From an uncultured Dysosmobacter sp. (GTDB taxonomy: Bacteria > Bacillota > Clostridia > Oscillospirales > Oscillospiraceae), in assembly GCF_947631165.1 (NCBI RefSeq), contig NZ_CANRKH010000001.1, positions 1-64,000 on the forward strand: 64,000 nucleotides of DNA. The letters run 5' to 3'. How positions within the stretch are numbered: position 1 is the first letter of the stretch; every line of letters starts with the position of its first letter. Below are positions 1 through 64,000 of the stretch, in pieces. The position numbers and the translations under genes are program-made. The notes under the pieces are model-generated. The model was not told where the DNA came from. It saw only the letters and a list, made by a program, of their open reading frames with translations, and ran no database searches.

Positions 1-1
1 A

Positions 2-76
2 TGGAGGTGACACCCGGATTTGAACCGGGGAATCAGGGTTTTGCAGACCCTTGCCTTACCACTTGGCTATGTCACC
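2..76 (-). tRNA. tRNA-Cys(GCA)
   Basis: Complete 75-nt cloverleaf on the minus strand with anticodon GCA, acceptor GGTGACA/TGTCACC, discriminator U73 (the tRNA-Cys identity base) and an encoded CCA. It is the last tRNA of a five-tRNA run. Confidence 0.96.
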
Positions 77-167
77 ATCGGGGACATCTATATTATATGC
101 GCACCACCAAAAAAAGTCCACATTTATTTGAGATTTCGATGCCCACACTTTCGTGTGGGCATCGATC

Positions 168-243
168 TGGAGCGGGCAACGAGGCTCGAACTCGCTACCT
201 CCACCTTGGCAAGGTGGCGCTCTACCAGATGAGCTATGCCCGC
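168..243 (-). tRNA. tRNA-Gly(GCC)
   Basis: 76-nt minus-strand cloverleaf with anticodon GCC, acceptor GCGGGCA/TGCCCGC, a TTCGAGCC T-loop and encoded CCA. It lies 3 nt downstream of tRNA-Phe in transcription order. Confidence 0.96.
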
Positions 244-246
244 AGG

Positions 247-322
247 TGGTGCCCAGAGCCGGAATCGAACCAGCGACACGTGGATTTTCAGTCCACTGCT
301 CTACCAACTGAGCTATCTGGGC
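247..322 (-). tRNA. tRNA-Phe(GAA)
   Basis: 76-nt minus-strand cloverleaf with anticodon GAA in the loop CTGAAAA, acceptor GCCCAGA/TCTGGGC, A73 and encoded CCA. It is transcribed between tRNA-Asp and tRNA-Gly. Confidence 0.96.
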
Positions 323-407
323 AAATCTTTCGACCCGCCGGAAGGCGCGGCCGGGGAATCGCAACCCCTGAAGGGACCCACGAGATGGCTGCCCATCTCG
401 TGGGAGA

Positions 408-484
408 TGGCGACCCGGAACGGGCTCGAACCGTCGACCTCTAGCGTGACAGGCTAGCGTTCTAACCAACTGAACTACCGGGCC
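408..484 (-). tRNA. tRNA-Asp(GUC)
   Basis: 77-nt minus-strand cloverleaf with anticodon GTC in the loop CTGTCAC, acceptor GGCCCGG/CCGGGTC, G73 (typical of tRNA-Asp) and encoded CCA. Confidence 0.96.
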
Positions 485-493
485 ATATAACTT

Positions 494-570
494 TGGTGGG
501 AACAACTGGACTCGAACCAGTGACCCCCTGCTTGTAAGGCAGGTGCTCTAACCAGCTGAGCTATGCTCCC
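494..570 (-). tRNA. tRNA-Val(UAC)
   Basis: 77-nt minus-strand cloverleaf with anticodon TAC in the loop CTTACAA, acceptor GGGAGCA/TGTTCCC, A73 and encoded CCA. It is the first gene of the tRNA operon, about 25 nt from the expected transcription start. Confidence 0.96.
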
Positions 571-601
571 AAGCTGCCGCACTCGTCAGACGGCAAAAGT
601 T

Positions 602-630
602 ATTATACGCAAAAGGCGCCCATCTGTCAA
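602..630 (-). promoter_or_regulatory. Consensus sigma-A promoter of the tRNA operon
   Basis: The minus strand reads TTGACA, a 17-bp spacer and TATAAT, a perfect match to the housekeeping consensus. It sits just upstream of tRNA-Val, as expected for a stable-RNA promoter. Confidence 0.93.
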
Positions 631-648
631 CCCAAAATCGCAAAAAAT

Positions 649-1539
649 TCAACTTTTTTTCGTCATGCCCGCCAACAGTTTTTCCAGGTCCTCCTCGGTG
701 AATCGCTGCACATTATCGCAGAACTGGCAGCACAGCTCCGCGCCGCCCTGCTGGTCGATAATGGCCCGCAGTTCGTCGGGGCCCAGGCTCACCAGCGCAC
801 GCTCCATCCGCTCCCGGCTGCAATAGCAGCGGTATTCGATGGGGCTGCTCTCCAGGATCTCCAGGTCAAAATCCGACATGACCCTCCGCAGCAGAGACTC
901 TGCGCCGTCATCCTCCGTCAGCAGACCTGTCACGGACCCGGCGGCCATGATGCCGCCCTCCAGCTTGGCGATGACGTCCTCGCCGGCCCCCGGCAGCAGC
1001 TGGATGAGATAGCCGCCTGCCGCCAGCACGCTCTGATCCCGGTCCACCAGCACACCCAAGCCGCAGGCCGTGGGGATCTGCTCGGATTCCACGAAATACG
1101 CCGCCAGGTCCTCGGCGATCTCACCGCCCAGCAATCCCACGCTGCCCACATAGGGCTCTTTCATGTTCAGGTCCCGGATCACAGTCAGGGTCCCGTCGCA
1201 GCCCACAGCGGCGCCCACGTCCAGCTTGCCGTCCGGCCGCAGAGGCAGGTCCACCTGGGGCTGGTCCACGGTGCCGCGGACATTGCCCTGGTTGTCCGAC
1301 ACTGCCAGAACGGTCCCCAGCGGGCCGCCGCCCTTGATCTGCAGCGTCACACTGGCACCGTCGCCTTTCAGTGCGTTGCCCATCATGGACACCGCCGCCA
1401 AGGCCCGGCCCAGGGCCGCTGTGGCCACAGGCAGAGTCTTGTGAATCTGCCGCGCCCGCTCCGTCAGCTGCCGGGTCGATACCGCCACCGCCTTCACGCA
1501 GCCATCTCTGCTGATGGCCCGCACCAATTGATCGCTCAT
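649..1539 (-). CDS. hslO: Hsp33 redox-regulated chaperone
   Basis: Cytoplasmic holdase chaperone activated when oxidative stress ejects its zinc. The 296-residue protein has the Hsp33 fold and the family C-terminal zinc site: CxC at residues 238/240 and CxxC at 271/274. An extra Cys270 precedes the second pair. The ATG at 1537-1539 was chosen because GGAG lies about 9 nt upstream; an in-frame upstream extension has no ribosome site and runs into the previous gene's tail. It is the third gene of an apparent operon after the yerC-like regulator and a methyltransferase, 102 nt behind the latter. Confidence 0.93.
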   Translation of the reverse strand: MSDQLVRAISRDGCVKAVAVSTRQLTERARQIHKTLPVATAALGRALAAVSMMGNALKGDGASVTLQIKGGGPLGTVLAVSDNQGNVRGTVDQPQVDLPLRPDGKLDVGAAVGCDGTLTVIRDLNMKEPYVGSVGLLGGEIAEDLAAYFVESEQIPTACGLGVLVDRDQSVLAAGGYLIQLLPGAGEDVIAKLEGGIMAAGSVTGLLTEDDGAESLLRRVMSDFDLEILESSPIEYRCYCSRERMERALVSLGPDELRAIIDQQGGAELCCQFCDNVQRFTEEDLEKLLAGMTKKS

Positions 1540-1641
1540 TTTCAAACGCTCCTTTATATCCCGCCGCAAGGCCTCTAAACCGGGCGGCACGCTCCACCGT
1601 TCCCAGTCCACAGGGCCCCGTATCGAAATCAGCTCTCCGTG

Positions 1642-2397
1642 TCACGCCTGCCCGGGCCGCACCGCCGTCACGATCCAGCGGTCCTCGTCCTTCCGGGGCG
1701 GCCGGCGGGTCATATCACCCCGCACCGTGATCCGCGCAAAGCCCGCGCCGGCCAAAAACGTCCGCAGCTGCTCCTCGCTCCAGGCCCGCTCGCGGTGCTC
1801 CTCAAAGTCCCGCTCCCAGGCGCCGTCCACCTGCTGGCGGAAGAGGTCCACCTGATAGGTGCAGATCTGGCTCTTCTCAGAGAAAAACGTCCGCCAGACA
1901 CAGAAGCTGTCCTTCGTCTCGTCCATATACATCTGCCCGTCCATCCGCCGGAGCTTATAGGGGGAATTGACGTCAAAAACAAACAGTCCTCCGGGCTTTA
2001 GCCAGCGGAAAACCCGGCGGAACGTCTCCTGGATGTCCCGCTCCCGGGTCAGGTAATTCAGGGAGTCCAGGGTCGATACCGCCGCGTCCACCGGCTCAGG
2101 CAGCCGCAGGCGGGGCATGGCCTGATGCACGAACAAAGGCGGCCGCCCGGGAAGGGCCGCCGCTTTCCTCATCGCCTGAGTCAGCATTTCCTCGGAGCCG
2201 TCGGTGGCGGTCACCTCATAGCCCCGCGCCGCCAGCAGACAAGCGATGGTACCGGTGCCGCAGGCCAGGTCCAGCACCGTGCGGACGGGGATGGCACTTT
2301 TTTGAAACAGCCGCTCCAAAAAAGCCGCCCGCTTCCGGTAACTGCCGTCAGCCATCAGGCCGTCATAACTGGAGGCCAATGCGTCGTAGCTGCTCAT
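1642..2397 (-). CDS. Class I SAM-dependent methyltransferase
   Basis: 251-residue cytoplasmic protein with a Rossmann-type methyltransferase core. Motif I (VLDLACGTGT, residues 41-50) binds SAM, followed by the acidic strand ATDGSEEML and a motif IV-like region near AVSTLDSLNY. The size and the YDxLASxYD N-terminus match the UbiE/COQ5-like small-molecule methyltransferases common in Bacillota. The substrate cannot be read from sequence. Its ATG overlaps the stop of the yerC-like gene (ATGA), so the two are translationally coupled. Confidence 0.85.
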   Translation of the reverse strand: MSSYDALASSYDGLMADGSYRKRAAFLERLFQKSAIPVRTVLDLACGTGTIACLLAARGYEVTATDGSEEMLTQAMRKAAALPGRPPLFVHQAMPRLRLPEPVDAAVSTLDSLNYLTRERDIQETFRRVFRWLKPGGLFVFDVNSPYKLRRMDGQMYMDETKDSFCVWRTFFSEKSQICTYQVDLFRQQVDGAWERDFEEHRERAWSEEQLRTFLAGAGFARITVRGDMTRRPPRKDEDRWIVTAVRPGQA

Positions 2398-2690
2398 TTC
2401 TTCTTGGCCTTGGTCCGCTCAAATAGCTTGGCATAAGCACCGGTGCCATAGCTGAGGGAGCGGTTCACCCGGCTGATGGTGGCGCTGGAGGCGCCGGTGC
2501 GCTCCAGGATCTCGTTGTAGATCATGCCGTCGTCCAGCAGGGAGGCCACCTCAAACCGCTGCTCCATGGACCGCAGCTCTGAAACCGTGCACAGGTCCTG
2601 GAAGAAGTCATAGCACTCCTGCTCGTCCTTCAACTGCAGGATAGCCTTGTAAAGCTGGTCGTTCTTCTCTTTTTTGCCGATCTTGACCAT
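2394..2690 (-). CDS. TrpR-like YerC/YecD family regulator
   Basis: 98-residue protein matching the YerC/YecD family, whose DNA-binding domain resembles the Trp repressor. The stretch ending TGASSATISRVNRSL (about residues 65-80) is the helix-turn-helix, preceded by the family block covering LCTVSELRSMEQR. The start is ATG 2688-2690, 8 nt after AGGAG; a GTG three codons upstream would overlap that ribosome site. It is first in the operon with the methyltransferase and hslO. The effector is unknown. Confidence 0.85.
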   Translation of the reverse strand: MVKIGKKEKNDQLYKAILQLKDEQECYDFFQDLCTVSELRSMEQRFEVASLLDDGMIYNEILERTGASSATISRVNRSLSYGTGAYAKLFERTKAKKK

Positions 2691-2747
2691 GTTGAACACT
2701 CCTTCTAGGCTGCGGCTCCGCGCCGCCCTGTTATCCGCATAATTTAT

Positions 2748-2776
2748 ATTTTAGCATTGCAGTGCGTGAAAGTAAA
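2748..2776 (-). promoter_or_regulatory. Promoter of the yerC-methyltransferase-hslO operon
   Basis: The minus strand reads TTTACT, a 17-bp spacer and TAAAAT, about 55 nt upstream of the yerC-like start. It is the only good sigma-A match in the gap. Confidence 0.6.
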
Positions 2777-2872
2777 GGCCCTTCCCGGCAAAATTTTCGC
2801 AGCGAATATCCGCCGCACCTTGCCCTGTCCCTCCGCATAGGCTGGGGCAAAGAATGGAGAGGAGTGCGCCCC

Positions 2873-3583
2873 ATGAGAGTGTCGCTGGCGGAGTTACACA
2901 CAGAGCCATTCACCGCGGAGCGGGAGTGGACGGTGGAGGGCGTTCCAGTGCTGACAGCGGCAGTTTCGGTGCCCCGGCCGGAGCCGCTGGCAGACGCCGT
3001 GTCCCGCCGGATCCACCGCTACTATCAGGCCCAGTGCCGGGCCTATCTCCGCTACTGCGAGCGGTGTCTGCTGCCCCAGGCTGAGGCGGAATACCGGGCC
3101 GCTCTGGCCGCCAGCTCCCCGCTCCCCTTCTTCCGGGCGGAGCTGGGTTATCGGGTGACTTACAACGAGGGCGGCTTTTGGAGCCTGTATACCCAGTCCC
3201 GGGAACCCGCCCTGGCGGGGCCGCCCCTGCTGACCCGCCGTGGGGACACCTGGGACCTGACGGCGGGATATCCCGTGCCGCTGGCAGACTTTTTCCCGCC
3301 CCGCAGTCCCTGGAAGCGGCGGCTGCGGGAGCTGGCCGTTGCGGAGATCCAGCGGCGGGAGCAGGCGGGAGCGGCCCGGTACCGGGAAGGGTGGCGCAAA
3401 AGCCTGCGCCGCTCTTTCAATGCCCAGAACTATTATCTGACGGCGGAGGGACTGGTCTTTTTCTTCCCCATGTACGCCCTGGCTCCCCCGGCGGAGGGAA
3501 TCCCCGCCTTCACCCTGCCCTACGGCAGCCAGGGCCTTCGCGCTCCGGCCCCGCCTCCCACCGTACATAGTCAGCACAGTTGA
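2873..3583 (+). CDS. DUF3298 (RsiV-like C-terminal domain) protein
   Basis: 236-residue protein resembling the DUF3298 domain found at the C-terminus of RsiV-type anti-sigma factors. Supporting segments are an early PVLTAAVSVPRP strand, the long helix with paired Cys, and the closing block from ITAEGLVFFFP-like residues to PAFTLPYG that is typical of the family. No signal peptide or membrane segment is visible, so it is probably cytoplasmic. The ATG at 2873 follows GGAGAGGAG. Upstream in-frame codons lack a ribosome site. The last codons lie inside a long hairpin (3567-3620). The function is unknown. Confidence 0.7.
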   Translation: MRVSLAELHTEPFTAEREWTVEGVPVLTAAVSVPRPEPLADAVSRRIHRYYQAQCRAYLRYCERCLLPQAEAEYRAALAASSPLPFFRAELGYRVTYNEGGFWSLYTQSREPALAGPPLLTRRGDTWDLTAGYPVPLADFFPPRSPWKRRLRELAVAEIQRREQAGAARYREGWRKSLRRSFNAQNYYLTAEGLVFFFPMYALAPPAEGIPAFTLPYGSQGLRAPAPPPTVHSQHS

Positions 3584-3620
3584 AAAAGAGCTTGTGCTTC
3601 TTTTCAACTGTGCCGACTAT
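3567..3620. repeat. Long perfect-type hairpin overlapping a stop codon
   Basis: Two 20-nt arms (3567-3586 and 3601-3620) pair at 19 of 20 positions around a 14-nt loop. The left arm contains the TGA stop of the DUF3298 gene. No T-run follows on the plus strand. It lies between convergent genes and may be a mobile palindrome or an mRNA 3'-end stabiliser. Confidence 0.75.
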
Positions 3621-3650
3621 AAAAAGCCGCCGTCCGGCTGAGCGGCGGCT
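3621..3650 (-). terminator. Rho-independent terminator of the first AGCS gene
   Basis: AGCCGCCG and CGGCGGCT arms around a 10-nt loop, followed on the minus strand by TTTTT. It is located 15 nt after the symporter stop. Confidence 0.8.
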
Positions 3651-3664
3651 TGCGCTCACAGCTT

Positions 3665-5071
3665 TTATTTGAGGGACTTGTGTCTGCCCACGACCTTTGT
3701 CACGATGCCGGTGAGGGCAAACAGGGCGATGGCGTTGGGGATGACCATCAGGTTGTTGAACATATCGGTCAGCTCCCACACCAGGTCGTTGCTCATCAGG
3801 GTCCCCAGGAAGATGAACACCAGCGCAATGGCGGAGTAGACCTTGGCGGCCTTCTTTCCAAAAAGATAAATGACATTGATCTTGCCGAACATATTCCAGC
3901 TCAGCACCGTAGAAAAGGCGAAGAAGAACAGGCACACCGCCACGAAGATGGCGCCAAAATTCTCGCCGAACACCACGCCGAAGGCCGTTTGGGCCAGATT
4001 GGCCTTGCCGATGGTCTCCGTGACGGCACCGGTATAGCCGCCTGCCAGAATGCCGTCGCTGGTGTACAGAGTGGAGATGATGACCAGGGCGTTGAGGGTC
4101 AGCACCACAAAGGTATCGATGAACACACCGATCATGGCTACCACGCCCTGATCGTGAGGATCGGCAACATTGGCCTGAGCATGGGCGTGGGGCGTGGAGC
4201 CCATACCGGCCTCGTTGGAGAACAATCCCCGCTTGGCGCCTTGGCTGACGGCAGTCTTGATGGCGTAGCCAAAGCCGCCGCCAATGATGGCCTGGGGCTG
4301 GAAGGCATACTTGAAGATCATGCCGAAGGTGGCGGGCACATACTTGATCCGGGCGACGAGCACCACCAGGCCGCCCAGCAGGAAGATGGCGGCCATGACG
4401 GGCACGATCTTCTCTGTGACAGCAGCCAGCCGCTGTACGCCGCCCAGGAAGATCACGCCGCAGATGACCACCAGCACCACGCCCACGATCCACGCGGGGA
4501 TGCCGAAGGCCGTCTCAAAGGTGGAGCCGATGGAGTTGGACTGCACCATGCAGCCCATGAAGCCCAGGGCCAGAATGATGGCCACAGCGAAGAAGCCCGC
4601 CAGAAACTTGCCGAAGGCCCCCTTGAAGGCGGTGGTGATGTAGTAGACAGGGCCGCCATGGATGGTGCCGTCCTCGTCCACTTTCCGGGTCGCCAGGGCC
4701 AGGGTCGCCTCCGCGTAAATGGTGGCCATGCCGAAGAAAGCGATGATCCACATCCAGAAAATGGCGCCGGGGCCGCCGGTGAGGATCGCGCCGGAAGCGC
4801 CCACGATGTTGCCGGTACCCACCTGGGCGGCGATGGCGGTGGCCAGCACCTGGAAGGAGCTCATGCCGCTCTCCTGCCTGCCGCCCCGCAGGGACAGGTT
4901 GCCAAAAACCCTCCGCATGCCCTCGCCGAAGCAGCGGACCTGGACGAAGCCGGTCTTGACGGAATACCACAGGCCCACCGCGATCAGCAGAAAAACCAGG
5001 ATATAGCTGGACAGATAGTTGTTGATGTCGCATACGATGGGATACAGCGCGTTTTCGATAGATTGGATCAT
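3665..5071 (-). CDS. Sodium:amino-acid (alanine/glycine) symporter, AGCS family
   Basis: 468-residue polytopic membrane protein with about 11 hydrophobic segments. It carries the AGCS signature GTGNIVG at residues 85-91 and the family block KRGLFSNEAGMGSTPHAHA in the middle. Family members import alanine or glycine with Na+. The ATG at 5069-5071 follows GGAGGAGAG; the longer in-frame extension would run into the leader terminator. A tandem glycine riboswitch with a terminator precedes it, so glycine is the likely substrate. A terminator follows directly, making it monocistronic. Confidence 0.93.
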   Translation of the reverse strand: MIQSIENALYPIVCDINNYLSSYILVFLLIAVGLWYSVKTGFVQVRCFGEGMRRVFGNLSLRGGRQESGMSSFQVLATAIAAQVGTGNIVGASGAILTGGPGAIFWMWIIAFFGMATIYAEATLALATRKVDEDGTIHGGPVYYITTAFKGAFGKFLAGFFAVAIILALGFMGCMVQSNSIGSTFETAFGIPAWIVGVVLVVICGVIFLGGVQRLAAVTEKIVPVMAAIFLLGGLVVLVARIKYVPATFGMIFKYAFQPQAIIGGGFGYAIKTAVSQGAKRGLFSNEAGMGSTPHAHAQANVADPHDQGVVAMIGVFIDTFVVLTLNALVIISTLYTSDGILAGGYTGAVTETIGKANLAQTAFGVVFGENFGAIFVAVCLFFFAFSTVLSWNMFGKINVIYLFGKKAAKVYSAIALVFIFLGTLMSNDLVWELTDMFNNLMVIPNAIALFALTGIVTKVVGRHKSLK

Positions 5072-5090
5072 GATGCAGTCTCTCCTCCAG

Positions 5091-5118
5091 AAAATAAAAA
5101 GAGCGGCAACAGCCGCTC
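5091..5118 (-). terminator. Expression-platform terminator of glycine riboswitch 1
   Basis: GAGCGGC and GCCGCTC arms around a 4-nt loop, then a minus-strand run TTTTTATTTT. It lies between the second glycine aptamer and the symporter ribosome site, where a riboswitch-controlled terminator should be. Confidence 0.88.
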
Positions 5119-5165
5119 TGGAAAAGCAAGACAGCACACGCGCAAAAGCGCCCGCGCTTCTCTAC

Positions 5166-5320
5166 TCTGTCCTTTTACCTGAGAGATTCAGCGGCCAGGC
5201 CGCCTTGCACCTTCGGTACTCGTCATTGAGCTTCTCCAGAGCCACATCCGTCTTTAGTCCCCACCCGGCCACTCCGGGTGCCTGAGAGTTTTACTCCTTC
5301 GGCAGGCTTTCGCCATTTCC
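5166..5320 (-). promoter_or_regulatory. Tandem glycine riboswitch (gcvT motif) 1
   Basis: Two glycine aptamers in series on the minus strand. The first contains GGCGAAAGCCTGCCGAAGG and ends AAAACTCTCAGGC. The second contains GAGTACCGAAGGTGCAAGG and ends CTGAATCTCTCAGG. These are the conserved blocks of the gcvT-type glycine riboswitch. It sits between a promoter and a terminator hairpin ahead of the AGCS symporter. Whether glycine turns the gene on or off cannot be decided by eye. Confidence 0.95.
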
Positions 5321-5357
5321 CTAAAAACTTCACATGCCGTTCTTCAGTTGTAGTATT

Positions 5358-5386
5358 ACCTTAACACCCCGCCGAAAGAATGTCAA
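5358..5386 (-). promoter_or_regulatory. Promoter of riboswitch 1/AGCS unit
   Basis: The minus strand has TTGACA, a 17-bp spacer and TAAGGT about 40 nt before the first aptamer. The second AGCS unit has the same TTGACATTC start at the same distance, with -10 TAATGT, which supports the assignment. Confidence 0.7.
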
Positions 5387-5459
5387 TTGCATGTTTTTAC
5401 AAATCAGCCATCTCTCCATAGCGCACATTTGTCCTTATCAGGGAAAAGCGGCGCAGGCA

Positions 5460-5494
5460 AAAGCGCCGCCCACAGAAAGCGGGCGGCGCTTTTC
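5460..5494 (-). terminator. Terminator after the second AGCS gene
   Basis: AAGCGCCGCCC and GGGCGGCGCTT arms around a 9-nt loop, followed on the minus strand by TTGCC; 8 nt after the stop. Confidence 0.85.
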
Positions 5495-5501
5495 CATTTC
5501 A

Positions 5502-6913
5502 TCATTGCAGGTTGCTCTTGTCGCCGAAGTACTTCTTGGTCTCGGCGGCCACCACGCCGGACAGGGCGAAGAGGCCGATGAAGTTGGGGATGGCCATCAG
5601 GCCGTTGAAGGTATCCGCCACATCCCACACAAAGCTGAGGGGGGACACGCAGCCAACCACTACCACGACGATGAAGATCACCTGGAAGGCCCGAACGCCC
5701 TTGCTGCCAAAGAGGTACTGGACACAGCGGGTCCCGTACAGGGACCAGCCCAGCACTGTGGAGAAGGCGAAGAGCATCAGGGCCACAGCCACAAACAGGG
5801 CGGCGAACTTCTCGCCGAATACCGTGGCCAGGGCGGCGGTGATCAGCTCGCTGCCGGGCTTGGTGCCGAAGCCGATGTCGATGCCGCTGACGATGATGGT
5901 CATGGCAGTCAGGGTGCAGATGACGATGGTGTCGGCAAAGACCTCAAAGATGCCGTACAGACCCTGCTGCACGGGGCCTTTAGTGTCAGCTGCCGCATGA
6001 GCGATGGCCGCAGAGCCGAGGCCCGCCTCATTGGAAAAGGCGCTGCGCCGCAGGCCCCAGATGATGGTCTGCTTCAGAACGATGCCGGTGGAGGCACCGA
6101 ACATGGCCTGAGGCGTGAAAGCGGTGCTGAATATCTTGACAAAGGCGTCGCCCAGGCTGCCGATGTTGACGATCACCACGATCAGGGTAAAAAGAATGTA
6201 GAATATGCTCATGAAGGGGATCAGCATCTCCGTCACAGAGCCGATGCGCTTGATGCCGCCCAGCAGGATCACGGCGATCAGCACCGCCAGACCGATGCCC
6301 AGGACCCATTTCAAGATCAGCTCCGTCTGAGCGGAGATGGCGGTGAAGGCGGTGACAGCGCCGATAACAGAGCCGGTGATGCTGTTGACCTGAGACATGT
6401 TGCCGATGCCGAAGGAGGCCAGGGTCGCAAACACGGCAAACAGCACCGCCAGCCACTTCCAGTTTTTGCCCAGGCCCTTGGAGATGTAATACATGGGACC
6501 GCCGACCCAATCGCCTTTGTCGTCCCGCTCCCGGTACTTGATGGCCAGCACGATCTCAGAGTATTTGGTGATCATGCCCACCAGGGCCGCCAGCCACAGC
6601 CAGAACACCGCACCGTAGCCGCCCAGGGCGATGGCCTGAGAGGTACCCACGATGTTGCCGTGCCCACGGTGGCGGACAGGGCGGTGGTCACCGCCTGCCG
6701 GGGCGTCACGGCTCCCTCGCCTGCCTCCTGCTTCTGAAAGATCTTGCCCACCGTGTTTTTCATGGCATGGCCGAAGCGGGTAAACTGAATGCCGCCGTTG
6801 CGGACCGTCAGAAACGCACCGCCCAGGATGGCAAAAGGCAGGAAGGTGTACATCCACGCGAAGTCGTTCAGTGGTCCGGAGATAAACGATACAATGCTGT
6901 TAAAAATTCCCAT
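5502..6913 (-). pseudogene. AGCS sodium:amino-acid symporter, one-base frameshift
   Basis: A second AGCS symporter of about 470 residues, with the family block RRSAFSNEAGLGSAAIAHAAA and conserved C-terminal membrane helices. Residues up to ATVGT are read from the ATG at 6911-6913 (after AGAGGAAG). The rest (NIVGTSQAIALGG onward) lies in another frame. One base is missing at about 6658: ACGGCAAC stands where ACGGGCAAC would restore the universal GTGNIVG signature. Everything else is intact, so this is either a very recent mutation or a homopolymer sequencing error. Its own glycine riboswitch precedes it and a terminator follows. Confidence 0.88.
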
Positions 6914-6946
6914 GATCTTTCTTCCTCTCTCGCTTTCAGAAAACGG

Positions 6947-6982
6947 CAAAAAACGGGAGCCGCGCAGAATGACGCGGCTCCC
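6947..6982 (-). terminator. Expression-platform terminator of glycine riboswitch 2
   Basis: GGGAGCCGCG and CGCGGCTCCC arms around an 8-nt loop, followed on the minus strand by GTTTTTTG. It lies between aptamer 2 and the second AGCS start. Confidence 0.9.
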
Positions 6983-7031
6983 GGACAAATCAGCAGCCTC
7001 CTCCGGCGGCCGGACCGCCAGCGGAACACAT

Positions 7032-7180
7032 CTCTGTCCTTTTACCTGAGAGATTCAGCGGCCAGACCGCCTTGCACCTTCGGTACTCAAAATGAGCTTC
7101 TCCAGAGCCACATCCATCCTTAGTCCCCGCCCGTCTCCGGGCGCCTGAGAGTTTTACTCCTTCGGCAGGCTTTCGCCATT
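7032..7180 (-). promoter_or_regulatory. Tandem glycine riboswitch (gcvT motif) 2
   Basis: It has the same architecture as riboswitch 1 and is nearly identical in both aptamers, including GGCGAAAGCCTGCCGAAGG, AAAACTCTCAGGC, the ACCGAAGGTGCAAGGCGG block and CTGAATCTCTCAGG. It precedes the frameshifted AGCS gene. The leader is far more similar between the two units than the proteins are. Confidence 0.95.
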
Positions 7181-7220
7181 CCCCTAAGAACTTCCTATGC
7201 CGTTTTTCAATTGTAGCTTT

Positions 7221-7249
7221 ACATTATCACGTTAAAGCAGGAATGTCAA
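7221..7249 (-). promoter_or_regulatory. Promoter of riboswitch 2/AGCS unit
   Basis: Minus strand TTGACA, 17-bp spacer, TAATGT, in the same position relative to the aptamer as in the first unit. Confidence 0.72.
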
Positions 7250-7335
7250 TTGCGTATTTGTACAAATGTCCGCCTGCCAGCGACACACATTTTATATATG
7301 CCTCCAGCAGCAAACACGCAGCGATCCATTTTTTA

Positions 7336-8628
7336 TCAAAGCTCCCCCGCCAGTTTTTCCAACGCCCTGCGGTAGATGGCCCTGCACAGATACAGGTCCT
7401 CCACCAGGGCGTATTCGTTGTTCATGTGCTCCGTCAGCTCGCGGCCGGGCAGCATGGGGCCGAATGCCACGATGCCGTTCATCGCCCGGGCGTAGGTGCC
7501 GCCGCCGATCACGGCGGGCTGGCTCTCCAGATCGCCGGTCATCTCCCGGTACACCTCCAGCAGTGCGGTGATGACTGGACCGTCGCGGTCCATATAGATG
7601 GGCGGATTCTCCTCGATCAGGACCGCCGTCATCCCCCAGGCGGCAGCCGCCGCCCGGACAGGTCCCATGACCTCTTCAGTGGTGAAGGTCACCGGTTCGC
7701 GGATGTTCAGTTTCAAAAGCAGGTCCTCGCCGTCCACTGTCAGGACCCCCGCGTTGAGGGTCAGCCTGCCGCTCTTGCCGTCCTCCAGGCCGCAGCCCAT
7801 CTTCCCTCCGTAATAGTCCCAGCCGATGTGAGTCTGGTAAAAATCCACGAAGGGGCTGTTCAGCTCCGGCACCGCGGCCAGCTTCTCCATGACCGCGGAA
7901 ATGGCGTTGACGCCGTCCTCAGGGAGGCTGCCGTGGGCGGGCCTGCCCTCCGCCCGCACCGTGATCGGCTGTCCGTCTGCGCCAGCGTAGGTCACAGAGC
8001 AACGAGCCGGTACCACATTGGCGGCGGTGCCGCCGGAGGCGGCCAGCAGGCCGCTGTTCTTCAGCGGCATCCGCAGTTCCGCCGTCAAAATGCCCTTTTC
8101 GCCATAGATGGCGGGGAAATCCGCGTCGGGCGTGATGCCGAAAACGGGAGCTTCCTCGTGTTCGACGTAATACGCCATGTCCTCCCAGCTGCCGGTCTCC
8201 TCGCTGAGGCCGAAAATGATCCGGATGCGGCGTTTGAGCGAAACCCCGGAATCCAAAATATCCTTCATGGCGTAAACGCAGCACATGGCGGGTCCCTTGT
8301 CATCTATGACGCCCCGGCCATAGGCCCGGCCATTCTCCGTCAGCGTCAAGGCGTAGGGTTCATGATCCCAGCCTTCGCCGGCAGGGACCACGTCCAGGTG
8401 GCAGAGAACGCCCACCATCTCGCTGCCCTCACCGATCTCCGCCCAGCCCACTTGACCATCGCAGTTTTTCGTCCGGAAGCCCAGGGAGGCGCACAGCCCC
8501 AGCACATAGTCCAGCGCCGCGGCAGGACCGGTGCCATAGGGAGCTTCCTCGGAGCAGTTCACGCCGGCCACGCTCTCAATGGCCAGCAGCTCTCCCAGCC
8601 GGGCCAGCATCTCCTGATCGTCACGCAT
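7336..8628 (-). CDS. M20 family dipeptidase, PepV-like
   Basis: 430-residue zinc peptidase of the M20A/PepV type. It shows the first metal motif CHLDVVP (His77, Asp79), the bridging-aspartate block GRGVIDDKGP (Asp109/110), the catalytic SEETGS, and a late metal-ligand region around GGGTYARAMNG. Family members cleave unmodified dipeptides in the cytoplasm. The ATG at 8626-8628 follows AGGTG; a GTG three codons upstream would overlap that site. The gene stands alone between the AGCS units and the BMP operon, consistent with amino-acid and peptide scavenging. Confidence 0.9.
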   Translation of the reverse strand: MRDDQEMLARLGELLAIESVAGVNCSEEAPYGTGPAAALDYVLGLCASLGFRTKNCDGQVGWAEIGEGSEMVGVLCHLDVVPAGEGWDHEPYALTLTENGRAYGRGVIDDKGPAMCCVYAMKDILDSGVSLKRRIRIIFGLSEETGSWEDMAYYVEHEEAPVFGITPDADFPAIYGEKGILTAELRMPLKNSGLLAASGGTAANVVPARCSVTYAGADGQPITVRAEGRPAHGSLPEDGVNAISAVMEKLAAVPELNSPFVDFYQTHIGWDYYGGKMGCGLEDGKSGRLTLNAGVLTVDGEDLLLKLNIREPVTFTTEEVMGPVRAAAAAWGMTAVLIEENPPIYMDRDGPVITALLEVYREMTGDLESQPAVIGGGTYARAMNGIVAFGPMLPGRELTEHMNNEYALVEDLYLCRAIYRRALEKLAGEL

Positions 8629-8646
8629 GGTTCTCACCTCTCAGCA

Positions 8647-8675
8647 ATTATGTTCGCAGTTTGTACCGCAGCCAA
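8647..8675 (-). promoter_or_regulatory. Possible promoter of the dipeptidase gene
   Basis: Minus strand TTGGCT, 17-bp spacer, CATAAT, immediately upstream of the ribosome site. It would give a very short leader. Weak match. Confidence 0.3.
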
Positions 8676-9037
8676 TAAAACAATACGCCAAGCTTTTCAG
8701 AGCCGGGCCGTCGCAGGCGCAAGGCTGCCGCCAGAAAAAGCCCGCATCGCCAAACACGGCAGAAACGCAAGCGTCCGTTTCACGGTTTTTCCGGTGCGGC
8801 TCGCCTAAATGATGTCAGGAATGAATATACATGAAATGTTGGAAAAAATCAACAACAATTGGGGTCCTGCCAGTCTCAAGCGTGATCTGCCAAACCCGGC
8901 GGTGCAAGCACGGAAAATCCGCCAAAACACCGGATCAAAATGCATCGCCAAAAGGAAAGACACACAGCTGACCGCGGCGCTCTTCCCAGGCGGCATGGCA
9001 GGCGGCCCAATATTTTCAGGCCAGCAGACGGTAAACG
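8676..9037. other. Intergenic stretch without a recognised gene
   Basis: About 360 bases between the dipeptidase gene and the BMP operon terminator. Open frames here (for example 8809-9159 plus) have no ribosome site, no family resemblance, and run through the terminator hairpin. I see no RNA gene or repeat. Confidence 0.6.
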
Positions 9038-9075
9038 AAAAAGAGGGCCGGCAAACTGGGCGCCGGTCCTCTTTT
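9038..9075 (-). terminator. Terminator of the BMP/COG0212 operon
   Basis: AAGAGGGCCGGC and GCCGGTCCTCTT arms (one G-T pair) around a 9-nt loop, followed on the minus strand by TTTTTCG. It is located about 150 nt after the last gene. Confidence 0.75.
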
Positions 9076-9227
9076 CGGGCTGATAAAATGACTAGCATCG
9101 CCGCTCCCCTAAAAGCGCCAAAAGCCGAAGGGATGCCTTGGACCGCTGTCATAAAGTGACACCTCCGCCGGGAGATCCGCGGGAAAGGCGTTCTGACGGA
9201 TATGTTCGGGGCCTTGGCGTTTTTCGA

Positions 9228-10271
9228 TCAGTTCTCGCTGTAATTGGGGGTTATAGTCAGGTCTCCGGACTTGATCTGATCCACCACGGCGTTGACCTGC
9301 TCCGCCACCTCTGCGGGTACCTGATCACTAAAGGGCGCCATGCTCACCACGCCGTCATGCAGGCCGGGATAGGACTGTCCGCCATAGCCGCCGGCCTTGA
9401 TGAGGTCGATCTGATTGGAGATCATATAGGGAATGTCGATGAGCATGGAGGTCAGGCACAAGCCGTCGGATACCAGGGTCGACTGGTCAGTGGTGTAACC
9501 CAGGCAGTAGATCCCCTTCTCACTGCACGCCTCCAAAACGCCGAGGCCGGTATGGTCGCAGGTCTGAAGGATCACATCCACGCCGTCCTCCATCATGGCG
9601 ATGGCGGTCTCTTTACCCAGAGCAGAGTCGTCGAAGGTGCCGGTGATCACGGTCTTGACCTCCACGTTGGGATCCACGCTGGCCACGCCCTCGATAAAGG
9701 CGTTCTTATCGGACTGCTGGGTCGTGTTGTTTCCGCCGCCCACATAGCCGACCTTACCGCTCTCGGTCATCAGCGCGGCCACGACGCCGCAGACATAGGC
9801 GCCCTCGCACTCCCGGTAGTCGCCGAACATGATGTTGGCGGGCAGCTCCTCGGCGGCCACATCCTCAGGCGCGTTGCCGGTAATAAAGAAGTTTACGCTG
9901 GGATAGTCCTCCGCCACACGACAGCAGGCGTCGCCATACTGGGCGCCATGGCCAATGACGAAATCATAGCCCTCTTCGCAGTAGTTTCTGAATACAGCCT
10001 CCATGTCGTTGGAGCCGACATTCTCTGTGTAGGCGGTCTCGTAGCCCATTTCCTCGATCTGCATCAGGCCCTCGTAAGCGGTCTGGTTCCAGGACTCGTC
10101 GGTAATGGAGCCGGGCAGCAGCACAGCAATCTTTGTGACCGTAGTACGGTCATCGCCGCTGGTTTCGGCGGGATCGGCATCATTGCTGCCGGTCTCGGTT
10201 TTGGTGCCGCCGCAGGCAGTCAGACTCAGGGTCAGCGCCAAGGTCAGTGCAAGAGCAAACATGCGTTTCAT
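9228..10271 (-). CDS. BMP family ABC transporter substrate-binding lipoprotein
   Basis: 347-residue surface lipoprotein: signal peptide with lipobox LTAC (Cys20), a short Thr/Asp-rich linker, then a periplasmic-binding fold of the BMP/Med (PnrA-like) type. Segments such as KIAVLLPGSITDESWNQTAYEG and DFVIGHGAQYG match that family, which usually binds purine nucleosides, though some members take other ligands. The ATG at 10269-10271 follows AGGAGG by 13 nt. It is the last gene of an operon with two permeases, an ATPase and a COG0212 paralog, with no other substrate-binding protein nearby. Confidence 0.9.
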   Translation of the reverse strand: MKRMFALALTLALTLSLTACGGTKTETGSNDADPAETSGDDRTTVTKIAVLLPGSITDESWNQTAYEGLMQIEEMGYETAYTENVGSNDMEAVFRNYCEEGYDFVIGHGAQYGDACCRVAEDYPSVNFFITGNAPEDVAAEELPANIMFGDYRECEGAYVCGVVAALMTESGKVGYVGGGNNTTQQSDKNAFIEGVASVDPNVEVKTVITGTFDDSALGKETAIAMMEDGVDVILQTCDHTGLGVLEACSEKGIYCLGYTTDQSTLVSDGLCLTSMLIDIPYMISNQIDLIKAGGYGGQSYPGLHDGVVSMAPFSDQVPAEVAEQVNAVVDQIKSGDLTITPNYSEN

Positions 10272-10329
10272 AGTTGTTTCAATACCTCCTGAAAATATTA
10301 CTTCCTGCTGCCGCAGGGAAGATACATCG

Positions 10330-11280
10330 TCATCGGCTCTCCTTTTCAAAGGGAACGCCCAGCTCCCGGGGAGCACGGATATTGTGTCCGGCCAGCACCA
10401 GCACCAGCACCGTGATGAGATAGGGCAGCGCCACCAGCACCTGATAAGGCAGAGCAGAGCCCTGGACCTGCAGGCGGATCTGCAGCGCCTGGATAGAGCC
10501 GAATCCAAAGCTGGCCGCCACAGCCGCCAGGGGATCCCACCGGGACAGGATCACGATGGCCAGACAGATAAAGCCCCGGCCGGCGGAAATGGACTCCGTA
10601 AAAGTCCCCACAGAGCCCAGAGTCAGCGACGCGCCGGCGATCCCCGCCGCAAAGCCGCAGAACATGTAGGCCAGGATCCGCAGGCGGTATACCTGAATTC
10701 CGGAGGCCTGCGCCGCCCGAGGATTTTCCCCCACGGCTGCCAGCTGAAGGCCCAGCTTTGTCCGGCGGAGCATGAAAAATACCGCCGCCGCCAACACCAC
10801 GGACAGGTATGCCAATATGTCCTGATGAAAGAATATCTCCCCGATCAGCGGGATCTTGGAAAGTCCGGGAATGGTGATGGGCTGAAACGTCTCAATGCTG
10901 ATATTGGCATTGGAGGTGCCGAAGATGGCCCGGTTGAGGAAATTGGTGAAGCCCATGGCCAAAATGTTGAACATGATGCCAATGATGGACTGATCCTGCC
11001 GGAAAAGCACCGACCAGACCGCCACGATCAGACTGCTGAGCATTCCCGACAGGGCGCCCATCAAAACGCCGGTCCAGAGGCTGCCGGTCCGCAAGGCAAA
11101 GAGGTAGGAGAAAAACGCGCCAAAAAGCATTTCTCCCTCCAAGGAGATCCCCATGACGCCCGCCCGCTCAGAAACGGTATCCCCCACGGATCCGTAGATC
11201 AGGGGAATGCTCTGACGAACGCCGGAGGAAAACAAGGCCGCCAAAAAGGCGGAAGAAAAAAAACTCGTCGTCCCGCTCAT
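10330..11280 (-). CDS. BMP-type ABC transporter permease (NupQ-like)
   Basis: 316-residue inner-membrane permease with about 8-9 hydrophobic segments, of the branched-chain/ribose permease superfamily used by nucleoside importers. The block YGSVGDTVSERAGVMGISLEG near residues 29-49 and the EAA-like GENPRAAQASGIQV segment are family features. The ATG overlaps the stop of the upstream permease gene by four bases, so translation is probably coupled. It should form the channel with the neighbouring permease. Confidence 0.88.
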   Translation of the reverse strand: MSGTTSFFSSAFLAALFSSGVRQSIPLIYGSVGDTVSERAGVMGISLEGEMLFGAFFSYLFALRTGSLWTGVLMGALSGMLSSLIVAVWSVLFRQDQSIIGIMFNILAMGFTNFLNRAIFGTSNANISIETFQPITIPGLSKIPLIGEIFFHQDILAYLSVVLAAAVFFMLRRTKLGLQLAAVGENPRAAQASGIQVYRLRILAYMFCGFAAGIAGASLTLGSVGTFTESISAGRGFICLAIVILSRWDPLAAVAASFGFGSIQALQIRLQVQGSALPYQVLVALPYLITVLVLVLAGHNIRAPRELGVPFEKESR

Positions 11281-12368
11281 CTGGCCGTGTTCACCTTCTT
11301 TCGTTTGCTCTGAGCCGCGCTGACAGCCATGCCCAGCAGGATGAACAGCACGATCAGCGCCTCCAGCACGCTGGTGAAGGATGCCGGGATCCCGGTTTTC
11401 ACCTGCATGGTCACAGAGCCCGCTGACAGCAAGGCCATAAACAGCGCCGCAAGCACAACGCCCACAGGGTTCATGCTGCCCAGCATGGCCACTACGATGC
11501 CGCTGAAGCCAACGTCACCGGCAACGCCCTCCATGAGCCGCATGGTGTTTCCGCTGATCTGGATGGCGCCGGCCAACCCGCAAAAGGCGCCGCTGATGAG
11601 CATAGCTAGGAAATAGTAGCGTTTTTTCCGCACGCCGCTGTACTCCGCCGCCCGTTCACTGCCGCCCAGCGCCCGGAGATGGTAGCCAAATCTGGTCCGG
11701 CGGATCATCACGCCATAGACTGCCGCCAATATCAGCGCGACCACAACGCCCCAGTTGATGCGGGACCCCTGGTATATTTTCGGCAGCGCACAGGCGATCT
11801 TGGCGGACTGCGGCTCCGCGCCGCTTCGCAGCGGATAAAACACGATGTAGCTGATGAACTGCTCCGCAATGTAGTTCAGCATCAGAGTCACCACGATCTC
11901 ACTGGCATTGAAGCGGACCCGAAAAAAGCCAGCCACTGCCGCCCAGAGCGCGCCCATCAAAATGCCCAGCAGGATCCCGACCGGCAGAGACCATATCCCC
12001 AAAAAACTGCCTACGGGAGGCACGCCCACGACGGTCATGCCAAGCGCGCCAAACAGCATCTGTCCCTCGCCGCCCAAATTGCTGAGCTTTGCGTGGAAGG
12101 TGACGGACACCCCCAGGCCCACCAGCAGCAGCGGTGTAAAATACATGGCTACCTCGCCAATGGAGGTGATGGAGGAAAGGGGCCGGAGCAGCATATAGTA
12201 GTAGGCCTCCAAAGGATCCGCGCCTACCGCCAGGATCAGGAGAGAGCCGATCAGCATGGCAGCCACTACGCTCAAAAGCAGAATGGCCGCTTTCCGGATC
12301 CCGCTGGCGCCGCGATAATGGGTCACGCTTTTCTGAAAGGACGCACTCATCTCAGTCAAAACGCTCAT
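11277..12368 (-). CDS. BMP-type ABC transporter permease (NupP-like)
   Basis: 363-residue permease with a cytoplasmic N-terminal 30 residues and about 9 membrane segments. The GGSERAAEYSGVRKKRY segment is the coupling-helix region and SNLGGEGQMLFGALG is a family block. Its ATG overlaps the ATPase stop (four bases), and its own stop overlaps the next permease start, so the cassette is tightly packed. Confidence 0.88.
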   Translation of the reverse strand: MSVLTEMSASFQKSVTHYRGASGIRKAAILLLSVVAAMLIGSLLILAVGADPLEAYYYMLLRPLSSITSIGEVAMYFTPLLLVGLGVSVTFHAKLSNLGGEGQMLFGALGMTVVGVPPVGSFLGIWSLPVGILLGILMGALWAAVAGFFRVRFNASEIVVTLMLNYIAEQFISYIVFYPLRSGAEPQSAKIACALPKIYQGSRINWGVVVALILAAVYGVMIRRTRFGYHLRALGGSERAAEYSGVRKKRYYFLAMLISGAFCGLAGAIQISGNTMRLMEGVAGDVGFSGIVVAMLGSMNPVGVVLAALFMALLSAGSVTMQVKTGIPASFTSVLEALIVLFILLGMAVSAAQSKRKKVNTAR

Positions 12369-13885
12369 GGCTTTCCCCCCATCATCAACAAAATGACCTC
12401 TTGGGTCGTGGTCTTTTCCGGCCGCAGCTGGCCCACCACCTTGCCGCGGTATAGCACAACGATGCGGTCAGAGATGGCAAACAGCTCGTCCAGATCGCCG
12501 GAGAACAGCACCACGCCGGTCCCCCGCTCTTTGGCCTTTGTGAGCTGGCTCCGGATGAACCAGGCCGCCTTCACATCCAGGCCTCTGGTCGGGTAGGAGC
12601 AGATCAGGACCTTGGGATCATTTTTCAGCTCCCGAGCCAGAATAAATTTTTGCAGATTTCCGCCGGAGAGGTTGGCACTGCGCTCCAGACAGCCGGTAGT
12701 GCGGACGTCGAAATCCGCCATGGCCTGGGACGCCTGCTCCTGCACGGCATGAAGATCGATGAGACCCCGCTTTTGCGGATAGCTCCGGTTTCGCAGCAGC
12801 CAGTTCTCATACAGCGGAAAATCCGGAACCGTGCCCACCGTGTTCCGGTCCGAGGGGATATACCCGATCCCACACTCAATGAACCCGGCGGGGTCGGAAA
12901 GGTCCATCTCCCTTCCGTCCACCTCGATGCGGCCCGCAGAGGCCCGGCGAACGCCCGCCAGCACCTCGGCCAGTTCGTTTTGCCCGTTGCCCTCCACGCC
13001 GGCCACACCGACGATCTCTCCCCGGTGTACAGTCAGCTCCACGCCGTTCAGCGTCTGGACCCTGCGGTCATCAAAGGCCTCCAGCCCGCCGCATGACAGG
13101 GCGATCTCCCCGCGCGGCTCCTTTTTGATGTAGCCGCTCATATCCGGCACATTGTCGCCGGACATCATCCGCACGATCAGGTCCTTGTCTGCCTCCGCGG
13201 TGTTGACGTGACCAGTGACCCTGCCATGGGAGAGCACATCGATCCGGCCACTGATCTCCATCACCTCATCCAGCTTGTGGCTGATGAAGATCACGCCCTT
13301 GTCCTGCTCCGTCATGTGGCGGATGATCTCAAACAGAGACCCGCACTCCTGGGGCAGCAGCACCGCCGTTGGCTCGTCCAGGATCAGGATATCCGCGCCG
13401 GTATACAGCAGCTTCAGGATCTCGATCTTCTGCTGCATGCTGATGCTCAGCTGCTCTACGGGGCAGTCCAGGTCCACCTCGATTCCGTAGCGCCCCTTCA
13501 ATTCCTCCAGAGAATCCCGGACCTTCTTCTGATCCAGCAGAGACAGCGCTCCGCCGGCGCTGATGAGGCAGATATTCTCCACAGCGCTGAACCGGCCGAT
13601 CAGCATAAAGTGCTGATGCACCATACCGATGCCGCAGGCCATGGCATCCTTGGGCGAGCTGATCTTCCGCTCCGTTCCCTTCACCAGGATGTGTCCCGCG
13701 TCGGGGCGGTAGATTCCGTATATGATATTCATCAAGGTGCTCTTGCCGGCGCCGTTCTCTCCCAAAAGGGCCAGCACCTCTCCCCGGTGCAGGGTCAGGT
13801 CAATGGAATCGTTGGCCGGAACGCCGCCGAATATCTTGGTGATCCCCCGCAGCTCCAGCAGGGGCTGTCGGCTTTCGTTGCTCAT
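12365..13885 (-). CDS. ABC transporter ATP-binding protein with two nucleotide-binding domains (NupO-like)
   Basis: 506-residue cytoplasmic ATPase built of two ABC domains, as in sugar and nucleoside importers. The first half has Walker A LLGENGAGKST, an atypical signature region LSISMQQK and Walker B DILILDEPTAVL. The second half has a degenerate Walker A (GVEGNGQNEL) and a signature NLSGGNLQK. One-domain degeneracy is normal for this class. The ATG at 13883-13885 overlaps the stop of the COG0212 paralog (ATGA). It powers the two permeases encoded just downstream. Confidence 0.9.
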   Translation of the reverse strand: MSNESRQPLLELRGITKIFGGVPANDSIDLTLHRGEVLALLGENGAGKSTLMNIIYGIYRPDAGHILVKGTERKISSPKDAMACGIGMVHQHFMLIGRFSAVENICLISAGGALSLLDQKKVRDSLEELKGRYGIEVDLDCPVEQLSISMQQKIEILKLLYTGADILILDEPTAVLLPQECGSLFEIIRHMTEQDKGVIFISHKLDEVMEISGRIDVLSHGRVTGHVNTAEADKDLIVRMMSGDNVPDMSGYIKKEPRGEIALSCGGLEAFDDRRVQTLNGVELTVHRGEIVGVAGVEGNGQNELAEVLAGVRRASAGRIEVDGREMDLSDPAGFIECGIGYIPSDRNTVGTVPDFPLYENWLLRNRSYPQKRGLIDLHAVQEQASQAMADFDVRTTGCLERSANLSGGNLQKFILARELKNDPKVLICSYPTRGLDVKAAWFIRSQLTKAKERGTGVVLFSGDLDELFAISDRIVVLYRGKVVGQLRPEKTTTQEVILLMMGGKP

Positions 13886-14634
13886 TTGCAGTGAACTTCG
13901 CACCACAGCTCCTGAACGGGCGGGATCTGCTCCCGCATCCCGGGAGCCAGGCGGCTCCAGATGATCCCCTTGCTGGGCCGGGGGAACTCGTGGCGTGTCT
14001 CAATGATGCGGGTCGGCGTGACAATATAATCGATGGCAGTGTCATACTCCTCCACGGTGACAGGCACGTCAGCCACCTGGCAGTCGTGTCCGGCGCCGAT
14101 GATAACAGTGCTGTTGTCCGCGATCCCCTTGCTGGAGAGCATGGCCCATTCCAGGTCAAAGTACCCGTGGCCCTTGCCGAAGCGGATGCCGCTGGGAGTA
14201 ATGGCGGAAGCGCCAGTGACCATCATGTCGATGTGGCCCACAGACTGCTTCAGCTGCGCCAAGGTCTGGTGCTTCCAATAGCGGGAAACGCCGTCCAGCA
14301 GAGAGGCCACTTCCTCCTTCCCCTCCGGGATCTGACCGGGCGCAATGAGGAAGAAGCCCCGGGTTATGCCATAGTTGGTCATGACCACCGTTTTCTTGTC
14401 CCGAAACGCCTGTTCCCGCAGCGTCTCCAGGTTGTTGTCAGGCGTGATGAAAATGACCTTGGCGTTTTTGTACATTTCGGTGGCGGTCAACAGCGCGGTC
14501 CCCTGCTCGCTGCCCTCATAATCGCAGATAAACTCTGAGAACTGCCAGCTGAATTTAGAATCCGGCTTGGCCACCTTCAGCAGCTCCTCCCAGATCCTGA
14601 CCCGTTCCGTCTTTGCGTCTACCTTTGCTTCCAT
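13882..14634 (-). CDS. COG0212 family 5-formyl-THF cycloligase-like protein
   Basis: 250-residue cytoplasmic protein related to 5-formyltetrahydrofolate cyclo-ligase. It is longer than the usual ~190 residues and carries the variant motif FGKGHGYFDLEWAML (canonical enzymes read GxGxGYYDR). This fits the COG0212 paralog clade, which published comparative genomics has linked to thiamin metabolism rather than folate. It opens an operon with a whole BMP-type importer, so it may act on the imported compound. Start ATG at 14632-14634 after GGGGAG. The family assignment is solid; the reaction is not known from sequence. Confidence 0.82.
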   Translation of the reverse strand: MEAKVDAKTERVRIWEELLKVAKPDSKFSWQFSEFICDYEGSEQGTALLTATEMYKNAKVIFITPDNNLETLREQAFRDKKTVVMTNYGITRGFFLIAPGQIPEGKEEVASLLDGVSRYWKHQTLAQLKQSVGHIDMMVTGASAITPSGIRFGKGHGYFDLEWAMLSSKGIADNSTVIIGAGHDCQVADVPVTVEEYDTAIDYIVTPTRIIETRHEFPRPSKGIIWSRLAPGMREQIPPVQELWCEVHCK

Positions 14635-14639
14635 GTCGT

Positions 14640-14976
14640 CATACTCCCCTCTTACTGTTTATGATGATTGTGATCATTATGAGATTCAAATTCAAAAACG
14701 CGCCTTGCGGGCAAGCCCGCCAATCCCGCAGATCGATAATGCCTGCCAGGCTTCTTCACACATGCCGGCAGGCGCCGTTTCCTCTCCATACGCAAGCGCC
14801 ATGTATGTTTCATGAATCGCGCAGTCAATATTGGTCATACCTTTCAGATCCTTGTAATCAATATATCACATATGTCATATAAAAATCATTTGCCAATCCA
14901 CAGAAATGTTGCACTTTCATCGGCCAATTTCCGTCAAATTCCCACAATCAGCGGCTTTGTTAGGCCGGAAACGAAG
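14640..14976 (-). promoter_or_regulatory. Structured leader/promoter region of the COG0212-BMP operon
   Basis: 340 bases with no gene. On the minus strand there is a possible promoter (TTGACT, 17 bp, TACATG, about 14830-14802). Next come two hairpins, GCCTGCC/GGCAGGC (about 14741-14775) and GCGGGC/GCCCGC (14706-14719). The second is followed closely by GCGTTTTTG, like a leader terminator. No known riboswitch class was recognised. Confidence 0.35.
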
Positions 14977-15015
14977 AAATGTCCCCGTCCGGCCCAAAAG
15001 CTGGCGGGGACATTT
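14977..15015 (-). terminator. Terminator of the symporter/aminotransferase operon
   Basis: AAATGTCCCCG and CGGGGACATTT arms around a 17-nt loop, followed on the minus strand by the T-rich CTTCGTTT; 20 nt after the aminotransferase stop. Confidence 0.72.
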
Positions 15016-15035
15016 GTGAAGGGTGGGTGCGGTTT

Positions 15036-16247
15036 TTATGCGTGTGTCTCAAGATATTGGCAGATCATTTCGCCCAGGATGGGGATGCTCTTTTGGATCG
15101 TCTCTTCGCTGGTCGTGGAGAAATTCAGGCGCATCGTGTTTTTGCCGCTGCCATCCGGGCGGAAAAACACGCCCGGCACATAGGCGATGTTCTTTTGGAA
15201 CACATAGTCGAACATCTCCAGCGTATCGGCTTTTTCCGGAAGCTCGACCCACATGAACAGACCGCCGCCGGGAAGGAGGAGCTTGGTCCCCGCGGGGAAG
15301 CTCTCCTTCACGGCCTTAGCCATGACATCGCGGCGGCGGCGGTAAACGTCGGTCACCATGCGGAGATGTCCGTCAAAATCGCAGTCCTTCATGTAGTGAT
15401 AGACCTGGCGCTGGGCAATGTTGTTCACCTGGAGATCGTCGCGCATCTTCAGATAGACCAGTTTTTGAATGCTCGCGTGGTCTGCGATGAGCCAGCCGAT
15501 CCGCAGTCCCGGCGCAATGGTCTTGGAGGTGGATCCGGAATAGATGACCCGCCCGTACCGGTCAAAGCTCTTGATGGCGGGCATCACCTCTCCGTTAAAG
15601 GAGATAAGGCTGTACGGCCCGTCCTCCACCACGAAGGTGTCATACTTCTCCGCCAGCTCCACCAGCTGCTTCCGGCGTTCCAGGGACATGCTGCATCCGG
15701 TGGGATTTTGGAAATCGGCGATGGTATAGATGAAGGGGACCTTTCCCTGATTTTCCCGCAGAACGGTCTCCAGCCGGTCCATCCGCATGCCGTCCCCGTC
15801 CATCTCAACGCCCACGATGCTGGCGCCATAGGCGCGGAACGTATCCAGCGCCCCAGGATAGGAGGTCCCTTCCACCACCACCACGGAGCCCGGCGTGATC
15901 AGGCCCTTGGACAGATAGGCAAGGCCCTGCTGCGCACCGCTGGTGATGAGAATGTTTTTGTAATCAATATCCGTCACCTGATAGCGCTTCATGAATTCCA
16001 CCAGGTATTTGCGCAGAGGATCGTAGCCGTCGGACGCGGCGTACTGGATAGAATCACCGCCCTCCTCGTCAAAGATCTGATCGTTGATCTTCCGGATGTC
16101 CTCAATGGGGAAGAACTCCTTGCTGGGAAGTCCGCCCGCGAAAGAGATCACCTGTATCCCCTCGCTGGCTTTATCGCGGATCTTCGCGGTAATGCTGCGA
16201 ATGGAGGACGGCGTCAGCGCATCCAAAAATTCACTGTGAATCTCCAT
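15036..16247 (-). CDS. PLP-dependent aminotransferase (fold type I, MocR/LysN-like)
   Basis: 403-residue cytoplasmic aminotransferase. The PLP-lysine lies in SGSTSKTIAPGLRIGW, the phosphate-binding SGAQQGLAYLSK in the first half, and FQNPTGCSMSLERR in the middle. This pattern fits the 2-aminoadipate/aromatic aminotransferase group without the GntR DNA-binding domain of MocR proteins. It follows the DAACS symporter gene by 17 nt, so it probably transaminates the amino acid that symporter imports. The ribosome site is weak (GCGAGG). A terminator follows. Confidence 0.9.
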   Translation of the reverse strand: MEIHSEFLDALTPSSIRSITAKIRDKASEGIQVISFAGGLPSKEFFPIEDIRKINDQIFDEEGGDSIQYAASDGYDPLRKYLVEFMKRYQVTDIDYKNILITSGAQQGLAYLSKGLITPGSVVVVEGTSYPGALDTFRAYGASIVGVEMDGDGMRMDRLETVLRENQGKVPFIYTIADFQNPTGCSMSLERRKQLVELAEKYDTFVVEDGPYSLISFNGEVMPAIKSFDRYGRVIYSGSTSKTIAPGLRIGWLIADHASIQKLVYLKMRDDLQVNNIAQRQVYHYMKDCDFDGHLRMVTDVYRRRRDVMAKAVKESFPAGTKLLLPGGGLFMWVELPEKADTLEMFDYVFQKNIAYVPGVFFRPDGSGKNTMRLNFSTTSEETIQKSIPILGEMICQYLETHA

Positions 16248-16264
16248 GTCTGGGCCTCGCTTTC

Positions 16265-17554
16265 TTACAGTGTCACTTCGCCCTGCTTCAGATCGTTGAA
16301 GACATCGGCGTCAAACTCACCCTCACTCTTGGCGACGATAATGGTGTCGATGGCGTCGCCAAGGACGTTCAGGACCGTCTTGAACATATCGGGGAACTTA
16401 TCGATCGCCACGATGATGGCGATGGCTTCCAGCGGGAAGCCGACGGACTGGAGCACCAGGGTCAGCGTGACCATGACCACGCCGGGCATGCCGGGAGAGC
16501 CAATGGTAGCCAGGGTGATGGTGATGATGATGGTGACCAGCATCGGCAGCGTCAGCTCAATGTTATACAGCTGGGAGACGAACACGAAGGTCATGCCCTG
16601 CATGATGGCGGTGCCGTCCATATTCAGCGTGGCACCCAGAGGGATGGAGAAGGCGGCGACTTTTTCAGACACGCCCACGCTGCGGCAGAACTGGATGGAA
16701 TAGGGGATGGTGGCGTTGGAGGAAGAGGTGGAGAAGGGGACCAGGGCGATCTTGCTGTATTTCTTCAGCAGCTTGAAGAAGCTCTGGCCGGTCATCATGC
16801 GGAACATCAAACCATACACCACAAAGCCGAACAGGAAGAACAGGAAGATCTCGCTGGCGCAGTACTTGGCAAGGGTCACGATGATGTCAAAGCCCAGGTT
16901 AGCCACGGTGGAGGCCATCAGGCAGCAAACGCCATAGGGCGTCAAGCTCATGACGATGTTGACGATCTTCAGCATCACATTGGCCAGGGACTCGTTGAAC
17001 TTTTTCACAGGCTCCGCTTTTTCCCCGATCAGGCTGATAGCAATGCCGACGAACACCGCGAATACCACGATGTGGATCATCTTGCCGTCGGCAAAGGAGC
17101 CGACAACGTTGGTGGGGATGAAATCCAGGACGACGTCAGCGAAGGAGGTCTGCACCTGGCTGTACTCCGTGCTGAGATCAAAGGAGCCAAGATTGACACC
17201 CACGCCGGGCTTGAGGATCATGCCGCCCAGGATGCCGAAAATAGAGGCGACGACCGTTGTGGCCATGTAAATGATGAGGATCTTGGAACCGATACGCCCG
17301 ACCTGGCGCACATCGGTGGCCGAGGAAATGCCCATGACCAGGGACGCGAACACAAAGGGAACGATGGTCATTTTGATGAGGTTCAGGTATCCGGTGCCAA
17401 TGATCTTGAAAACTGTTCCTATCAGGAAGGAGTCCCGGAAGGTGCTGGCAGGGACAAAACAGAGGATCGCGCCGATGATCAGACCGGCGACCAGGCCGAT
17501 GATCGACTTTTTGCCAAGGCTCATGGCTTTTTTGCTTTCGTTGCTGTTTTCCAT
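16265..17554 (-). CDS. Dicarboxylate/amino acid:cation symporter (DAACS, GltP/DctA-like)
   Basis: 429-residue membrane transporter of the glutamate/dicarboxylate symporter family with about 8 helices and two re-entrant hairpins. Family motifs present are the serine-rich STSSSNATIP, the NMDGTAIMQG substrate/Na+ site, and a PGMPGVVMVTL segment. Members take up glutamate, aspartate, serine or C4-dicarboxylates. ATG at 17552-17554 after AAGGAAG. First gene of an operon with the aminotransferase and divergent from a LysR gene that probably regulates it. Confidence 0.93.
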   Translation of the reverse strand: MENSNESKKAMSLGKKSIIGLVAGLIIGAILCFVPASTFRDSFLIGTVFKIIGTGYLNLIKMTIVPFVFASLVMGISSATDVRQVGRIGSKILIIYMATTVVASIFGILGGMILKPGVGVNLGSFDLSTEYSQVQTSFADVVLDFIPTNVVGSFADGKMIHIVVFAVFVGIAISLIGEKAEPVKKFNESLANVMLKIVNIVMSLTPYGVCCLMASTVANLGFDIIVTLAKYCASEIFLFFLFGFVVYGLMFRMMTGQSFFKLLKKYSKIALVPFSTSSSNATIPYSIQFCRSVGVSEKVAAFSIPLGATLNMDGTAIMQGMTFVFVSQLYNIELTLPMLVTIIITITLATIGSPGMPGVVMVTLTLVLQSVGFPLEAIAIIVAIDKFPDMFKTVLNVLGDAIDTIIVAKSEGEFDADVFNDLKQGEVTL

Positions 17555-17630
17555 AAGTTTCTTCCTTTCTCTTTTTGTTCCGGCGGCGGAGGTGTCGCCG
17601 TTTTCACCAAATTAACACACTTTTTGCGGC

Positions 17631-17659
17631 TTGAAAAACAGCGAAATATACGATATAAT
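17631..17659 (+). promoter_or_regulatory. Promoter of the LysR gene
   Basis: TTGAAA, 17-bp spacer, TATAAT on the plus strand, 56 nt ahead of the LysR start. Strong match. Confidence 0.82.
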
Positions 17660-17671
17660 ATCGGAAAAATT

Positions 17672-17699
17672 CATATTTGCCGCAGCAGCGGCAAATATG
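17672..17699. promoter_or_regulatory. Perfect 12-bp-arm palindrome, probable operator
   Basis: CATATTTGCCGC and GCGGCAAATATG flank a 4-nt centre, with no mismatch. It lies between the LysR promoter and its ribosome site, in the divergent intergenic region. It contains a T-N11-A type core and is the best candidate LysR binding site. Confidence 0.6.
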
Positions 17700-17715
17700 T
17701 CGGGGAGGAGAACCC

Positions 17716-18642
17716 ATGGATTATCAGGATATGGAGGTCTTTCTGTCTCTCACAGCCAGCCGGAACATCAGCAAAACGGCGGGGCTGCTGTATCTGTCCC
17801 AATCAACGGTGAGCCATCGCCTGAAGGCTATGGAGGAGGAACTGGGCTGCCGCCTGATGGAGCGGAACAAGGGAAAAACCACACTGACCCTCACGGACCG
17901 GGGCAAGGCCTTTATCCCCATCGCGGAAAAATGGCGGGACGTTTACCTGGAGACCTGCAATTTCAAGGCCACGGACGAGCAGCTGTACGTCACACTGGGA
18001 TGTGTGGACAGTTACAGCGCCTATATCTTCCCGGCGTTTTACCGGCAGATCTTTTCCGCCCATCCCAATCTCCATCTGACCATCAAGACCCTTCAGATCG
18101 AGGGCATTTTCCGCCATCTGGCAAATCAAACGGTGGATATCAGCCTCAGCAGCCACAGCATGGATGACGAGGCCGTTTTGAACACGGCGCTTTTTTCAGA
18201 GCCGATGTATTTTCTGTGCGCCGCCCAGGATGACAGCTATCCCGAATATGTGGATGTGAAAACGCTGGCACCCAACATGGAGCTGTATTTCAACTGGAGC
18301 AGCGATTACGCGTCCTGGCATCAATATTGGTTTGGTCTTTTGTACAATCCCCGTATTATTTTAGACAAAGCATCCCTGATCCGGCAATACCTGCTTGGCT
18401 CCTCCTATTGGGCCATCGCGTCCGCGTCGGTCGCCAGAAATCTGGTCCTGTCCGGCGGTATACACTGCCACCGCCTGATCCAGCCGCCGCCGGAACGGAC
18501 CTGCTACCGGGTCATCCACAAGGAGAACCGCCTGCTGCACCATGACGCGTACAGCTTTTTCAATCAGGAATTGGACGCGTTTGTGCGGGAACAGGTCGCC
18601 GCGAAATTTGCGGCTGACCATGAGTGGGTCTGCGCTCCATAA
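17716..18642 (+). CDS. LysR family transcriptional regulator
   Basis: 308-residue DNA-binding regulator. An N-terminal winged helix-turn-helix (residues 1-60, including LSQSTVSHRLKAMEEELGC) is followed by a LysR effector-binding domain (about 90-300). The ATG at 17716 follows GGGGAGGAG. It is divergent from the DAACS symporter/aminotransferase operon with a 161-nt shared region. LysR proteins typically control such a neighbour and themselves. The effector is probably the transported amino acid or its transamination product (inference). Confidence 0.92.
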   Translation: MDYQDMEVFLSLTASRNISKTAGLLYLSQSTVSHRLKAMEEELGCRLMERNKGKTTLTLTDRGKAFIPIAEKWRDVYLETCNFKATDEQLYVTLGCVDSYSAYIFPAFYRQIFSAHPNLHLTIKTLQIEGIFRHLANQTVDISLSSHSMDDEAVLNTALFSEPMYFLCAAQDDSYPEYVDVKTLAPNMELYFNWSSDYASWHQYWFGLLYNPRIILDKASLIRQYLLGSSYWAIASASVARNLVLSGGIHCHRLIQPPPERTCYRVIHKENRLLHHDAYSFFNQELDAFVREQVAAKFAADHEWVCAP

Positions 18643-18773
18643 GCGTTCAGGCCATGCCGCCATTCGTCCCACCGGAGGACACAAAGGCCCATCCGTCCGC
18701 CAGGGGCTGTCCAAGCGGCCAGCTTCCCGGGGAAATAGCGGAAATTTGCGCAAGGGCCGGAAAGGACCAAAAC

Positions 18774-21362
18774 ATGAAGGAGGCAGCGAAAAGCCGCGGG
18801 ATCAAGGAACAGCGAATATCCTCACTGGGCCAAGTCACCTGTGTGCTGATACTGAGCGTCGTAACCGTATTGGCTTTCTCCTATTTTATGTACGCCAGCA
18901 ATCAGCATGTGACGAGGCAGAACGCCGTCTATATGGAAGGCGCCGCCCACCAGATCACCAGGCACCTGGAGGATCGGATGGTCAGCGCCCAGAGCAACAT
19001 CTCCACCATAGCCTATCTGGCGGCTCAATCCATGCCTGCGGAAGGGATGACCCAGGAGCTGCTGGCCGTTCTGGAGGAGCAGTCCAGCTTTGACTATGTG
19101 GAGTTCACCAACGCCGAGGGCACCTGCATGAACGCCACAGCCGGGACCGCCAACGTGTCCGACCGGGATTACTTCATTCAGGGGATGCGGGGCGGCACTG
19201 GCGTGTGCATCGTCCAGAACTCCCGCATAACCCACGAAACGCTGGCCATCTTCTATGCACCCATTTACCAGGACGGCGCGGCGGCGGGTGTTCTTACCGG
19301 CGTATACCGGCAGAGCAGTATGGAAAACCTGATCAACGCCAACTTTTTTAACGTTACCGCCCAAAGCTATATCTGCGCTCCGGACGGCACAGTCATCTAT
19401 GCCGGAGGAAGCGAAAAAGCGGAAAACCTTCTGGAGAATCTGCGGGACCGCGTCTCCCCCAACGCGTACCAACAGGTGCTGAAGGCATTTCAGGGCCGTG
19501 AGGTCTGCAACGTCGCCTACACCACTGGCGGCAGCACCGCCGGGAACGCCGTCTTCCTCCCCATGCAATACAACGACTGGATCCTGATCCTGGCCTTCCC
19601 CGCGTCGGTGTTCGCGGAAATGACCAAAACGGCCCAGACTGTGAGCATCCGCCTGCTGGCGGTGCTGGCGGTGCTCCTGCTGTACTTTGCGATCCAAATG
19701 CTGATCTACCACCGCAAGCGGAAAAAGCTGGAACAGGAAAATCAGGATATCTCCGATATCGTGAACAGCGTCACCCACCTGTTCAACCGATTCCTGGTGG
19801 TGGATCTGAAAAAGGACACCTATAAATATCTGAAGGGCGCGGCACCGGGGCTGCCCCGTCAGGGCAGATACAGCCAGCTGCTGAATGACCTGAGCGCCGC
19901 GCAGCAGAATGTCGGTGGACGGGGGCGCAGACTTCTGAACCAGAAGGCTCTGCAGGAGAGTCTGCAGGCGGACACTCCCTACCTGCAATACGAGTACCGG
20001 GCGAACCAGGAAAATGGCACCTGGGAAAACGTGTCTGCCCTGTGCATCCGCCGGGAGCGGGGCCTGGCGGAAATGGTCCTGCTGGCGGTGCAAGACGTAA
20101 CGGAGTTGAAGACCCGGGAATTAGAGAGCCAGGCGGCGCTGCAGGAGGCTCTGGAAATGGCCGAAAGCGCCAGCAGAGCCAAGAGCGACTTTTTGACCCA
20201 CATGTCCCACGACATCCGCACACCCATGAACGCCATCATGGGGATGACCTCCCTGGCGGTGATGCACATCGATGAAAAGGACCGCGTGCTGGACTGCCTG
20301 AACAAGATCACCGTGTCCAGCAAGCATCTCCTGGCCCTTATCAACAATGTGCTGGACATGTCCAAGATCGAAAGCGGGAAACTGTCCCTGGCAGAGCAGC
20401 CTTTTGACCTGGCGGAAATGCTGAGGAACGTTGTGACGATCATGAATCCCCAGATCGCCGCAAAGGGACAGACGCTGCAGACAGATGCCCCCTGTCTGAC
20501 GCACACGGCCGTGATCGGTGATTCCCTGCGCCTGCGGCAGGCCCTGGTCAATATTCTGGGCAACTCGGTGAAATTCACGCCGGCGGGCGGCACCATTTTT
20601 CTCAGCGTCCGGGAGGAGCCTTCCGTCATTTCGGGCTGGGGCTGCTATGAATTTGTGGTGAAGGATACCGGCGTGGGGATGGAGCAGTCATTTTTGGATC
20701 GGATCTTTGAGCCGTTCAGCCGCTCCCAGGATTCAGACAAGCAGCACATTGAGGGCAGCGGCCTGGGCATGGCCATCACCAACAACATCGTGCGGATGAT
20801 GAACGGCTCCATCAAAGTGGAGAGCCAGCCGGGCGCCGGTTCCACATTCACGGTGCAGCTCTATCTGATCCTTCAAAATACTGCGCCAAGGCCGCTGGAC
20901 GCGGCAGAGCCGCAGGATGCGGCGGCTCTGGAGACCGACCAGCTCCTGGAACAGGATTACGGCGGGCGCCGGGTCCTGCTGGCAGAGGACAACGAGCTGA
21001 ACCGGGAGATCGCGGCGGAGCTGCTGAGCTCCGTGAACCTCCAGGTGGAAATGGCCCATGACGGCCAGGAGGCCGTGGAGATGACTGCAGAAAAGCCCGC
21101 CGGATATTACAGTCTGATCTTCATGGACATCCAAATGCCCCGGAAAAACGGCTATGAGGCCGCTACGGCCATTCGGGCCATTCCGAACCGGGAGGACCTG
21201 CAGCAGATCCCCATCGTGGCCATGAGCGCCGACGCCTTTGCCGACGATATCCGCCGGGCCAAGGAGGCAGGCATGGTGGACCATGTATCCAAGCCCATTG
21301 AGATCGGCAGACTGCTGGAAGCCCTGGCCCGCTGGCTGGGACCTGACGAGAATGCGCCATGA
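18774..21362 (+). CDS. Hybrid sensor histidine kinase/response regulator
   Basis: 862-residue membrane sensor. It has an N-terminal helix (about 18-38), an extracytoplasmic Cache-like domain (about 40-290), a second helix (about 292-312), a linker/PAS-like segment, then HisKA with phospho-acceptor His479 in SHDIRTPMN. HATPase follows (N box around NSVKFTPAGG, G boxes KDTGVGM and GSGLGMA). The C-terminal receiver has phospho-acceptor Asp785 in FMDIQMP. Start ATG follows AAAGGA. No separate output gene is adjacent, so it may signal to a distant partner. The ligand is unknown. Confidence 0.92.
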   Translation: MKEAAKSRGIKEQRISSLGQVTCVLILSVVTVLAFSYFMYASNQHVTRQNAVYMEGAAHQITRHLEDRMVSAQSNISTIAYLAAQSMPAEGMTQELLAVLEEQSSFDYVEFTNAEGTCMNATAGTANVSDRDYFIQGMRGGTGVCIVQNSRITHETLAIFYAPIYQDGAAAGVLTGVYRQSSMENLINANFFNVTAQSYICAPDGTVIYAGGSEKAENLLENLRDRVSPNAYQQVLKAFQGREVCNVAYTTGGSTAGNAVFLPMQYNDWILILAFPASVFAEMTKTAQTVSIRLLAVLAVLLLYFAIQMLIYHRKRKKLEQENQDISDIVNSVTHLFNRFLVVDLKKDTYKYLKGAAPGLPRQGRYSQLLNDLSAAQQNVGGRGRRLLNQKALQESLQADTPYLQYEYRANQENGTWENVSALCIRRERGLAEMVLLAVQDVTELKTRELESQAALQEALEMAESASRAKSDFLTHMSHDIRTPMNAIMGMTSLAVMHIDEKDRVLDCLNKITVSSKHLLALINNVLDMSKIESGKLSLAEQPFDLAEMLRNVVTIMNPQIAAKGQTLQTDAPCLTHTAVIGDSLRLRQALVNILGNSVKFTPAGGTIFLSVREEPSVISGWGCYEFVVKDTGVGMEQSFLDRIFEPFSRSQDSDKQHIEGSGLGMAITNNIVRMMNGSIKVESQPGAGSTFTVQLYLILQNTAPRPLDAAEPQDAAALETDQLLEQDYGGRRVLLAEDNELNREIAAELLSSVNLQVEMAHDGQEAVEMTAEKPAGYYSLIFMDIQMPRKNGYEAATAIRAIPNREDLQQIPIVAMSADAFADDIRRAKEAGMVDHVSKPIEIGRLLEALARWLGPDENAP

Positions 21363-21405
21363 GCCGCCCTCAGTCAGCAGGCAAAAAGTGCCCCCGCGGG
21401 ACATG

Positions 21406-21450
21406 CAGCAGAAAAGCAGAGGAACTAAAGTTCTTCTGCTTTTCTGTTTA
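21406..21450 (+). terminator. Terminator after the hybrid kinase
   Basis: AGAAAAGCAGAGGAAC and GTTCTTCTGCTTTTCT arms around TAAA, followed by GTTTA. A second hairpin, GGCAGCGCGG/CCGCGCTGCC (about 21464-21490), follows. Confidence 0.6.
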
Positions 21451-21647
21451 AGGAAACTGAGCCGGCAGCGCGGGCAGGTCCGCGCTGCCCTTCTGTTCCC
21501 CTCCGTTCCGGGAAATAACATGCGTTTTTCCAACATGTCCAAAATAACCGCCGAACTTTTATGCAAAAAAACAGCGGCGCCAGCTCCGGTTTTTTTATAT
21601 AATACAGATAATCCTTTCTGCATATCCGAACAATAGGAGCTTACCAT

Positions 21648-23096
21648 ATGGAACATATCAGACAGCTGTGGTGCCGCATGTCGATCAGGCTGAAGTGCAT
21701 GCTGCTGATGGGAACGCTGCTGGCCGCCCTGTGGTTTTTGGTGGTGGCGGCCATGCTGCAATTACAGTCCTTCAGCCGAAAATCCGACGTCATTATGAAC
21801 GAATACATTGATATCACCGGCTTCATGGACGCATTTTCAGCGGAGAACGTATGTCTGGAGGCGTACATCCGCCCCATTCTGGACGCAGAGGCCAGCTATC
21901 AAAAGGCCATCGCCGCCACGGACCGCTGCCTGGAAAAGCTGCGGCCCGACTGGCAGATGGATCAGCCGGAGGAATATGCCTTGAAGCGGGCCATCTGCAA
22001 TGCCATGGAGCATTACCGGAACTCCCAAGCGATTTTGCTGCAGATCAACGACCAGGATCTGCTCATTGATGAATATCTGTCCCTAAAGACCCAGGCGGCA
22101 TATATCGACGGATATACTCGGGACCTGCTCCACGGCCGCATGGTCCAGGGCGGCGAGCAGTGGAATCAGATCGCCGCGGCCAACGACCACAGCATCCAGC
22201 GGTTTGCCGGATTCCTGCTGGTGGTGACCATTCTGACGGTTCTGGCGCTGCTGCTGTTTACCCGGAGCATCCTTCAGCCCCTGACGGACCTGGGCCGCGC
22301 GGCGGACGCCATCAGCACCGGCTGCTATGACGCGCCGCCGCTGGATATCCGGAGCATGGATGAGCTGGGCCGCACGGCCCGCTCCTTCAACCAGATGCAG
22401 CTGGAGATCCGCAGCACCATCGACAGCATGGAAAAACAGGCCGAGATGGAAAAGCACCTGCTGGAAAAGGAGGTGGAGGCGGTTCAGATGCAGCGCCGCC
22501 TCCAGGAGGGCCGCTTCGCCCAGCTCCAAAGCCAGATCAATCCACACTTTCTGTTCAATACCCTGAACACCATCGCAGCGCTGGCCCGGGAGGAGAAGGC
22601 GCCGCTGTCGGAAAATTTGATCATGCGGCTGTCCAGCTTCTTTCGCTACTCGCTGGAGAGCGACGAAAAGCTGGTACCTCTGGAGCGGGAGCTTCGGCTT
22701 TTGCAGGATTACATCGAGCTGCAGGAGACCCGGTACGGCGACCGCATCACCATGGAGGTGACCGCCGACCCGGCGCTGGGAGATGTGATCGTCCCCAAGT
22801 TCATTTTGCAGCCGCTGGTGGAAAACGCCATTCTCCACGGGCTGCGGTCCTGCCCAGGCGGCGGCCACATCCGGGTCCGGGCCTGGCAGGGGCGGCGGGG
22901 CGTGACGCTGACCGTCACAGACAACGGCTGCGGCTTTGACAGCAGCCGGCCCCCTGTGAAAACACGGCACAAGTCCGTGGGACTGGATAACATACGGGAG
23001 CGGATGGAGCTGAGCGGCGGACGGCTGGATGTGTTCAGCATCCCCGGTATTGGGACCACCGCCCGGATCATCATCGGAGAGGGGAAGCAGCCATGA
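21648..23096 (+). CDS. Sensor histidine kinase, YesM/LytS-type (HPK7)
   Basis: 482-residue membrane kinase with helices at about 14-37 and 185-207 flanking a mostly helical extracellular sensor, then HAMP (about 208-262) and a coiled coil. The His_kinase domain has the characteristic QINPHFLFNTLN (phospho-acceptor His300), then an HATPase with LVENAILHGL and DNGCGF. This architecture is the YesM class, usually paired with an AraC-type response regulator, and that gene follows with a four-base overlap. Start ATG after AGGAG. Given position, it probably controls the TRAP transporter downstream. Confidence 0.92.
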   Translation: MEHIRQLWCRMSIRLKCMLLMGTLLAALWFLVVAAMLQLQSFSRKSDVIMNEYIDITGFMDAFSAENVCLEAYIRPILDAEASYQKAIAATDRCLEKLRPDWQMDQPEEYALKRAICNAMEHYRNSQAILLQINDQDLLIDEYLSLKTQAAYIDGYTRDLLHGRMVQGGEQWNQIAAANDHSIQRFAGFLLVVTILTVLALLLFTRSILQPLTDLGRAADAISTGCYDAPPLDIRSMDELGRTARSFNQMQLEIRSTIDSMEKQAEMEKHLLEKEVEAVQMQRRLQEGRFAQLQSQINPHFLFNTLNTIAALAREEKAPLSENLIMRLSSFFRYSLESDEKLVPLERELRLLQDYIELQETRYGDRITMEVTADPALGDVIVPKFILQPLVENAILHGLRSCPGGGHIRVRAWQGRRGVTLTVTDNGCGFDSSRPPVKTRHKSVGLDNIRERMELSGGRLDVFSIPGIGTTARIIIGEGKQP

Positions 23097-23809
23097 TCAA
23101 GATCCTGATCGCGGAGGATGAAGCGAAGAGCCGGGAGGCCATGGCCTCCCGGCTGAGAGGGCTCCTGGGAGACGGAGCCCTGATCGAGACCGCCTCCGAC
23201 GGCAACGAGGCCATTTTGAAATCAGAGCGGATGCAGCCTCAGCTTATTTTCATGGATATCGAAATGCCGGTGAAAAATGGATTGGAAGCGGCAGACGTCA
23301 TCAAGCGGCGGCAGCCGGAGACCCATGTGGTGTTTTTAACGGCCTACGACCGGTTTGATTACGCCGTGGGCGCTCTGCGCTCCGGGGCGGAGGAATACCT
23401 GCTGAAGCCCGTTACGGAGACGGGCCTGCGGGAGACGCTGCAAAAATTTTTCGCCGTGCTCCCGGAGCCAGACCAGAAGGAGTCCCCTTTTCAGACGGCG
23501 CTGAACGTATGGATCCGGCAGCACTACACAGAGGACGTCTCCCTGGAGGACGCGGCGGAGGGCATGGGGATGAGTCCCTTCTATTTCTCCCGCCAGGTCA
23601 AGGCCGCCACCGGCAAGACATTTCTGGATTATTTCACCGCTTACCGGATCGAGCGGGCCAAAAGACGGCTGCAATCCACGGAGATGGCTGTCAGTGAGGT
23701 GGGCCGCTCGGTGGGATATTCGGACCCCAATTATTTTGCCAAAGTCTTTAAGCGGACGACAGGCTGCACGCCATCTGTCTACCGTTCAACTGCAGGACGT
23801 GAAAAATAA
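23093..23809 (+). CDS. Response regulator with AraC-type output (YesN-like)
   Basis: 238-residue regulator. The receiver domain (1-120) has the acidic pocket EDE near residue 9 and phospho-acceptor Asp55 in FMDIEMPVKNG, plus a KPV lysine motif. An AraC/XylS double helix-turn-helix occupies residues 130-235 (GMSPFYFSRQVKAATGKTF, then EVGRSVGYSDPNYFAKVFKR). The ATG overlaps the kinase stop, so the pair is co-translated. The dctPQM TRAP genes 205 nt downstream are the likely target. Confidence 0.93.
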   Translation: MIKILIAEDEAKSREAMASRLRGLLGDGALIETASDGNEAILKSERMQPQLIFMDIEMPVKNGLEAADVIKRRQPETHVVFLTAYDRFDYAVGALRSGAEEYLLKPVTETGLRETLQKFFAVLPEPDQKESPFQTALNVWIRQHYTEDVSLEDAAEGMGMSPFYFSRQVKAATGKTFLDYFTAYRIERAKRRLQSTEMAVSEVGRSVGYSDPNYFAKVFKRTTGCTPSVYRSTAGREK

Positions 23810-23824
23810 CGAGAACAAGGACCG

Positions 23825-23862
23825 CAGGGACGGGCTGAAAGCCCGTCCCTGTCTATTTTGCA
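23825..23862 (+). terminator. Terminator after the YesMN-like pair
   Basis: CAGGGACGGGCT and AGCCCGTCCCTG arms with a tiny loop, then TCTATTTTG. It separates the two-component genes from the TRAP operon, which therefore needs its own promoter. Confidence 0.75.
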
Positions 23863-24014
23863 CAAAATCGCAGCAAAGTTTTTGATGTCTGTCAAAAAAT
23901 AGACAGAGTAACCGCAAGAGTTTACGGTTTCTTCACATTTCCTTCTTCGTTAAAATAAGGGCAGAAGGATTCAGACCTCATGAAAATCCAATTTTTTAAT
24001 GGAGGAAGAGCATT

Positions 24015-25070
24015 ATGAAGAAGTTCCTTGCATCTTTGCTGGCAGTCTGCGTGCTGCTGGCTCTCTGCACCGCCTGCGGCGGCGACGCCAAGACCGACGC
24101 CCCCGCTGACGACACCAAAACCGAGACTCCCGAGACCCCTGCAGCCCCCAGCACCGAGACCATGGTCCTGCGTCTGGCCAACAGCCACAACGCTGAGCAC
24201 ATCACCAGCCAGGCTTGCCAGATGTTCGCCGATCTGGTGAACGAAAAGACCAACGGCCGTATCACCATTGAGTGCCACTTCGCCGGCGAGCTGGGCGACG
24301 AGCGCTCCACCATCGAGCAGTGCCAGTTCGGCGGCCTGGACTTTACCCGTGTGTCCTCCGGCGCTTCCGCCGAGTTCGCCCCTCTGATGAACGCCCTGCA
24401 GATGCCCTATGAGTACACCAGCGTGGACCACCTGTTCGAGGTCCTGGACGGCGAGATCGGCCAGGAGGTCTTTGAGACCTTCAAGGCCAACAACCTGGTG
24501 GGCATCACCTATCTGCATCCCGGTTCCCGCAACTTTTTCAACTCTCAGAAGGAGATCCACACCCCCGCCGACATGGCCGGCATGAAGATCCGCGTGTCTG
24601 AATCCGAGCTGATGCTGACCCTGATGGACTGCCTGGGCGCCGCCGGCGTGGGCCTGCCCTTCAACGACACCTATTCCTCCATCCAGACCAAGGTGGTGGA
24701 TGGCGCCGAGAACAACATGACCTCTTACATCGAGATGTCCTTCTGGGAGGTCGCTCCCTACTGGACCTATGACGGCCACTCCTACATGCCTGACATGATC
24801 CTGGCCTCCAAGCAGACCATGGATAAGCTGTCCGCCGAGGATCAGCAGATCATCTTCGACTGCGCCAAGGAAGCCGAGGTCTGGCACCGTGACGCCTGGG
24901 AGGCCTCCGAGGCCAAGAACGCCGAGATCGCTCTGGAAAAGGGCTGCACCCTGACGACCCTGACTGAGGACGAGCTGAAGGCGTTCCAGGATGCCGTCGC
25001 CCCCATGTATGACTCCTTCCTGAATGACGAGCAGAAGGCCATCGTGGAGCGCGTCCAGGCCCTGGGCTGA
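24015..25070 (+). CDS. dctP: TRAP transporter solute-binding lipoprotein (DctP)
   Basis: 351-residue extracytoplasmic binding protein with a signal peptide and lipobox LCTAC, a Thr/Pro-rich linker, then the DctP fold. FAGELGDERSTIEQCQFGGLD and the central MKIRVSES carry the conserved Arg that normally salt-bridges a substrate carboxylate, so an organic acid is likely. RBS GGAGGA. First gene of dctPQM, with a hairpin after it that may keep DctP in excess over the membrane subunits. Confidence 0.93.
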   Translation: MKKFLASLLAVCVLLALCTACGGDAKTDAPADDTKTETPETPAAPSTETMVLRLANSHNAEHITSQACQMFADLVNEKTNGRITIECHFAGELGDERSTIEQCQFGGLDFTRVSSGASAEFAPLMNALQMPYEYTSVDHLFEVLDGEIGQEVFETFKANNLVGITYLHPGSRNFFNSQKEIHTPADMAGMKIRVSESELMLTLMDCLGAAGVGLPFNDTYSSIQTKVVDGAENNMTSYIEMSFWEVAPYWTYDGHSYMPDMILASKQTMDKLSAEDQQIIFDCAKEAEVWHRDAWEASEAKNAEIALEKGCTLTTLTEDELKAFQDAVAPMYDSFLNDEQKAIVERVQALG

Positions 25071-25083
25071 TCCATGTGAACAA

Positions 25084-25116
25084 GGGGGCGGCCTGCCCAC
25101 AGGCCGCCCCCTTTAT
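25084..25116 (+). terminator. Hairpin between dctP and dctQ
   Basis: GGGGGCGGCCT and AGGCCGCCCCC arms around a 6-nt loop, followed by only TTTAT. A leaky terminator or mRNA-stabilising hairpin is likely because dctQM must still be expressed. Confidence 0.6.
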
Positions 25117-25144
25117 CCAATAAATGATCGAAAGGAGAGACCTT

Positions 25145-25660
25145 ATGGACTTTTTGCGGAAACTATGCCGTCTGTTATTCAAAGCCCTGGAATGGTTTGC
25201 CATTATCTGCATGGTGATCCTGACCATCATCGTCTTTATCGATGTGATCCTGCGCTATATCTTCAAGCAGGGCTTTCCCTGGACCCAGGAGGTCGCCACG
25301 CTGATGCTGGTCTGGTTCAGTCTGATCGGCATGGCCATCGGCGTGCTGGAAAAGATCCACATCAGCATCGAGATGTTCACCGCCAAGCTGCCTGAAAAGG
25401 CCATCAGCGCACTGGAGACCGTCAATCACATCCTGATCGCCGCTTTCGGCGGCGCCATGGTGTATTTCGGCGCAGTCATCATGAACATGACGAAGCTGTC
25501 CACCATGCCTGCCACCAAGCTGCCCAGCGCCGTGCTGTATATCATCCTGCCCCTGTCCGGGACCCTGGTGCTGCTGAACGCCATCCTGGTGGCCGCAAAA
25601 CAGGAGAAAAAGATCTTTGCCGATCCCAACGGCGCCGGAGAGGAGGATACCAATGCCTGA
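25145..25660 (+). CDS. dctQ: TRAP transporter small permease (DctQ)
   Basis: 171-residue membrane protein with four predicted helices and the DctQ block FSLIGMAIGVLEKIHISIEMF. It supports DctM in Na+-driven uptake. The ATG at 25145 follows AAAGGAG; a codon 21 nt earlier overlaps that site. Its end overlaps the dctM start. Confidence 0.92.
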   Translation: MDFLRKLCRLLFKALEWFAIICMVILTIIVFIDVILRYIFKQGFPWTQEVATLMLVWFSLIGMAIGVLEKIHISIEMFTAKLPEKAISALETVNHILIAAFGGAMVYFGAVIMNMTKLSTMPATKLPSAVLYIILPLSGTLVLLNAILVAAKQEKKIFADPNGAGEEDTNA

Positions 25661-26951
25661 CACCACCATTGCCATTGCCATCATGTTGGGTTCCTTTGTG
25701 ATCCTGCTGATGATGCGGATGCCCATCTCCTTTACTCTGGGCATCTCCTCCGTGCTGACGGCCCTGTACCTCAACATTCCCCTGGCCACGCTGTTCCAGA
25801 GAATGGTCAACGGCGTGCAGTCCTTCTCGCTGCTGGCCATTCCCTTCTTCATCCTGGCCGGTGAGATCATGGGCCAGGGCGGCATCTCCCGCCGGCTCAT
25901 AACCCTGGCCAACGCCTTTGTGGGCTGGATGCGGGGCGGCCTGGCCCAGGTGAATATTCTGGCGTCCATGTTCTTCGGCGGCATCTCCGGCTCCGCCGTG
26001 GCGGACACCTCCTCCATCGGCTCCATCCTGATCCCCATGATGACCGACTCCGGCTATGACAAGGACTTCTCCGTGGCCGTCACGGTGACCTCCTCCTGCC
26101 AGGGCGTGATGATCCCCCCCTCCCACAACATGATCCTGTTCGCCATGGCGGCCGGCGGCGGCGTGTCCATCGGCCAGCTGTTCATGGGCGGCCTGATCCC
26201 CGGTATTCTGCTGGGCGTGGCCCTGATGATCATGACCGCCATCATCGCCCGCAAGCGCAACTATCCCAAGGGCCGCATGCTGTCTCCTAAGGAGATCTGG
26301 AAGGCCACCAAGGACGCCCTGCTGGGCCTGATGACCTGCATCATCATCGTGGGCGGCGTCATCTTCGGCTGGTTCACCGCCACCGAATCCGCCGCCGTGG
26401 CCGTGGTGTACGCTTTCATCGTCACCTTCTTCGTCTACCGTGAGATCCCCTTGCGCCAGTTCGGCAATATCCTGCGGAAGTCCCTGCGGACCATTGCCAT
26501 GGTCATGGCACTGATCTCCACCGCTTCCATGTTCGGCTGGCTGCTGGCCTATCTGAAGATCCCCACCATGGTCACCAACCTGCTGCTGGGCATCTCCGAC
26601 AATAAGGTGGTCATCCTGCTGCTCATCAATGTGATGTGCCTGGTCCTGGGCTGCATCATGGATATGGGCCCCCTGATCCTGATCCTGACCCCGATCCTGC
26701 TGCCTGTGGCCACCCAGCTGGGCATGGCTCCCGTACAGTTCGGCGCCATGCTGATCCTGAACCTGGCCATCGGCCTGTGCACGCCCCCCGTGGGCGCCGC
26801 CCTGTTCGCCGGCTGCTCCATCGGCCGCATCAAGATCGAGGAAGCCACCAAGGCCTGCCTGCCCTTCTATGCCATGATGGTGCTGGTGCTGATGCTGGTG
26901 ACCTTCTTCCAGCCCCTGTCCATGTTCGTCCCCAATCTGATGATGGGCTGA
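25653..26951 (+). CDS. dctM: TRAP transporter large permease (DctM)
   Basis: 432-residue membrane protein with about 12 helices. Segments FFGGISGSAVADTSSIGSILIPMM and CTPPVGAALFAGCSIG are DctM hallmarks. Together with DctQ it forms the Na+-coupled transport core, receiving substrate from DctP. ATG at 25653 follows GAGGAGG and overlaps dctQ by eight bases. The longer in-frame start at 25617 lies inside dctQ without a ribosome site. Confidence 0.94.
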   Translation: MPDTTIAIAIMLGSFVILLMMRMPISFTLGISSVLTALYLNIPLATLFQRMVNGVQSFSLLAIPFFILAGEIMGQGGISRRLITLANAFVGWMRGGLAQVNILASMFFGGISGSAVADTSSIGSILIPMMTDSGYDKDFSVAVTVTSSCQGVMIPPSHNMILFAMAAGGGVSIGQLFMGGLIPGILLGVALMIMTAIIARKRNYPKGRMLSPKEIWKATKDALLGLMTCIIIVGGVIFGWFTATESAAVAVVYAFIVTFFVYREIPLRQFGNILRKSLRTIAMVMALISTASMFGWLLAYLKIPTMVTNLLLGISDNKVVILLLINVMCLVLGCIMDMGPLILILTPILLPVATQLGMAPVQFGAMLILNLAIGLCTPPVGAALFAGCSIGRIKIEEATKACLPFYAMMVLVLMLVTFFQPLSMFVPNLMMG

Positions 26952-27087
26952 CATTAAAATATCCCTCAGCAATACTTACGCTTCTTTTTCCCCTCTTTTG
27001 AGCGGCGCGTTTAGAATGCAGCGCGCCACCTCAAAGACGCGCCGCCGCGGAATGCTTCCTGCGGCGTGTCCCTCCCTTTTCCCGCAT

Positions 27088-27125
27088 AAAAAACCGTCCC
27101 CAATAGCTTGGGGGCGGTTTTTTTG
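27088..27125. terminator. Bidirectional terminator, dctM/MMPL
   Basis: CCGTCCCCAA and TTGGGGGCGG arms around a 4-nt loop, flanked by a T-run on the plus strand (TTTTTTT) and one on the minus strand. It serves the convergent dctM and MMPL genes. Confidence 0.9.
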
Positions 27126-27139
27126 TTGTGAATAGGACC

Positions 27140-29284
27140 TCACTGCTTCTTTGTGCCGGCCAGGGGCCGCTCCTCTGAAGTGCTTTCCTGCTTCTTTACA
27201 GGGAGTTTTCGCTTTTTCTCCGGGACCGTGCGCCAGTGGAGGCTGGTCTTGTTGAACAGCGGCTCGCAGACGCACAGAACACAGGGCGTCACCACCATGC
27301 TCATGACGGCGGAGATCAGGGAGCCTCGGGCCAGCATGGTGCAGATGGAGCCGATCAGATCAATGGAGGCGAAGGACACGCCCAGGGTCGCACAGAACAG
27401 CACCAAGGCGCTGGTGATGATGGAAGAATCGGAGGTGGTAGCCGCGATCTGGATAGCCTCCAGCCGATCCTTTCCCTTCCGCAGCTCTTCCTGGAAGCGC
27501 GTGCTCATCAGGATCGCATAGTCCACCGTGGCGCCCAGCTGGACGCAGCTGATGATGGTGGGGGCGATGAACGGCACGGCGGTTCCTGTGAAGTAGGAGG
27601 CCCCCTGGTTCATGAAAATGGCCAGCTCGATGGCCGCCACCAGCACCAGCGGCACCGACAGGGACTTAAACACCACCGCCACGATGAGGAAGATGGCCGC
27701 CACGGACAGATCGTTGGCCACGCTGAAGTCCACGGCGGTGGTCTCGATCAGGTCGTTGGTCATGGCGCCCTCGCCGGTGATCATGGCGTTCGGGTCATAG
27801 GTCTTTAGGATGCCATTCAGGGTCTCCAGCTGCTCCGCCACCTGGTCCGAGGCGGTGGCATAGCTGGAGTTCACCATCATCATCTGATAGCCGCCCTGCT
27901 TCAGCATATCCCGCACTGCCTCCGGAATAAAGAAATCCGGGATGCCGGTGCCCAGCATGGCATGGTAGGAGACCACAGAGGTCACGCCGTCCACATCCCG
28001 GATATCGTTTTCCAGGGTATTCATATCCGCGGCGGAGATATCGTCCCGCAGGATGATGAAGTGGGAGGTCGCCATGTCGAATTCGTCCTTCAGCTTCTCG
28101 TTGGACACGATGGAGGGCAGATTCTCCGGCAGGGATTCATCCAGCTTATAGTAGATCTCCGCGTGGTTCTGGGCATAGATAGACGGGATGAACATCAGCA
28201 GAAAGAGGACGAAAAACAGCTTCCGGTGGTGGAGGATCGTGGCATTGGCCCTGTCAAAGCTGGGCAGCAGGCTTTTGTGCTTGTGCTTTTCGATCTGCTT
28301 GTCGAACAGCAGCACCAGCGCCGGCAATATCAGCACCACCGTGGCCACGCCCAGTACCACGCCCTTGGCCATCACAAGGCCGATGTCCCGTCCCAGAGTC
28401 AGCCGCATGGAGCACAGGGCCAGGAAGCCAGCGATGGTGGTCAGGCTGCTGCCGGAGAGGGAGGTGAAAGCCGCCACGATGGCCTTGGCCATGGCGTCCC
28501 GGTTGTCGTCGTAGTTCGCCCGTTCCTCTTCGTAGCGGTGGTAGAGGAAGATGGAGTAGTCCATGGACACGCCCAGCTGCAAAACGGCCGCAATGGCCTT
28601 GGTGATATAGGATATCTCCCCCAGAAAAATATTGGTGCCGAAGTTATAGAGGATGGCGATGCCGATGCCCCCCAGGAACAGGAAGGGGAGTACTGTGGAT
28701 TCCAGCGTCAGGAGCATGGCGGCCAGCGCCAGCACCACCGCCAGTCCCACGAAGATAGGCAGCTCACTGTCCATCAGGTCCTTGGTGTCCTTCATCACCA
28801 CGGAAAAGCCCGCCAGAAAGCACCGCTCATTGCAGATGGAGCGGATCTGGGCAATGGCGGCCATGGTCTCGTCGGTGGCGCCGCCCTTTTCATATTGGAT
28901 GATGAGCATGGTGGCGTCGCCGGAAAAGAACATATCCCGGAAGTTGGCGGGGATCATGTCCGTGGGGATCTGGATGCCCACCATGTTGCTCAGCCACACG
29001 GCGCTGCTGACACCGGGGACTTTCTTGATCTCGTTGATGAGGTCGTTGGTATAGCCAGCGGGCATCCCCTCCACGATGAGCATACTGGTGGCGGCCATGT
29101 GGAATGGCTCCTCCAGCAGCCGCTCGCCCTGGACGGACTCCAGGTCTGCAGGCAGATAGGAAAGGATATCGTAATTGACCCGCGTCGCGGCAAAGCCGAT
29201 GACCGACGGGATCATCAGCAGCACGGCCGCCAGCGCCACGAGCTTGGGCTTTCGGGTCAGCCAATGGGCGATTTTTTCAAGCAC
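27140..29284 (-). CDS. MMPL/RND family transporter
   Basis: About 714-residue RND-type membrane protein made of two repeats. Each repeat has one helix (near residues 18-36 and 355-375), an extracytoplasmic domain, and a five-helix bundle. Sequences such as LQLGVSMDYSIFLYHRY and VQLGATVDYAILMSTRF, with buried Asp, are the proton-relay signature of MMPL/HpnN-like exporters. The start is probably GTG at 29282-29284, 10 nt after GGAG; the GTG at 29293 would abut the ribosome site. The secreted helical protein gene upstream and the TetR gene form one locus with it. The cargo (lipid or peptide) is unknown. Confidence 0.9.
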   Translation of the reverse strand: MLEKIAHWLTRKPKLVALAAVLLMIPSVIGFAATRVNYDILSYLPADLESVQGERLLEEPFHMAATSMLIVEGMPAGYTNDLINEIKKVPGVSSAVWLSNMVGIQIPTDMIPANFRDMFFSGDATMLIIQYEKGGATDETMAAIAQIRSICNERCFLAGFSVVMKDTKDLMDSELPIFVGLAVVLALAAMLLTLESTVLPFLFLGGIGIAILYNFGTNIFLGEISYITKAIAAVLQLGVSMDYSIFLYHRYEEERANYDDNRDAMAKAIVAAFTSLSGSSLTTIAGFLALCSMRLTLGRDIGLVMAKGVVLGVATVVLILPALVLLFDKQIEKHKHKSLLPSFDRANATILHHRKLFFVLFLLMFIPSIYAQNHAEIYYKLDESLPENLPSIVSNEKLKDEFDMATSHFIILRDDISAADMNTLENDIRDVDGVTSVVSYHAMLGTGIPDFFIPEAVRDMLKQGGYQMMMVNSSYATASDQVAEQLETLNGILKTYDPNAMITGEGAMTNDLIETTAVDFSVANDLSVAAIFLIVAVVFKSLSVPLVLVAAIELAIFMNQGASYFTGTAVPFIAPTIISCVQLGATVDYAILMSTRFQEELRKGKDRLEAIQIAATTSDSSIITSALVLFCATLGVSFASIDLIGSICTMLARGSLISAVMSMVVTPCVLCVCEPLFNKTSLHWRTVPEKKRKLPVKKQESTSEERPLAGTKKQ

Positions 29285-29405
29285 AGGGAACACACTCCGT
29301 TTTCAGGATTTTGCGCGGGACGGCGGAAAAGCCGTCAATAAACACGCGCGCCCAAGGATAAGGCGGGTCTTCCGCCGAACCTCGCCTGGGCGGTGGGCTG
29401 TTGTT

Positions 29406-31928
29406 TTAATGGAAAATACCGGTGATGGTATCCCAGAGATCCTGGAACATCCGGCTCACCCGGCCCCAGAAGGTGGTGCTTTGGGCCTGGGCGGTCCCGC
29501 TGGTCTCCGTGTCAGCCTCCTCCGCCTTGATCTCCTGAGTGCGGATCAGGATCTGGACGCTGGTGGGCGCCGGATTTTCCGGGGAGGTGAGAGACTGGGC
29601 CTGTGCGGTGGCATCCATCAGCAGCAGGTTGTTGACGTCGCCGGTGTACTCGTGCCAAGTGTCCTCGATGATGCCGGTCACGGCGTCCTTGGCCACCTTC
29701 ACATCCCCCACCGCATCGGTGCTGCGGGCGGTCTTACGCAGGGTCGCCGCCAGGTTTTCCAGGCTTTTCCGGGTCCCCTCGTCCAACTGGCTGCCGGACT
29801 TCTTCATCAGTGAGCGGAAGGAGGTCAAAAAGCCGTGGGTATCGTCGATGGTGGTCACCATATCCCCTACCAGGGTCTTGGTGTCCCGCAGGGTATCCCG
29901 CAGACCGGGAACCTGGTCGTTGATGGTGTCGTCCAGATCCTCCAGCTCATCCAGGATGTCGTTGGCCCGATCGATGAGGTCCCGGCCCACGTTCGCCGTG
30001 CCGTCCAGATGGCCCAGGGTCGTGTCGGTCTTGCCTACCAGCTCGCTGAGGTCGCCAGTGAGACCGCCGCTGCCCAAATGCTCCAGCAGGCTGCTGAGGT
30101 TTTCCAGCAGGCCGGTGACCTTTGAGAGGTCATGGTCGCCGTTCAATTCTGAAAGCATTTTGCCGGTCTGGGCATAGGTGTTCTTCCCGGCCAGGATCCT
30201 GCCGATATTCTCCGGGGTCTGCTGATCCGCTGGCAGGGCGTTGATATCGTTCAGCATCAGCATGGCTGTGAAAAAGTCCGCCTTGGTCATGGGCTGATCT
30301 ACGCCGCCGCAGACAGCGGTATAGACCTGCTGCATAACTGCTTCCATCTGCTTTGCTTTGAAATAGCCCGCAGTGTTTTCGGCGCCAAGATTCGCCGCAA
30401 GCGCCGCCTGTATCTCCGCATCAGTCGCATTGGGATTCGCCGCCTTCACGCCAGCCACAATGGTGTCCCCGCCCGCGATCAGCCGCTTTACAGCCGTTGG
30501 ATCTTGCCCACTGGCGGAAATCGCCGCCATCTGGAAGTTTTCATACGTAACGGTGCTGTTGACTTCTCCCTTGTCATTCGTCCCTGCCGCAGCAGCGAAA
30601 GCCTGCTCCAATCCCCGCACCTGCGTCAGCACATCATCCAGCCGCTGGCCCTGGACTTTGATCTTCTCCTGCACCGCTTTCGGCAGCTCAGAGATGATAC
30701 CGCCGTTGATGCGGATATCCAGCAGCTTCAGGGTATCCCGGATCTCGTCCAGGCTGGCCTGCAGCCGCTTCAGGTCCTCGCCCAGCTTCTTCAGATTGCT
30801 CTGCATGCTGCCAGTGCCGCTGCGGATGTCCCGCACGTCCTTTTGCAGGTCCTTCAGGCAGCCGTCCAGATCCTCCAGCTCATCCTCCAGCCCTACGGCG
30901 GCATCGGTCAGATCAGACAGGGAGCCGGTCACCTCCGTCACTGCGTCGTCAGCATCGTCCAGATGACCCGGCAGGGTGTTCAGAGAGCCGTTCAGATGCT
31001 CCAGGTCCTCCAGCACCTTGTCACCGTCGGCGTAGATCTGGTCCTTGCCGCTGGAGATGGTGTCCCGGGCCTGATTCAGCTCATCCAGACCGTCGGCGGT
31101 AGCCCGCAGGCTGCCGCCCAGCTCCGAAAAGGATTCCAGCAGCGTGTCCAAGCTTCCAGACAGCTTGTTATAATCCTCCTCCAGATCGTCCTTCCGCTGG
31201 CTCAGCTTGGCGATCTCCTCCAGCTGGGCCAGGGTGGCAGGCACCATCATAAAGGTCATGCCGCCGAAGGAGAAGTCCTCGCTGCCCACCCGGATGGTGA
31301 AGTGCTGCTCCTCGCCGGGCAGGGCTACGAACAGCACCGCCCGCAGGTTGCCGATCAGCTGCACCTGGGCGCCAGGGGCCTCCAGGGACAGAATGTCATC
31401 CTGGTTGAACATAGCGGCGGCCTCCAGGGTATAGTTGTTGCGGGCATACTCGCTGGCGCTCTCATTGGGCAGGATATCCAGTTTGATCTCCACCACGCCG
31501 GTCTTGCCCGCCAGGTCCTCCGCCCGGGCAGCCACGCCGTTGAGGGTATAGGAGACGGCGATGGTCCAGGGCAGCTCCGCGAAGGGCTGGGCCGTCCTGC
31601 CCTCAAAATAGAAGTGAGCGGGGGCGCTGCCTCCGCTGAAACGGAACTCCGTGGTCCCGTCCCGGGTCACGGGAGCGGTACCGTCGGTGAGGTTCACCAC
31701 CTCGTCATATGTACCATGATCCGTCAGGGAATCCGCGCCGTTCAGGGTATAGCTCTTCACCACGCTGCCCTTCGTCAGATTGCCGTAGTAATCCGTGGTG
31801 GCATAGTAGGCCTCGTCATAGGTCGGCGTCACGCCGTCACCCACGGCGGCGGCGCTGGGGACCAGCGCGACGGCTGTTATCAGAGCCAGAGCCAGGGCTG
31901 CGGCCCGCTTGGGGATGCGAGAATACAT
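29406..31928 (-). CDS. Large secreted helical/coiled-coil protein, MMPL partner
   Basis: 840 residues with a signal peptide (about 1-27, cleavage near AAA), a beta-rich N-terminal domain (about 35-235), and then a very long helical region (240-440 and 590-760). That region is rich in Leu/Asp heptads such as LSDLTDAAVGLEDELEDLDG, reminiscent of YhgE/Pip-type proteins. There is no C-terminal membrane helix or sorting signal. RBS GGAGG before ATG 31928. It is transcribed with the MMPL exporter (120-nt gap) and probably acts as its extracytoplasmic partner. The exact function is unknown; only weak family resemblance is claimed. Confidence 0.7.
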   Translation of the reverse strand: MYSRIPKRAAALALALITAVALVPSAAAVGDGVTPTYDEAYYATTDYYGNLTKGSVVKSYTLNGADSLTDHGTYDEVVNLTDGTAPVTRDGTTEFRFSGGSAPAHFYFEGRTAQPFAELPWTIAVSYTLNGVAARAEDLAGKTGVVEIKLDILPNESASEYARNNYTLEAAAMFNQDDILSLEAPGAQVQLIGNLRAVLFVALPGEEQHFTIRVGSEDFSFGGMTFMMVPATLAQLEEIAKLSQRKDDLEEDYNKLSGSLDTLLESFSELGGSLRATADGLDELNQARDTISSGKDQIYADGDKVLEDLEHLNGSLNTLPGHLDDADDAVTEVTGSLSDLTDAAVGLEDELEDLDGCLKDLQKDVRDIRSGTGSMQSNLKKLGEDLKRLQASLDEIRDTLKLLDIRINGGIISELPKAVQEKIKVQGQRLDDVLTQVRGLEQAFAAAAGTNDKGEVNSTVTYENFQMAAISASGQDPTAVKRLIAGGDTIVAGVKAANPNATDAEIQAALAANLGAENTAGYFKAKQMEAVMQQVYTAVCGGVDQPMTKADFFTAMLMLNDINALPADQQTPENIGRILAGKNTYAQTGKMLSELNGDHDLSKVTGLLENLSSLLEHLGSGGLTGDLSELVGKTDTTLGHLDGTANVGRDLIDRANDILDELEDLDDTINDQVPGLRDTLRDTKTLVGDMVTTIDDTHGFLTSFRSLMKKSGSQLDEGTRKSLENLAATLRKTARSTDAVGDVKVAKDAVTGIIEDTWHEYTGDVNNLLLMDATAQAQSLTSPENPAPTSVQILIRTQEIKAEEADTETSGTAQAQSTTFWGRVSRMFQDLWDTITGIFH

Positions 31929-31949
31929 GGAAAGTTCCTCCGTTTCTTG

Positions 31950-31978
31950 TTGATATGCGGCCGGAAATCAGTTATAAT
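31950..31978 (+). promoter_or_regulatory. Promoter of the TetR gene
   Basis: TTGATA, 17-bp spacer, TATAAT, 46 nt before the TetR start and within the region shared with the divergent secreted-protein gene. Confidence 0.8.
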
Positions 31979-32023
31979 AGATTATTAAAAATACAATTAG
32001 CATCATCATATGGGGGAGCGATC

Positions 32024-32587
32024 ATGAACCGAACAGAAGCCCTGCTGGCCGACACGCTGGGCCAGCTATTGGAAGAAAAGCCCCTGAACAAGATCACCGT
32101 CAAGGAGCTGGTGGAGCGCTGCGGTGTGAACCGCAACACCTTCTACTACCACTTTCAGGACATCCCCAGCCTGCTGGGCCAGATCGTGAAGGAGCGGGCC
32201 GACGAGCTGATCCGGGACCACGCCCGGTCCGAATCCCTGGAGGACTGCATCCGGCTGGTGATCCAATACTGCTGCTCCTACAAAAAAGCCATTCTGCACA
32301 TCTACCGCTCCGTCCAGCGGGAGAGCTTTCTGTCCGCGCTGGACCGGATCGCGCTGTACACCGTGACGGAGTACGTGGACTACGCCGCCGCGGGGCTGGA
32401 CCTCCGGCCCGAGGACAAGACGCTGCTGATCCGGTACTATAAGTGCGTCCTGATCGGAGGCAGCCTGGACTGGCTGGACAGCGGGATGCGCTACGATCTG
32501 CTGGCTGACGCCGCCCGTCTCTGCGCCCTGTTTGAAGGCTCCGCCGAACGGGCCTTTCAGAATGCCGCCCTGCTGGGACGAGCATGA
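32024..32587 (+). CDS. TetR/AcrR family regulator
   Basis: 187-residue repressor-type regulator. The N-terminal helix-turn-helix (residues 10-57) contains ITVKELVERCGVNRNTFYYHF, the TetR pattern with the terminal FYYHF, followed by an all-helical ligand domain of the TetR C-terminal type seen in DhaS-like proteins. The ATG follows GGGGGAG. Divergent from the secreted-protein/MMPL operon with a 95-nt gap, which it very likely controls along with itself. Confidence 0.9.
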   Translation: MNRTEALLADTLGQLLEEKPLNKITVKELVERCGVNRNTFYYHFQDIPSLLGQIVKERADELIRDHARSESLEDCIRLVIQYCCSYKKAILHIYRSVQRESFLSALDRIALYTVTEYVDYAAAGLDLRPEDKTLLIRYYKCVLIGGSLDWLDSGMRYDLLADAARLCALFEGSAERAFQNAALLGRA

Positions 32588-32655
32588 TCTCTCCGTTCTC
32601 CCTTATCCTACCGGGGCGGCGGGCCGGGAACAATGGGCAGTCACGGCCCGGATGC

Positions 32656-32876
32656 CTAAAATTTAAGCATTTTTTCTGATTTGTCTAACTCGGCCGCGCC
32701 GTCAGCCACATAGGTGTCCAAAAACAGCTTGCAGTTGCCGCAGCGGCCAATGAGGCTCTCCAGCGCCGCATCCCGCTCCGCCAGGGCGGTGAGTGCCGCC
32801 TCCACCGCATGATTGTCCCCGTTGAAGTCCTCCCGCAGGACCCAGTCCTGGGCCTCCCACTGGCAGTTTTGCCCAT
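32656..32876 (-). pseudogene. Small Cys-rich protein gene with a one-base frameshift at its start
   Basis: AAAGGAGG and an ATG at 32874-32876 are perfectly spaced, but the frame they open is Arg/Ser-rich and unlike protein. The next frame reads a convincing acidic protein: GQNCQWEAQDWVLREDFNG, then a helix ALTALAERDAALESLIG, then RCGNCKLFLDTYV, ending at 32656. Adding one G to ATGGGCAAAAC would join the start to that frame and give about 73 residues with a CxxC pair. The family is not recognised. This is a real recent frameshift or a homopolymer sequencing error. Confidence 0.55.
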
Positions 32877-32979
32877 ATTGGACCTCCTTTTTCGATTTCT
32901 ACCACTGGCGGCCCCGGCCCGCCGTTGCACGAAAAGGGGCAAGGGATGGAGATTTGCGGGAATGGCGGTTTTCCGGGAT

Positions 32980-33008
32980 TTGACATTTTCTGTGGATTTT
33001 GTTATGAT
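32980..33008 (+). promoter_or_regulatory. Consensus promoter of the 25-residue peptide mRNA
   Basis: TTGACA, 17-bp spacer, TATGAT; among the strongest promoters in the window. The transcription start is expected near 33015, giving a leader of about 78 nt. Confidence 0.88.
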
Positions 33009-33066
33009 AAAAATGCCCCGCGAGGGGCCGGAAAGGGCATAGTCATTACGGTTGGCGGTTTGGCCA

Positions 33067-33087
33067 CACCACCCCAGAGGGGAGGTG
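33067..33087 (+). promoter_or_regulatory. Hairpin that hides the peptide's ribosome site
   Basis: CACC-A-CCCC pairs with GGGG-A-GGTG around an AGA loop, with a single A-A mismatch. The 3' arm is the Shine-Dalgarno sequence itself, so the site would be closed until the leader is refolded or processed, as seen in many type I toxin mRNAs. Confidence 0.7.
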
Positions 33088-33092
33088 AAGCC

Positions 33093-33170
33093 ATGCGTAT
33101 TACGTTACATATCGGGACCTTCACAGTCACGATCATCGTAAAAAGCAGAAACCGCCACTCTGGCAAGTGA
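33093..33170 (+). CDS. 25-residue peptide, candidate type I toxin
   Basis: ATG at 33093, 5 nt after GGGGAGGTG. The peptide has a short hydrophobic beta-like core (ITLHIGTFTVTIIV) and a basic tail (KSRNRHSGK). The tail codons form the left arm of a hairpin (33147-33178) that acts as terminator for an RNA coming from the opposite strand. Consensus promoters face each other at 32980 and 33275. Strong promoter, sequestered ribosome site, tiny ORF and overlapping antisense RNA match the type I toxin-antitoxin layout (as in fst/par or txpA/ratA). The peptide is not a recognised toxin and is short for a membrane span, so toxicity is inference. Confidence 0.6.
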   Translation: MRITLHIGTFTVTIIVKSRNRHSGK

Positions 33171-33241
33171 CGGTTTCTTGGGTTTATTACCTAACAAATC
33201 CTCATCGTCAGGGCTGAACCGCTGATCGGCTGGCCCTTTCT
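33138..33241 (-). ncRNA. Candidate antisense RNA (antitoxin) to the peptide mRNA
   Basis: It is expected to start near 33241, downstream of a minus-strand consensus promoter. It runs about 100 nt and ends at the hairpin AGAAACCGTCACT/AGTGGCGGTTTCT followed by GCTTTTTAC. It contains no ORF of note. Its 3' part is fully complementary to the last 30 or so nt of the peptide ORF and to the mRNA 3' end. Confidence 0.58.
33147..33178 (-). terminator. Terminator hairpin of the antisense RNA
   Basis: Arms 33147-33159 and 33166-33178 pair at 12 of 13 positions. On the minus strand it is followed by CTTTTT. On the plus strand it covers the end of the peptide ORF. Confidence 0.75.
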
Positions 33242-33247
33242 GTTTTT
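33211..33247 (+). terminator. Terminator of the peptide mRNA
   Basis: GGGC...AACCG and CGG...GCCC arms followed by TTTCTGTTTTT. A second hairpin, CCGCC/GGCGG (33282-33294), with a nine-T run backs it up. Confidence 0.65.
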
Positions 33248-33275
33248 ATGATACCACAATCCAGCGTTTTGTCAA
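33248..33275 (-). promoter_or_regulatory. Consensus promoter of the antisense RNA
   Basis: Minus strand TTGACA, 16-bp spacer, TATCAT. It faces the peptide promoter at a distance of about 240 nt. Confidence 0.82.
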
Positions 33276-33279
33276 GGGG

Positions 33280-33305
33280 GACCGCCGGGGGCGGTCTTTT
33301 TTTTT
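33280..33305 (+). terminator. Strong T-run terminator
   Basis: GACCGCC and GGCGGTC arms around GGG, then nine T. It insulates the peptide locus from the SLH gene on the other strand. Confidence 0.85.
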
Positions 33306-33324
33306 GCGGCCTGGGCAGGAGCAA

Positions 33325-33360
33325 GAAAAGGCCCCCGGGCCGAAGCCCGGGGGCCTTTTT
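33325..33360 (-). terminator. Terminator of the SLH gene
   Basis: Near-perfect GGCCCCCGGGC/GCCCGGGGGCC stem with a CGAA loop and A/T runs on both sides, so it can work in both directions; 37 nt after the SLH stop. Confidence 0.9.
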
Positions 33361-33397
33361 GTTATGAGGAATCGCGCGATTCGATCAGCGGATCAAA

Positions 33398-36300
33398 TCA
33401 GGCAATAATCAGGGTGCTGTAATCACCGCAGGTCAGCTTGTACTGGTTGCCAGTGGCCAGCGCGCCGATCTCCAGCTCGCCAGTCGTAGCATCCTTATCA
33501 ACAGTGATCTTATAGGTGTTCAGCTCCACGATCTCGCCGCCGTTGACCTGAGACAGTGTCACAGTGTAAGCAGTATCCTTCGCAGCAGCCTCAGTCAGAG
33601 TGACAGTCAGCTTCTTGTCAGCATACTCGATCTTATCCAGATCGCCGCTGGAAACCACGGGCTTGGTGGTGCCAGTCTCGACCTCGGTATCGCTGATGAT
33701 AACGACCCACTCAGCAACGCCGTTGGAATTCAGGATGGCCACGATGCGGCCGCCGAACTCCAGCTCCTTGGTGTCGGTGAAGGGATCATCCAGAGCGGCG
33801 ACGGCAGCGGACACGGAATCATACTCCTCCTCGTCCCAATCGCCGTTGGTCTCCTGAATCACAACAGCCTTGGCGTCCTTGGTGAAGGTCAGGCCCTGGT
33901 CGTCATCGCTGGTGTACATGGTGCGGCCCTGCAGATAGATGTAGTTGCTGGTTGCGTTCATCACTTCGGGCGTAGCCTCTTCGGGAGCAACAGCCGTCAG
34001 ACGGGTGTTCAGGAAGTCGCACTTGCCGTCCTCATAGGTGCAGCCATCGTGATACTTGGGAACAGTCTCACCCTTCTTGTTGGTCGTCGTCTCGTTGTCG
34101 TGGCCAATGTCGTAGATGCGCTCGTCATCAATCTTTTCGGAGTTATCCGTGTAGATATCCTTGGCGTCCACGTCGTCAATGGCAACCACATAGTCGCCGT
34201 CGAAGCGCAGCTCCTGCACGTGGTTCTTGTCCAGATCCAGGATGGTGTCGGAGAATTCGCTCTTGACAGTCAGGGTCTTGACCTCGCCGTCCAGGATGGC
34301 CTTGAACTCCCAGTAATAAACGCCGTCGATGCGGGCCTCGCTCTTGGCGCCGGACAGAACGTAAGCGTAGTTGGCAACAGCGCCGTTGGCGTCGCCCAGG
34401 ATGATGGAGGCGATGATGTAGTTGTCGCTGTCGAACAGGGTGTAGATGCTGTGGGCAATGCCCTTCTGATCCTTGGTGGTCATCTCGATGTCCACATCCT
34501 GGACGCCGGTGTAAACGCCAGTGACCTCAGTGATGGCATCGAGGTCACCATTTTTGGAGGTGCTCACGTCATCAGCGTCCACGGTGATGAACACGGAGGC
34601 GTCCTCACCATAGGCGCGGCCACCCTCTTCATGTGTGACAGTGCCCTCAGGGGTAGTACCAGTATGATCGACCGTGGTGCCGTCCAGACGGACATTGGAG
34701 CAGTTGATAACGGCCTTGTAATCCTTGGTGCCGTCATCGTTGGTGGTTTCCTCGGCACCCTTGATGTCCTTGAGGTCGCTGGCGATCATGCGGGTAGCGG
34801 GCTTCAGGGTGTACACGCCGTCGTCCACGGTGTAGGTATACCAGCGGTTCAGCTGACGGTTGCCGTCGGTGTTGTCCGCCTTGATGCAGCCCACAGTGTT
34901 AGAGGTCCACAGGTCGAACAGCTCGTTGCCGGACTGGCCATCGTCCTTAACGCCGTCCAGCTTGTCGATGTTCTTGTTGGTGTCCTGCACGTTGACCTCG
35001 ATGACCTTCATGGTGCCGTCGGTGAAGATGGCAGCGGCGTCAGCGGTCTTGATGGACAGGTTGCTCTTGTTCATGTCGTAGCCGGTGATGAAGACATAGT
35101 TCTTCACGCCGTCGAACAGGTCCACGCCGATGAAGTAGCCGTACTGATCCAGGAACACGTTATAGGTCATGTCGGTCAGGCGGGAGTCGTTGTACTGGTC
35201 CAGAACATTGTTGAAGTCATAATATGCCTTCTCGTTGTTCTTGTACTCGGTGCCGCCGGTGGTCAGCTTGGTCAGCTTGCCCTCGGCCCTATCGTCCTCG
35301 TTCTTCTGGCTGAACTTAGTAACGGTGGAATCAGACAGGATCTCCACGTCGAACAGCTCCACGACTTCCAGCTTCGTGCTGTTCTTCTCGGACATGTTGA
35401 CCAGATAGTACTCGTCCTTCTCCACGTTCTCGATGGCGGGCACGTCCACCAGATCCACGTCCTTACTGGTGCCGTTGGCGCTGGTCTCGAAGACGCGCAG
35501 GGCGACGCTCTCCTTCTTCTCATTGTAAGAAGAGGTAGCCTTGGCCAGATAGGTGTTGATGGAGACGATGGTGATGATCTCGTCGTCGGTGTCCAGATAG
35601 ATTTCGGTCAGAACACCGTTGCCGGAGCCTTCCAGATCGCTCTCGTTCTTGCGGACCAGCAGGTCCTTGGTGATGTCCTTGTTCTCAGCGCCGTCGATCC
35701 AGCACTCCAGATCGTTGTCGCGGATGGTGGCGGACTTCAGCAGATCATACACGTCGCGGCCGGTAACGCCGGAGGTGTAGGACTCGACCAGCTTATCCTT
35801 GTCCACATAGGTGCCCAGCTCGGCCTTGTTGTAGGTCCAGGTGTGGGCGGGACGCATAAAGTCGTCGGTGTCGTCCAGCTTCTTCAGCTTGGTGAAGTAC
35901 TGCTCGGCGAACTGGATGTAGTCATCTTCCTTGATGTTCTCGATCTTGGTGGCGGAGTTGTTCCAGCGCTGGGCCTTGGCGATGGTGCTGCCCACGTTGA
36001 CCCGCTCGCCGTTGATGACGGTGCTGACAACGGTCTCATACTCGACCAGGTCGGCCTGCAGGGTGTTGAAGGCATACAGGCAGGCCTCTTCACGGGTCAC
36101 GGCCTTAACGCCGTTGAACTCGCTCTCCAGACCGGCGGTCAGGCCGATGTTGATGGCCTTCTTGGCCACGTTGATGGACCAGTTGGGGCCGGTGTACTGC
36201 TCGGTGGTGGCGTCATAGCCCAGGGCGCCCAGCAGCATCTTCATGAAAGCATAGCTGGTCAGGGTGTTGCCGGGACGGAAGGTGCCGTCGGCATAACCGC

Positions 36301-36640
36301 TGATGATGCCTTCCTTCTGGCAGTAGGCAATGTAGCCAGCGAACTCGCTGGTCAGGGGCACGTCCTTATAGGGGGCGGTGTCCGCGTGCAGCTCAGCTGC
36401 GGTGGTGGGGCCAAGGATCATGTTGCAGATGATCTTGGCGGCGGCCTGACGAGTCAGGACGTTGGTGGGATTGAACTTGCCGTCGGTATAACCGTCGACA
36501 ACGCCAATCTCGGAGACCACGTTGACGGCTTCTTCATAAGTAAGCTTGTCGTCGTCCGTGAACTCCTTCGCGCCGGCGCTGACGGTGACCAGAGACATGG
36601 TCATCACCAGAGCCAGCACCAGGGAAAGGAACTTCTTCAT
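33398..36640 (-). CDS. S-layer homology (SLH) domain surface protein
   Basis: 1080-residue secreted protein with a signal peptide ending near VSAGA. SLH repeats occupy about residues 28-75 (EIGVVDGYTDGKFNPTNVLTRQ) and 88-140 (GIISGYADGTFRPGNTLTS), with a weaker third at about 150-195. These anchor proteins to secondary cell-wall polymers. The remaining ~880 residues are acidic, Asp/Thr/Lys-rich and beta-type, ending in Ig-like strands; no enzyme motif is visible. The ATG at 36638-36640 follows AGGAGG. It is probably an abundant S-layer component given its promoter and terminator. Confidence 0.9.
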   Translation of the reverse strand: MKKFLSLVLALVMTMSLVTVSAGAKEFTDDDKLTYEEAVNVVSEIGVVDGYTDGKFNPTNVLTRQAAAKIICNMILGPTTAAELHADTAPYKDVPLTSEFAGYIAYCQKEGIISGYADGTFRPGNTLTSYAFMKMLLGALGYDATTEQYTGPNWSINVAKKAINIGLTAGLESEFNGVKAVTREEACLYAFNTLQADLVEYETVVSTVINGERVNVGSTIAKAQRWNNSATKIENIKEDDYIQFAEQYFTKLKKLDDTDDFMRPAHTWTYNKAELGTYVDKDKLVESYTSGVTGRDVYDLLKSATIRDNDLECWIDGAENKDITKDLLVRKNESDLEGSGNGVLTEIYLDTDDEIITIVSINTYLAKATSSYNEKKESVALRVFETSANGTSKDVDLVDVPAIENVEKDEYYLVNMSEKNSTKLEVVELFDVEILSDSTVTKFSQKNEDDRAEGKLTKLTTGGTEYKNNEKAYYDFNNVLDQYNDSRLTDMTYNVFLDQYGYFIGVDLFDGVKNYVFITGYDMNKSNLSIKTADAAAIFTDGTMKVIEVNVQDTNKNIDKLDGVKDDGQSGNELFDLWTSNTVGCIKADNTDGNRQLNRWYTYTVDDGVYTLKPATRMIASDLKDIKGAEETTNDDGTKDYKAVINCSNVRLDGTTVDHTGTTPEGTVTHEEGGRAYGEDASVFITVDADDVSTSKNGDLDAITEVTGVYTGVQDVDIEMTTKDQKGIAHSIYTLFDSDNYIIASIILGDANGAVANYAYVLSGAKSEARIDGVYYWEFKAILDGEVKTLTVKSEFSDTILDLDKNHVQELRFDGDYVVAIDDVDAKDIYTDNSEKIDDERIYDIGHDNETTTNKKGETVPKYHDGCTYEDGKCDFLNTRLTAVAPEEATPEVMNATSNYIYLQGRTMYTSDDDQGLTFTKDAKAVVIQETNGDWDEEEYDSVSAAVAALDDPFTDTKELEFGGRIVAILNSNGVAEWVVIISDTEVETGTTKPVVSSGDLDKIEYADKKLTVTLTEAAAKDTAYTVTLSQVNGGEIVELNTYKITVDKDATTGELEIGALATGNQYKLTCGDYSTLIIA

Positions 36641-36790
36641 GGTTTTTCCTCCTTTTAGATTTTCGGCGGTGAAGAGCCGCCTTGATTTTGCGAAAGCCGT
36701 CCGGTCCGCCGTCTCCGGCGCACATACAGCGGCTAGCCAGATATCCGTATCTATGCCGGGGCCGGCCTCTCTTTCGCCTTTCGCACCCTC

Positions 36791-36819
36791 AATGTAACAG
36801 GCCCGGCGGGATTTGTCTA
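36791..36819 (-). promoter_or_regulatory. Promoter of the SLH gene
   Basis: Minus strand TAGACA, 17-bp spacer, TACATT, giving a leader of about 140 nt before the SLH start. Confidence 0.55.
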
Positions 36820-36903
36820 TTGATTTGGCCGGGTTGTAATTTGATTGATAAACGGCGTGTTTTTGTGGTATTTTTGTGAAAATAGTTGTAACATTTTCAA
36901 GGG

Positions 36904-38196
36904 TCACACCATAGATGTGCCGCCGCCGGACGAGGCCGCCACCGCGTCCTCCCGCAGCGTGTAGCGCTGGCGGCACAGGGTCAGCAGACCCTTGTCCACC
37001 ATCCGCCGCAGCACCGAGCGGCACTGGCGGGGATCGATGCCCAGAAGGCGAGCCACATCCTGGCGGTAGGCGAAGCCCTCCCGCTCCAGATAGGATACCA
37101 CCGCCGCCTCGTGGCGCTCCGGCGGCACCACGGCCTCCGGCAGGTAATACCTGGCCCCCACCTGGGTCAGCTTCCCCCGGCAAACCAGCTGGTGGAGGCG
37201 GTCGTAGGCCGCAGACTTGGACACACCCATCAGCTCCGCCACCTGGGCGCGGGTCACGGAGCCGCACCGCCGGGCAAGTGTCAGGATCTGGCTCTCGCCG
37301 CCGGTACGGAGCTGGCAGTCCATCCGCAGGTCCCGGAGGGTCAGGTCATCCAATCCGCCCCGCACCAACGCCGCCCGCACCAGCTTGGACAGGCGGGTCC
37401 ATTCATAGGCCCGGCCGCTGCGGGGCGCGCGGAGCGCCGGGCCGCTGGCTGGTCCCTCGCCCCGCAGGTCCCTGAAAATGGCCTCCACGCCGCTGGTGAG
37501 GGGGACCTCCCGGTCCGGCAGGCGAATACACCGGCCATCCACCTGCTCCCAGGTCAGAGTCACGATCTCCCCCAGCCGCAGTCCCATCTGCCACGTGAGC
37601 CACAGGGCGACCCCCGCCGGGGTCGTCCGCTCCGAGCGCAGCAGCTTCCAGAGGGCAAATTCGTCAATCTCGGCAGGAGCTTTCCGGCGAATCCGGGTCG
37701 AAACCGTCTTTTCCTCTAAATACGCCGCGAAATGTACCTTCAGGGCCGCTGCCTCCACGCCGGTGACGCGGGAGACATACTGCCAGTTGTGGGTCTCCAG
37801 CTGCCGCAGCAGAAAATCGTGACGCAGGTCGATGAGGCGCACGGCGGTCTGGCCCTCCTCGTCCAGCGCCCGCCGGGCCAGCCGGGAAATGGACTGGGGC
37901 ATCAGAGGACGGCGGTCCCGGTCCGACAGCACTACCGTCTCTGAGCGGCCGTCCCGGCTGTCCCGCAGAGCCGCCAGCCAGTCCGCCAGCTCCGGCGCCA
38001 GCGGCACCGTCCGGTCCGGCAGCAGAAGCTGGTCCGGCAGGTCCACCTGGTCCCAGGTCAGGCGCTGGATCTCATCCCGCAGCAGCCCGGCCTGCCAGGC
38101 CAGCCGAAGAACAGCCCCCGCCGCATTTTGAAAATTTTTTTGTAAAATGCGGTCCATGGCGCCCTCGTCAGGGCGGTTGACGATGTATCCCTGCAT
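36904..38196 (-). CDS. Protein with two degenerate tyrosine-recombinase-like domains and a winged-helix tail
   Basis: 430 residues. Two consecutive modules look alike: residues 28-55 (RLAWQAGLLRDEIQRLTWDQVD) and 198-220 (WLTWQMGLRLGEIVTLTWEQVD) correspond to box I of phage integrases. Module 1 keeps Arg40 and LRH (125-126) but has Phe156 at the expected catalytic Tyr spacing, with Tyr159 nearby. Module 2 keeps Arg207 and DLR (289-291) and then gives way to helix-turn-helix segments (AQVAELMGVSKSAAYDRLHQLV, then a second winged helix at about 365-415). It is probably a DNA-binding regulator evolved from an integrase. ATG at 38196 after GAGGAGAG. Divergent repeats and a palindrome lie upstream, and the SLH gene downstream. 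Confidence 0.72.
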   Translation of the reverse strand: MQGYIVNRPDEGAMDRILQKNFQNAAGAVLRLAWQAGLLRDEIQRLTWDQVDLPDQLLLPDRTVPLAPELADWLAALRDSRDGRSETVVLSDRDRRPLMPQSISRLARRALDEEGQTAVRLIDLRHDFLLRQLETHNWQYVSRVTGVEAAALKVHFAAYLEEKTVSTRIRRKAPAEIDEFALWKLLRSERTTPAGVALWLTWQMGLRLGEIVTLTWEQVDGRCIRLPDREVPLTSGVEAIFRDLRGEGPASGPALRAPRSGRAYEWTRLSKLVRAALVRGGLDDLTLRDLRMDCQLRTGGESQILTLARRCGSVTRAQVAELMGVSKSAAYDRLHQLVCRGKLTQVGARYYLPEAVVPPERHEAAVVSYLEREGFAYRQDVARLLGIDPRQCRSVLRRMVDKGLLTLCRQRYTLREDAVAASSGGGTSMV

Positions 38197-38210
38197 AGTT
38201 GTCTCTCCTC

Positions 38211-38235
38211 TTTTGTTACAGTTGTGTGTCACATT
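38211..38235. repeat. 25-bp direct repeat, copy 1
   Basis: TTTTGTTACAGTTGT then GTGTCACATT; matches copy 2 (38314-38338) at 23 of 25 positions. It lies 15 bp from the start of the double-integrase-domain gene. TGTTACA and TGTCACA sit inside each copy as imperfect half-sites. Confidence 0.8.
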
Positions 38236-38313
38236 TTTGTTTTTCAAAGTCTCCGCCGCCGCAGGTAGATAATAAGGTGGCAGCCTAATCTCCGCAGCGG
38301 CATTTTTGGTAAT

Positions 38314-38338
38314 TTTTGTTACACTTGTATGTCACATT
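38314..38338. repeat. 25-bp direct repeat, copy 2
   Basis: Second copy 103 bp away from the first, in the same orientation, inside the leader of the double-integrase-domain gene. Probable binding sites for a regulator, perhaps the encoded protein. Confidence 0.8.
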
Positions 38339-38360
38339 AAGCTTTTCTCTATAAAACGGC

Positions 38361-38387
38361 TGAAACCGTTGCAGTGCAACGGTTTCA
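38361..38387. repeat. Perfect 13-bp-arm palindrome
   Basis: TGAAACCGTTGCA and TGCAACGGTTTCA around a single central G. It lies just downstream of the proposed promoter of the double-integrase-domain gene. It could be an operator, a recombination site, or (as RNA, followed by CCGTTTTATAG) an early terminator. Confidence 0.8.
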
Positions 38388-38404
38388 AGGTTTTATCCAC
38401 TTGC

Positions 38405-38433
38405 AAAATACATCATTGCATGGCAAAAATCAA
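38405..38433 (-). promoter_or_regulatory. Promoter of the double-integrase-domain gene
   Basis: Minus strand TTGATT, 17-bp spacer, TATTTT. The leader would be about 200 nt and include the palindrome and both direct repeats. Confidence 0.55.
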
Positions 38434-38513
38434 TACTTTTTATGCCATTTTCGTTTCCGGCGGCCCAGGAAAGATTTTGTGAAAATGCTCTTTCCCTTCG
38501 GCGGGAAATGTGC

Positions 38514-38781
38514 TATCATGCTTTTATACCCTCAGTGGACAAAGAGCAACTCGGTTTTTCGGGGCATCATGAGCGGCTGGCGGCGTTATCCTCGTTGCCG
38601 GGCGATAGCCCACCTAGGACGACGCCGCCAGCGTTGATCTTGGCCGTTGGCAGGCGTGTTGCCCTTTTTCCACCGGGGGTAATCAAATAACCGCACGCTT
38701 TTTGCGTGCGGTGGGCGCAGCCCGCAAGAAAAATTGTTTGCGATTTTTTAAGTTCATCGACCATATAGGAGGGAGCGTCCC
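38514..38781 (+). promoter_or_regulatory. Long structured leader of thiI
   Basis: A -10-like TATCAT (38514-38519) is followed by about 260 nt with several hairpins. These are a copy of the intergenic repeat (from 38533), a large stem GCTGGCGGCGT/ACGCCGCCAGC (about 38575-38632), and CCGCACGC/GCGTGCGG (38692-38713). No known riboswitch class was recognised. The thiI ribosome site (AGGAGGG) follows. Confidence 0.45.
38533..38579 (+). repeat. Intergenic repeat, copy 1 (conserved 47 nt)
   Basis: Starts CAGTGGACAAAG and contains TTTTCGGGGCATC and TGAGCGGCTG. It matches the reverse complement of 41480-41526 at 40 of 47 positions without gaps. Confidence 0.75.
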
Positions 38782-39963
38782 ATGATAAACAACAATGAAA
38801 TGCTGCTGCTGAAGCTGGGAGAAGTGGTGCTGAAGGGCCTGAACCGCCGGTCCTTTGAGGACAAGCTGGTGTCCAACGTCCGGCGGCGACTGAAAAGCTG
38901 CGGCAGCTTTCAGGTGTATATCCGCCAGAGCACCATCTATGTGGAGCCAACTACGGACAACTGCGACATGGAGGCGGCTTACAGGGCCGCAGGACAGGTG
39001 TTCGGCGTAGTGTCCGTAGCCCGGGCCGTCCCCTGTGAAAAGACAGTGGAGGCCATTGTGGACACCGCCAGGACCTATCTGGCGGACGAATTCGCCAGGG
39101 CAAAGAGCTTCAAGGTGGAGAGCAAGCGGGCGGACAAGCAGTACCCTATGAACTCCATCCAGCTCAGCCAGGCCGTGGGCGGCGATCTGGCTGAGCTGTT
39201 TCCCCATGTGGCGGTGGACGTCCACGATCCGGAGCTGACGGTGTTCGTAGAGATCCGGGAGAAGTACGCCTACGTCCATGCCCCCGCCCTGCCCGGCGCC
39301 GGCGGCCTGCCGGTGGGTATGGGAGGGCACGCCGTCAGCCTGCTGTCCGGCGGACTGGACAGCCCTGTGTCCTCCTGGATGATGGCCCGCCGGGGCGTGG
39401 AGCTGGAGATGGTCCACTTCGTCTCCCCGCCCTACACCTCCCAGCAGGCTCAGGACAAGGTGCTGGAGCTGGCCCGTCTGCTGACGGCTTACTGCGGCCG
39501 GATGATCGTTCACATCGTCCCCTTCACCGAGATCCAAGAGGAGATCCGCAAGAACTGCCCGGAGGAGTATTTCACCCTCATCATGCGGCGGTTTATGATG
39601 AGGCTGGCCCAGGCCGTGGCGAAAAAGGCCGGGGCCAAGGCCCTCATCACCGGCGAATCCCTGGGTCAGGTAGCCAGCCAGACCATGATGGCCCTGGCCG
39701 TCACCGATGACGTCGCCGATATGCCCGTTCTGCGGCCTCTCATCGGTATGGACAAGGTGGAGATCATCCGTATCGCCCGGGAGATCGGGACCTACGACAC
39801 CTCCATCCTGCCCTACGAGGACTGCTGCACGGTGTTTACCCCCCGCCATCCCTGCACCCGGCCCAACATTGAGGACGTGCGGAAAGCGGAATCCGCTCTG
39901 GACGTGGACGCTCTGGTGGCAAAGGCCCTGGCAGGCGAGAGCTGGGTCAGGGTGAAGCCGTAA
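38782..39963 (+). CDS. thiI: tRNA 4-thiouridine synthase ThiI
   Basis: 393-residue cytoplasmic enzyme that adenylates U8 of tRNA for sulfur transfer and in many bacteria also supplies sulfur for the thiazole of thiamine. It has an N-terminal NFLD, a THUMP domain (about 60-165) and the PP-loop SGGLDSP at residues 189-195, with CCTVF near residue 350. There is no C-terminal rhodanese domain, as in most Bacillota, so a dedicated cysteine desulfurase partner is expected elsewhere. ATG 38782 after AGGAGGG. A long structured leader precedes it. Confidence 0.94.
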   Translation: MINNNEMLLLKLGEVVLKGLNRRSFEDKLVSNVRRRLKSCGSFQVYIRQSTIYVEPTTDNCDMEAAYRAAGQVFGVVSVARAVPCEKTVEAIVDTARTYLADEFARAKSFKVESKRADKQYPMNSIQLSQAVGGDLAELFPHVAVDVHDPELTVFVEIREKYAYVHAPALPGAGGLPVGMGGHAVSLLSGGLDSPVSSWMMARRGVELEMVHFVSPPYTSQQAQDKVLELARLLTAYCGRMIVHIVPFTEIQEEIRKNCPEEYFTLIMRRFMMRLAQAVAKKAGAKALITGESLGQVASQTMMALAVTDDVADMPVLRPLIGMDKVEIIRIAREIGTYDTSILPYEDCCTVFTPRHPCTRPNIEDVRKAESALDVDALVAKALAGESWVRVKP

Positions 39964-39970
39964 TAAATGA

Positions 39971-40087
39971 GGAATTAGGAGTTAGGGATTAGGAATTGTT
40001 GGATTCCGCCTTTTGCGGAATGGTTCCAATCTGTCCAGCAAAACTGGACGCCGAAATTTCTAACTTCTCATTCCTAACTCCTAATTT
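39971..40087. repeat. Imperfect inverted-repeat element between thiI and cinA
   Basis: AATTAGGAGTTAGG near 39972 and CCTAACTCCTAATT near 40073 are inverted 14-bp arms enclosing two small hairpins (ATTCCGC/GCGGAAT and GTCCAG/CTGGAC). The AT-rich TAGGAATTAGG pattern is unlike the flanking coding DNA and resembles a MITE-like intergenic element. Confidence 0.65.
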
Positions 40088-40106
40088 CAAAGAAGAGGGT
40101 ATCGCT

Positions 40107-41369
40107 ATGTCACACACCGCTGAGATCATTGCCGTAGGCACCGAGCTGCTCCTGGGCAACATCGCCAACACCAACGCCCAGGATATCTCCCAGGCCCTGT
40201 CCTCTGTGGGCGTCAACGTCTTTTGGCACACCGTTGTGGGGGACAATCCCCTGCGCTTGAAAGAAGCGCTGGATATCGCCCGCCGGCGGGCGGACATCAT
40301 CATTACCACCGGCGGCCTCGGTCCCACCTACGACGATCTGACCAAGCAGACCATCTGCGAGGCCTTCGGCAGGCCCCTGGTGCTGCATCAGGACATCCTC
40401 GACGGTCTCAAGATCTTCTTTGAAAAAAACGTCCATATGAATATGCCCTCCAACAATGTCCAGCAAGCGGAGCTGCCAGAAAACTGCACTGTGTTCGACA
40501 ATCCTGTTGGCACTGCCCCAGGCTGCGCTTTTGAGGCAGGCGGCGTCCATGTGCTGATGCTGCCCGGTCCGCCCTTTGAGATGCGGACCATGCTGGAAAA
40601 CCATGTCCTCCCCTATCTGCGGGGCCTTTCCAGCGAGATCATCGTCTCCCACGACATTATGACCTTTGGCCTGGGGGAAAGCCCCATGGAGGAGCTGATG
40701 CGGGAGAAGATGTCCCATATGGAGAATCCCTCCCTGGCCACCTACGCCAAGCCCAGCGAGGTACGCCTCCGGGCCACCGCCAAGGCCGCCAGCCAGGAAG
40801 CGGCGGAGGCCATGCTGGCCCCTGTGGTGAAGGAGGTCACTGATTTTCTGGGAAACTATGTGTACGGTGTGGACGTTCCCGGCCTGGAAAACGCCTGTGT
40901 GAAGCTGCTGAAGGAGCGGGGATTGACCCTGGCCACCGCTGAGAGCTGCACCGGCGGCCGGATCGCGGAGCGGCTCACTGCCCTGCCCGGCGTCTCCTCC
41001 GTTTACCGGGGCGGTGTGGTCAGCTACTGGACCAGCGTGAAAGCGGCGGTACTGGGCGTGCCCCAGGAGACGCTGGATACATACGGTGCCGTGTCTGAAC
41101 AGACTGCCTGGGCCATGGCGGAGGGCGCCCGCCGGATCACCGGCGCGGACATCGCCGTGTCCGTCACCGGCGTGGCGGGACCGGATCCCGATGAGCGGGG
41201 CGTGGCCGTGGGCATCGTTTACATCGGCCTGTCCACGCCGGACGGCACCTTCTGCCGCCCGCTGGACCTGGGCGGACGCCGCCGGGACCGCATCCAGGAC
41301 CTCGCCAGTAACCACGCTTTCGACGTGCTGCGGCGCTATCTCACAGGGCTTCCCATTTTGCTGGCATAA
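40107..41369 (+). CDS. cinA: CinA competence/damage-inducible protein (nicotinamide nucleotide amidase)
   Basis: 420-residue two-domain protein. An N-terminal MoCF-like domain (1-170) contains AVGTELLLGNIANTNA and ITTGGLGPTYDDLT. A C-terminal PncC domain (about 255-415) contains LATAESCTGGRIAERLT and SVTGVAGPDPDERGVAVG, the deamidase that recycles nicotinamide mononucleotide. Full-length CinA proteins are about 410-430 residues. ATG at 40107 after AGAGGG. A terminator follows. Confidence 0.94.
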   Translation: MSHTAEIIAVGTELLLGNIANTNAQDISQALSSVGVNVFWHTVVGDNPLRLKEALDIARRRADIIITTGGLGPTYDDLTKQTICEAFGRPLVLHQDILDGLKIFFEKNVHMNMPSNNVQQAELPENCTVFDNPVGTAPGCAFEAGGVHVLMLPGPPFEMRTMLENHVLPYLRGLSSEIIVSHDIMTFGLGESPMEELMREKMSHMENPSLATYAKPSEVRLRATAKAASQEAAEAMLAPVVKEVTDFLGNYVYGVDVPGLENACVKLLKERGLTLATAESCTGGRIAERLTALPGVSSVYRGGVVSYWTSVKAAVLGVPQETLDTYGAVSEQTAWAMAEGARRITGADIAVSVTGVAGPDPDERGVAVGIVYIGLSTPDGTFCRPLDLGGRRRDRIQDLASNHAFDVLRRYLTGLPILLA

Positions 41370-41376
41370 AAGCAAC

Positions 41377-41413
41377 AAACTCCCCCTGTCCTCTTGACAG
41401 CGGGGAGTTTTTC
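41377..41413 (+). terminator. Terminator of cinA
   Basis: AACTCCCC-CTGTC and GACAG-CGGGGAGTT arms, then TTTTC. Confidence 0.88.
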
Positions 41414-41453
41414 GTGGTATCTCTATATTATTGAAAACGTTTGCGAACATTCT

Positions 41454-41526
41454 CAGTGAGCAAAGGGCGGCGTACCTGTCAGCCGCTCAAGATGCCCCGA
41501 AAACCCGCGCCGCCCTTTGTTCACTG
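41454..41526. repeat. Palindromic intergenic repeat, copy 2
   Basis: 73 bp with 19-bp inverted ends: CAGTGAGCAAAGGGCGGCG against CAGTGAACAAAGGGCGGCG (one difference). The interior holds AGCCGCTCAAGATGCCCCG. Reversed, its 47-nt half matches the repeat upstream of thiI. Confidence 0.82.
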
Positions 41527-41560
41527 GGGTTTAATATCCAACAGAAAGAAGCGGATTTGC

Positions 41561-42244
41561 ATGTACAAGATCGAAACACATCTTCACACCACTCACACCA
41601 GCAAATGCGGCCACCTGACGGCACCCGTGCTGGCAAAGGCATACAAAGAGGCAGGCTATGACGCCATCGCCGTCACTGACCACTACAACCGGGACACGGT
41701 GAAGTATCTGGATCTGGACCTCACCTGCACCGACGGCCTGCTGGAAAAGTTCCTGGACGGCTTCCACCGCATGGAGGACGCCTGCGGCGAGCTGGGCATC
41801 CGGGTCTACAAGGGTGCGGAGCTGCGCTTTGACGAATGCGACAACGACTACCTGCTTTACGGCTGGCCGGACGAGCTGCTGCGGGACATGCCCCGCAACC
41901 TGAAAATGAGCGTAGTGGAATTCTCCAAGCTGGCCCGGGAAGCCGGTGCCCTGCTGATCCAGGCCCACCCCTACCGGAAGAAGTGCACCCCCGCCATTGC
42001 CTGCTATCTGGACGGCGTGGAGGTCATCAACGCCCATCCCCGGCACGAGAGCCACAACGACTGGGCAAAAGCCTATGCCGAGCAGTTCGGCCTGCTCCAG
42101 ACCGCCGGGTCCGACTGCCACCAGACCCCGGATATCGCCCGCAGCGGCATTTTGTCTGACACTCTGCCCGCCGACACCTTTGAGCTGGCGGACCTGATCC
42201 GGTCCGGGAACTACACTCTGATCGAGCCGCCCAAGGCTGAATAA
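41561..42244 (+). CDS. PHP-domain metal-dependent phosphoesterase
   Basis: 227-residue cytoplasmic protein of the PHP family. Metal ligands appear in THLHTTHTS (residues 6-14), VTDHYN, AELRF, QAHPYRK and the C-terminal SDCHQ. Relatives include histidinol-phosphatase and RNase AM-like YciV. The short length indicates a stand-alone PHP enzyme rather than a polymerase domain. The ribosome site (AGAAAGAAG) is weak and follows the palindromic repeat. The substrate is unknown. Confidence 0.88.
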   Translation: MYKIETHLHTTHTSKCGHLTAPVLAKAYKEAGYDAIAVTDHYNRDTVKYLDLDLTCTDGLLEKFLDGFHRMEDACGELGIRVYKGAELRFDECDNDYLLYGWPDELLRDMPRNLKMSVVEFSKLAREAGALLIQAHPYRKKCTPAIACYLDGVEVINAHPRHESHNDWAKAYAEQFGLLQTAGSDCHQTPDIARSGILSDTLPADTFELADLIRSGNYTLIEPPKAE

Positions 42245-42286
42245 CAAAAACCGGCACGGCGTAAAAACACCGTGTCGGTTTTTTTG
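42245..42286. terminator. Bidirectional terminator, PHP gene/ZIP gene
   Basis: AAAAACCGGCACGGCG and CACCGTGTCGGTTTTT arms with T-runs on both strands, between convergent genes. Confidence 0.88.
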
Positions 42287-42314
42287 AAAGAATCTGATTT
42301 TTCCCTGGACGCCC

Positions 42315-43073
42315 TTATCCCAGCGCCACATCCAGCACCATCATGATGAGGAAGCCCCCCACGAAGCCGCACGTCCCCGCCCGGCTGTGGGCCTGGGGCA
42401 CCAGCTCCTCTACCACCACATACAGCATGGCCCCGGCGGCAAAGCTCAGCAGCCACGGCATCAGCGGCTGCGCCCAGCCTGCTATCAGCACCACCAGGAT
42501 ACCGAACACCGGCTCCACCACACCGGACAGCATTCCCCCCGCAAAAGCCCGCCGCCGGGAGCTTCCCTCCTGCCGCAGGGGCAGGGCAATAGCGGCCCCC
42601 TCCGGGAAGTTCTGGATTCCGATGCCCATGGCCAGCGCCGCCGCGCCGGCAAAATTCTCCCCAGACGCGGCCAGGGCGAAGGCCAGCCCCACCGCCATGC
42701 CCTCCGGCACATTATGTAGGGTGATGGCTGTCATCAGCAGGGTGTTCTGCCGCCAGGCATCGTCGGTCTCCCTGCGCCGCAGATAGGGCAGGACGGCGTC
42801 CAGCGCCGCCAGGAACACCACGCCCAGCAGCATCCCCGCCGCCGCTGGCAGCCAGCCGGGAAAACGCCCCTCCTCCGCCGCCTGGTCGATGGCGGGCAGC
42901 AGCAAACTCCACACGGAAGCCGCCGTCATGACCCCGGCGGCAAAGCCCAGCATGGCTTTTTGGAACCGGGGCTTCGGTTCCCCGGCAAAGAAAAACACCG
43001 TGGCGGCGCCCAGGGTCGTCATCAGGAAGGTAAATCCCGTACCCAGCGCCGCCCACTGTAAGGATCGAAGCAT
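42315..43073 (-). CDS. ZIP family divalent metal transporter
   Basis: 252-residue membrane protein with 8 predicted helices. The binuclear metal site motifs are in HNVPEG (helix IV) and QNFPEG (helix V), the ZIP signature for Zn/Fe/Mn uptake. The helix III-IV loop contains LRRRETDDAW rather than a His-rich segment. ATG at 43071-43073 after GAAGG; the longer in-frame extension lacks a ribosome site. Confidence 0.92.
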   Translation of the reverse strand: MLRSLQWAALGTGFTFLMTTLGAATVFFFAGEPKPRFQKAMLGFAAGVMTAASVWSLLLPAIDQAAEEGRFPGWLPAAAGMLLGVVFLAALDAVLPYLRRRETDDAWRQNTLLMTAITLHNVPEGMAVGLAFALAASGENFAGAAALAMGIGIQNFPEGAAIALPLRQEGSSRRRAFAGGMLSGVVEPVFGILVVLIAGWAQPLMPWLLSFAAGAMLYVVVEELVPQAHSRAGTCGFVGGFLIMMVLDVALG

Positions 43074-43189
43074 ATCATCAACGCCTTCTGTCTGATTCGG
43101 GCGGAGCGCCGCCCGTATGACAGTATAAGCAGCGGCGGCGAAAGAGGTGCGGATGCGAAAAAAACGGGCGGCCATCGCCGCCCGGGACA

Positions 43190-43575
43190 AAGGATCAAAG
43201 CGGGCGCGTCATCCTATAGACCCGCCGGCTTCGTTCGGATCTGCTTTTCTCTTCAGCCAAACCTCCAGCGCCAGAGCGCAGACCAGCTTCCTGCTCTATG
43301 ATTTCGTGTAGTCTTTTATCGTTCAGACTTTTTTTAACGCTTATAACTTTTTCCTTTGTCAAATTGACTAACAAAATGGAATTGTTGCTCCATGAAATAG
43401 TCGGCCTCTTTGTCCAATAAGCTCATAAAAAAAGTTTGCTATTTTCCGAGCGGAAGATAAGCAATATATAGCGCCGTCCATTGCTCCTATATATAGCAAA
43501 CTGTCTTCTTCACCAAATAGGCAAAAGGCCAGAAGTTTCCTATTTCCCATGCGTTTTCCCGGCAAGTTATAAAAT
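43190..43575. other. AT-rich stretch with no clear gene
   Basis: About 385 bases, markedly more AT-rich than its surroundings. A 10-bp inverted repeat, AGTTTGCTAT/ATAGCAAACT (43433-43442 and 43493-43502), encloses TATATAG motifs. Short open frames here have no ribosome site. Confidence 0.55.
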
Positions 43576-43579
43576 CATC

Positions 43580-43608
43580 TTGCCTTTTCCCGGATTCTGT
43601 GCTATTTT
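43580..43608 (+). promoter_or_regulatory. Promoter of the guanine deaminase unit
   Basis: TTGCCT, 17-bp spacer, TATTTT, about 20 nt upstream of the aptamer. Confidence 0.55.
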
Positions 43609-43633
43609 GTAAATAACGGCATACAAATCAAGA

Positions 43634-43703
43634 GGACTCATATAGTTTCGCTGATATGGCGCGAAAGTTTCTACGGAGCCGCCAAAGGCTCTGCTATGAG
43701 TGT
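43634..43703 (+). promoter_or_regulatory. Guanine-class (purine) riboswitch
   Basis: P1 ACTCATA/TATGAGT, P2 TCGC/GCGA with loop ATATGGC, J2/3 AAGTTTCTAC, P3 GGAGCC/GGCTCT with loop GCCAAA, and J3/1 GCTAT. The pyrimidine that sets specificity is C, so guanine or hypoxanthine is expected. J3/1 is one base shorter than the usual GACTAT. Guanine deaminase downstream fits. Confidence 0.86.
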
Positions 43704-43752
43704 CTGGCCGACGGGGGACCCCTGTTCGGACAGGCGCTCCTTTTCTTTTGTG
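43701..43752 (+). terminator. Expression-platform terminator of the purine riboswitch
   Basis: TGTC..CCGA-C-GGGG pairs with CCCC..TCGG-ACA, followed by TCCTTTTCTTTTG. Its 5' arm abuts P1, as required for switching. Confidence 0.7.
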
Positions 43753-43779
43753 TCGAAATACTATGTCGAGGTGTTTTGT

Positions 43780-45048
43780 ATGGCTATCACGATCTTAAAG
43801 GGCACCGTTGTCTCCGCCCCCGCCCTGGGCAGGCTGGATGTTACGGAAAACGGCTATCTGGTGGCTGAGGACGGCGTCATCTCCGGCGTGTTCCCCGTCT
43901 TGCCGGAGCGGTACGCCGGCGTCCCGGTGGAGGATCTTGGCAACGCCCTGATCCTCCAATCCTTCGCTGACCTCCATCTCCATGCTCCCCAATACCCCAT
44001 GCTGGGCACAGGCATGGACCTGCCCCTGCTGGACTGGCTGAACACCTATACCTTTCCCACCGAAGCCCGGTTCGCCGACCCGGACTACGCCCGGGCGGTC
44101 TACCGGCAGCTAGCCCGAGAGCTGGTGGAAAACGGCACGACCCGGGTGTGCATGTTCTCCTCCCTCCACACCGAGGCGACCCTCATCCTGATGGATGAGC
44201 TGGAAAAAGCGGGCGTCACCGGTTATGTGGGCAAGGTGAACATGGACCGCAACGGCGGCGAAAATCTGCAGGAGACCACGGAAGTGTCCATCCGAGAAAC
44301 GCTGCGCTGGCTGGAAGCCTGTGGGGACTTCCGGCATGTCAAGCCCATCCTGACCCCCCGCTTTACCCCCTCCTGCACTGATGAGCTGATGGCCTTCCTG
44401 GGAAAGCTGGCGGCTGAGCGGGATCTGCCGGTGCAGTCCCACCTGTCGGAAAACCGGGCGGAGGTGGACTGGGTGGGGCAGCTCCATCCAGACTGTCCCC
44501 AGTACTGGGAGACCTATGCCAAATTCGGCATGTGGAACAGCCGCACTGTCATGGCCCACTGCGTCTGGTGCGACGAACGGGAACGGCGGGCCATCCGGGA
44601 CGCAGGCGTCACTGTGGTCCACTGTGCCGACTCCAATCAGAACCTCTGCTCCGGTGTGGCTCCCATCCGGGCCATGCTGAACGAGGGGATCAAGGTGGCC
44701 CTGGGCAGCGACATCGCGGGAGGCGACCATCTGAGCATGTTCGACGTGACGGCGGCCTCCATTCGGGCCTCCAAGGCCCGCCGGGTCCTGGACGATTGGC
44801 AGACGGACTTCCTCACCGTGTCCGAGGGCTGGTATCTGGCCACCTCTGCCGGAGCGTCGTACTTCGGCGAGCAGCCGGGCTTCGCGGCGGGAAATCCCCT
44901 CCACGCTATCGTGCTGGATGACAGCCAGCTCCCTCAGCCCCGTCCCCTGACAGCGGCGGAGCGGCTGGAACGGTGCGTCTACCGGCGGCAGCGGAACGCC
45001 GTCCGTACGGTGTGGAGCGCCGGGCGCAAGGTCTTTTCCGCCGAATAA
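43780..45048 (+). CDS. guaD: Guanine deaminase (amidohydrolase)
   Basis: 422-residue cytoplasmic zinc enzyme converting guanine to xanthine. Metal and substrate motifs are LHLHAPQYPMLG (about 70-81), HLSENRAEVDW, AHCVWCDERE, and LGSDIAGGDH near residue 310. HAPQY and LLDWLNTYTFPTEARF are characteristic of guanine deaminase rather than other amidohydrolases. ATG at 43780 after GAGGTG. The guanine-class riboswitch upstream agrees with the substrate. Confidence 0.93.
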   Translation: MAITILKGTVVSAPALGRLDVTENGYLVAEDGVISGVFPVLPERYAGVPVEDLGNALILQSFADLHLHAPQYPMLGTGMDLPLLDWLNTYTFPTEARFADPDYARAVYRQLARELVENGTTRVCMFSSLHTEATLILMDELEKAGVTGYVGKVNMDRNGGENLQETTEVSIRETLRWLEACGDFRHVKPILTPRFTPSCTDELMAFLGKLAAERDLPVQSHLSENRAEVDWVGQLHPDCPQYWETYAKFGMWNSRTVMAHCVWCDERERRAIRDAGVTVVHCADSNQNLCSGVAPIRAMLNEGIKVALGSDIAGGDHLSMFDVTAASIRASKARRVLDDWQTDFLTVSEGWYLATSAGASYFGEQPGFAAGNPLHAIVLDDSQLPQPRPLTAAERLERCVYRRQRNAVRTVWSAGRKVFSAE

Positions 45049-45052
45049 GCAT

Positions 45053-45085
45053 CAAAAAAGAGCGCCGTCCGGCGCTCTTTTCTTC
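45053..45085. terminator. Bidirectional terminator, guaD/lipoprotein
   Basis: AAAAGAGCGCCG and CGGCGCTCTTTT arms around a TC loop, between convergent genes. Confidence 0.88.
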
Positions 45086-45091
45086 TCTCGG

Positions 45092-45658
45092 TCATTCCGC
45101 AAATTGGGCGGGGTCCCGCAGGGCCTCCGCCGTCGCCGCTGGAATGGAAGCGGAAAAGGTCAGCACATCCTCCCAGTCTATGCCAGGGATCAGCGACAGC
45201 TCCTCCAGTCCGCCCAGGATCTGCATGGTCAGCGCGTCCTCCGAGGCAAAGACGGTAAAGGTCATCAGATCCTCGTACTCCCGCTCTGCGTTCGGGTCCT
45301 GGCCCGCCAGCAGGGTCTTTTCCTGGCTGTAAACGTAGCTGTAAGCTGGATCGGCGGGTTCCTTCTCCAGCCGTCCCCAGCCATCGTCACTGAGCATTTC
45401 ATCCAGCGCCGCCACTGCCTCCGGGTCTGTGACGGTGTACAGCTCCTGTCCCTCTGCGTCCAGGACCTTCCAGCGGTGGGCCTTTTCCCCGTCGTCCTCC
45501 AGGGCGTCCTGAATATCCTCCAAAAAGTCCTCCTGCGCTTCGTCCGCAGCGTCGTCCCAGTCCTCCTGGAGCTTCGGGTCCGTGGGGGATGTGACGGCGC
45601 AGCCCGCCAGCAGGGACAGCGACAGCAGCGCCGTGCAGATGGTCAATGATCGTTTCAT
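45092..45658 (-). CDS. Predicted lipoprotein of unknown function
   Basis: 188 residues with a signal peptide and lipobox LLAGC (Cys19), then a very acidic stretch (about 28-60, DWDDAADEAQEDFLEDIQ) and a mixed alpha/beta domain. No family was recognised. RBS GGAG before ATG 45658. It follows the COG2426 gene by 18 nt and is probably co-transcribed with it. Confidence 0.75.
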   Translation of the reverse strand: MKRSLTICTALLSLSLLAGCAVTSPTDPKLQEDWDDAADEAQEDFLEDIQDALEDDGEKAHRWKVLDAEGQELYTVTDPEAVAALDEMLSDDGWGRLEKEPADPAYSYVYSQEKTLLAGQDPNAEREYEDLMTFTVFASEDALTMQILGGLEELSLIPGIDWEDVLTFSASIPAATAEALRDPAQFAE

Positions 45659-45676
45659 GATACGCTCCTTCTCCGG

Positions 45677-46147
45677 TCAAAACAGCCGGATCAATCCCAT
45701 GGTCAAAAATGTGATGAGCATCCCGGCCACCACCAGCCCCAGGAAAATAGCGGGGATGGCGTGGCGCATCCGGATGTCCAGCACCGAGGCCACCAAGGCC
45801 CCGGTCCATGCTCCGGTCCCCGGCAGGGGGATGGCCACCAGGATCACCAGGCCCAGCAGGCGGTATTTCCGCACGATGCGTCCCTTCAGGTGGGCGCGGC
45901 GCTCCAGCCAGTCGATCTTGGGTCCAAAAAAGGCTGTCCCCCGCAGCCAGTCCGCGATGCGGCGGGCCAGCAGCATGATGAAGGGTACTGGCAGCAGGTT
46001 TCCCAGTATGGCCGCCACACAGGCCACGGCGGGCGGCAGCCCCGCGGCGACGCCCACAGGGATAGCTCCCCGCAGCTCCACCACCGGCACCATGGCGGTG
46101 CCGAAGGTCATCAGCAGTTTTCCAAACGCAGTCTCCAAAAAGGGCAT
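45677..46147 (-). CDS. COG2426 small integral membrane protein (putative small multidrug export)
   Basis: 156 residues with about four membrane helices. PVVELRGAIPVGVAAGLP and the late AIPLPGTGAWTGALVASVLDI are the COG2426 signatures. The family is annotated as a small multidrug exporter, but the function is essentially untested. The ATG at 46145-46147 follows GGAGGAATGT; a longer upstream start lacks a ribosome site. Downstream of the ABC exporter by 67 nt. Confidence 0.85.
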   Translation of the reverse strand: MPFLETAFGKLLMTFGTAMVPVVELRGAIPVGVAAGLPPAVACVAAILGNLLPVPFIMLLARRIADWLRGTAFFGPKIDWLERRAHLKGRIVRKYRLLGLVILVAIPLPGTGAWTGALVASVLDIRMRHAIPAIFLGLVVAGMLITFLTMGLIRLF

Positions 46148-46214
46148 ACATTCCTCCAAAACAGGATGCACGAGCCGGGGCACGCCCACGGCCCGTGCAG
46201 GTGTTAAGGACATT

Positions 46215-47036
46215 TTACTCCAGATTCAGGCGCTTTTTCAAGAAGAACGTGGTGACGGCGTAGAAGATGGCGCCGTAGATTACCGTCAGCACGATGCAGA
46301 AGATCAGCACCGCGTGCATGGCGGCCACGCCGTTGAACTGCGGCAGGAAGTTTGTCAGGAAAACATCCAGCCCGGTGCCATCCGCCAGGATCACCAGCAT
46401 GGAGCCCAGGAACTGTATCACGAACTGGAAGAGGAAGAACATGCCCACGGACCAGACCATCTTGTGGTTGGCAGAGCTGTGGCCCACCGCCAGAGCGGCG
46501 TAAAATTGCAGGCACATGGCGCAGCTGCCCAGGAAGCACAGCACGATCCCCTCCACCGCGAAGGCAGTGCCGTTGGCGATGAAATAGGCGTCCTCCCGCA
46601 TAATCCCCCGGAAGATGTCTCCTATGAAGTGGAAGAACTCATCAACGAACTCTACGTTGAAGGCCACGATGCAGCAGGCCAGAATGATCATCAGCACCGT
46701 GGCGGCGAACCACACGGCGGAGACGATCAGCTTGCTCCAGATCTGCTGATGCACGGACACCGGCAGGGTCATCATCACATAGCCCTCGTCCTGCAGCAGG
46801 TTCTTATAGAACCGCTGGACCATGACCACCATGCTCATGACACAGACCGCCACAATGGCAATGGCGAAAGCCATCACCAGCAGCACGCCCAGCACATCCA
46901 GGATGCGGTATTCCGTGGACAGCAGGCCCCGGGTGGTCAGATTGGCGCCGAAGGACGTCACGATCAGGATCAAATACAAGGGCAGCATGATCCGCCCGGT
47001 GGCACGGAACTCGTGCTTCATCAATTTTCTCAGCAT
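46215..47036 (-). CDS. ABC-2 type transporter permease
   Basis: 273-residue membrane protein with six predicted helices and a cytoplasmic N-terminus (LMKHEFRATGR), typical of the small ABC-2 permeases paired with YtrB-like ATPases. It overlaps the ATPase gene by seven bases. The substrate is unknown; such GntR-controlled exporters often respond to cell-envelope stress. Confidence 0.88.
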   Translation of the reverse strand: MLRKLMKHEFRATGRIMLPLYLILIVTSFGANLTTRGLLSTEYRILDVLGVLLVMAFAIAIVAVCVMSMVVMVQRFYKNLLQDEGYVMMTLPVSVHQQIWSKLIVSAVWFAATVLMIILACCIVAFNVEFVDEFFHFIGDIFRGIMREDAYFIANGTAFAVEGIVLCFLGSCAMCLQFYAALAVGHSSANHKMVWSVGMFFLFQFVIQFLGSMLVILADGTGLDVFLTNFLPQFNGVAAMHAVLIFCIVLTVIYGAIFYAVTTFFLKKRLNLE

Positions 47037-47725
47037 CTGAATACCTCCCGGAACAGCTCATCCACGCTCATGCCCTTCTCCTCCCGGATCTGATCCACGG
47101 AAGACTGGAGCACCATGCGGCCCTGGTTGATGAAGATGACCTCGTCCAGCACCTTCTCCACATCGGAGATCAGATGGGTCGAAATGACCACCGCCGCCTC
47201 CGGATTGTAGTTTCCGATGATGGTGGAGAGGATGTAATCCCGTGTGGCGGGGTCCACACCGCCAATAGGCTCATCCAGCAGATACAGCTTCGCCGCCCGG
47301 CTCATCACCATGATGAGCTGCACCTTTTCCCGGGTCCCTTTGCTCATCTGCTTGATGCGCTGCCCTGCCTGGATATTCAGGTGGGCCAGCATCTCCTCCG
47401 CCGCGTCCCGGCGAAAATCGGCGTAAAAATCCTCATAGAAGTCCAGCAGCTGTCTGGCGGACATCCAGGTGGGAATGGCCGTCCGCTCCGGCAGGTAGCT
47501 GACGCAGGCGTGGGACTCCTTCCCCGGCGCCATGCCGCACACCAATATCTCGCCGCTGCTGGGAGTCAGCAGGCCGTTGGCCAGTTTGATGAGAGTCGTC
47601 TTGCCGCTGCCGTTGGGCCCCAGCAATCCCACGATGCGGCCTGGCTCCACAGTGAAGCTCACCTGATCCAGCGCCGGAACACGGCCGTAATTCTTGCAAA
47701 GGTCTTTACACTCCAGAATCGACAT
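47030..47725 (-). CDS. ABC transporter ATP-binding protein (YtrB-like)
   Basis: 231-residue ATPase with Walker A GLLGPNGSGKTT (about 33-44), signature MSKGTREK in place of the usual LSGG, and Walker B KLYLLDEPIGGVDP. The variant signature is usual for YtrB-like exporters. The start codon is 20 nt inside the 3' end of the GntR gene, so the three genes form one operon. Confidence 0.93.
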   Translation of the reverse strand: MSILECKDLCKNYGRVPALDQVSFTVEPGRIVGLLGPNGSGKTTLIKLANGLLTPSSGEILVCGMAPGKESHACVSYLPERTAIPTWMSARQLLDFYEDFYADFRRDAAEEMLAHLNIQAGQRIKQMSKGTREKVQLIMVMSRAAKLYLLDEPIGGVDPATRDYILSTIIGNYNPEAAVVISTHLISDVEKVLDEVIFINQGRMVLQSSVDQIREEKGMSVDELFREVFRC

Positions 47726-48098
47726 GTGTCATACCCTCCTCTCCCGACTCCTGCCGCAGCAGGTCAATGATCTCCTCCCGCTGGAAGCCCAGCCGGAGCA
47801 TGGCCGTCAAAAACGTCTTGAGATGGCGCTCCGCCAGGCTCCGTTTCGCCTGTTCGATCATGTTCTTGTCCTCCGTCACAAATCTGCCCGCGGTCCGCTG
47901 GGTATACACCAGTCCGTCCCGTTCCAATTCCATCAGCGCCCGCTGCATAGTGTTGGGATTCACCCCAGCCTCCGTGGCCAGATCCCGCACCGACGGCAGC
48001 CGCTCCCCCGGTGGGAACGCGCCGGAAACGATCCCCACCTTGATCTGCTGGATCAGCTGGGTATAGATAGGCGCGTCATTTGAAAAGAGCCACTTCAA
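47706..48098 (-). CDS. GntR family regulator, YtrA type
   Basis: 130 residues: a winged helix-turn-helix (about 8-75, SVRDLATEAGVNPNTMQRALMELERDGLVYTQRTAGRFV) with only a short dimerisation tail, the YtrA subfamily. The start is TTG at 48096-48098, 8 nt after GGGAGG; a GTG three codons upstream overlaps that site. The promoter carries a perfect GTACTA-N6-TAGTAC palindrome, so autorepression of the ABC operon is expected. Confidence 0.9.
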   Translation of the reverse strand: MKWLFSNDAPIYTQLIQQIKVGIVSGAFPPGERLPSVRDLATEAGVNPNTMQRALMELERDGLVYTQRTAGRFVTEDKNMIEQAKRSLAERHLKTFLTAMLRLGFQREEIIDLLRQESGEEGMTHVDSGV

Positions 48099-48122
48099 GG
48101 AATACACCTCCCGTTTTTTCTT

Positions 48123-48140
48123 GTACTATCCGTCTAGTAC
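48123..48140. promoter_or_regulatory. GntR (YtrA-type) operator
   Basis: GTACTA-N6-TAGTAC perfect dyad placed at the transcription start of the GntR/ABC operon. Confidence 0.75.
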
Positions 48141-48168
48141 AGTAACACAAAAACGGTGGATGTGTCAA
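48139..48168 (-). promoter_or_regulatory. Promoter of the GntR/ABC operon
   Basis: Minus strand TTGACA, 18-bp spacer, TACTGT; its -10 abuts the dyad. Confidence 0.75.
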
Positions 48169-48196
48169 GTTTAGAACAAATTATTCAAAAAGTTAA

Positions 48197-48213
48197 TAGA
48201 ACGATTTGTTCTA
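48197..48213. promoter_or_regulatory. Probable operator of the XRE regulator
   Basis: TAGAAC-GATTT-GTTCTA perfect dyad. A further AGAACAAAT at 48173-48181 also pairs with ATTTGTTCT at 48204-48212. Located 27 nt upstream of the XRE start. Confidence 0.65.
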
Positions 48214-48239
48214 TCGTATCCTAACCATAGGTGATGACG

Positions 48240-48461
48240 ATGTATCAGCGGATACGGGACCTGCGGGAGGACCACGATCTGACCCAGGCACAGATGGGCG
48301 AGGTAGCCGGCGTCTCCCAGCGGACCTACGCCTATTACGAAAGCGGCCAGAGGATGCTGCCGCCCCAGGTGCTCTGCGCCCTGGCGGACTTTTACCATGT
48401 CAGTGTGGATTATCTGCTGGGACGAACCGACCAGCAGACCCCCTATCCCTCCAAAAAATGA
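48240..48461 (+). CDS. XRE family helix-turn-helix regulator
   Basis: 73-residue single-domain regulator. The five-helix XRE fold occupies residues 4-60, with recognition region LTQAQMGEVAGVSQRTYAYYESGQRMLP and the usual VSVDYLLGRTD. ATG at 48240 follows AGGTGATG. Divergent from the GntR/ABC operon; a dyad in between suggests autoregulation. A terminator follows immediately. Confidence 0.9.
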   Translation: MYQRIRDLREDHDLTQAQMGEVAGVSQRTYAYYESGQRMLPPQVLCALADFYHVSVDYLLGRTDQQTPYPSKK

Positions 48462-48462
48462 A

Positions 48463-48489
48463 GCCGGCCTGTAGGGCCGGCCTTTTTAT
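48463..48489 (+). terminator. Terminator of the XRE gene
   Basis: GCCGGCC and GGCCGGC arms around TGTAG, then TTTTTAT. Confidence 0.88.
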
Positions 48490-48529
48490 ACGCTTTTCCG
48501 CGGTGTGCAGCGCCTATCGGTACGGGTTC

Positions 48530-49372
48530 TTAATACCGCCTGTCCAGGATCGCGACCACGTCCGCCAGGGCGCTTTCCCGGGCGTCTGATACGATGGTGG
48601 CGCCGCTGGAGCGCACCGCCTCCGCGCAGTTGGCGGGGGCGAAGCCCTCCGCCGCGATGGTCAGCATGGACAAGTCGTTGGCCTCGTCACCCACGCAGTA
48701 CATATGATCCATGGAGATGCCCAGCCGCGCCGCAAGGCGGCGGACCATGCCGCCCTTGTCCGCGCCCCGAGCGGTCATCTCCAACAGGGTGTCCTGAGAG
48801 AAGATCAGCTCATAGTCCTCCGCCCAGCCTTGGGCGGCCAAATAGTCCCTCACGGCTTCCAGCACGGCGTGATCTGCCTCGAACAGCAGCTTGCCCAGCG
48901 GCAGGGGCACATCCAGCAAAGAAGGGGCCTCCGTCACACCCACCTTTGTCAGATGTTCATGCCGGCGGGTTATCTCATTGGGGCGGACGGCGTGGATCAC
49001 ATTGTCGATATGATAGGCCTCCACCGCCACGGGCAGAAAGCGGTCCAGCACCGCCTGGCCACGCCGGCGGGCGGGATCGTCCAGCATGGCGGTCTCCAAA
49101 TAGGCACCGGCGGCAAAGTCATACAATCCCGCGCCATTGCACACCACGCCGGGCGCGTTCATGGGGACCATGTCCGCATATCGGATAAAGGCGGCCAGGG
49201 CACGGCCCGTAGCGATGGAGAAGGCCCCGCCCTCCGCCATAAAGTACTCCAGCGCCGCCCGGTTCTCCGCCGACAGCGGCGGCACCGGAACGCCGGTGCG
49301 GAGGGCCTCCTCCGTATAGATCAGTGTGTTGTCAAAATCGCTGGCCAGCAGCACGCCGCTGAATTTTCCCAT
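48530..49372 (-). CDS. HAD superfamily phosphatase (Cof-type)
   Basis: 280-residue cytoplasmic hydrolase. HAD motif I is SDFDNTL (Asp12/Asp14), motif II is SIATGR, a type IIB cap sits in the middle, and motif IV is GDEANDLSML with the preceding Lys in GADKGG. Such proteins dephosphorylate sugar phosphates or cofactors; the substrate is unknown. RBS GGAG. Separated from ricT by a long GC-rich hairpin. Confidence 0.88.
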   Translation of the reverse strand: MGKFSGVLLASDFDNTLIYTEEALRTGVPVPPLSAENRAALEYFMAEGGAFSIATGRALAAFIRYADMVPMNAPGVVCNGAGLYDFAAGAYLETAMLDDPARRRGQAVLDRFLPVAVEAYHIDNVIHAVRPNEITRRHEHLTKVGVTEAPSLLDVPLPLGKLLFEADHAVLEAVRDYLAAQGWAEDYELIFSQDTLLEMTARGADKGGMVRRLAARLGISMDHMYCVGDEANDLSMLTIAAEGFAPANCAEAVRSSGATIVSDARESALADVVAILDRRY

Positions 49373-49407
49373 GGACCGGTCTCCTTTCCCCCATCGTCGC
49401 CATTACT

Positions 49408-49446
49408 GAACTGCCCGCCGCCCGCGGCGCGGGCGGCGGGCAGTCT
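49408..49446. terminator. GC-rich hairpin after ricT
   Basis: 15-bp perfect arms CTGCCCGCCGCCCGC and GCGGGCGGCGGGCAG around GGC, with TCTTCTGTTT on the plus strand and a weaker T-run on the minus strand. Confidence 0.6.
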
Positions 49447-49504
49447 TCTGTTTCCAAAAACGCTCACATCAGGAATTTCCAGGCCCTCAGCGCCTCTCTG
49501 CCGT

Positions 49505-50752
49505 TTATTCGCTCTTCGGGCCGCTCTCGCCGCCCTTGTTCCGGCGGCGTCCGCCGCGATGATGGGGCCGGTGGCGGCGCTTGGTCTCCCCACCTTCGGC
49601 CTTGGCCTCCAGCCGGGGCTGCTTGGGCTCCTGTTGCTTAGGGGCCTGGGGCTTTGAAGGCCGGGACTTCTGCTGCCCCTTTTTCTCCTCGCCGCCCTTG
49701 GACTGCTCCGGCTTGGTCCCGTCGGCGGCCTTTCCGCTCCGGCGGCGTCCGCCCCGGTGGCGGCGGCGGGGCTTTTCGCCCCCTTCGGTGCCCATCCTCT
49801 CCCGGGTCGGAGCGTCCTCCAGGTAGGCGTCCATGTGATAGTAAGGCGTAGCCAGCACTGGAGCCATGAATTCCTCTTCCTCCAGCTCCTCCACATAGCG
49901 GGCAGGGCGCTCCGGGATCTCGATGCCCTCCCGGCTGCCCTTGCCGTTCCGCAGCACACAGATCTCGCAGTTGTGATAACACTTCAGCGGCTCCGGCGCG
50001 CTGTCCAGGCTGACCTTCACCGTCTCCCGCAGCAGATCCACGCTTTTCACGTTGCCGGGACCGTCGGGAGTCTGGACAAAGCTCTCCGCCTTGGGCATCC
50101 GCTTGGCGGCGTCCTCATAGGCGTTCTGCTCGTATTTCAAACAGCACATCAGCCGACCGCAGGTGCCGGAGATCTTGGTGGGATTCAAGCTGAGATTCTG
50201 GGTCTTGGCCATCTTGATAGAGACGGGCAGGAAGCTGTCCAAAAACTGGGAGCAGCAGAAGGGCCGCCCGCAGATGCCCAAGCCCCCGATCATCTTGGCC
50301 TCGTCCCGCACACCGATCTGCCGCAGTTCGATCCTGGCTCGGAACACGCCGGCCAGGTCCCGCACCAGCTCCCGGAAATCGACCCGGCCGTCGGCGGTGA
50401 AATAAAAGATGATCTTGTTGCCGTCGAAGCTGGCGGAAACGTTCACCAGCTTCATCTCCAGACCGTGCTCCGCGATCTTTTTTTCGCAGATGTCAAAGGC
50501 CTCGCTCTCTTTTTTCTTGTTGTGCTCCACGGCACGGCGGTCATTGTCGGTGGCCATCCGCAGCATGGCGCACAGGGGCTTGACGATGGCAGAATCCTCC
50601 ACCTCGTGGTTGCCCTCGGTGCAGGTGGCAAATTCCGGGCCTTGGGCGGTCTCCACGATCACCTGGTCGCCCATCTTCACCTGGACCCCTTTGGGGTCAA
50701 AATAATAATTCTTGCATCCGCCCCGAAAACGGACGCTGATTACTTCTGTCAA
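49505..50752 (-). CDS. ricT: RicT/YaaT (PSP1 family) with an Arg-rich C-terminal extension
   Basis: 415 residues. The PSP1 domain (about 5-290) carries the Fe-S-associated cysteines of the RicAFT Y-complex: GLGICGRPFCCSQ (about 158-170) and GTCGRLMCCLKYE (about 195-207). RicT affects RNase Y-dependent mRNA processing in Bacillus. The last ~100 residues are an extension rich in Arg, Gly, Lys and Pro with RRRHRGGRRR-like blocks repeated twice, which suggests RNA binding. Its start overlaps the holB stop, the order found in many Bacillota. Confidence 0.92.
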   Translation of the reverse strand: MTEVISVRFRGGCKNYYFDPKGVQVKMGDQVIVETAQGPEFATCTEGNHEVEDSAIVKPLCAMLRMATDNDRRAVEHNKKKESEAFDICEKKIAEHGLEMKLVNVSASFDGNKIIFYFTADGRVDFRELVRDLAGVFRARIELRQIGVRDEAKMIGGLGICGRPFCCSQFLDSFLPVSIKMAKTQNLSLNPTKISGTCGRLMCCLKYEQNAYEDAAKRMPKAESFVQTPDGPGNVKSVDLLRETVKVSLDSAPEPLKCYHNCEICVLRNGKGSREGIEIPERPARYVEELEEEEFMAPVLATPYYHMDAYLEDAPTRERMGTEGGEKPRRRHRGGRRRSGKAADGTKPEQSKGGEEKKGQQKSRPSKPQAPKQQEPKQPRLEAKAEGGETKRRHRPHHRGGRRRNKGGESGPKSE

Positions 50753-51609
50753 AGGATACCCTCCAATTCCGCTGCCAGGGCGCCCAGCACGTGGCCGGGG
50801 CCTACGTTATAGACACACTCGCCCTGATACTTCCGCAGCACTTCTATTGTGGACATGATTTGGTTTTTTGTCAAGTTTTTCGCGAGAAATGGCGCTATTT
50901 CCCTGTCCGTTTCCTCCGGGGGCCGTCCATAGAGCAGCAGCAGCGCCGACGCAAAGGCCGCCCCGGCCCGGTCCAGCATGGCGGACAGGTCCTCCCGGGC
51001 CAGGCGTTTTTTCTCCAGCCGCGCCGCCAGCTCCGCCGCCGCGCCCCTCCGGCGGCTGCCGATGGCCCGGCACAGCTCCTCGCCCGCCGCCGAGGTCTCT
51101 CCGGCAGGCTCCTCCACCGGACGGAGCTTCAGCTCCACACAGCGGGAGCGCAGGGTCTGCAATACCGCCGCCCCGTTTTCCGCGCAGAAGAGGAACGCTG
51201 CGTAGGGCGGTCCCTCCTCCACGATCTTCAAAAGGACGTTCTGGTCCTGCTCCGTCAGCAGGGCGCAGTCCGGAAAGAGATAGACCTTCCGCCGCCCCTC
51301 GTTGGGCCGGATATAGGCGTCCGCGCGGATCGCCCGTACCACGTCCACGGCGATGTTCTTATGCTGCTCATCCCGGACCGTCACCACGTCGGGATGGATA
51401 TCCGCCAGTACCTTCCGGCAGGCGGGGCACTGCCCGCAGGGACGTTTCCCCTCCGCCTCGCACTCCATGGCCGCGGCGGCAAAGCGGGCGGCGGCAAGGC
51501 GGTCGCCGCCGCCTGTCAGCAGCAGCGCGTGGGACAGCGTCCCCCGGGCAGCCGCCTCCCGGACCCGGACGGCGGCAGGATCGCTCTCAGGCAGGCCGAA
51601 CAGGCTCAT
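50749..51609 (-). CDS. holB: DNA polymerase III delta-prime subunit
   Basis: 286-residue clamp-loader subunit. It has the zinc module CGQCPACRKV (about 58-67), a P-loop-like N-terminus reduced to LLTGGGDRLAA (delta-prime lacks ATPase activity), and VLLKIVEEGPPYAAFLF and LRSRC (sensor SRC) typical of HolB. ATG at 51607-51609 after AAGGAAG; an in-frame extension upstream overlaps the divergent TPP promoter. Co-translated with ricT. Confidence 0.92.
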   Translation of the reverse strand: MSLFGLPESDPAAVRVREAAARGTLSHALLLTGGGDRLAAARFAAAAMECEAEGKRPCGQCPACRKVLADIHPDVVTVRDEQHKNIAVDVVRAIRADAYIRPNEGRRKVYLFPDCALLTEQDQNVLLKIVEEGPPYAAFLFCAENGAAVLQTLRSRCVELKLRPVEEPAGETSAAGEELCRAIGSRRRGAAAELAARLEKKRLAREDLSAMLDRAGAAFASALLLLYGRPPEETDREIAPFLAKNLTKNQIMSTIEVLRKYQGECVYNVGPGHVLGALAAELEGIL

Positions 51610-51679
51610 AGCGGCACTTCCTTTCTGGTTTTTTTCGATTTTACCATAAAAACGGCAAAAAAGAAATACAGATTTTCTA

Positions 51680-51708
51680 TTGACATTTTCCTGTTTTTTG
51701 CATATGAT
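51680..51708 (+). promoter_or_regulatory. Promoter of the TPP riboswitch/thiT unit
   Basis: TTGACA, 17-bp spacer, TATGAT; strong match about 25 nt ahead of the aptamer. Confidence 0.88.
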
Positions 51709-51731
51709 TGCACTTGAACCGCATGACAATC

Positions 51732-51835
51732 GAACACAGGGGCGCTGGGAGCTGATTCCTGGCTGAGATGCAGAGGCGGCGCCGCCTCCGGTCCCTTGAA
51801 CCTGATCCGGGTAATGCCGGCGTAGGAAGTGAGCA
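51732..51835 (+). promoter_or_regulatory. TPP riboswitch (THI element)
   Basis: Conserved blocks ACAGGGGCGC, GGCTGAGATGCAG, CCCTTGAACCTGATCC and GGTAATGCCGGCGTAGG are all present in order. It controls the thiamine transporter gene through the terminator at 51852. Confidence 0.97.
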
Positions 51836-51851
51836 CGTCGCTCGTTTTTCC

Positions 51852-51889
51852 ATACCGCAAGCCCGTTCGGTGGCTTGCGGTATTTTTTG
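51852..51889 (+). terminator. Expression-platform terminator of the TPP riboswitch
   Basis: ATACCGCAAGCC and GGCTTGCGGTAT arms around an 8-nt loop, then TTTTT. TPP binding should favour termination. Confidence 0.9.
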
Positions 51890-51945
51890 ATCCCCGGCGG
51901 GCAGCAGGCCTTCCGCTCCGCCGCGGATGCTCAGGAGGTATCTTT

Positions 51946-52506
51946 ATGCAGAACAAATCGCACCTGCGGGTCCGGATGCTGTGCGAGGGCGCGCTCATGG
52001 TGGCCCTGGCCCAGGTCCTCAGCTATGTGAAGCTGGCCGAGGCCCCCAACGGCGGCTCCATAACCCCCGCCATGTTCCCCATCCTCTTTTTCGCCATCCG
52101 CTGGGGCTGGCGCTCCGGATTGATGGCTGGCTTCGTGTTCGGCCTTTTGCAGCTGATCTTCGATGGGGCCTACGCCTGGGGCTGGCAGTCCATGCTGCTG
52201 GACTATCTGGTGGCTTTCACGCCTCTGGGCCTGGCTGGACTGTTCAAGGGTAAAAAGTGGGGCCTGTTCGTGGGTACTGTGGTGGGCTGTTTCGGCCGCT
52301 TCATTGTCCACTATATCAGCGGCGTCACCATTTATAAGATCGTGGCCCCCACAGAATTCCTGAACTGGACCTTCTCCAGCCCCTCCCTCTACTCCCTGGT
52401 CTACAACGGCTCCTACATGCTGCCCAACACCCTCATCGCCCTGGTCTTGGCGGCGGTGCTGTACAAGCCCCTGCAAAAATATATTCTGGGACAGGACCTC
52501 CGCTGA
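51946..52506 (+). CDS. thiT: Energy-coupled thiamine transporter ThiT (ECF S component)
   Basis: 186-residue membrane protein with six helices. It carries the ThiT thiamine-binding sequences EAPNGGSITPAMFPILFFAIRWG and YAWGWQSMLLDY (with Trp/Tyr stacking residues), and RFIVHYISG. It needs the shared ECF module encoded elsewhere. ATG at 51946 after AGGAGG. The TPP riboswitch upstream confirms the substrate. Confidence 0.95.
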   Translation: MQNKSHLRVRMLCEGALMVALAQVLSYVKLAEAPNGGSITPAMFPILFFAIRWGWRSGLMAGFVFGLLQLIFDGAYAWGWQSMLLDYLVAFTPLGLAGLFKGKKWGLFVGTVVGCFGRFIVHYISGVTIYKIVAPTEFLNWTFSSPSLYSLVYNGSYMLPNTLIALVLAAVLYKPLQKYILGQDLR

Positions 52507-52649
52507 AGCGTGCCTGCGTACGATTTGTCCGTGAATCGTCAAAACACTCTACATACCTTGGCGAATAGCAGCTTTGACTGACTGGAAAAAGCAGGATATT
52601 CGAACAGCGGCTGCTCCGAAATAGGCTTCAGATTTTAATCGTTTACCTG

Positions 52650-52690
52650 CAAACAGGACCTTCTTCGGAAGGCCCTGTTTGATTTTTATA
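52650..52690 (+). terminator. Terminator of thiT
   Basis: AAACAGGACCTTC and GAAGGCCCTGTTT arms with a TTCG loop, then GATTTTTAT. The remaining bases from 52507 hold no gene. Confidence 0.85.
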
Positions 52691-52754
52691 CAAATTTGCC
52701 ATGATTTCGTTGAAATGGCGGAATTCAGAAGCCTTTTCTTATCATATTTATGCA

Positions 52755-52783
52755 TTGTTTTCCTGATATCTTCCGATTATAAT
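52755..52783 (+). promoter_or_regulatory. Promoter of ppdK
   Basis: TTGTTT, 17-bp spacer, TATAAT, followed by an 80-nt leader with a CTGCC/GGCAG hairpin. Confidence 0.75.
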
Positions 52784-52864
52784 ATTATCGTCACTTTGTG
52801 CAAACGTTTAAACTAGTTAGCTTTTCTGCCTTTTGGCAGCGACAAAAAATACGGAGGAATGAAA

Positions 52865-55495
<2,631 letters not shown>

Positions 55496-55508
55496 TCTCC
55501 TCTGTACG

Positions 55509-55547
55509 CAAAAACACGGTGTATCGCAAGATACACCGTGTTTTTTT
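55509..55547. terminator. Terminator of ppdK
   Basis: AACACGGTGTAT and ATACACCGTGTT arms around CGCAAG, with seven T on the plus strand and A-rich flank on the other side (works in both directions). Confidence 0.92.
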
Positions 55548-55573
55548 ATGCGGTTCCAGGCTGCTTTACGCCT

Positions 55574-55777
55574 TTACGCCGCCGGAGCTTCTGCCCCGGT
55601 CTCTGCCTCCGTCTCTGTTGGGACTGTCTCTGCCGGGATCTCTGCTCCGTTCTCCACCGGGATATCTGTCCCCGCTTCTGTCGGAGCCTCCATCCCGGCC
55701 CCCATTGGAGCCTCGGTCTCCTCTGGGGCCTCTTCCTCCGCCGTGGCGGGCGGCGTTCCCTTCCGCACGGCCTGCAC
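55574..55777 (-). pseudogene. 3' end of a decayed gene with a Glu/Ala/Pro-rich tail
   Basis: The minus-strand frame reads GTPPATAEEEAPEETEAPMG and continues Glu/Pro/Ala-rich to APAA at 55574, about 30 nt before the shared terminator. No ribosome site or ATG start exists; the frame only opens with GTG and upstream sequence has no protein character. The low-complexity tail makes family assignment impossible. Probably the remaining C-terminus of a truncated gene. Confidence 0.35.
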
Positions 55778-55817
55778 GACCCAACGGGTCGCGTGGCCGT
55801 TGCCGGTGCAGCGTATC

Positions 55818-55962
55818 CCAGTTCGTGCTGATGCTGCCCCAGTCCAATTATGAAAACAGCTGCATGGTCTGCGAGCGGGTCATCCGCGCCTTCAACCGGC
55901 AGTACCCTCACGCTCCCCTGCATCTGCGCTATTCCGTGCAGCCGCTGGAACCGAATTTGTGA
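55818..55962 (+). pseudogene. 3' fragment of a gene resembling a nucleic-acid deaminase-fold C-terminus
   Basis: The plus-strand frame reads FVLMLPQSNYENSCMVC, then ERVIRAFNRQYPHAPLHL, and ends at 55962. The CxxC followed by VI..F...YP resembles the second zinc motif and following helix of toxin-type deaminases; the first motif (His/Cys-Ala-Glu) is absent because the gene is cut off. No start or ribosome site. A strong terminator follows at 56032, as expected for a former gene end. Confidence 0.4.
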
Positions 55963-56031
55963 GCGCGCCGGCGGACCAAAACTGTCCGCGCCTGACAAAG
56001 CGGACAGCCAAAATCTCCTTTGCGTCATGCA

Positions 56032-56067
56032 AGCGTCCCCTCGCTGTGAGGGGACGCTCTTTTTTAT
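56032..56067 (+). terminator. Strong terminator ahead of the restriction-modification island
   Basis: GCGTCCCCTC and GAGGGGACGC arms around GCTGT, then TCTTTTTTATT. A smaller CTGTCCGC/GCGGACAG hairpin precedes it (55982-56007). Confidence 0.9.
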
Positions 56068-56092
56068 TGTGGGACATTTTCCCGAAAAACGC

Positions 56093-56137
56093 TTGTGGAA
56101 ACTTATAAAGTATGTTAGTATATTTACAAACATACTT
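56093..56137 (+). promoter_or_regulatory. Promoter and operator of the restriction-modification operon
   Basis: TTGTGG, 17-bp spacer, TAGTAT, overlapped by a 9-bp perfect inverted repeat AAGTATGTT/AACATACTT (56108-56137, 12-bp centre). The dyad covers the -10, where a controller protein would repress. Confidence 0.65.
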
Positions 56138-56160
56138 ATATGAAGGGAGGAGGACCGCGG

Positions 56161-56526
56161 ATGGGAAAGCGGAAGCGGGAAATATCCGAGTTCGGCGCGT
56201 ACCTTGTGAAAGCCATTGACGACGCCGGGATGCAAAAGACCGACTTCTATACGGCCGTGGGGATCAAGAAACCCTACTTTTATGAAACGCTGACGTCCGC
56301 CCCTCCTCCGCGGGACACGCTGGAAAAAATGGCGGAGGTCCTGGAGCGCCGCCTCCCTTCGGATGAGGACCGGCGGGGCGCTCTTTTCGATCTGGCAGCC
56401 AAATACAGGCGGGAGATCCCTGCGGACATTTACGACCTGATCCGGGAGCATCCGGAGCAGTGGGACCATATCCGGGCCGCTCTGGTAACGCTGCTGGCCG
56501 ATCCCAAATCAACGACAGGAGTTTGA
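56161..56526 (+). CDS. Small HTH regulator of the restriction-modification operon
   Basis: 121 residues with an N-terminal helix-turn-helix of the XRE type (about 10-62; KTDFYTAVGIKKPYFYETL then the helix DTLEKMAEVLE), and a helical C-terminal part without recognised family. ATG at 56161 after GGGAGGAGG. Two bases separate its stop from the mod start, so it is co-expressed. Position, size and the promoter dyad suggest a controller (C-protein-like) role; this is inference. Confidence 0.75.
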   Translation: MGKRKREISEFGAYLVKAIDDAGMQKTDFYTAVGIKKPYFYETLTSAPPPRDTLEKMAEVLERRLPSDEDRRGALFDLAAKYRREIPADIYDLIREHPEQWDHIRAALVTLLADPKSTTGV

Positions 56527-56528
56527 CT

Positions 56529-59500
56529 ATGAACGAGAGACTGGATCGCTTTTCAGCGCTGCTGAAGCAAATATTTGAGCTGGACAAATCCGACCTAGAC
56601 TTTGGCATTTACCGTGTCATGAACCTCCGCAAGGCGGAAATCGAAAAATTTCTGACCGACCGTCTGCCTCAGATGGTGCGGGAGACCCTTGCGCCCTTTG
56701 CCCAGGACAGCAGGGAAAAGATCCGCGCACAGATGGCGGAGATCGAAAAAAGTGCCGCCGCCATGGGCCTTTCCGCGGAGGCGCTCCCCGAGTCCGCGCC
56801 CACAGGGCAGAAATACCGCGCGCTTCAAAAGGCCCTGACGGAGGGGGCGGACCTCACCGCTCTGGAAACGGATGTGTACTCCGCGCTGTACACCTTTTTC
56901 AGCCGTTATTATGAGGACGGCGACTTTATCTCCAAGCGCCGCTATAAGGAGGGCGTTTACGCCATCCCCTACGAGGGAGAGGAGGTCAAGCTGTACTGGG
57001 CGAACCAGGACCAGTACTATATCAAGACCAGTGAGAACTTCAAGGACTATACCTTTGTGTTCGACGGGATCACCGTCCACTTCCGCCTGGTGGACGCCAC
57101 CACCGAGCAGAACAACAATCAGGAGAGCAGGGACAGCAAGCGGGTCTTTATGCTCTTTCAGGAGGATGAAGAACGCCATCCGGGCCTCAAGACCTTTGAA
57201 TATGACGCGGCGGCGGGGGAGATCGTCATCCGCTTTGTCTATGACATCCCAGCGGATAAGAAAAAGCGGTACACGGAGGAAAATTACGCGGCCATCACCA
57301 ATTGGCTGCTCTCTCTCCGCCGCGCAGAGCTGAATCCGCTGCTGACTCCGATCCCCATCGGCAAGGGCAAAGAGATCACCACTCCGCTGGAAAAGCATCT
57401 GAAGGGCTATGTGGCGAAAAACACCTTTGACTACTTTATCCACAAGGATCTGCGAGGCTTCCTGAGCCGGGAGCTGGATCTATACATCAAGAGTGAGATC
57501 ATGCATCTGGAGGACCTGGATACTAGTGACGAGACCCGGGCTGAGACCTACCTTGCAAAGCTTAAGGCCATCAAGCGCGTTGGAGCGGTCATCATCGACT
57601 TTCTCGCCCAGATCGAGGATTTCCAGAAAAAGCTGTGGCTGAAAAAGAAATTCGTGGTGGAGACCAATTGGTGCGTGACCCTGGATAAGATCGGCGAGGA
57701 CTTTTGGCCGGAGATCGCCAAAAACACGGCGCAGATCCAGGAGTGGACCGCCATGTACGCCATTGACGAGGCGGAGGGCTGGAGCGACCCGCCCACGGTG
57801 GAATTTCTGCGGCAAAACCAGAACCTGCCGGTGGATACCGCCCACTTTTCAGGCGCGTTCAAGGACGCTCTGCTGGAGAGCATCGGCGATCTGGACGCCC
57901 AGACCAGCGGCGTTTTGCTGCACTCGGACAACTATCAGGCGCTCCGCCTGCTGCTGGAGCGCTATCGCGGCCGCGTCCAGCTGACATACATCGACCCGCC
58001 ATACAACACGGACGCCAGCAAGATCCTGTATAAGAATGGCTATGAACATTCCAGCTGGCTCTCGCTGATGGAATCCCGGCTGGCGGAAGGGCGGGAATTG
58101 ATGTGCGAGACCGGCGTGATCGAAGCCGCCATCGACGATTATGAAATGCGGTATCTCAACACCTGCATGGATCAGGTATTCGGCAGCGGCAACGCCATTT
58201 CAAACATCGCCATATTGACCAATCCCAAGGGGCGGGATCAGGGCTTTATCGCCCAAGCCCACGATTACACGCTGATATATGCCCGGAACAAAGCGCTGGC
58301 GGCCACCAATAACTTTGTCCTCTCCGAGGAGGCGCTGGCCAAAAAATTCGCAAAATCCAAGGACGGCGCTGCGCTGCGGGAGCTGCCGCTGAAGCGGACC
58401 GGCACCGGAAAATTCCGGGAAGAGCGGCCCTATATGTATTTCCCCTTTTTCTACTCCAAGGAAAAGGACGAGCTGCTGGTCATTCCCGAGGACCTGTACC
58501 GGCAGATCTATGACGCGGCGACAGACAGCTTTGACGACCTCTTTTTGGACCGCGTCATCGCCAGCTATGCGGCGGACGGATATACTGCTATCCTGCCCCT
58601 CAGCAGCAAGGGAGAAAAATACCGGTGGAGGTGGGGCTACAAGAGCTGCGCGGCCGGCGTGAAAAACGGCGCCCTGTTCTGCAAAGCGGTGAAGGGCGGC
58701 GGATACGCCGTCTATCAGTATGATTTCGCGGACGAGGAGGCGACCCCCAAATCCCTCTGGTTCGGAGAACGATATGACGCCTCGTCCAAGGGCACGAACC
58801 TGCTGGAGCAGATCATCCCCGGGAATCCCTTCGATTATCCCAAAAGCCTGTACACCGTGGAGGACAACCTCATCATCGGCTCCAGCGCCGGGGATATCGT
58901 TCTGGATTACTTTGCCGGGTCCGGCACCACCGGCCACGCCGTCGTGGATCTCAACCGCCGCACGGAGGATCCTCCCCGCAAATATATCCTGGCCGATATG
59001 GGCGAACACTTCAACAGCGTGCTCCTGCCCCGCATGAAAAAAGTCGTGTACGCCCCCGACTGGAAAAACGGCAGACCGCAGAGCCGCGGCGACGGCATTT
59101 CCCAGATCATCAAATACATGCGGCTGGAAAGCTATGAGGACGCCCTTTCCAATATCCAGCTCTCCGACAACGGCGGACAGCTGGCCTCCCTGCTGGGTGA
59201 GGAGTATCTGATCCACTACATGGTGGACCTGGAGAGCCAGGACAGCCTGCTGGACGTGGATGCCTTTTCAAATCCCTTTGCCTATACCATGAAAATAACC
59301 GAGAAAAACGTGTGCCAGGAACGGCCTGTGGACCTGTGCGAGACCTTCAACTATTTGATCGGTCTGACGGTGATCCGCCAGACCGCCGTCTCCTGCTATC
59401 TCAGCAAGCCGGCGGAGGCCCCCGCCTATGAGGGCGCCGTGGAACTGGTGCGGGATACCAGCGGGCCGTATGCGTTCCGGCGGATCGAAGGGACCCTGCC

Positions 59501-59735
59501 TGACGGCCGGCGGGCGCTGGTCATCTGGCGGACTGTGACAGATGATATCCTGGCATCCAACGCAGCCCTTGACGCGTACTTTACCGCCTGCCGCAAAAGT
59601 GCGGGGGTCCATGACTGCGATGTGATCTTCGTCAACGGAGACAGCAATCTGGAAAATCTGCGAATCGGCAGTGAGAGCTGGAAGGTGCAGATGACCGAGA
59701 CCGAGTTCAAAAAGCGTATGTTCGAGGAGATGTGA
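56529..59735 (+). CDS. Type III-like DNA adenine methyltransferase (Mod), enlarged
   Basis: 1068-residue methyltransferase. The catalytic motif IV DPPY starts at residue 489 (YIDPPYNTDASKILYKNGYEHSSW) and the SAM motif FAGSG at 795 (LDYFAGSGTTGHAVVDLNRR), the beta-class order used by type III Mod proteins for N6-adenine. Typical Mods are about 550-650 residues with DPPY near residue 120, so this one carries roughly 370 extra N-terminal residues of helical character with unknown role. ATG after AGGAG. Three bases separate it from the Res gene. Confidence 0.88.
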   Translation: MNERLDRFSALLKQIFELDKSDLDFGIYRVMNLRKAEIEKFLTDRLPQMVRETLAPFAQDSREKIRAQMAEIEKSAAAMGLSAEALPESAPTGQKYRALQKALTEGADLTALETDVYSALYTFFSRYYEDGDFISKRRYKEGVYAIPYEGEEVKLYWANQDQYYIKTSENFKDYTFVFDGITVHFRLVDATTEQNNNQESRDSKRVFMLFQEDEERHPGLKTFEYDAAAGEIVIRFVYDIPADKKKRYTEENYAAITNWLLSLRRAELNPLLTPIPIGKGKEITTPLEKHLKGYVAKNTFDYFIHKDLRGFLSRELDLYIKSEIMHLEDLDTSDETRAETYLAKLKAIKRVGAVIIDFLAQIEDFQKKLWLKKKFVVETNWCVTLDKIGEDFWPEIAKNTAQIQEWTAMYAIDEAEGWSDPPTVEFLRQNQNLPVDTAHFSGAFKDALLESIGDLDAQTSGVLLHSDNYQALRLLLERYRGRVQLTYIDPPYNTDASKILYKNGYEHSSWLSLMESRLAEGRELMCETGVIEAAIDDYEMRYLNTCMDQVFGSGNAISNIAILTNPKGRDQGFIAQAHDYTLIYARNKALAATNNFVLSEEALAKKFAKSKDGAALRELPLKRTGTGKFREERPYMYFPFFYSKEKDELLVIPEDLYRQIYDAATDSFDDLFLDRVIASYAADGYTAILPLSSKGEKYRWRWGYKSCAAGVKNGALFCKAVKGGGYAVYQYDFADEEATPKSLWFGERYDASSKGTNLLEQIIPGNPFDYPKSLYTVEDNLIIGSSAGDIVLDYFAGSGTTGHAVVDLNRRTEDPPRKYILADMGEHFNSVLLPRMKKVVYAPDWKNGRPQSRGDGISQIIKYMRLESYEDALSNIQLSDNGGQLASLLGEEYLIHYMVDLESQDSLLDVDAFSNPFAYTMKITEKNVCQERPVDLCETFNYLIGLTVIRQTAVSCYLSKPAEAPAYEGAVELVRDTSGPYAFRRIEGTLPDGRRALVIWRTVTDDILASNAALDAYFTACRKSAGVHDCDVIFVNGDSNLENLRIGSESWKVQMTETEFKKRMFEEM

Positions 59736-59738
59736 GCC

Positions 59739-62700
59739 ATGGTGAAAAAAGAAGCCCGGCAAGCCCCGTTTGACGACCAGCTGGTTCTGTTCCGCTACTT
59801 TCTGCATGAGCTGCGGCTGGATTCCCTCAGCGCCCTCAGCGAGAAGCTGAACAGCACGGAGCTGGAAGGCGTAGACGAAAGCGGAAACACCTTTTTCTGC
59901 AATCACATCGCCCTGGTATGCAGGATGAAAGGCTCCGCCGTCACGGCGGAAAAGCTGCGGCTGTACGACGAGAACATCCGCCGCCACACCCGCCAGATCA
60001 GCGAGAAGCGGGGGGCGCTCCGCTGGAAGTACTTTCAATATGTGGCGCTGCTCTTCACAGAAATGTATCTGGACCGGTATTTCACGGACGCGGAGGCGTT
60101 TTGCGGCGATCTGAACGCCTGGCTGGCGGAAATACGGAAAAGCTCCCTGGGCCTGATCGATTTTGAGCCATACACGTCTGAAAAGCTGAATAAGCTGGCA
60201 TTCATGTGCGCCACCGGCAGCGGCAAGACCCTGCTCATGCACATGAACATCCTGCAATACCTGCATTATTTCAAGCGCGCCAGGCGGCTGAACAGCAGGC
60301 TGGCCATCAACAAGGTGATCGTACTGGCGCCCAACGAGGGCATGAGCAGCCAGCACCTGGAGGAGCTTGCGCTCTCCTCCATCTCCGCCGCCCTGTTTGA
60401 AAAGGACTTCGGCATCACGGCCCGCAGCAGCGATGTGATCGTCATCGACATGAACAAGCTGAAGGAGGAGGGCAAGGTCAAAACCGTATCTGTCGACAGC
60501 TTTGGACAGAACAATCTGGTGCTGGTGGACGAGGGCCATCGGGGCCTTTCCGGAAACGCGTGGTATGACTACCGCACCCGCCTGTCCGCGGACGGCTTCG
60601 CTTTTGAATACTCTGCCACCTTCAAGCAGGCGCTGCGCTCCAATTCCAAAAAGGACGAGGAACGCGCTCTGATGGAGGAGTACGGAAAATCCATCCTCAT
60701 GGACTATTCTTATAAGTATTTTTACGGGGACGGGTACGGCAAGGACTACCGCATCTACAATCTGCGGAGCGGCATCGACCGGACGCAGCTCCATCTGTAC
60801 ATGGTCGGCTGCCTGCTGACCTTTTACCAGCAGCTCAAGCTGTTTGACGAAAAGCAGGACGAGCTGCAGGCGTTTCTGATCGAGAAGCCCCTGCTGGTAT
60901 TCGTCGGCAACCGGGTCACCGCCAAGACCTCCAAGGATGAACTGACCGATATGGAAGAGATCCTGGAATTTCTGGATCGCTTCGTCCGGGACCGGGCCGC
61001 CGCCATCCATGATATCCGTGCAGTCCTGGAGGATGAGACCGGCCTGATCGACAGCAGCAACAACGAGCTCTTCTTTCAGGATTTTGAAGCGCTGAAGGAA
61101 TTCTTCGGGAACGCCCCCGATCCGGCGGCCATTTTCGCGGACATTCTGCGTCTGGTGTTCAACGCCGGCGGGAACGTGGACGAGCCGCGCCTGCACATGG
61201 AAAACCTCCGGCAGGTGCCTGGCGAGATCGGTCTGAAGATCGGCGGATACGGAGAATACTTCGGCGTGATCAGCGTCGGCGACACCGACGGATTGATCAA
61301 AAACTGCGAGAAGAGGGGCATTGCGGCCAAGACGGAGGAATTCGTCTCCGCCTCCCTGTTTCGCGCCATCAACGCCAAGGACTCCAACATCAAGGTGCTG
61401 CTCGGCTCCCGAAAATTTACAGAGGGCTGGAACAGCTGGCGGGTCTCCACCATGGGTCTCATCAACTTTGCGAAGGGCGAAGGCTCCCAGGCCATCCAGC
61501 TCTTTGGGCGCGGCGTCCGGCTGAAGGGCTACAACGGCTGCTTGAAGCGGTCCCGCAGGCTGGACGTCCATGCAAATGCACCCAGGCATATCGAGCTGCT
61601 GGAGACCCTTTCCATATTCGGCGTCAGGGCGCAGTATATGGAGGATTTCAAGAGCTATCTGGAATGCGAAGGTGCGCCTGTCAACGACGGCATCCGGAAC
61701 TTTGATCTGCCGGTGGTCAGCCGGCCAGTGAAGGACAGAACGCTCTATGTCATCAAGGTAAGAAACGGCGCCAGCTTCAAAAAGCAGGCCCGCCGCCTGG
61801 TCCTGGATAAGCCGGACGCAGGCTTTCTGCAATATCTGCTCCGAAACAAAACGACCATCGACTGCCGCAGCAGGATCCAGACCATCGACTCATCGTTTCG
61901 CTTTGAATTGAGATCCGTACCTGACGTACTGACCATCCCTGACGAGATGCTCCCCCTGCTGGATCACCGGCGCATCTTTGAGGAATTGGAACAGTACAAA
62001 AGCGAAAAGCGGTACTTCAACATCAGCATCCTTCCCAATAAGCTGATGGAGATCCTGCGGACCGCCGGCTGGTATGGTCTGCTGATCCCGCGGGAACATC
62101 TGCGGATCGATTCTCTCGCCAAGCTGGAGGCGGCCACAGATTACGCAATCATGGCCCTCAAGTCCTATATGGACAAATTCTTCAAATATGAAAAGGAGCG
62201 CTGGGAGGCGCCGCTGCTGGAATATGCCCCGCTGAACATCAATGACCGCAACTTTTTGGGTACGTATCACATCACCTACACGCGGCAGCACCCATGGGAC
62301 ACCACCGGCGACGCCCTGGGGACCTTCCTGGAAGAGACCTCCGCCACGCTCCGCGCATCCAACGGGCTGGGCGCATATAAAAAAGAGGCTCTCCGCGGCA
62401 GGATGGTGCTGCTGGACTGCAAGCCCCACCTCTATGCTCCCCTCATCTGCCTTGAAAAGAGCGACCCGCAGATCCAGGTTTCGCCGGATGTGCTCAACCG
62501 CGGCGAGATGCTCTTTATGGATCGCCTGAATGCATACACCGACAGCCACAGCGATGAGCTGAAGGAAACGCCGCTGTACCTGCTTCGGAATCAGAGCAGG
62601 ACCGGCATCGGTTTCTTTGAGGCGGGCAACTTCTATCCCGACTTCATCCTGTGGATCGACACCGCGAAAGTCCAGTATATTTCCTTCATCGACCCAAAGG

Positions 62701-62957
62701 GCCTGGTGTATGTCAATCCGGACCACTGCAAGGTAGAATTCTGCAAGACCATCAAGGATCTGGAGGCAAGGCTCTCGCCGCCGGCAGGCGGAAAACGCAT
62801 CGTGCTGAATTCTTTCATCATGTCCGCCACGCCGTCCAGCCTGCTGCACAGCCAATGGGCCATGGATCAGGCCCAGCTGGAGGAAAAGAATGTGTATGCG
62901 CTTGACGATCCCTCCTGCGTGGAACGAATGATCCGCAAGATCCTGGGACAAGTCTGA
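59739..62957 (+). CDS. Type III-like restriction endonuclease/helicase (Res)
   Basis: 1072 residues. The SF2 helicase core has Walker A ATGSGKT (Lys163), DEGH motif II (from Asp264), and a later motif VI-like QLFGRGVRLKG. The C-terminal nuclease has the PD-(D/E)xK pattern YPDF (Asp968) ... IDPKG (Asp985, Lys987). This is the Res arrangement of type III systems, which cut after ATP-dependent movement between two sites. All catalytic residues are intact. RBS GAGGAG. Last gene of the three-gene island, followed by a terminator. Confidence 0.88.
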   Translation: MVKKEARQAPFDDQLVLFRYFLHELRLDSLSALSEKLNSTELEGVDESGNTFFCNHIALVCRMKGSAVTAEKLRLYDENIRRHTRQISEKRGALRWKYFQYVALLFTEMYLDRYFTDAEAFCGDLNAWLAEIRKSSLGLIDFEPYTSEKLNKLAFMCATGSGKTLLMHMNILQYLHYFKRARRLNSRLAINKVIVLAPNEGMSSQHLEELALSSISAALFEKDFGITARSSDVIVIDMNKLKEEGKVKTVSVDSFGQNNLVLVDEGHRGLSGNAWYDYRTRLSADGFAFEYSATFKQALRSNSKKDEERALMEEYGKSILMDYSYKYFYGDGYGKDYRIYNLRSGIDRTQLHLYMVGCLLTFYQQLKLFDEKQDELQAFLIEKPLLVFVGNRVTAKTSKDELTDMEEILEFLDRFVRDRAAAIHDIRAVLEDETGLIDSSNNELFFQDFEALKEFFGNAPDPAAIFADILRLVFNAGGNVDEPRLHMENLRQVPGEIGLKIGGYGEYFGVISVGDTDGLIKNCEKRGIAAKTEEFVSASLFRAINAKDSNIKVLLGSRKFTEGWNSWRVSTMGLINFAKGEGSQAIQLFGRGVRLKGYNGCLKRSRRLDVHANAPRHIELLETLSIFGVRAQYMEDFKSYLECEGAPVNDGIRNFDLPVVSRPVKDRTLYVIKVRNGASFKKQARRLVLDKPDAGFLQYLLRNKTTIDCRSRIQTIDSSFRFELRSVPDVLTIPDEMLPLLDHRRIFEELEQYKSEKRYFNISILPNKLMEILRTAGWYGLLIPREHLRIDSLAKLEAATDYAIMALKSYMDKFFKYEKERWEAPLLEYAPLNINDRNFLGTYHITYTRQHPWDTTGDALGTFLEETSATLRASNGLGAYKKEALRGRMVLLDCKPHLYAPLICLEKSDPQIQVSPDVLNRGEMLFMDRLNAYTDSHSDELKETPLYLLRNQSRTGIGFFEAGNFYPDFILWIDTAKVQYISFIDPKGLVYVNPDHCKVEFCKTIKDLEARLSPPAGGKRIVLNSFIMSATPSSLLHSQWAMDQAQLEEKNVYALDDPSCVERMIRKILGQV

Positions 62958-62980
62958 CCTTGTGCCGAAACGCAGAACAA

Positions 62981-63017
62981 GGCCGCCGCTCACTTGCCGT
63001 GAGCGGCGGCCTTTTCC
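62981..63017. terminator. Terminator after the restriction-modification operon
   Basis: AAGGCCGCCGCTCAC and GTGAGCGGCGGCCTT arms around TTGCC, then TTCC. Nothing else is recognised up to 63114. Confidence 0.82.
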
Positions 63018-63114
63018 TTCTGAATAAACACTTGTTCTAAGTTATTGTCGTAAGCGCAAATCCACCGGTCAGCTTCCGCCGGCCCCAGCGTTCTCAGCGC
63101 TTAACGGTCAACTC

Positions 63115-64000
63115 TTAGTACATGCCGCCCATATCGGGAGCAGCGGGCGCGGGCGCGGGAGGCTCGGGCTTGTCGGCCACCAGGGACTCGGTGGTCAGCA
63201 CCATGGAGGAAACGCTGGCCGCGTTCTCCAGTGCGGAGCGGGTCACCTTGGCGGGGTCGATGATGCCGGCGGAGACCATGTCGCAGTACTCTTCCTTATA
63301 GGCATCGAAGCCGTAGCCGTTCTTGCCGGAGGAACGGACCTTCTCCAGGATCACGGAGCCGTCCAGGCCGGCGTTGGCGGCGATCTGACGGATGGGGGCC
63401 TCCAGGGCCTTGGCGATGATGCGGACGCCGGTCTTTTCGTCGCCCTCCACGGTGTCCAGCAGGGCCTCCACGGCGGGGATCACGTTGACGAAGATGGTGC
63501 CGCCGCCGGCGACCACACCTTCCTCAACAGCGGCGCGGGTGGCGTTCAGGGCGTCCTCGATGCGGAGCTTCTTCTCCTTCATCTCAGTCTCGGTAGCGGC
63601 GCCCACCTTGATAACGGCCACGCCGCCGGAGAGCTTCGCCAGGCGCTCCTGCAGCTTCTCCCTGTCGTAGTCGCTGGTAGTGTTGGCGATCTGGCTGCGG
63701 ATCTGAGCCACACGGTCCTTGATGGCCTGAGAATCGCCGGCGCCGTCCACGATGGTGGTGTTCTCCTTGGTGACCTTTACCTGACGGGCACGGCCCAGCA
63801 TAGAGATGTCGGCGGTCTTCAGCTCCAGACCGACTTCCTCGCTGATGACGGTGCCGCCGGTCAGGGTCGCGATATCCTGCAGCATCTCCTTGCGGCGGTC
63901 GCCAAAGCCGGGGGCCTTGACGCACACAACGTTCAGCGTGCCGCGCAGGCGGTTGACGATCAGGGTGTTCAGGGCCTCGCCCTCCACATCCTCGGCTACA
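63115..64000 (-). CDS. groEL: GroEL chaperonin, C-terminal part (cut by the window edge)
   Basis: The 3' 295 codons of the 60-kDa chaperonin; the 5' part lies beyond the window. It shows the apical-domain run [23 protein letters not shown], the [17 protein letters not shown]-type hinge (here [10 protein letters not shown]), VVAGGGT and NAGLDGSVI, and ends with the GGMY tail typical of bacterial GroEL. It assists folding of cytosolic proteins together with GroES. Confidence 0.97.

Follow-up and report, generated by a model that had tools for sequence, protein, structure and literature searches.

A probable chromosomal type I toxin-antitoxin locus of an uncultured Dysosmobacter and the multicopy family with which it shares an RNA scaffold

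The stretch of 64,000 nucleotides analysed here (the window), from an uncultured Dysosmobacter sp., very probably contains a chromosomal type I toxin-antitoxin locus that is a member of a multicopy family built on a shared RNA scaffold. At the level of sequence, this reading draws on coding selection, promoters, terminator covariation, complementarity between the leader and the 3′ end of the putative mRNA, and a scaffold shared among peptide genes. A sequence-only reading had proposed a type I system at this site, and the ORF, promoters and terminator support it as regards the layout, though not the biology. In build and evolution the locus, as judged from its relatives, is a type I system, and we infer the transcripts, the toxicity of the peptide, the action of the antitoxin and of an RNase, and the target.

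Layout of the locus and selection on its ORF

The locus is intergenic, with a regulator-like ORF, whose end is at 32587, on one side and a large ORF on the minus strand, whose end is at 33398, on the other. Two promoters face each other across it, a sense promoter on the plus strand (TTGACA-17-TATGAT, 32980..33008) and an antisense promoter on the minus strand (TTGACA-16-TATCAT, 33248..33275). Each matches 11 of the 12 consensus positions, and five promoter-like sites are found in the surrounding 2.5 kb against a mean of 1.0 (sd 0.9) in shuffled sequence, which upholds the earlier description of two facing promoters. Following the sense promoter on the plus strand are a leader segment (33029..33053), a predicted hairpin that encloses the Shine-Dalgarno sequence (33061..33093), a 25-codon ORF (33093..33170, including the stop codon) whose product, MRITLHIGTFTVTIIVKSRNRHSGK, defines the peptides we call class A, and a hairpin with a YUNR loop followed by a T-rich stretch (33211..33236), which we propose as the sense terminator. 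This last hairpin does not figure in the sequence-only reading, and a simple terminator scan missed it because the scan pattern allows only shorter inner loops; on the minus strand, the complementary sequence forms the 5′ hairpin of a predicted antisense RNA of about 105 nt (33138..33242, minus strand, approximate ends), which ends at a terminator hairpin built from the last codons of the ORF (33147..33178). Elsewhere in the window, Rfam matches mark two separate glycine riboswitch aptamers (5157-5249 and 7024-7115), a purine riboswitch (43618-43716) and a TPP riboswitch (51728-51845).

Comparison of relatives indicates that the ORF is a real gene kept by selection. Specifically, 112 loci with a 25-codon-type ORF (106 of them distinct) give a pN/pS of 0.10 over codons 2-17 and of 0.05 over codons 11-17, values in which pN is biased down because the loci were picked by peptide similarity; the other two frames of the same loci give 2.9 and 3.4. 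Free of this selection bias are only the silent changes and the pattern at third codon positions, where entropy is 1.15-1.16 bits versus 0.04-0.29 bits at the other positions. Codons 18-25 differ (pN/pS 0.61, with fewer silent changes), as is expected from the hairpin that overlaps them. The peptide of an Agathobaculum massiliense locus (L049) is identical to that of the window, with seven silent and no replacement differences between the two ORFs by manual count and with different flanks.

These data bear on the possibility that the locus is a mobile non-coding repeat, or an element that terminates transcription in both directions, and contains the ORF by accident. The family is multicopy, patchy in its distribution and rich in strong inverted repeats, as such an element would be. 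The codon pattern largely refutes this explanation and led us to reject an incidental ORF, the identical peptide with its seven silent differences speaks against it, and peptides of other classes on the same scaffold (see below) also have intact frames and Shine-Dalgarno sequences; we regard it as very improbable.

The antisense unit and the predicted mRNA fold

The antisense promoter is conserved in the family. Among the 112 class A loci with enough flanking sequence, 108 have a minus-strand promoter matching at least 10 of 12 consensus positions (81 are perfect), compared with 31 of 1120 mononucleotide shuffles, and 107 of these promoters lie 63-103 nt past the stop codon; four of the 112 loci have no antisense promoter. 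The sense promoter is weaker across the family, reaching at least 10 of 12 positions in 64 of 112 loci versus 16 of 1120 shuffles. The sequence-only reading had looked to relatives in which the peptide frame is kept by synonymous change and the promoters are conserved, and both are found, the frame in the 112 loci above and the minus promoter in 108 of 112.

In the window the stem of the antisense terminator comprises 14 base pairs (33178-33147) followed by GCTTTTT, and the predicted RNA folds with -39.3 kcal/mol (z -4.2). An RNA of about 105 nt that stops at this stem agrees with the minus RNA of about 100 nt, ending in a hairpin of the last codons, that had been described from the letters alone. 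Within the terminator, 45 cells have changed on both sides, where shuffles give 11.5 and none of 500 does as well; a second measure of covariation, further pair types, does not exceed shuffles (15 versus 14.2; 201 of 500). One pair of this kind is 16:23; of 58 sequences, 39 have T-A there and 19 have C-G. It couples residues 23 and 25 of the peptide, which read S..K in 71 of 115 cases, P..R in 37, S..Q in five and otherwise in two. The terminator of the antitoxin thus in part writes the tail of the peptide. Conservation of promoter and terminator thus points to an antisense RNA gene that overlaps the toxin gene and whose transcript is predicted.

The mRNA, for its part, is predicted to be highly structured. 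Its fold in the window has -103.8 kcal/mol (z -6.5), with none of 200 shuffles as good, and the Shine-Dalgarno hairpin alone has -19.0 kcal/mol (z -3.5), with one of 200 shuffles as good, which bears out the earlier claim that the ribosome site is enclosed in a hairpin. In this hairpin 33067-33070 pairs with 33084-33087 and 33072-33075 with 33079-33082, and 33061-33064 and 33090-33093 form an extension. The same fold contains 24 base pairs that join the leader (33029-33053) to the 3′ end (33217-33242), an interaction that is new here.

This pairing is locus-specific. Leaders of 111 loci pair with their own 3′ region at a mean of -48.3 kcal/mol, compared with -37.8 kcal/mol for the 3′ regions of other loci and -28.4 kcal/mol for shuffled leaders, and the own 3′ region beats the median swap in 106 of the 111. 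When similar leaders are thinned, leaving 54 of the 111 loci, the own and permuted values are -46.9 and -36.2 kcal/mol (z -18.7; 0 of 5000 permutations). The exceptions include L027 and one copy in the window's own genome (C19, L002), neither of which has a proper leader match; the C19 copy has neither a leader nor a Shine-Dalgarno hairpin resembling those of other copies. In two further peptide classes described below, pairing above the median swap is seen in only nine of 14 class B and 10 of 18 class C loci. A YUNR motif is present in the 3′ loop of 92 of 109 loci versus 793 of 2180 shuffled loops (36%). Taken together, the fold prediction and the family permutation test support an mRNA fold that would hide the ribosome site.

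Several features of this predicted arrangement are reminiscent of known type I systems. In bsrG/bsrE-type systems, as excerpts of the literature on them describe, the antisense RNA overlaps the 3′ end of the toxin mRNA by about 114-123 nt and leads to decay by RNase III, and bsrG and bsrE make contact through YUNR loops; a 3′ overlap is predicted here too, and a YUNR loop is common in this family. The aapA/IsoA systems of Helicobacter, according to portions of PMC6733600, share with the present locus a long-distance interaction between the 5′ and 3′ ends of the mRNA, hairpins that hide the Shine-Dalgarno sequence, an overlapping antisense RNA and several chromosomal copies, but there the long-distance helix itself masks the Shine-Dalgarno sequence, whereas that of the present locus has a hairpin of its own. 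The par/Fst system of pAD1, as set out in portions of PMC7472228, likewise has convergent promoters, an mRNA of about 230 nt and a self-sequestering leader; par uses one bidirectional terminator and direct repeats, however, while the present locus has two hairpins and an inverted repeat. We reject a par-like bidirectional terminator for the locus on account of its two separate hairpins.

The class A peptide and known families

Class A peptides are predicted to be cationic, amphipathic beta-hairpins with a basic tail. Hydrophobic residues alternate on either side of G8-x9, and the strand moment of the class is 1.74 versus 0.74 (sd 0.08) with residues shuffled; we limit the argument from moments to class A, since the beta moment of class C is fairly high as well (0.70) and in class D the alpha moment (0.62) exceeds the beta moment (0.58). 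AlphaFold2, given the peptide with five upstream residues and 26 close sequences, places two strands at peptide residues 1-7 and 10-16, with a mean pLDDT of 80.6 (93 over the middle block), a pTM of 0.35 and a range of 72.9-80.6 over five models. Given the shortness of the peptide, we treat this model as a lead, not as a structure. The best 19-residue hydropathy mean over 79 class A peptides is 0.71, compared with 2.11 for class B and 2.17 for class C, so that no membrane span is seen in class A; the sequence-only reading was right that the hydrophobic core falls short of a span, and a short core fits the predicted beta-hairpin. On the hydropathy and the AlphaFold2 model we reject a helical membrane toxin for class A.

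The peptide of the window matches no Pfam or NCBIfam profile at E up to 10, the Hol_Tox profile (PF16935) included, in line with the earlier remark that it falls outside known toxin families. Type I toxins of Clostridioides difficile, as described in parts of PMC6563280, have 34-59 residues, a transmembrane segment and a lysine-rich tail; those loci resemble the present family in being multicopy, in belonging to Clostridia and in their type I layout, where the antitoxin is an antisense RNA. TxpA/BsrG-like toxins, in excerpts of the literature on them, typically have a transmembrane domain, whereas class A peptides have 25-27 residues, a predicted beta-hairpin and no span. We found no sequence relation of class A to TxpA/BsrG-like toxins and no transmembrane segment with a charged tail of their kind, nor does the peptide of the window show an Fst signature or the transmembrane helix, conserved Trp and charged tail of Fst/Ldr toxins.

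Other searches gave weak matches or none. No Rfam 15 family reaches its gathering score within the locus, and sub-threshold matches fall mostly on the neighbouring terminator. Against PHROGs, the 14 peptides of set A2 weakly match two families of unknown function, phrog_16397 (two of 14, best E 0.008) and phrog_4193 (one of 14, E 0.0033). A PDB profile search returned one chain, at E 0.87, which we take as chance, and a weak match to YrzI (E 0.14) was set aside, a search of the window's own genome with that family giving only an unrelated match at E 1.05. The peptide strings had no match in the literature searched, T1TAdb, Fozo 2010 and Sberro 2019 being outside its scope.

One antisense scaffold, several peptides

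Class A loci are patchily distributed. The window's genome has three class A copies, and tandem copies occur in the family. Relatives are found at E<=0.01 in 25 of 86 genomes of the genus and, at E<=1e-4, in 11 of 295 genomes of the order and five of 398 of the phylum, the window's own genome being included in each count. A scan of GTDB gave 292 pattern matches, of which 253 stretches encode a relative; we kept the best 80 of these, and titles among the relatives include Oscillospiraceae, Lachnospiraceae, Agathobaculum, Clostridium porci and Oscillibacter valericigenes, among others. The 148 fetched loci yielded, by a peptide pattern, 121 distinct units and 76 distinct peptides, with units missed by the pattern outside later counts. 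One annotated record, of Vescimonas fastidiosa, lists no gene at the locus in a gene table that is incomplete, and matches in plasmids were confined to three places in one record.

A scan of viral contigs returned 20 loci from 46 matches, and on one of these contigs (L139) the locus follows family matches to head-tail adaptor, head closure, tail completion, tail terminator and major tail proteins (415-2742). Both observations favour the idea that a locus of type I build serves mainly a phage- or prophage-related role, in maintenance or exclusion, instead of chromosomal addiction. Most fetched copies, however, lie on contigs of ordinary genomes, and we hold this role to be possible but the less probable one. 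A site directly behind head-tail and major tail genes is in itself odd for a toxin-antitoxin pair; L140 carries ORFs similar to those of L139. Searches of GenBank phages gave no match.

The antisense half of the locus recurs with other peptides. We built an RNA model, R1, from 58 class A antisense halves and nothing else, and it matches in at least 47 of the 86 genus genomes at E<=0.1. We inspected 117 R1 loci, partly top matches and mainly loci without a class A peptide match, for which reason class A is under-represented among them. By class patterns drawn up after the loci had been viewed, they comprise 24 of class A, 23 of class B (MVTYSELFAYSLVIIGICGLFIQVHKKK-like), 43 of class C (MWRKRLYMVLRFLVCLAFWAYILTIKAC-like), three of class D (MSFHGTLHVWILGREFVITLGVKTGNRHPAR-like) and 24 without a recognised peptide ('none'); one locus counted as class A (L274) has a frameshifted end, and one counted as 'none' (L263) is class A with one substitution. 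The sequence-only reading had held that homologous loci keeping the hairpins without the peptide frame would count against it. Silent change keeps the frame in the 112 class A loci, and that part of the reading stood; the search with RNA alone does find scaffolds without a class A peptide, yet 93 of the 117 carry a short peptide of class A to D. In all 93 a minus promoter matches 10 or more of the 12 consensus positions, a result that is partly built in because R1 includes the promoter region. The distance from start codon to R1 start is 51-57 nt in class A, 69 nt in class D and 76-90 nt in classes B and C.

Two of the other classes have builds of their own, one resembling Hol-Tox below the cut-off and one basic with a core like a membrane span. 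Class B, and not the peptide of the window, resembles Hol_Tox PF16935: a match at E<=1 is seen for four of its 13 members (best E 0.0094), and two scored members fall below the curated cut-off. Three class B copies lie in the window's own genome (two at C79, one at C6). No convincing Pfam family match was found for 16 class C peptides, and class C (L183, L200, L202 and others) is a second large unannotated family on the shared scaffold.

Several scaffolds seem to have lost their peptide. A strong minus promoter is kept by 19 of the 24 'none' loci, while four of the 112 class A loci are without one, the two sets having been chosen differently; if the locus is a toxin-antitoxin pair, the ORF would be expected to go first and the promoter to stay, as is seen. 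At C79:3445-3567 (L279) and C6:72262-72385 (L280) of the window's own genome and at L223, antitoxin-only units come in pairs or immediately follow a complete class B unit; they have the look of tandem copies from which the toxin ORF has gone. In two genomes, at L163:1501-1620 (-) and L164:1501-1622 (+), a near-perfect antisense half (98 bits each) remains and the toxin ORF is swapped for the same unrelated sequence, and in L259, L257 and L218 a class A ORF is interrupted or cut with the antisense half retained.

The same RNA layout could also belong to a micropeptide that does no harm, acts in regulation or signalling and is controlled by the antisense RNA. Class A peptides, having neither a membrane span nor a recognised family, would suit such a role, and the neighbours of single copies mostly resemble ordinary intergenic sites (one locus). 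We nevertheless think it unlikely, since the scaffold carries at least two other peptide builds, one of them Hol-Tox-like, copies occur in tandem and on phage contigs, and 'none' loci mostly keep the antisense promoter, as expected if loss of the antitoxin is the costly one.

On the type I reading that we prefer, a plus-strand RNA (about 33015-33245) would encode the 25-residue predicted amphipathic beta-hairpin with its basic tail, and the full-length mRNA would be kept silent by pairing of its leader with its 3′ end and by the local hairpin that closes the Shine-Dalgarno sequence. An antisense RNA of about 100 nt, made from the strong facing promoter, would cover the 3′ UTR and the final codons of the ORF. 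Because it stops short of the Shine-Dalgarno sequence, it would probably act through a contact between loops, after which the mRNA would be cleaved as a double strand or would refold. Were the antisense RNA lost, the peptide would be made and the cell harmed, most likely at its membrane.

We lean, by a narrow measure, towards a broader proposal: a modular type I family, present in gut Clostridia and in phages of theirs, that uses one antisense scaffold for several unrelated toxin peptides, one of them a cationic beta-hairpin of 25-27 residues that is unlike membrane-helix toxins and has C-terminal residues dictated by the terminator of its antitoxin. If this is true, the antisense half of a type I system would be a reusable platform on which the toxin is exchangeable, a beta-hairpin toxin would join a class known for membrane helices, and the family, whose loci are found in abundant gut Clostridia, would show cleanly how an overlapping RNA can shape the tail of a protein.
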